Shown here: piece after piece, positions 1 through 7,655 of the stretch
Layout: the number at the start of each line of letters is the position of its first letter
Numbering within the stretch: the stretch's first letter is position 1
Assembly (NCBI GenBank): GCA_017508345.1
Contig: JAFVZD010000101.1
Location: 1 to 7,655 of the forward strand
Reading direction: 5' to 3'
Length of the DNA: 7,655 nt
DNA from: Clostridia bacterium
Lineage (GTDB): Bacteria; Bacillota_A; Clostridia; Christensenellales; UBA1242
Program-made: the position numbers and the translations under genes
Notes under the pieces: model-generated
The model's input: only the letters and a program-made list of their open reading frames with translations
What the model was told of the DNA's origin: nothing
Database searches by the model: none

Positions 1-954
1 ATTCCGCATCTCCAAGAATACTTCACTCAAATTTTTTAATTTACTATACAATCCCGCCCGTTCTTTATTCAATAAATTGGTAATAGCATTACTTTCCCTC
101 TCGTTTATCACCATATTACTGATTACCTCTAATACCTGCTTTGGCAACAACCAAAACAACACACACCCCACCAACATTGCCAAATGCTCATACATACTAC
201 CTATTGGCAAAAAATAGAACCTGAGTAAAACATTTACCAAAAACACCGACAATACACTATATATCCTATAATTACTCCTCATAGCACCCGCCACCATTCC
301 CAGTATCCCATAGATAGCCACATATATTAGACTCCCCGTACTGAGTGCCACACCTAGCCCACCTATTATACCCAACATCACACTCGCCCCTGTACCAAAG
401 CACCACATCCCCACTAGTATTGCCACACTGCACAATACATCTACTAGATACACACCCAAGAATGGTACATTATATACACCATTCACTATTAGCATCCACA
501 TCACTCCACCACTGATAACCTCCGCCACCTGATACTTTCGCCTAACACCATACATCATAATATTTTGTAAAAAGTATATATAACACCACATAGCAATCAC
601 CCCTAGCACTCCGCCCAAAACACTATCTATTAGCACCCCACCAGCATACATGCTTAGATATGTGTTTGCCAACACACTGGCTAACGCATACAATGTTATC
701 AATATCAAATTCATAGGTTTTTTACATTTGTAATGCAATACATACATTATAGACATTATCACTACCGTAATCACACTACCTATTACACTAATATAATTAC
801 CAAAGCAAATTAGATTGGATAATATATACAATGGTGCTACTATTTGCAATTTCTGATTACACCACACCATAGCAAAAAACATCCCCATTCCAAAACATCG
901 CATTCCCCCAATCTCTGCATAACTTAGTGCACAAAATATCAAGAAAATTCCCAA
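1..954 (-). CDS. spoIIE: Stage II sporulation protein E (SpoIIE), N-terminal membrane part, cut by window edge
   Basis: SpoIIE is a polytopic membrane PP2C-type phosphatase that dephosphorylates SpoIIAA at the sporulation septum and so activates sigma-F in the forespore. I translated the minus strand by hand: the frame is open from 999 to the window edge (333 codons). It encodes a series of hydrophobic segments; a Gly-rich membrane stretch (about residues 187-224 from the TTG start, including GTGASVMLGIIGGLG and GILGMVAGAMRS), typical of the SpoIIE membrane domain; then FWLLPKQVLE (about 267-276) and a charged helical linker ending YSKLKNLSEVFLEM (303-316), which resembles the linker before the phosphatase domain. 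The phosphatase domain lies outside the window. The start is uncertain: in-frame options are TTG at 954 and ATG at 903, both without a good SD. TTG 954 is used here because it keeps most of the first membrane segment. A family match beginning upstream of 954 suggests a frameshift (see findings). Identification is by recognised pattern, not by a search. Confidence 0.82.
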   Translation of the reverse strand, partial: MGIFLIFCALSYAEIGGMRCFGMGMFFAMVWCNQKLQIVAPLYILSNLICFGNYISVIGSVITVVIMSIMYVLHYKCKKPMNLILITLYALASVLANTYLSMYAGGVLIDSVLGGVLGVIAMWCYIYFLQNIMMYGVRRKYQVAEVISGGVMWMLIVNGVYNVPFLGVYLVDVLCSVAILVGMWCFGTGASVMLGIIGGLGVALSTGSLIYVAIYGILGMVAGAMRSNYRIYSVLSVFLVNVLLRFYFLPIGSMYEHLAMLVGCVLFWLLPKQVLEVISNMVINERESNAITNLLNKERAGLYSKLKNLSEVFLEMRN

Positions 955-1020
955 ATACTTGAGATAACTACAAATTGTCGCATATCTATACTCTTTCTTC
1001 TACTTTCACCTCTTTTGCTA

Positions 1021-1026
1021 ATTATA
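1021..1026 (-). promoter_or_regulatory. Possible -10 element of the spoIIE promoter
   Basis: A perfect TATAAT lies on the minus strand just upstream of spoIIE. There is no recognisable -35 at 17 nt, only a G-rich stretch. This would suit an activator-dependent promoter; B. subtilis spoIIE is a Spo0A-activated sigma-A promoter with abnormal spacing. No clear 0A box is seen. A predicted start near 1014 would leave very little leader before the AGAGGTG at 1007-1013, which weakens the call. Confidence 0.3.
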
Positions 1027-1047
1027 CTAAAAGGCTCACTTTCCCCC

Positions 1048-1063
1048 ACCATTCTAGAATGGT
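1048..1063. promoter_or_regulatory. Perfect 16-bp palindrome, operator-like
   Basis: ACCATTCTAGAATGGT is its own reverse complement over all 16 bases with no loop, so it is more like a protein-binding site than an RNA hairpin. It lies between the divergent spoIIE and SDR genes, about -34 to -49 relative to a start predicted from the leftward TATAAT and about 60 bp upstream of the rightward -35. The regulator is unknown. Confidence 0.4.
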
Positions 1064-1122
1064 TTATTTGTTACCTTTTGCTGTTTTTTTGTAGATTTTT
1101 ACACAAAAAACCCACAAAGGCT

Positions 1123-1151
1123 TTGCAATTCTATCCATTTTGTAGTATAAT
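1123..1151 (+). promoter_or_regulatory. Sigma-A-type promoter of the SDR-WalJ operon
   Basis: TTGCAA (1123-1128) and a perfect TATAAT (1146-1151) are separated by exactly 17 nt. The -35 matches the TTGACA consensus at 5 of 6 positions. Transcription should start near 1158, giving a leader of about 20 nt before the ATG at 1179. A short inverted repeat, CAAAG-G-CTTTG (1115-1125), runs into the -35. Confidence 0.75.
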
Positions 1152-1167
1152 GAGCAAAATTACTTAC

Positions 1168-1172
1168 AGGAG
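1168..1172 (+). promoter_or_regulatory. Ribosome binding site of the SDR gene
   Basis: AGGAG lies 6 nt before the ATG at 1179 and, with the promoter just upstream, fixes that start. Confidence 0.75.
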
Positions 1173-1178
1173 TTAGTT

Positions 1179-1970
1179 ATGCAAAAAGTTGTAGTTATTA
1201 CAGGGGCTTCTAGCGGAATTGGTCTAGCCACCGCGGAGTATCTCAGAGACCAAGGTTACATAGTTTACTCATTTTCTCGCTCAGCACCCAAATTGGATGG
1301 TATTCAACATGTGGCTTGCGATGTGTCCGATCGTTTTATCATTCACCAAGCATTTGCTACCGTATTTGAGCGTGAAGGTCGCATAGACGCAGTGGTAAAT
1401 AACGCAGGTATGGGTATCAGTGGTTCTATGGAGTATCAATCTCTACCCGACATACACCGCATTACCTCTATCAATTTGTTGGGCGTTATTAATTGCTGTG
1501 CTGAGGCAATACCTTACCTTCGCGAATCACGCGGTCGCATAATCAACATAGGTTCTCTAGCAGGCGAATTCGCCATTCCATTCCAGACAATGTACACCAC
1601 CACCAAGGCGGGAGTACAAGCATTCAGTATGGCATTGCTAAATGAACTTCGCCCACTAGGTGTACGCGTCACATGTATCTTACCAGGAGATATCCGTACC
1701 AGTTTTACCGCCAATCGTGTCAAGACAGATATTCCTAATGACCCCGTCTATGGTGACCGCGTACGCAATAGCGTAGCGCGTATGGAGCATGACGAATCCC
1801 ACGGTATGCCACCTGTTAGCATATCCCGTGCTATTCATCGCGTACTCACTCGTCGCAACCCACCACACCTGATGACAGTAGGCTTCAAATACAAATGCCT
1901 ACGCCTACTCAAGCGTTTTGTCAGTACCAAAATGTTGAATAGAATACTATATAGTATGTATAGCAAATAG
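1179..1970 (+). CDS. Short-chain dehydrogenase/reductase (classical SDR)
   Basis: A 263-aa NAD(P)-dependent oxidoreductase of the classical SDR fold; the substrate cannot be told from sequence. Visible motifs: the nucleotide-binding TGASSGIG at residues 8-15, the adenine-ring Asp in CDV (D48), NNAG at 74-77, structural N99, catalytic S126 (INIGS), Y139 and K143 of the YxxxK motif, and PGDI at 169-172. Arg34 at the end of the second strand (SFSRS) suggests a preference for NADP(H). All catalytic residues are present, so it should be active. The last ~40 residues are basic and fairly hydrophobic (KYKCLRLLKRFV...), which might allow membrane contact; this is inference. It has its own sigma-A-like promoter and SD, and is followed after 8 nt by the WalJ-like gene, so the two are probably co-transcribed. 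The function link between them is unknown. Confidence 0.93.
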   Translation: MQKVVVITGASSGIGLATAEYLRDQGYIVYSFSRSAPKLDGIQHVACDVSDRFIIHQAFATVFEREGRIDAVVNNAGMGISGSMEYQSLPDIHRITSINLLGVINCCAEAIPYLRESRGRIINIGSLAGEFAIPFQTMYTTTKAGVQAFSMALLNELRPLGVRVTCILPGDIRTSFTANRVKTDIPNDPVYGDRVRNSVARMEHDESHGMPPVSISRAIHRVLTRRNPPHLMTVGFKYKCLRLLKRFVSTKMLNRILYSMYSK

Positions 1971-1978
1971 GCGAACAT

Positions 1979-2770
1979 ATGCGTATTTGCGTATTAGCCA
2001 GCGGTAGCAAGGGAAACACTACATATATTGAGGGAGACAATACTCGCCTGCTCATAGATGCAGGGCTCAGTTGCTCCGACATAGAGGATAGATTATTGCA
2101 TATCGGTGTCAATCCGTCACAAATCAATGGAGTACTAATCACCCACGAGCATTCTGACCACATCCGTGGTTTACATACTTTCGCTCGCAAATACTCCACC
2201 AATATCTATGCCCACCACGATACTTGGCAAGTACTGGATGCCAAACTCCCCAAAATTGCTACACACAAAAAAATTGACATTCTATCCCCAGATTTTTCTA
2301 TCAACGAATTAGATATCACCGCTTTTGACCTAGACCATGATGCTTCACACTGCTTGGGTTACTCCATTATGTGTCGGACCGCCAAAATTAGCCAAGCCAC
2401 CGACTTAGGCCATATTACGGACCCAATTATTCGCCAAATTATGGATAGTAGCCTTATTGTACTCGAATCCAACCACGATGTAGACACCCTTCTCAATTGC
2501 CGTTATCCACTATACCTCAAGAATAGGATTTTATCCAATCACGGCCATTTATCAAACAAAACATCCAGCGAGGCGGTTGCCAAAATGTTAGGTTACGGCG
2601 TTCGAGGTGTAATATTGTCCCACCTTAGCGAAGAATCCAACACCCCCCGCTTAGCATTAGATACCTTTACTAATACACTCAGTCGCCAAGGTGCAGATTG
2701 GGTCAAAGAAATTCACCTAGATGTCGGTCACCAAAACAAAATTGGTAATATTTACAAAATAAAAGAATAA
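1979..2770 (+). CDS. walJ: WalJ/YycJ-type metallo-beta-lactamase-fold hydrolase
   Basis: A 263-aa cytoplasmic metal-dependent hydrolase. It opens with the family's typical ASGSKGN stretch (residues 7-13) and LLIDAGLS (24-31). The metal motif HxHxDH is T-H56-E-H58-S-D60-H61. Later signatures are HDASHCLGY (120-128), ATDLGH with D142, LESNHD (162-167), LSNHGHLSN (185-193) and ILSHLSEE. Length and motif order match YycJ/WalJ, which in Bacillus lies in the walRK two-component operon and in B. anthracis has been described as a mismatch-repair exonuclease. Here no walR, walK, walH, walI or htrA-like gene is adjacent; the partner is an SDR 8 nt upstream. The SD before the ATG at 1979 is weak (AGGCGA overlapping the SDR stop), so translation may be coupled to the SDR. 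Family assignment is firm; the cellular role is inferred. Confidence 0.9.
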   Translation: MRICVLASGSKGNTTYIEGDNTRLLIDAGLSCSDIEDRLLHIGVNPSQINGVLITHEHSDHIRGLHTFARKYSTNIYAHHDTWQVLDAKLPKIATHKKIDILSPDFSINELDITAFDLDHDASHCLGYSIMCRTAKISQATDLGHITDPIIRQIMDSSLIVLESNHDVDTLLNCRYPLYLKNRILSNHGHLSNKTSSEAVAKMLGYGVRGVILSHLSEESNTPRLALDTFTNTLSRQGADWVKEIHLDVGHQNKIGNIYKIKE

Positions 2771-2779
2771 ATTTTTAAT
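2751..2779 (+). promoter_or_regulatory. Possible sigma-A promoter for the low-complexity gene
   Basis: TTTACA (2751-2756) and TTTAAT (2774-2779) are 17 nt apart, each one mismatch from consensus. The -35 lies within the end of the WalJ-like gene and the -10 just past its stop. The predicted start, near 2786, is only a few bases before the hairpin at 2790-2822. AT-rich sequence makes chance matches common. Confidence 0.4.
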
Positions 2780-2789
2780 ACTTACATAC

Positions 2790-2825
2790 AATATCCCCGA
2801 TATTACAAAAAAAGGGGATATTTTT
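2790..2825 (+). terminator. Hairpin with T-run directly before a start codon (terminator and/or RBS-masking hairpin)
   Basis: AATATCCCC (2790-2798) pairs perfectly with GGGGATATT (2814-2822) around a 15-nt loop that ends in seven A's; five T's (2821-2825) follow and then the ATG at 2826. The shape is that of an intrinsic terminator for the SDR-WalJ operon. The 3' arm, GGGGA, is also the only SD-like sequence for the next gene, 8 nt before its ATG, so the folded form would hide the ribosome binding site. Which role dominates cannot be decided from sequence. Confidence 0.6.
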
Positions 2826-3482
2826 ATGTCTACTCAACCTACCAAAAAACCAACAAAAACCAAAACTACTGCAAAAACCACTCGCACCACGCGTTCTACT
2901 CGCTCCACACCAACCAAAGCCTCATCTACCACCACCGCAAAAGCCAAAACCGCTACAAAAGAACCTCTGATCAGCACAGGCAAAAAAATAGGTCTAACCA
3001 TCTATTTTACTTTCATATTCACCATTATGGCAGTAATGGGATTGATGATTTGGATAAATAGCGCAAACGACCAATCAGTCACCACCGACCCAAGTTTTAC
3101 CAATCAAACCACCAGTCCAAACACCTCCACTGAACACAATACAAACACCACAAATTACCAAAACTCTACGGATAATCTCAACCCAACCACTGACACAACA
3201 ATCCAAAACAACACACAAAACTCTCCAACAACCAAGTCAGACACAACATCCACAACTAATACTAACCAACAAAACTCTGCCAGCACCAATGACTACACTG
3301 CCAGCACAAATTCCACAACCAGCACCAGCCAAAGCACCTTCACTACCACCAATCCAAAGGATAAATCCAACAACACACAATTCAACAATTCTACTCAATC
3401 TCAAAATACCAGCACCCCAATTCCAGCCAAAAACTCTTCGCAAAACGACATAATGGACACCCTACTAACCCAAAACAACTAA
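2826..3482 (+). CDS. Single-pass membrane protein with Thr/Ser/Asn/Gln-rich low-complexity tail
   Basis: A 218-aa protein I do not recognise. Residues 1-54 are a basic, Thr/Lys/Arg/Ser-rich stretch (TTRTTRSTRSTPTK) with almost no acidic residue, resembling histone-H1-like tails. Residues 55-77 (IGLTIYFTFIFTIMAVMGLMIW) are one membrane helix. Residues 78-218 are almost entirely Thr, Ser, Asn and Gln with a few Pro, ending DIMDTLLTQNN. By the positive-inside rule the basic part would be cytoplasmic and the polar tail outside, as a stalk or a substrate for modification; this is inference. There is no LPxTG, lipobox or enzyme motif. Bases 3121-3180 contain 20 C and 3 G, which agrees with the window-wide strand skew plus AAC/ACC/CAA codons. 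The open frame, SD-like GGGG 8 nt upstream and terminator downstream support a real gene, but rapid divergence is likely and homologues may be hard to find. Confidence 0.7.
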   Translation: MSTQPTKKPTKTKTTAKTTRTTRSTRSTPTKASSTTTAKAKTATKEPLISTGKKIGLTIYFTFIFTIMAVMGLMIWINSANDQSVTTDPSFTNQTTSPNTSTEHNTNTTNYQNSTDNLNPTTDTTIQNNTQNSPTTKSDTTSTTNTNQQNSASTNDYTASTNSTTSTSQSTFTTTNPKDKSNNTQFNNSTQSQNTSTPIPAKNSSQNDIMDTLLTQNN

Positions 3483-3507
3483 CTTTAAAAAGTATAAATT
3501 CAAAACA

Positions 3508-3541
3508 AAAGAGATGTTTTGCTCAAACATCTCTTTCTTTT
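3508..3541. terminator. Bidirectional intrinsic terminator between converging genes
   Basis: AAAGAGATGTTT (3508-3519) pairs perfectly with AAACATCTCTTT (3525-3536) around the 5-nt loop TGCTC. T-rich TTTCTTTT follows on the plus strand, and A-rich CAAAACAAAAG precedes it, which gives a T-run for minus-strand transcripts. It lies between the plus-strand stop at 3482 and the minus-strand stop at 3563 and should end both transcripts. Confidence 0.88.
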
Positions 3542-3562
3542 AATATTTAATTAATTTCTAAA

Positions 3563-6508
3563 TTAAGCATTTTGCATGTAAATGCCGTATGCATTAGTAT
3601 TCATACCAGGTGTGAGACCAAATGTCCATACATCAGTATCAAAACCTTTTGATATAAAGATTGCTGCATCAGCACATCCCTCAGTTGTTACACCTTCTGA
3701 TGTTGTTTTAATAGCAGGAGCCAATGGTGTGAATCCTTGCTCAGCTTGCAAGCTACCACCATTAGTTGTGTTGAATACACAATTAGTCATGATACCACCA
3801 CATCTCTGAGCCATAACCTCCGCCTGCATGCTATCCTTGAGTGCATCAAATGATAACTTACTCAACAGAGTACCAACTGCTCTACCAAACATTATCTCAC
3901 CACCAGCCTCTGTGTGCAAGTACTTGGTACATGTATCCAAGTGTTTGTGTCCATCACCCTCGAATTTTACATTTACAAAACTTGTCTCAATTGTAGCATT
4001 TTTCTCAAATGACTTAGCCAAACCAGCCATCTCACTACCCAACAATGTTACAGTTGTAGATACATTAGTAACCTTACCTTGCTTGAATTCCACAACGATA
4101 CCAGCCACATTTGTACCACTTACCTTGTTGCTAGAGAATGATGATGTCACAGCCAACTTAGCACTTTGTGCAGTGTTTATCTGACCAGCAATACCACCAG
4201 CATTGTAGGCGTTAATTACACTATTAGAACCACTTGCCTTTACTTGACCATCGTGATTAATCACTGCCACAATACCACCGGCCATTGTATCAGCATTAAC
4301 ATTGCCTAGGTCAATATTAGCCTCTGCATAAGCATCAGCAATCTGAGCATAGGTTGCACCAGCAATACCACCAGCATAGTGAATGCTGTTCTTGTACTCA
4401 TCTGCTACAATAATGCTACCATAGTATTCAGCACCATTGATTACTGCATAGTTTTGACCAACGATACCACCAGTGTATGCTGTTGTGCCAGTATTCAAGT
4501 TAACATTCACAGTAGACACTACATCTCTAATGTTACCGCGGTTGCTACCCACTATACCACCAATCATTGTTGCGTTTGCATTAGCATTAATTACACTTGT
4601 ACCTGTTACAGCACAATCTTGAAGTAGACCAAAGTTCTTACCAGCAATCACACCTGTAGCACCTGTAGCACCATTACCACCTTCAACCTCGGCATTCACA
4701 ATGTTTAGACCCACAATCTGTGCATCCTTACCAATCACACCAAAGAATCCAGCATCAGCATACTTGCTGTCAATTACCAAATTGCTAATTGTGTAGTAGT
4801 TCTCACCATTCTTAGCTACTGTAATCTTACCATTGAATGGGTTCTCCTCAGTACCTACTGGTGTCCATGGGCTAGTCAACACAATGTCAGCATTGATCAA
4901 GTAGTTACCCTCTAGGTTGTAGCCAATGTTGCGTAGTTGTGCCTCATTTGTTACCAAAATCTTTGAACCTGGATCTACATCATAGATCATATCCACTACT
5001 ACCTCAGCCTCTTGCTCTGCAGTTCTCAATGTTGGCAATCCACCATTAACATTACGATCAATCATCCATACATTGTCAAAGTTCCAACTAGTAGGCTCAC
5101 TATTACCATAATATGTAATGTAAGGTGCCTTAGTTACCTCATCTTGCTCTGTTGCAATAGCACCCTGAGAACGAATAGCCTCAGCTACATCAGCCTCAGT
5201 TGGCATATTACTCATCAAATCCATAACAGAACTCATCACAAAGTATCTCTGCATGTAATCATCAGTATTATAAATACCCTTGAAACCTTGCTCAGATACA
5301 TAGTAGTTACCATAAATTCTATTCTCACCCAATTGGTCAATCAAGAAACTTGTACCATTTGGATTATAGTTTGTATTCAGTATCATACCCATCTTGTCAG
5401 ACAAGAATGTACCATCCTCTTGTTGCGCCACTGTCATTACACTATATGTGTTAATTATATAGGACTTAGCCACTGTGTCTCCAGCTACGCGTGCTGCAAT
5501 ACCTGCCATCTCAGCAGTGTCCTTTGTAGGTATCATTACACCCTTTGTATAAGAGTTAATAATAGTACCTCTCTCATTTAGTGCTGCAATACCACCTAGA
5601 ACATAATCACCACTCAATGTACCTACAAAAGATACACGGTCAATTCTACCACTATTGCAACCTACTATACCACCAGCATACATCTGAACAAATTCATACT
5701 CTGACACTTGTGTCACCGTACTATCTGTTACACTAACCATCTTAATTGTACCTTGGTTTTCACCAGCTACTACACCAGCTAGCATACCATCGTAGATACC
5801 TGCATGGCTAAAGTTCAAGTTCTCAACCACACCGGTCTTGCCTATTCCACCGAACAAACCAGCAAAGGCAATGTCCAAGTCAGCCTCAGGGAATCCTTCA
5901 GCTGGTGTACCATCCTCGTTTGTCTGATATTGCATAATAGTCAAGTTGTAGATTGTATATCCAGCACCATCCATAGTACCATCAAATGCACCTACATTCC
6001 AGCCGATTGGAGTCCAACACTTGTACGCACCTAGGTCAATATCAGATACCAATTTATAATTAGCATCCAATGCATATCCCTCTACTGTACCAATCTTGGT
6101 CAAATCCTCTGCATTACGCACAAAATAAGGATTCTCCTGAGTACCATCACCTATGTAAACTGTACAATTTTGGTTGTTGTACTCCTCTTTAGAAGAATTC
6201 AATGTAAGTGAAGTACTACCTGCTGTCAAAGCATCAAAAGTAAATACTACACTACCATTCTCCATGTTTTCTGTATTAGCCAAAGCTACTACATTAGTAT
6301 CCCCAATTACCATCTCAATCTTGGTATCCTCTTGGGCATCCTTCCTCTCCACTGTCACAGTAAATTGCTCACCCTTGTTGGCATTCACTACACTCTCGTT
6401 CAAGGTAATTACCTCATTTACACGAGCCAAGTAATAAACAGTCATACCACAGGTTACGGCAACTACTGCGATAGCCAAGAAAATCATAAACTTACCAAAC
6501 CAATTCAT
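3563..6508 (-). CDS. GLUG-repeat surface protein with N-terminal membrane anchor and Ig-like domain
   Basis: A 981-aa protein taken from the ATG at 6508, which has AGGAGA about 10 nt upstream; an in-frame TTG at 6538 lies upstream of that SD and has none of its own. Order: short basic N-terminus and one hydrophobic helix (about residues 4-28) acting as an export signal or anchor; an Ig-like (BIG2-type) stretch of about 31-118; then two beta-helix cassettes. Each opens with a TxENPF/TQENPY-type or 'LxxIG...NY.L..DI.L...WTP.G' segment (about 121-190 and 515-580), runs through GLUG-like turns (AGGIVGCNSG 278-287, GGIVGSNRGNI 650-660, GGIVGQN 680-686, AGGIAGATYAQI 712-723, AGGIAGQ 770-776), and ends with a Trp-containing strand (WNFDNVWMI 475-483; VWTFG 960-964). 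GLUG proteins are extracellular right-handed beta-helices, often adhesins or exopolysaccharide-interacting proteins. There is no LPxTG, SLH or choline-binding anchor. Ligand unknown. Confidence 0.88.
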   Translation of the reverse strand: MNWFGKFMIFLAIAVVAVTCGMTVYYLARVNEVITLNESVVNANKGEQFTVTVERKDAQEDTKIEMVIGDTNVVALANTENMENGSVVFTFDALTAGSTSLTLNSSKEEYNNQNCTVYIGDGTQENPYFVRNAEDLTKIGTVEGYALDANYKLVSDIDLGAYKCWTPIGWNVGAFDGTMDGAGYTIYNLTIMQYQTNEDGTPAEGFPEADLDIAFAGLFGGIGKTGVVENLNFSHAGIYDGMLAGVVAGENQGTIKMVSVTDSTVTQVSEYEFVQMYAGGIVGCNSGRIDRVSFVGTLSGDYVLGGIAALNERGTIINSYTKGVMIPTKDTAEMAGIAARVAGDTVAKSYIINTYSVMTVAQQEDGTFLSDKMGMILNTNYNPNGTSFLIDQLGENRIYGNYYVSEQGFKGIYNTDDYMQRYFVMSSVMDLMSNMPTEADVAEAIRSQGAIATEQDEVTKAPYITYYGNSEPTSWNFDNVWMIDRNVNGGLPTLRTAEQEAEVVVDMIYDVDPGSKILVTNEAQLRNIGYNLEGNYLINADIVLTSPWTPVGTEENPFNGKITVAKNGENYYTISNLVIDSKYADAGFFGVIGKDAQIVGLNIVNAEVEGGNGATGATGVIAGKNFGLLQDCAVTGTSVINANANATMIGGIVGSNRGNIRDVVSTVNVNLNTGTTAYTGGIVGQNYAVINGAEYYGSIIVADEYKNSIHYAGGIAGATYAQIADAYAEANIDLGNVNADTMAGGIVAVINHDGQVKASGSNSVINAYNAGGIAGQINTAQSAKLAVTSSFSSNKVSGTNVAGIVVEFKQGKVTNVSTTVTLLGSEMAGLAKSFEKNATIETSFVNVKFEGDGHKHLDTCTKYLHTEAGGEIMFGRAVGTLLSKLSFDALKDSMQAEVMAQRCGGIMTNCVFNTTNGGSLQAEQGFTPLAPAIKTTSEGVTTEGCADAAIFISKGFDTDVWTFGLTPGMNTNAYGIYMQNA

Positions 6509-6518
6509 ATTCCTATTA

Positions 6519-6524
6519 TCTCCT
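6519..6524 (-). promoter_or_regulatory. Ribosome binding site deciding the GLUG-protein start
   Basis: AGGAGA on the minus strand lies about 10 nt before ATG 6508. It lies downstream of the alternative TTG at 6538 and inside that longer reading frame, so the ten-residue extension is unlikely. Confidence 0.7.
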
Positions 6525-6559
6525 AATGTTTTTGTCAAAGAATCTTACTTCTTTTTACA

Positions 6560-6580
6560 CCCAATTATACCATATTTGGG
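6560..6580. promoter_or_regulatory. 21-bp imperfect dyad over the -10 element, operator-like
   Basis: CCCAATTATACCATATTTGG-G is symmetric around 6570: outer arms CCCAA/TTGGG are perfect and 8 of 10 base pairs match overall. It covers the whole -10 and part of the spacer of the GLUG-protein promoter, a usual place for a repressor site. The binding protein is unknown and the dyad could be chance. Confidence 0.35.
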
Positions 6581-6592
6581 GCATTTTGTCAA
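6564..6592 (-). promoter_or_regulatory. Consensus sigma-A promoter of the GLUG-protein gene
   Basis: TTGACA (6592-6587) and TATAAT (6569-6564) match consensus at all 12 positions with an ideal 17-nt spacer. AT-rich sequence upstream (ATATATAAAAAATGAG) could act as an UP element. The start should be near 6557, giving a leader of about 50 nt to ATG 6508. This is the strongest promoter in the window. Confidence 0.9.
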
Positions 6593-6738
6593 TACTCATT
6601 TTTTATATATTTACAAATATCGCATTCTTGCCCACAATTTAGGTAGTTTTTACCCCAAAAATTTGCATTATTTGCCCATATGACACGCATTACTAAATAT
6701 AATATTACGCTCCTAGCCTTTTTGTTAATTTTTGGCAC
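6593..6738. other. Intergenic region upstream of the GLUG-protein promoter
   Basis: AT-rich sequence between the mazF terminator and the GLUG promoter. No open frame, RNA gene or clear regulatory site was found in it on either strand. It is still richer in C than G on the plus strand (6601-6660: 12 C, 5 G), although it does not code. Confidence 0.5.
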
Positions 6739-6770
6739 AAAAAAAATAGCCCCAATTACTTGTAGGCTAT
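6739..6770 (-). terminator. Intrinsic terminator of the mazF unit, overlapping the stop codon
   Basis: On the minus strand ATAGCC (6770-6765) pairs with GGCTAT (6751-6746) around a 13-nt loop, followed by a run of eight T's (6746-6739). The 5' arm begins with the last base of the mazF TGA stop (6772-6770). The stem is short, but the T-run and position support it. Confidence 0.7.
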
Positions 6771-7114
6771 CACCAAAATCCCAGACTAATCATTATCGCT
6801 TTGTTGACTTCACTCAACCTTACACTATCCAAGGCACCTATTTTATTCAATAACCTAGCCTTGTCAATAGTCCTAATCTGCTCCAATAATACTACCGAAT
6901 CCTTATCCAAACCATATGTATCCGCACTCAACTCTATGTGCGTAGGCAATTTTGCTTTTGTCAACCTACTAGTCACTGCCGCCACTATCACTGTAGGACT
7001 ATACCTATTACCTATGTCATTCTGTACCACCAATACCGGCCTCACACCACCCTGCTCACTACCCACTACGGGTGAGAGATTGGCATAATACAGCTCTCCG
7101 CGTTTGATATCCAA
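6770..7114 (-). CDS. mazF: MazF/EndoA-family endoribonuclease toxin
   Basis: A 114-aa PemK/MazF-fold mRNA interferase. The N-terminal [20 protein letters not shown] and the following [20 protein letters not shown] are nearly the Bacillus EndoA (NdoA) sequence, as is [17 protein letters not shown]. Arg25 and Thr48, the catalytic residues of the Bacillus enzyme, are both present, so activity is expected; Bacillus EndoA cuts single-stranded RNA at UACAU, and similar specificity is a guess here. The start is TTG at 7114, directly after the upstream gene's TAG (TAGTTG). The start is fixed by GGAGGAG 9 nt upstream and by family length. The close junction implies translational coupling with the 67-aa protein, as in toxin-antitoxin pairs. 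A terminator follows at once. acpS lies upstream, as in Bacillus. Confidence 0.95.
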
Positions 7115-7318
7115 CTAATTTCTCTCCTCCAACCATTCCTCATATTTTATTAATTCTACTAAATCGCAGTCATCCACCACAATTTGTTCCTCAGCACATT
7201 CTTGTAGACATATGCCGTATTCACTCACATCCAGTGTATGCATCTTTGTACTGCTTTTGTGCCTACTGTACTTTATTAATTGACTTTTGTACTCTATCCA
7301 TTCATCTTTATTATCCAA
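7115..7318 (-). CDS. 67-aa acidic protein in the antitoxin position before mazF
   Basis: An unrecognised small protein that is probably the MazF partner. It begins at TTG 7318, 6 nt after AGAGGG (7330-7325); the next in-frame ATG is residue 26. It is acidic: 17 Asp/Glu against 8 Lys/Arg. Acidic residues concentrate in the second half (EEQIVVDDCDLVELIKYEEW), and residues 53-66 can form an amphipathic helix, as in the toxin-binding tails of MazE-type antitoxins. The N-terminal half is more basic (KYSRHKSSTK, 16-25). EndoAI, the usual Bacillus antitoxin, is about 93 aa with a ribbon-helix-helix domain; I see no such domain here. There are three Cys (37, 41, 51), two of them in a CLQEC pair. It ends in TAG touching the mazF TTG. 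Real coding is supported by the SD, the tight junction and position between acpS and mazF; the antitoxin role is inference. Confidence 0.75.
   Translation of the reverse strand: MDNKDEWIEYKSQLIKYSRHKSSTKMHTLDVSEYGICLQECAEEQIVVDDCDLVELIKYEEWLEERN
7124..7130 (-). promoter_or_regulatory. Strong Shine-Dalgarno inside the upstream gene, deciding the mazF TTG start
   Basis: GGAGGAG on the minus strand lies 9 nt before TTG 7114 and encodes part of Leu-Glu-Glu near the end of the 67-aa protein. It is the best SD in the window and compensates for the non-ATG start. Confidence 0.8.
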
Positions 7319-7385
7319 TTTATTCCCTCTCTTTTATTTTTAATACCTGTCTATATCCATATTTTTTGTACAAACACTACTTTTA

Positions 7386-7414
7386 TTTATAATATTACTT
7401 TCTATTATTGTCGT
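7386..7414 (-). promoter_or_regulatory. Possible promoter of the 67-aa protein-mazF unit
   Basis: ACGACA (7414-7409) and TATAAA (7391-7386) on the minus strand are 17 nt apart, matching consensus at 4 of 6 and 5 of 6 positions. It lies between the acpS terminator and TTG 7318 with a leader of about 60 nt. Moderate support only. Confidence 0.35.
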
Positions 7415-7425
7415 TTTTTGCCAAT

Positions 7426-7457
7426 AAAAAAAAAGAAGTATACTATCTACTCCTCTT
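7426..7457 (-). terminator. Probable intrinsic terminator after acpS
   Basis: On the minus strand AAGAGGAGTA (7457-7448) pairs with TACTTCTTTT (7440-7431) through 10 pairs, two of them G-U, around a 7-nt loop, followed by more T's to 7426. It starts seven bases past the acpS stop and would separate acpS from the mazF unit. Confidence 0.55.
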
Positions 7458-7463
7458 TTCCCT

Positions 7464-7655
7464 CTAATTCATTACACATACAGCATATGCATACTCTCCA
7501 TCATGTGCTATGCTAATATCAATCTCACTATACTTGCTATCAAAAATTTCTTTTGCCTTGTTATACAATCTTACTACCGGCTTGCCACCCCTCTCTGCCA
7601 GCACCTCAATATCATTTAAGGCTATTTCGCCTATTCCCGTCCCCATAGCCTTGAC
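7464..7655 (-). CDS. acpS: Holo-[acyl-carrier-protein] synthase, C-terminal part, cut by window edge
   Basis: AcpS transfers 4'-phosphopantetheine from CoA to a serine of acyl carrier protein, activating it for fatty acid synthesis. Only the last 63 residues are in the window; the frame is open to the right edge, so the ATG at 7646 is an internal Met. Visible family features: VKAMGTGIGEI matching the conserved KA-GTGI segment after the catalytic KEAF, LNDIEVLAERGGKPVVRL matching the DIEV...GKP strand pair, and SIAHDGEYAYAVCV, the final SxSH-type segment (Ser replaced by Ala: SIAH). The N-terminal metal-binding GxD and KEAF motifs lie outside. In Bacillus acpS lies upstream of alr, ndoAI and ndoA; here only a small gene separates it from mazF. 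Confidence 0.88.
   Translation of the reverse strand, partial: VKAMGTGIGEIALNDIEVLAERGGKPVVRLYNKAKEIFDSKYSEIDISIAHDGEYAYAVCVMN

Follow-up and report, generated by a model that had tools for sequence, protein, structure and literature searches.

The mazF gene of the window (the whole stretch of 7,655 nucleotides of Clostridia bacterium DNA analysed here) is directly preceded by a gene for a 67-aa acidic protein. The two genes probably form a toxin-antitoxin operon of the MazEF type, in which a short acidic protein that lacks a DNA-binding domain would serve as antitoxin by binding the toxin. In our best reading, only the toxin-binding part of a MazF antitoxin is left in the 67-aa protein, which probably derives from EndoAI by erosion.

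On the minus strand the gene order is acpS (cut by the end of the window), the 67-aa frame and mazF (Table 1). acpS is located 350 bp upstream, and alr is not seen in the window. The 67-aa frame opens with a TTG at 7318 and ends with a TAG at 7117-7115; the codon directly after it is the mazF start, TTG (7114-7112), and mazF ends at 6770. The encoded protein has 17 D+E versus 8 K+R residues, a net charge of about -9 by hand count. Neither a consensus promoter nor a terminator was found on the minus strand in the 145-bp gap before the 67-aa gene. The layout is that of a type II toxin-antitoxin module: a two-gene operon with a small acidic protein gene before the toxin gene and coupled translation. 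The TTG-started acidic 67-aa frame that abuts MazF and contains the Shine-Dalgarno sequence (SD) of mazF, as noted in the preliminary description, was confirmed from the sequence; an SD-like stretch also precedes the frame itself.

Table 1. Features of the mazF locus (coordinates in the window)
Feature	Coordinates	Strand	Basis
acpS, 3' part (holo-ACP synthase)	7464-7655	minus	acpS models, E down to 8.7e-11; truncated by window end
Gap between acpS and 67-aa gene, 145 bp	7319-7463	minus	
Purine-rich SD-like stretch preceding the 67-aa TTG	about 7324-7332	minus	read from sequence
67-aa acidic ORF, probable MazF antitoxin without RHH domain	7115-7318	minus	TTG start, TAG stop
SD-like ggaggagaga for mazF, within the 67-aa gene (codons of tail WLEER)	7121-7130	minus	SD match scored
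mazF, EndoA-type mRNA interferase, 114 aa	6770-7114	minus	TTG start; Pfam PemK_toxin, PDB relatives, fold

The MazF of the window contains a full Pfam PemK_toxin domain (E 9.3e-37). In a PDB sequence search it aligns almost end to end with EndoA chains of B. subtilis, and its closest relatives there are the Bacillus and S. aureus MazF proteins. The fold of the MazF part of the second fused model (see below) matches EndoA and S. aureus MazF. R25 and T48, which we take to be active-site residues, are invariant across 108 aligned rows (R93 and T116 in the fused numbering).

Used alone as a query, the 67-aa protein gave one near-identical sequence among about 5.8 billion proteins; its family was then built from mazF neighbourhoods. 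The sample consisted of 147 genomes, mostly 0.8-1.4 Mb in size, from the family of genome G001; 111 of them have a mazF match and 36 do not. It is very probable that the window comes from this family of ~1-Mb Clostridia. Its closest match there, G060, shows 80% identity over MazF and carries a metallo-beta-lactamase gene whose product is 70% identical to that of positions 1979-2770 of the window, located about 4 kb from mazF and convergent with it as in the window. A window-like convergent arrangement of metallo-beta-lactamase and mazF is also present in G051, G049 and G080, at 3.5-3.8 kb.

Ninety-four of the 113 mazF places in these genomes were examined (L081-L170, n=90, with L013, L017, L020 and L064), the 19 weakest being left out. 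An ORF of 57-105 aa abuts mazF in 93 of them, L169 being the exception, and all these ORFs are short, unannotated and devoid of a ribbon-helix-helix (RHH). The pair is conserved in relatives, and the short partner is the rule across a family, not a peculiarity of one locus. Outside the family, an abutting ORF (50-120 aa, with slightly different distance limits) was found in two of 31 antitoxin-less mazF loci.

As a single query (E-values computed for a nominal 10,000 sequences), the window protein recovers L081 (E 1.7e-6) and L101 (E 3.9e-6). Iterating the search within the set brings together 73 of the 90 short proteins, inclusion inflating their E-values, and leaves out 17. All members of a 22-row alignment have Y59 and E60, and 90% have H27 and W62. 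The profile A1, built of 22 aligned short-ORF rows, gave 48 matches in 46 of the 147 family genomes, which is a lower bound, as A1 misses most of the more distant partners. Forty-four of these matches lie directly before mazF (23 of them being sequences outside the profile); the remaining four, located in long frames, have weak E-values of 0.001-0.008. There were no A1 matches in the 36 family genomes without a mazF match. Selection acts at the protein level in the relatives: median pN/pS is 0.36, with values below 0.5 in 34 of 41 pairs (members 55-97% identical, the window not among the pairs). The mazF SD begins inside the antitoxin ORF in 66 of the 90 family loci according to a simple scan. 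A mazF start was found in 88 loci, and in 64 of these it overlaps or touches the antitoxin stop; the short-family sequences are interrelated and such counts are not independent. From the adjacency to mazF, the absence from mazF-less genomes and the protein-level selection we conclude that the short ORFs constitute a genuine family of proteins devoted to MazF.

Of 19 relatives collected, four carry a name in annotations, in each case "hypothetical protein". For the 67-aa protein itself, searches of Pfam, NCBIfam and PADLOC gave no match, and PHROGs gave two that are insignificant. Three stray Pfam matches of single family members (best E 0.00029) were dropped as chance.

Among the closest known systems is EndoAI-EndoA of B. 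subtilis (YdcD-YdcE, MazE-MazF; PDB 4me7), whose toxin is of the same type and where the antitoxin gene also stands directly before the toxin gene. EndoAI is about 93 aa long and includes an N-terminal RHH and a MazF-binding helix M..GY.EM, whereas the window protein has neither. Profile A6, made of 18 RHH EndoAI sequences, detected EndoAI in all eight control genomes at E 5.8e-28 or better (their EndoAIs are not in the profile). In the 147 family genomes A6 found nothing at mazF and produced two weak matches alone, on another contig of G080. The partner had been described as unlike the usual EndoAI, and this stands: it has no domain match, and in the 147 family genomes neither an EndoAI-like antitoxin at mazF nor a separate EndoAI was found. 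The reverse search with A1 gave nothing in 20 genomes (eight EndoAI controls, seven with short GYxEM-type ORFs and five with antitoxin-less mazF).

The sequence likeness of the short family to EndoAI is weak. Scores of the EndoAI HMM against the short family (HMMER) are at noise level, the best being 8.8 bits with shuffles reaching 10.3. The hhalign probability is 3.7% with all 90 sequences and 2.9% with 62 sequences preselected for the tail motif, where two of 199 column shuffles were as good. What hhalign aligns is precisely the YE..[LMIFV] tails of both families. This tail occurs within the last 18 residues of 58 of the 90 short proteins (3.1 in shuffles), part of it overlapping the mazF SD and possibly being kept at the RNA level, and in 17 of 36 EndoAI proteins (1.1 in shuffles). 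The window protein carries it as YEEWL, residues 59-63 of 67. A degenerate EndoAI helix was found in six of the 90 short proteins (0.47 expected), at about EndoAI's distance from the C-terminus. C-anchored likeness to EndoAI exceeds that of a protein's own shuffles at the 5% level in 27 of 90 short proteins (4.5 expected); for the window protein alone it is not significant, as 263 of 1000 shuffles were as good. As for the neighbourhood, acpS is located within 1.5 kb upstream in 45 of the 90 family loci, while the 36 EndoAI loci have alr within 1.5 kb in 28 cases and acpS within 4 kb in 16.

An eroded EndoAI seems a somewhat more probable origin than an unrelated newcomer. In the latter case EndoAI would have been lost and a non-homologous small protein would have taken over MazF binding, the YE..L tail being convergent because the same MazF groove is bound. 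Such a replacement is less probable. It agrees with the profile searches, which link neither family significantly to the other, and with the absence of the binding helix from most members, but both families occupy the same place in the acpS neighbourhood and share the YE..L tail, the degenerate helix of a few members is about as far from the C-terminus as in EndoAI, and the C-anchored likeness extends to 27 of 90 members. A wider scenario strikes us as unlikely: the whole family of small-genome Clostridia would have swapped EndoAI for an unrelated, fast-evolving minimal antitoxin unable to repress transcription, leaving the MazEF loop on coupled translation and protein binding alone, as a step toward the antitoxin-free mazF of neighbouring groups.

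Whatever its origin, a short antitoxin before an EndoA-type MazF has a counterpart in the short MazE of S. aureus (NF041459). This MazE is described as possibly unrelated to classic MazE and as not autoregulating its operon (PMC4041440, PMC4885055), and its toxin-binding segment as 42% identical to that of YdcD (PMC4041440). The NF041459 model matched none of 22 family members at E 0.01 and did not match the window protein at E 1. Another inhibitor without a DNA-binding domain is AimX of Bacillus phage phi3T (51 aa, PDB 8anv), which binds and inactivates MazF. EndoAI, AimX and, by proposal, YosL inhibit MazF via a helix placed in the MazF dimer groove, and AimX residues M14, Y18, E20 and M21 match the EndoAI binding helix (PMC10769878). 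In our search the AimX chain aligned to positions 53-83 of the EndoAI profile. AimX and YosL are phage-borne and not located beside mazF, and AimX keeps the M...Y.EM helix, which is absent from the window protein. The window gene, unlike theirs, lies beside acpS and mazF and is conserved in a bacterial family.

The RHH is missing outside the family too. Seven mazE-like ORFs from other Bacillota (L025, L026, L029, L036, L041, L066 and L069) lack it and resemble the window gene in standing directly before mazF. Unlike the window protein, they keep a GYxEM-type helix, and the EndoAI profile matches all seven only from position 31-51 on. alr is located just upstream in five of these seven loci, and five of the seven short forms match NF041459, below its curated cut-off. 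The interpretation in the preliminary description is partly supported, but not where it sees a candidate for an undescribed system: RHH-less MazF inhibitors such as S. aureus MazE and phage AimX are known (PMC4041440, PMC4885055, PMC10769878), so the kind is not new. The short family differs from them in that it lacks the known binding helix, is the rule across a bacterial family and is unannotated. No description of the short family was found in the literature searched, whose coverage excludes most subscription papers and preprints, and supplements.

If the 67-aa protein is indeed a reduced antitoxin, a whole bacterial family does without the DNA-binding half of the MazEF antitoxin, and a small protein annotated as hypothetical acquires a function. 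The debated role of autoregulation in toxin-antitoxin modules could then be tested by comparing related genomes with a full antitoxin, a short one and none beside the same toxin.

Under our preferred reading, that of a reduced antitoxin, the 67-aa protein would be translated first and the toxin would be made only where antitoxin has just been made, since the mazF SD lies inside the antitoxin ORF, whose stop adjoins the mazF start. Of the layers of control, coupled translation has the best support. By analogy with EndoAI, the 67-aa protein would bind and neutralise MazF through its C-terminal half, the helix and the YEEWLEE tail being placed in the MazF dimer groove and keeping RNA out. Without an RHH, it would be unable to repress its own promoter in the EndoAI manner; autoregulation would be lost and control would rest on coupled translation, antitoxin turnover and whatever drives the promoter. 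This suggests that binding and coupled translation, rather than gene repression, keep MazF under control.

Structure was predicted with AlphaFold on read-through fusions, in which the TAG between the genes was read as Q and the two chains were joined in frame. The first fused model (19 antitoxin rows, three MazF rows) had a mean pLDDT of 44 and an unfolded MazF. In the second (107 MazF rows) MazF was folded, with block pLDDT of 68-92, and the antitoxin blocks reached 31-56. Neither model contains a confident antitoxin-MazF contact. MAFFT aligned antitoxin-only rows to MazF once several MazF rows were present, so deep alignments of both chains could not be combined. The second model places an amphipathic C-terminal helix at residues 50-67 (pLDDT 47-56 there). 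Of the features listed for the 67-aa protein in the preliminary description, an SD-like stretch, the acidic charge and the stop-to-start abutment are seen in the sequence, and this helix only in the model.

No antitoxin ORF was found at 31 of 80 related mazF loci (L001-L080, related Clostridia); examples are L006, L008, L011, L012, L014, L016, L018, L019, L022, L024, L043, L046, L048, L049 and L075. The EndoAI profile A6 gave nothing in five of five tested genomes with antitoxin-less mazF, so those MazF proteins may not need an antitoxin. If an antitoxin-less MazF is tolerated, an antitoxin is perhaps unnecessary for the window MazF too. The antitoxin-less mazF rows in alignment A5 keep R25 and T48, and such catalytically conserved genes would fit a 67-aa protein that acts elsewhere in the cell, and a MazF that does no harm at native levels or is counteracted by some unlinked gene. 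The only PDB profile match worth naming, of the family profile to the N-terminal part of WhiA (E 0.0044), points the same way; it was dropped, having no other support, and apart from it the supposed MazF partner matched no housekeeping family. A role elsewhere is improbable, as the family is present beside mazF and absent without it.

The antitoxin-less genes could also speak for an ORF that merely brings ribosomes to mazF, its product having no effect on MazF. The frequent position of the mazF SD inside the ORF and the overlap of the tail codons with this SD would be explained as well, but the pN/pS values indicate selection on the protein, and the conserved residues include, besides Y59, E60 and W62, H27, which lies far from the SD. 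This makes the explanation very improbable. That the frame is a chance ORF and no gene has a negligible probability: the single near-identical hit of the window protein would suit it, but relatives with common motifs occur at the same place and their pN/pS is well below 1.

UACAU is the expected cleavage site of this MazF. TACAT counts across the operon are equivocal regarding such cleavage: mazF genes contain 19 TACAT against 17.4 expected. In the antitoxin ORFs (L081-L170 and the window) TACAT is approximately fourfold depleted, with six seen versus 23.5-24.5 expected in synonymous shuffles, and other ORFs are mildly depleted (60 versus 83.2 expected). Avoidance of TACAT in the short ORFs is suggestive at most, the sequences not being independent. 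The H-x-M motif of the short proteins was considered as a MazF self-cleavage site (UACAU) in the mRNA and rejected on codon usage, the codon preceding the His codon being TTG in 21 of 81 cases and TTA and CTA once each.

A block around TACATA..ATGATAGCGGAGG recurs in antitoxin-less leaders, some 34-49 nt upstream of mazF, at L006, L011, L012, L014, L016, L018, L022 and L043 (and L048). TACAT is present within 90 nt in nine of the 31 antitoxin-less leaders, with 2.8 expected and at most seven in 60 shuffles. The block may represent a target of MazF or a promoter of the extended -10 type, and the loci may be close kin.

Elsewhere in the window, positions 2826-3482 of the plus strand encode a protein of 218 aa that is rich in Thr, Asn and Ser, shows one apparent membrane span and matches nothing in Pfam. 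For a frame leaving the window at 1-954 (minus strand), Pfam gives a match to stage II sporulation protein E, N-terminal part (E 3.4e-7), which is unexpected for a lineage of ~1-Mb genomes. Positions 3563-6538 of the minus strand encode a protein of 991 aa in which Pfam recognises a GLUG motif (E 6.5e-7). Ahead of its gene, at 6592-6564 on the same strand, stands a sigma-70 promoter of perfect consensus, TTGACA-17-TATAAT, whose second hexamer is preceded by TG.
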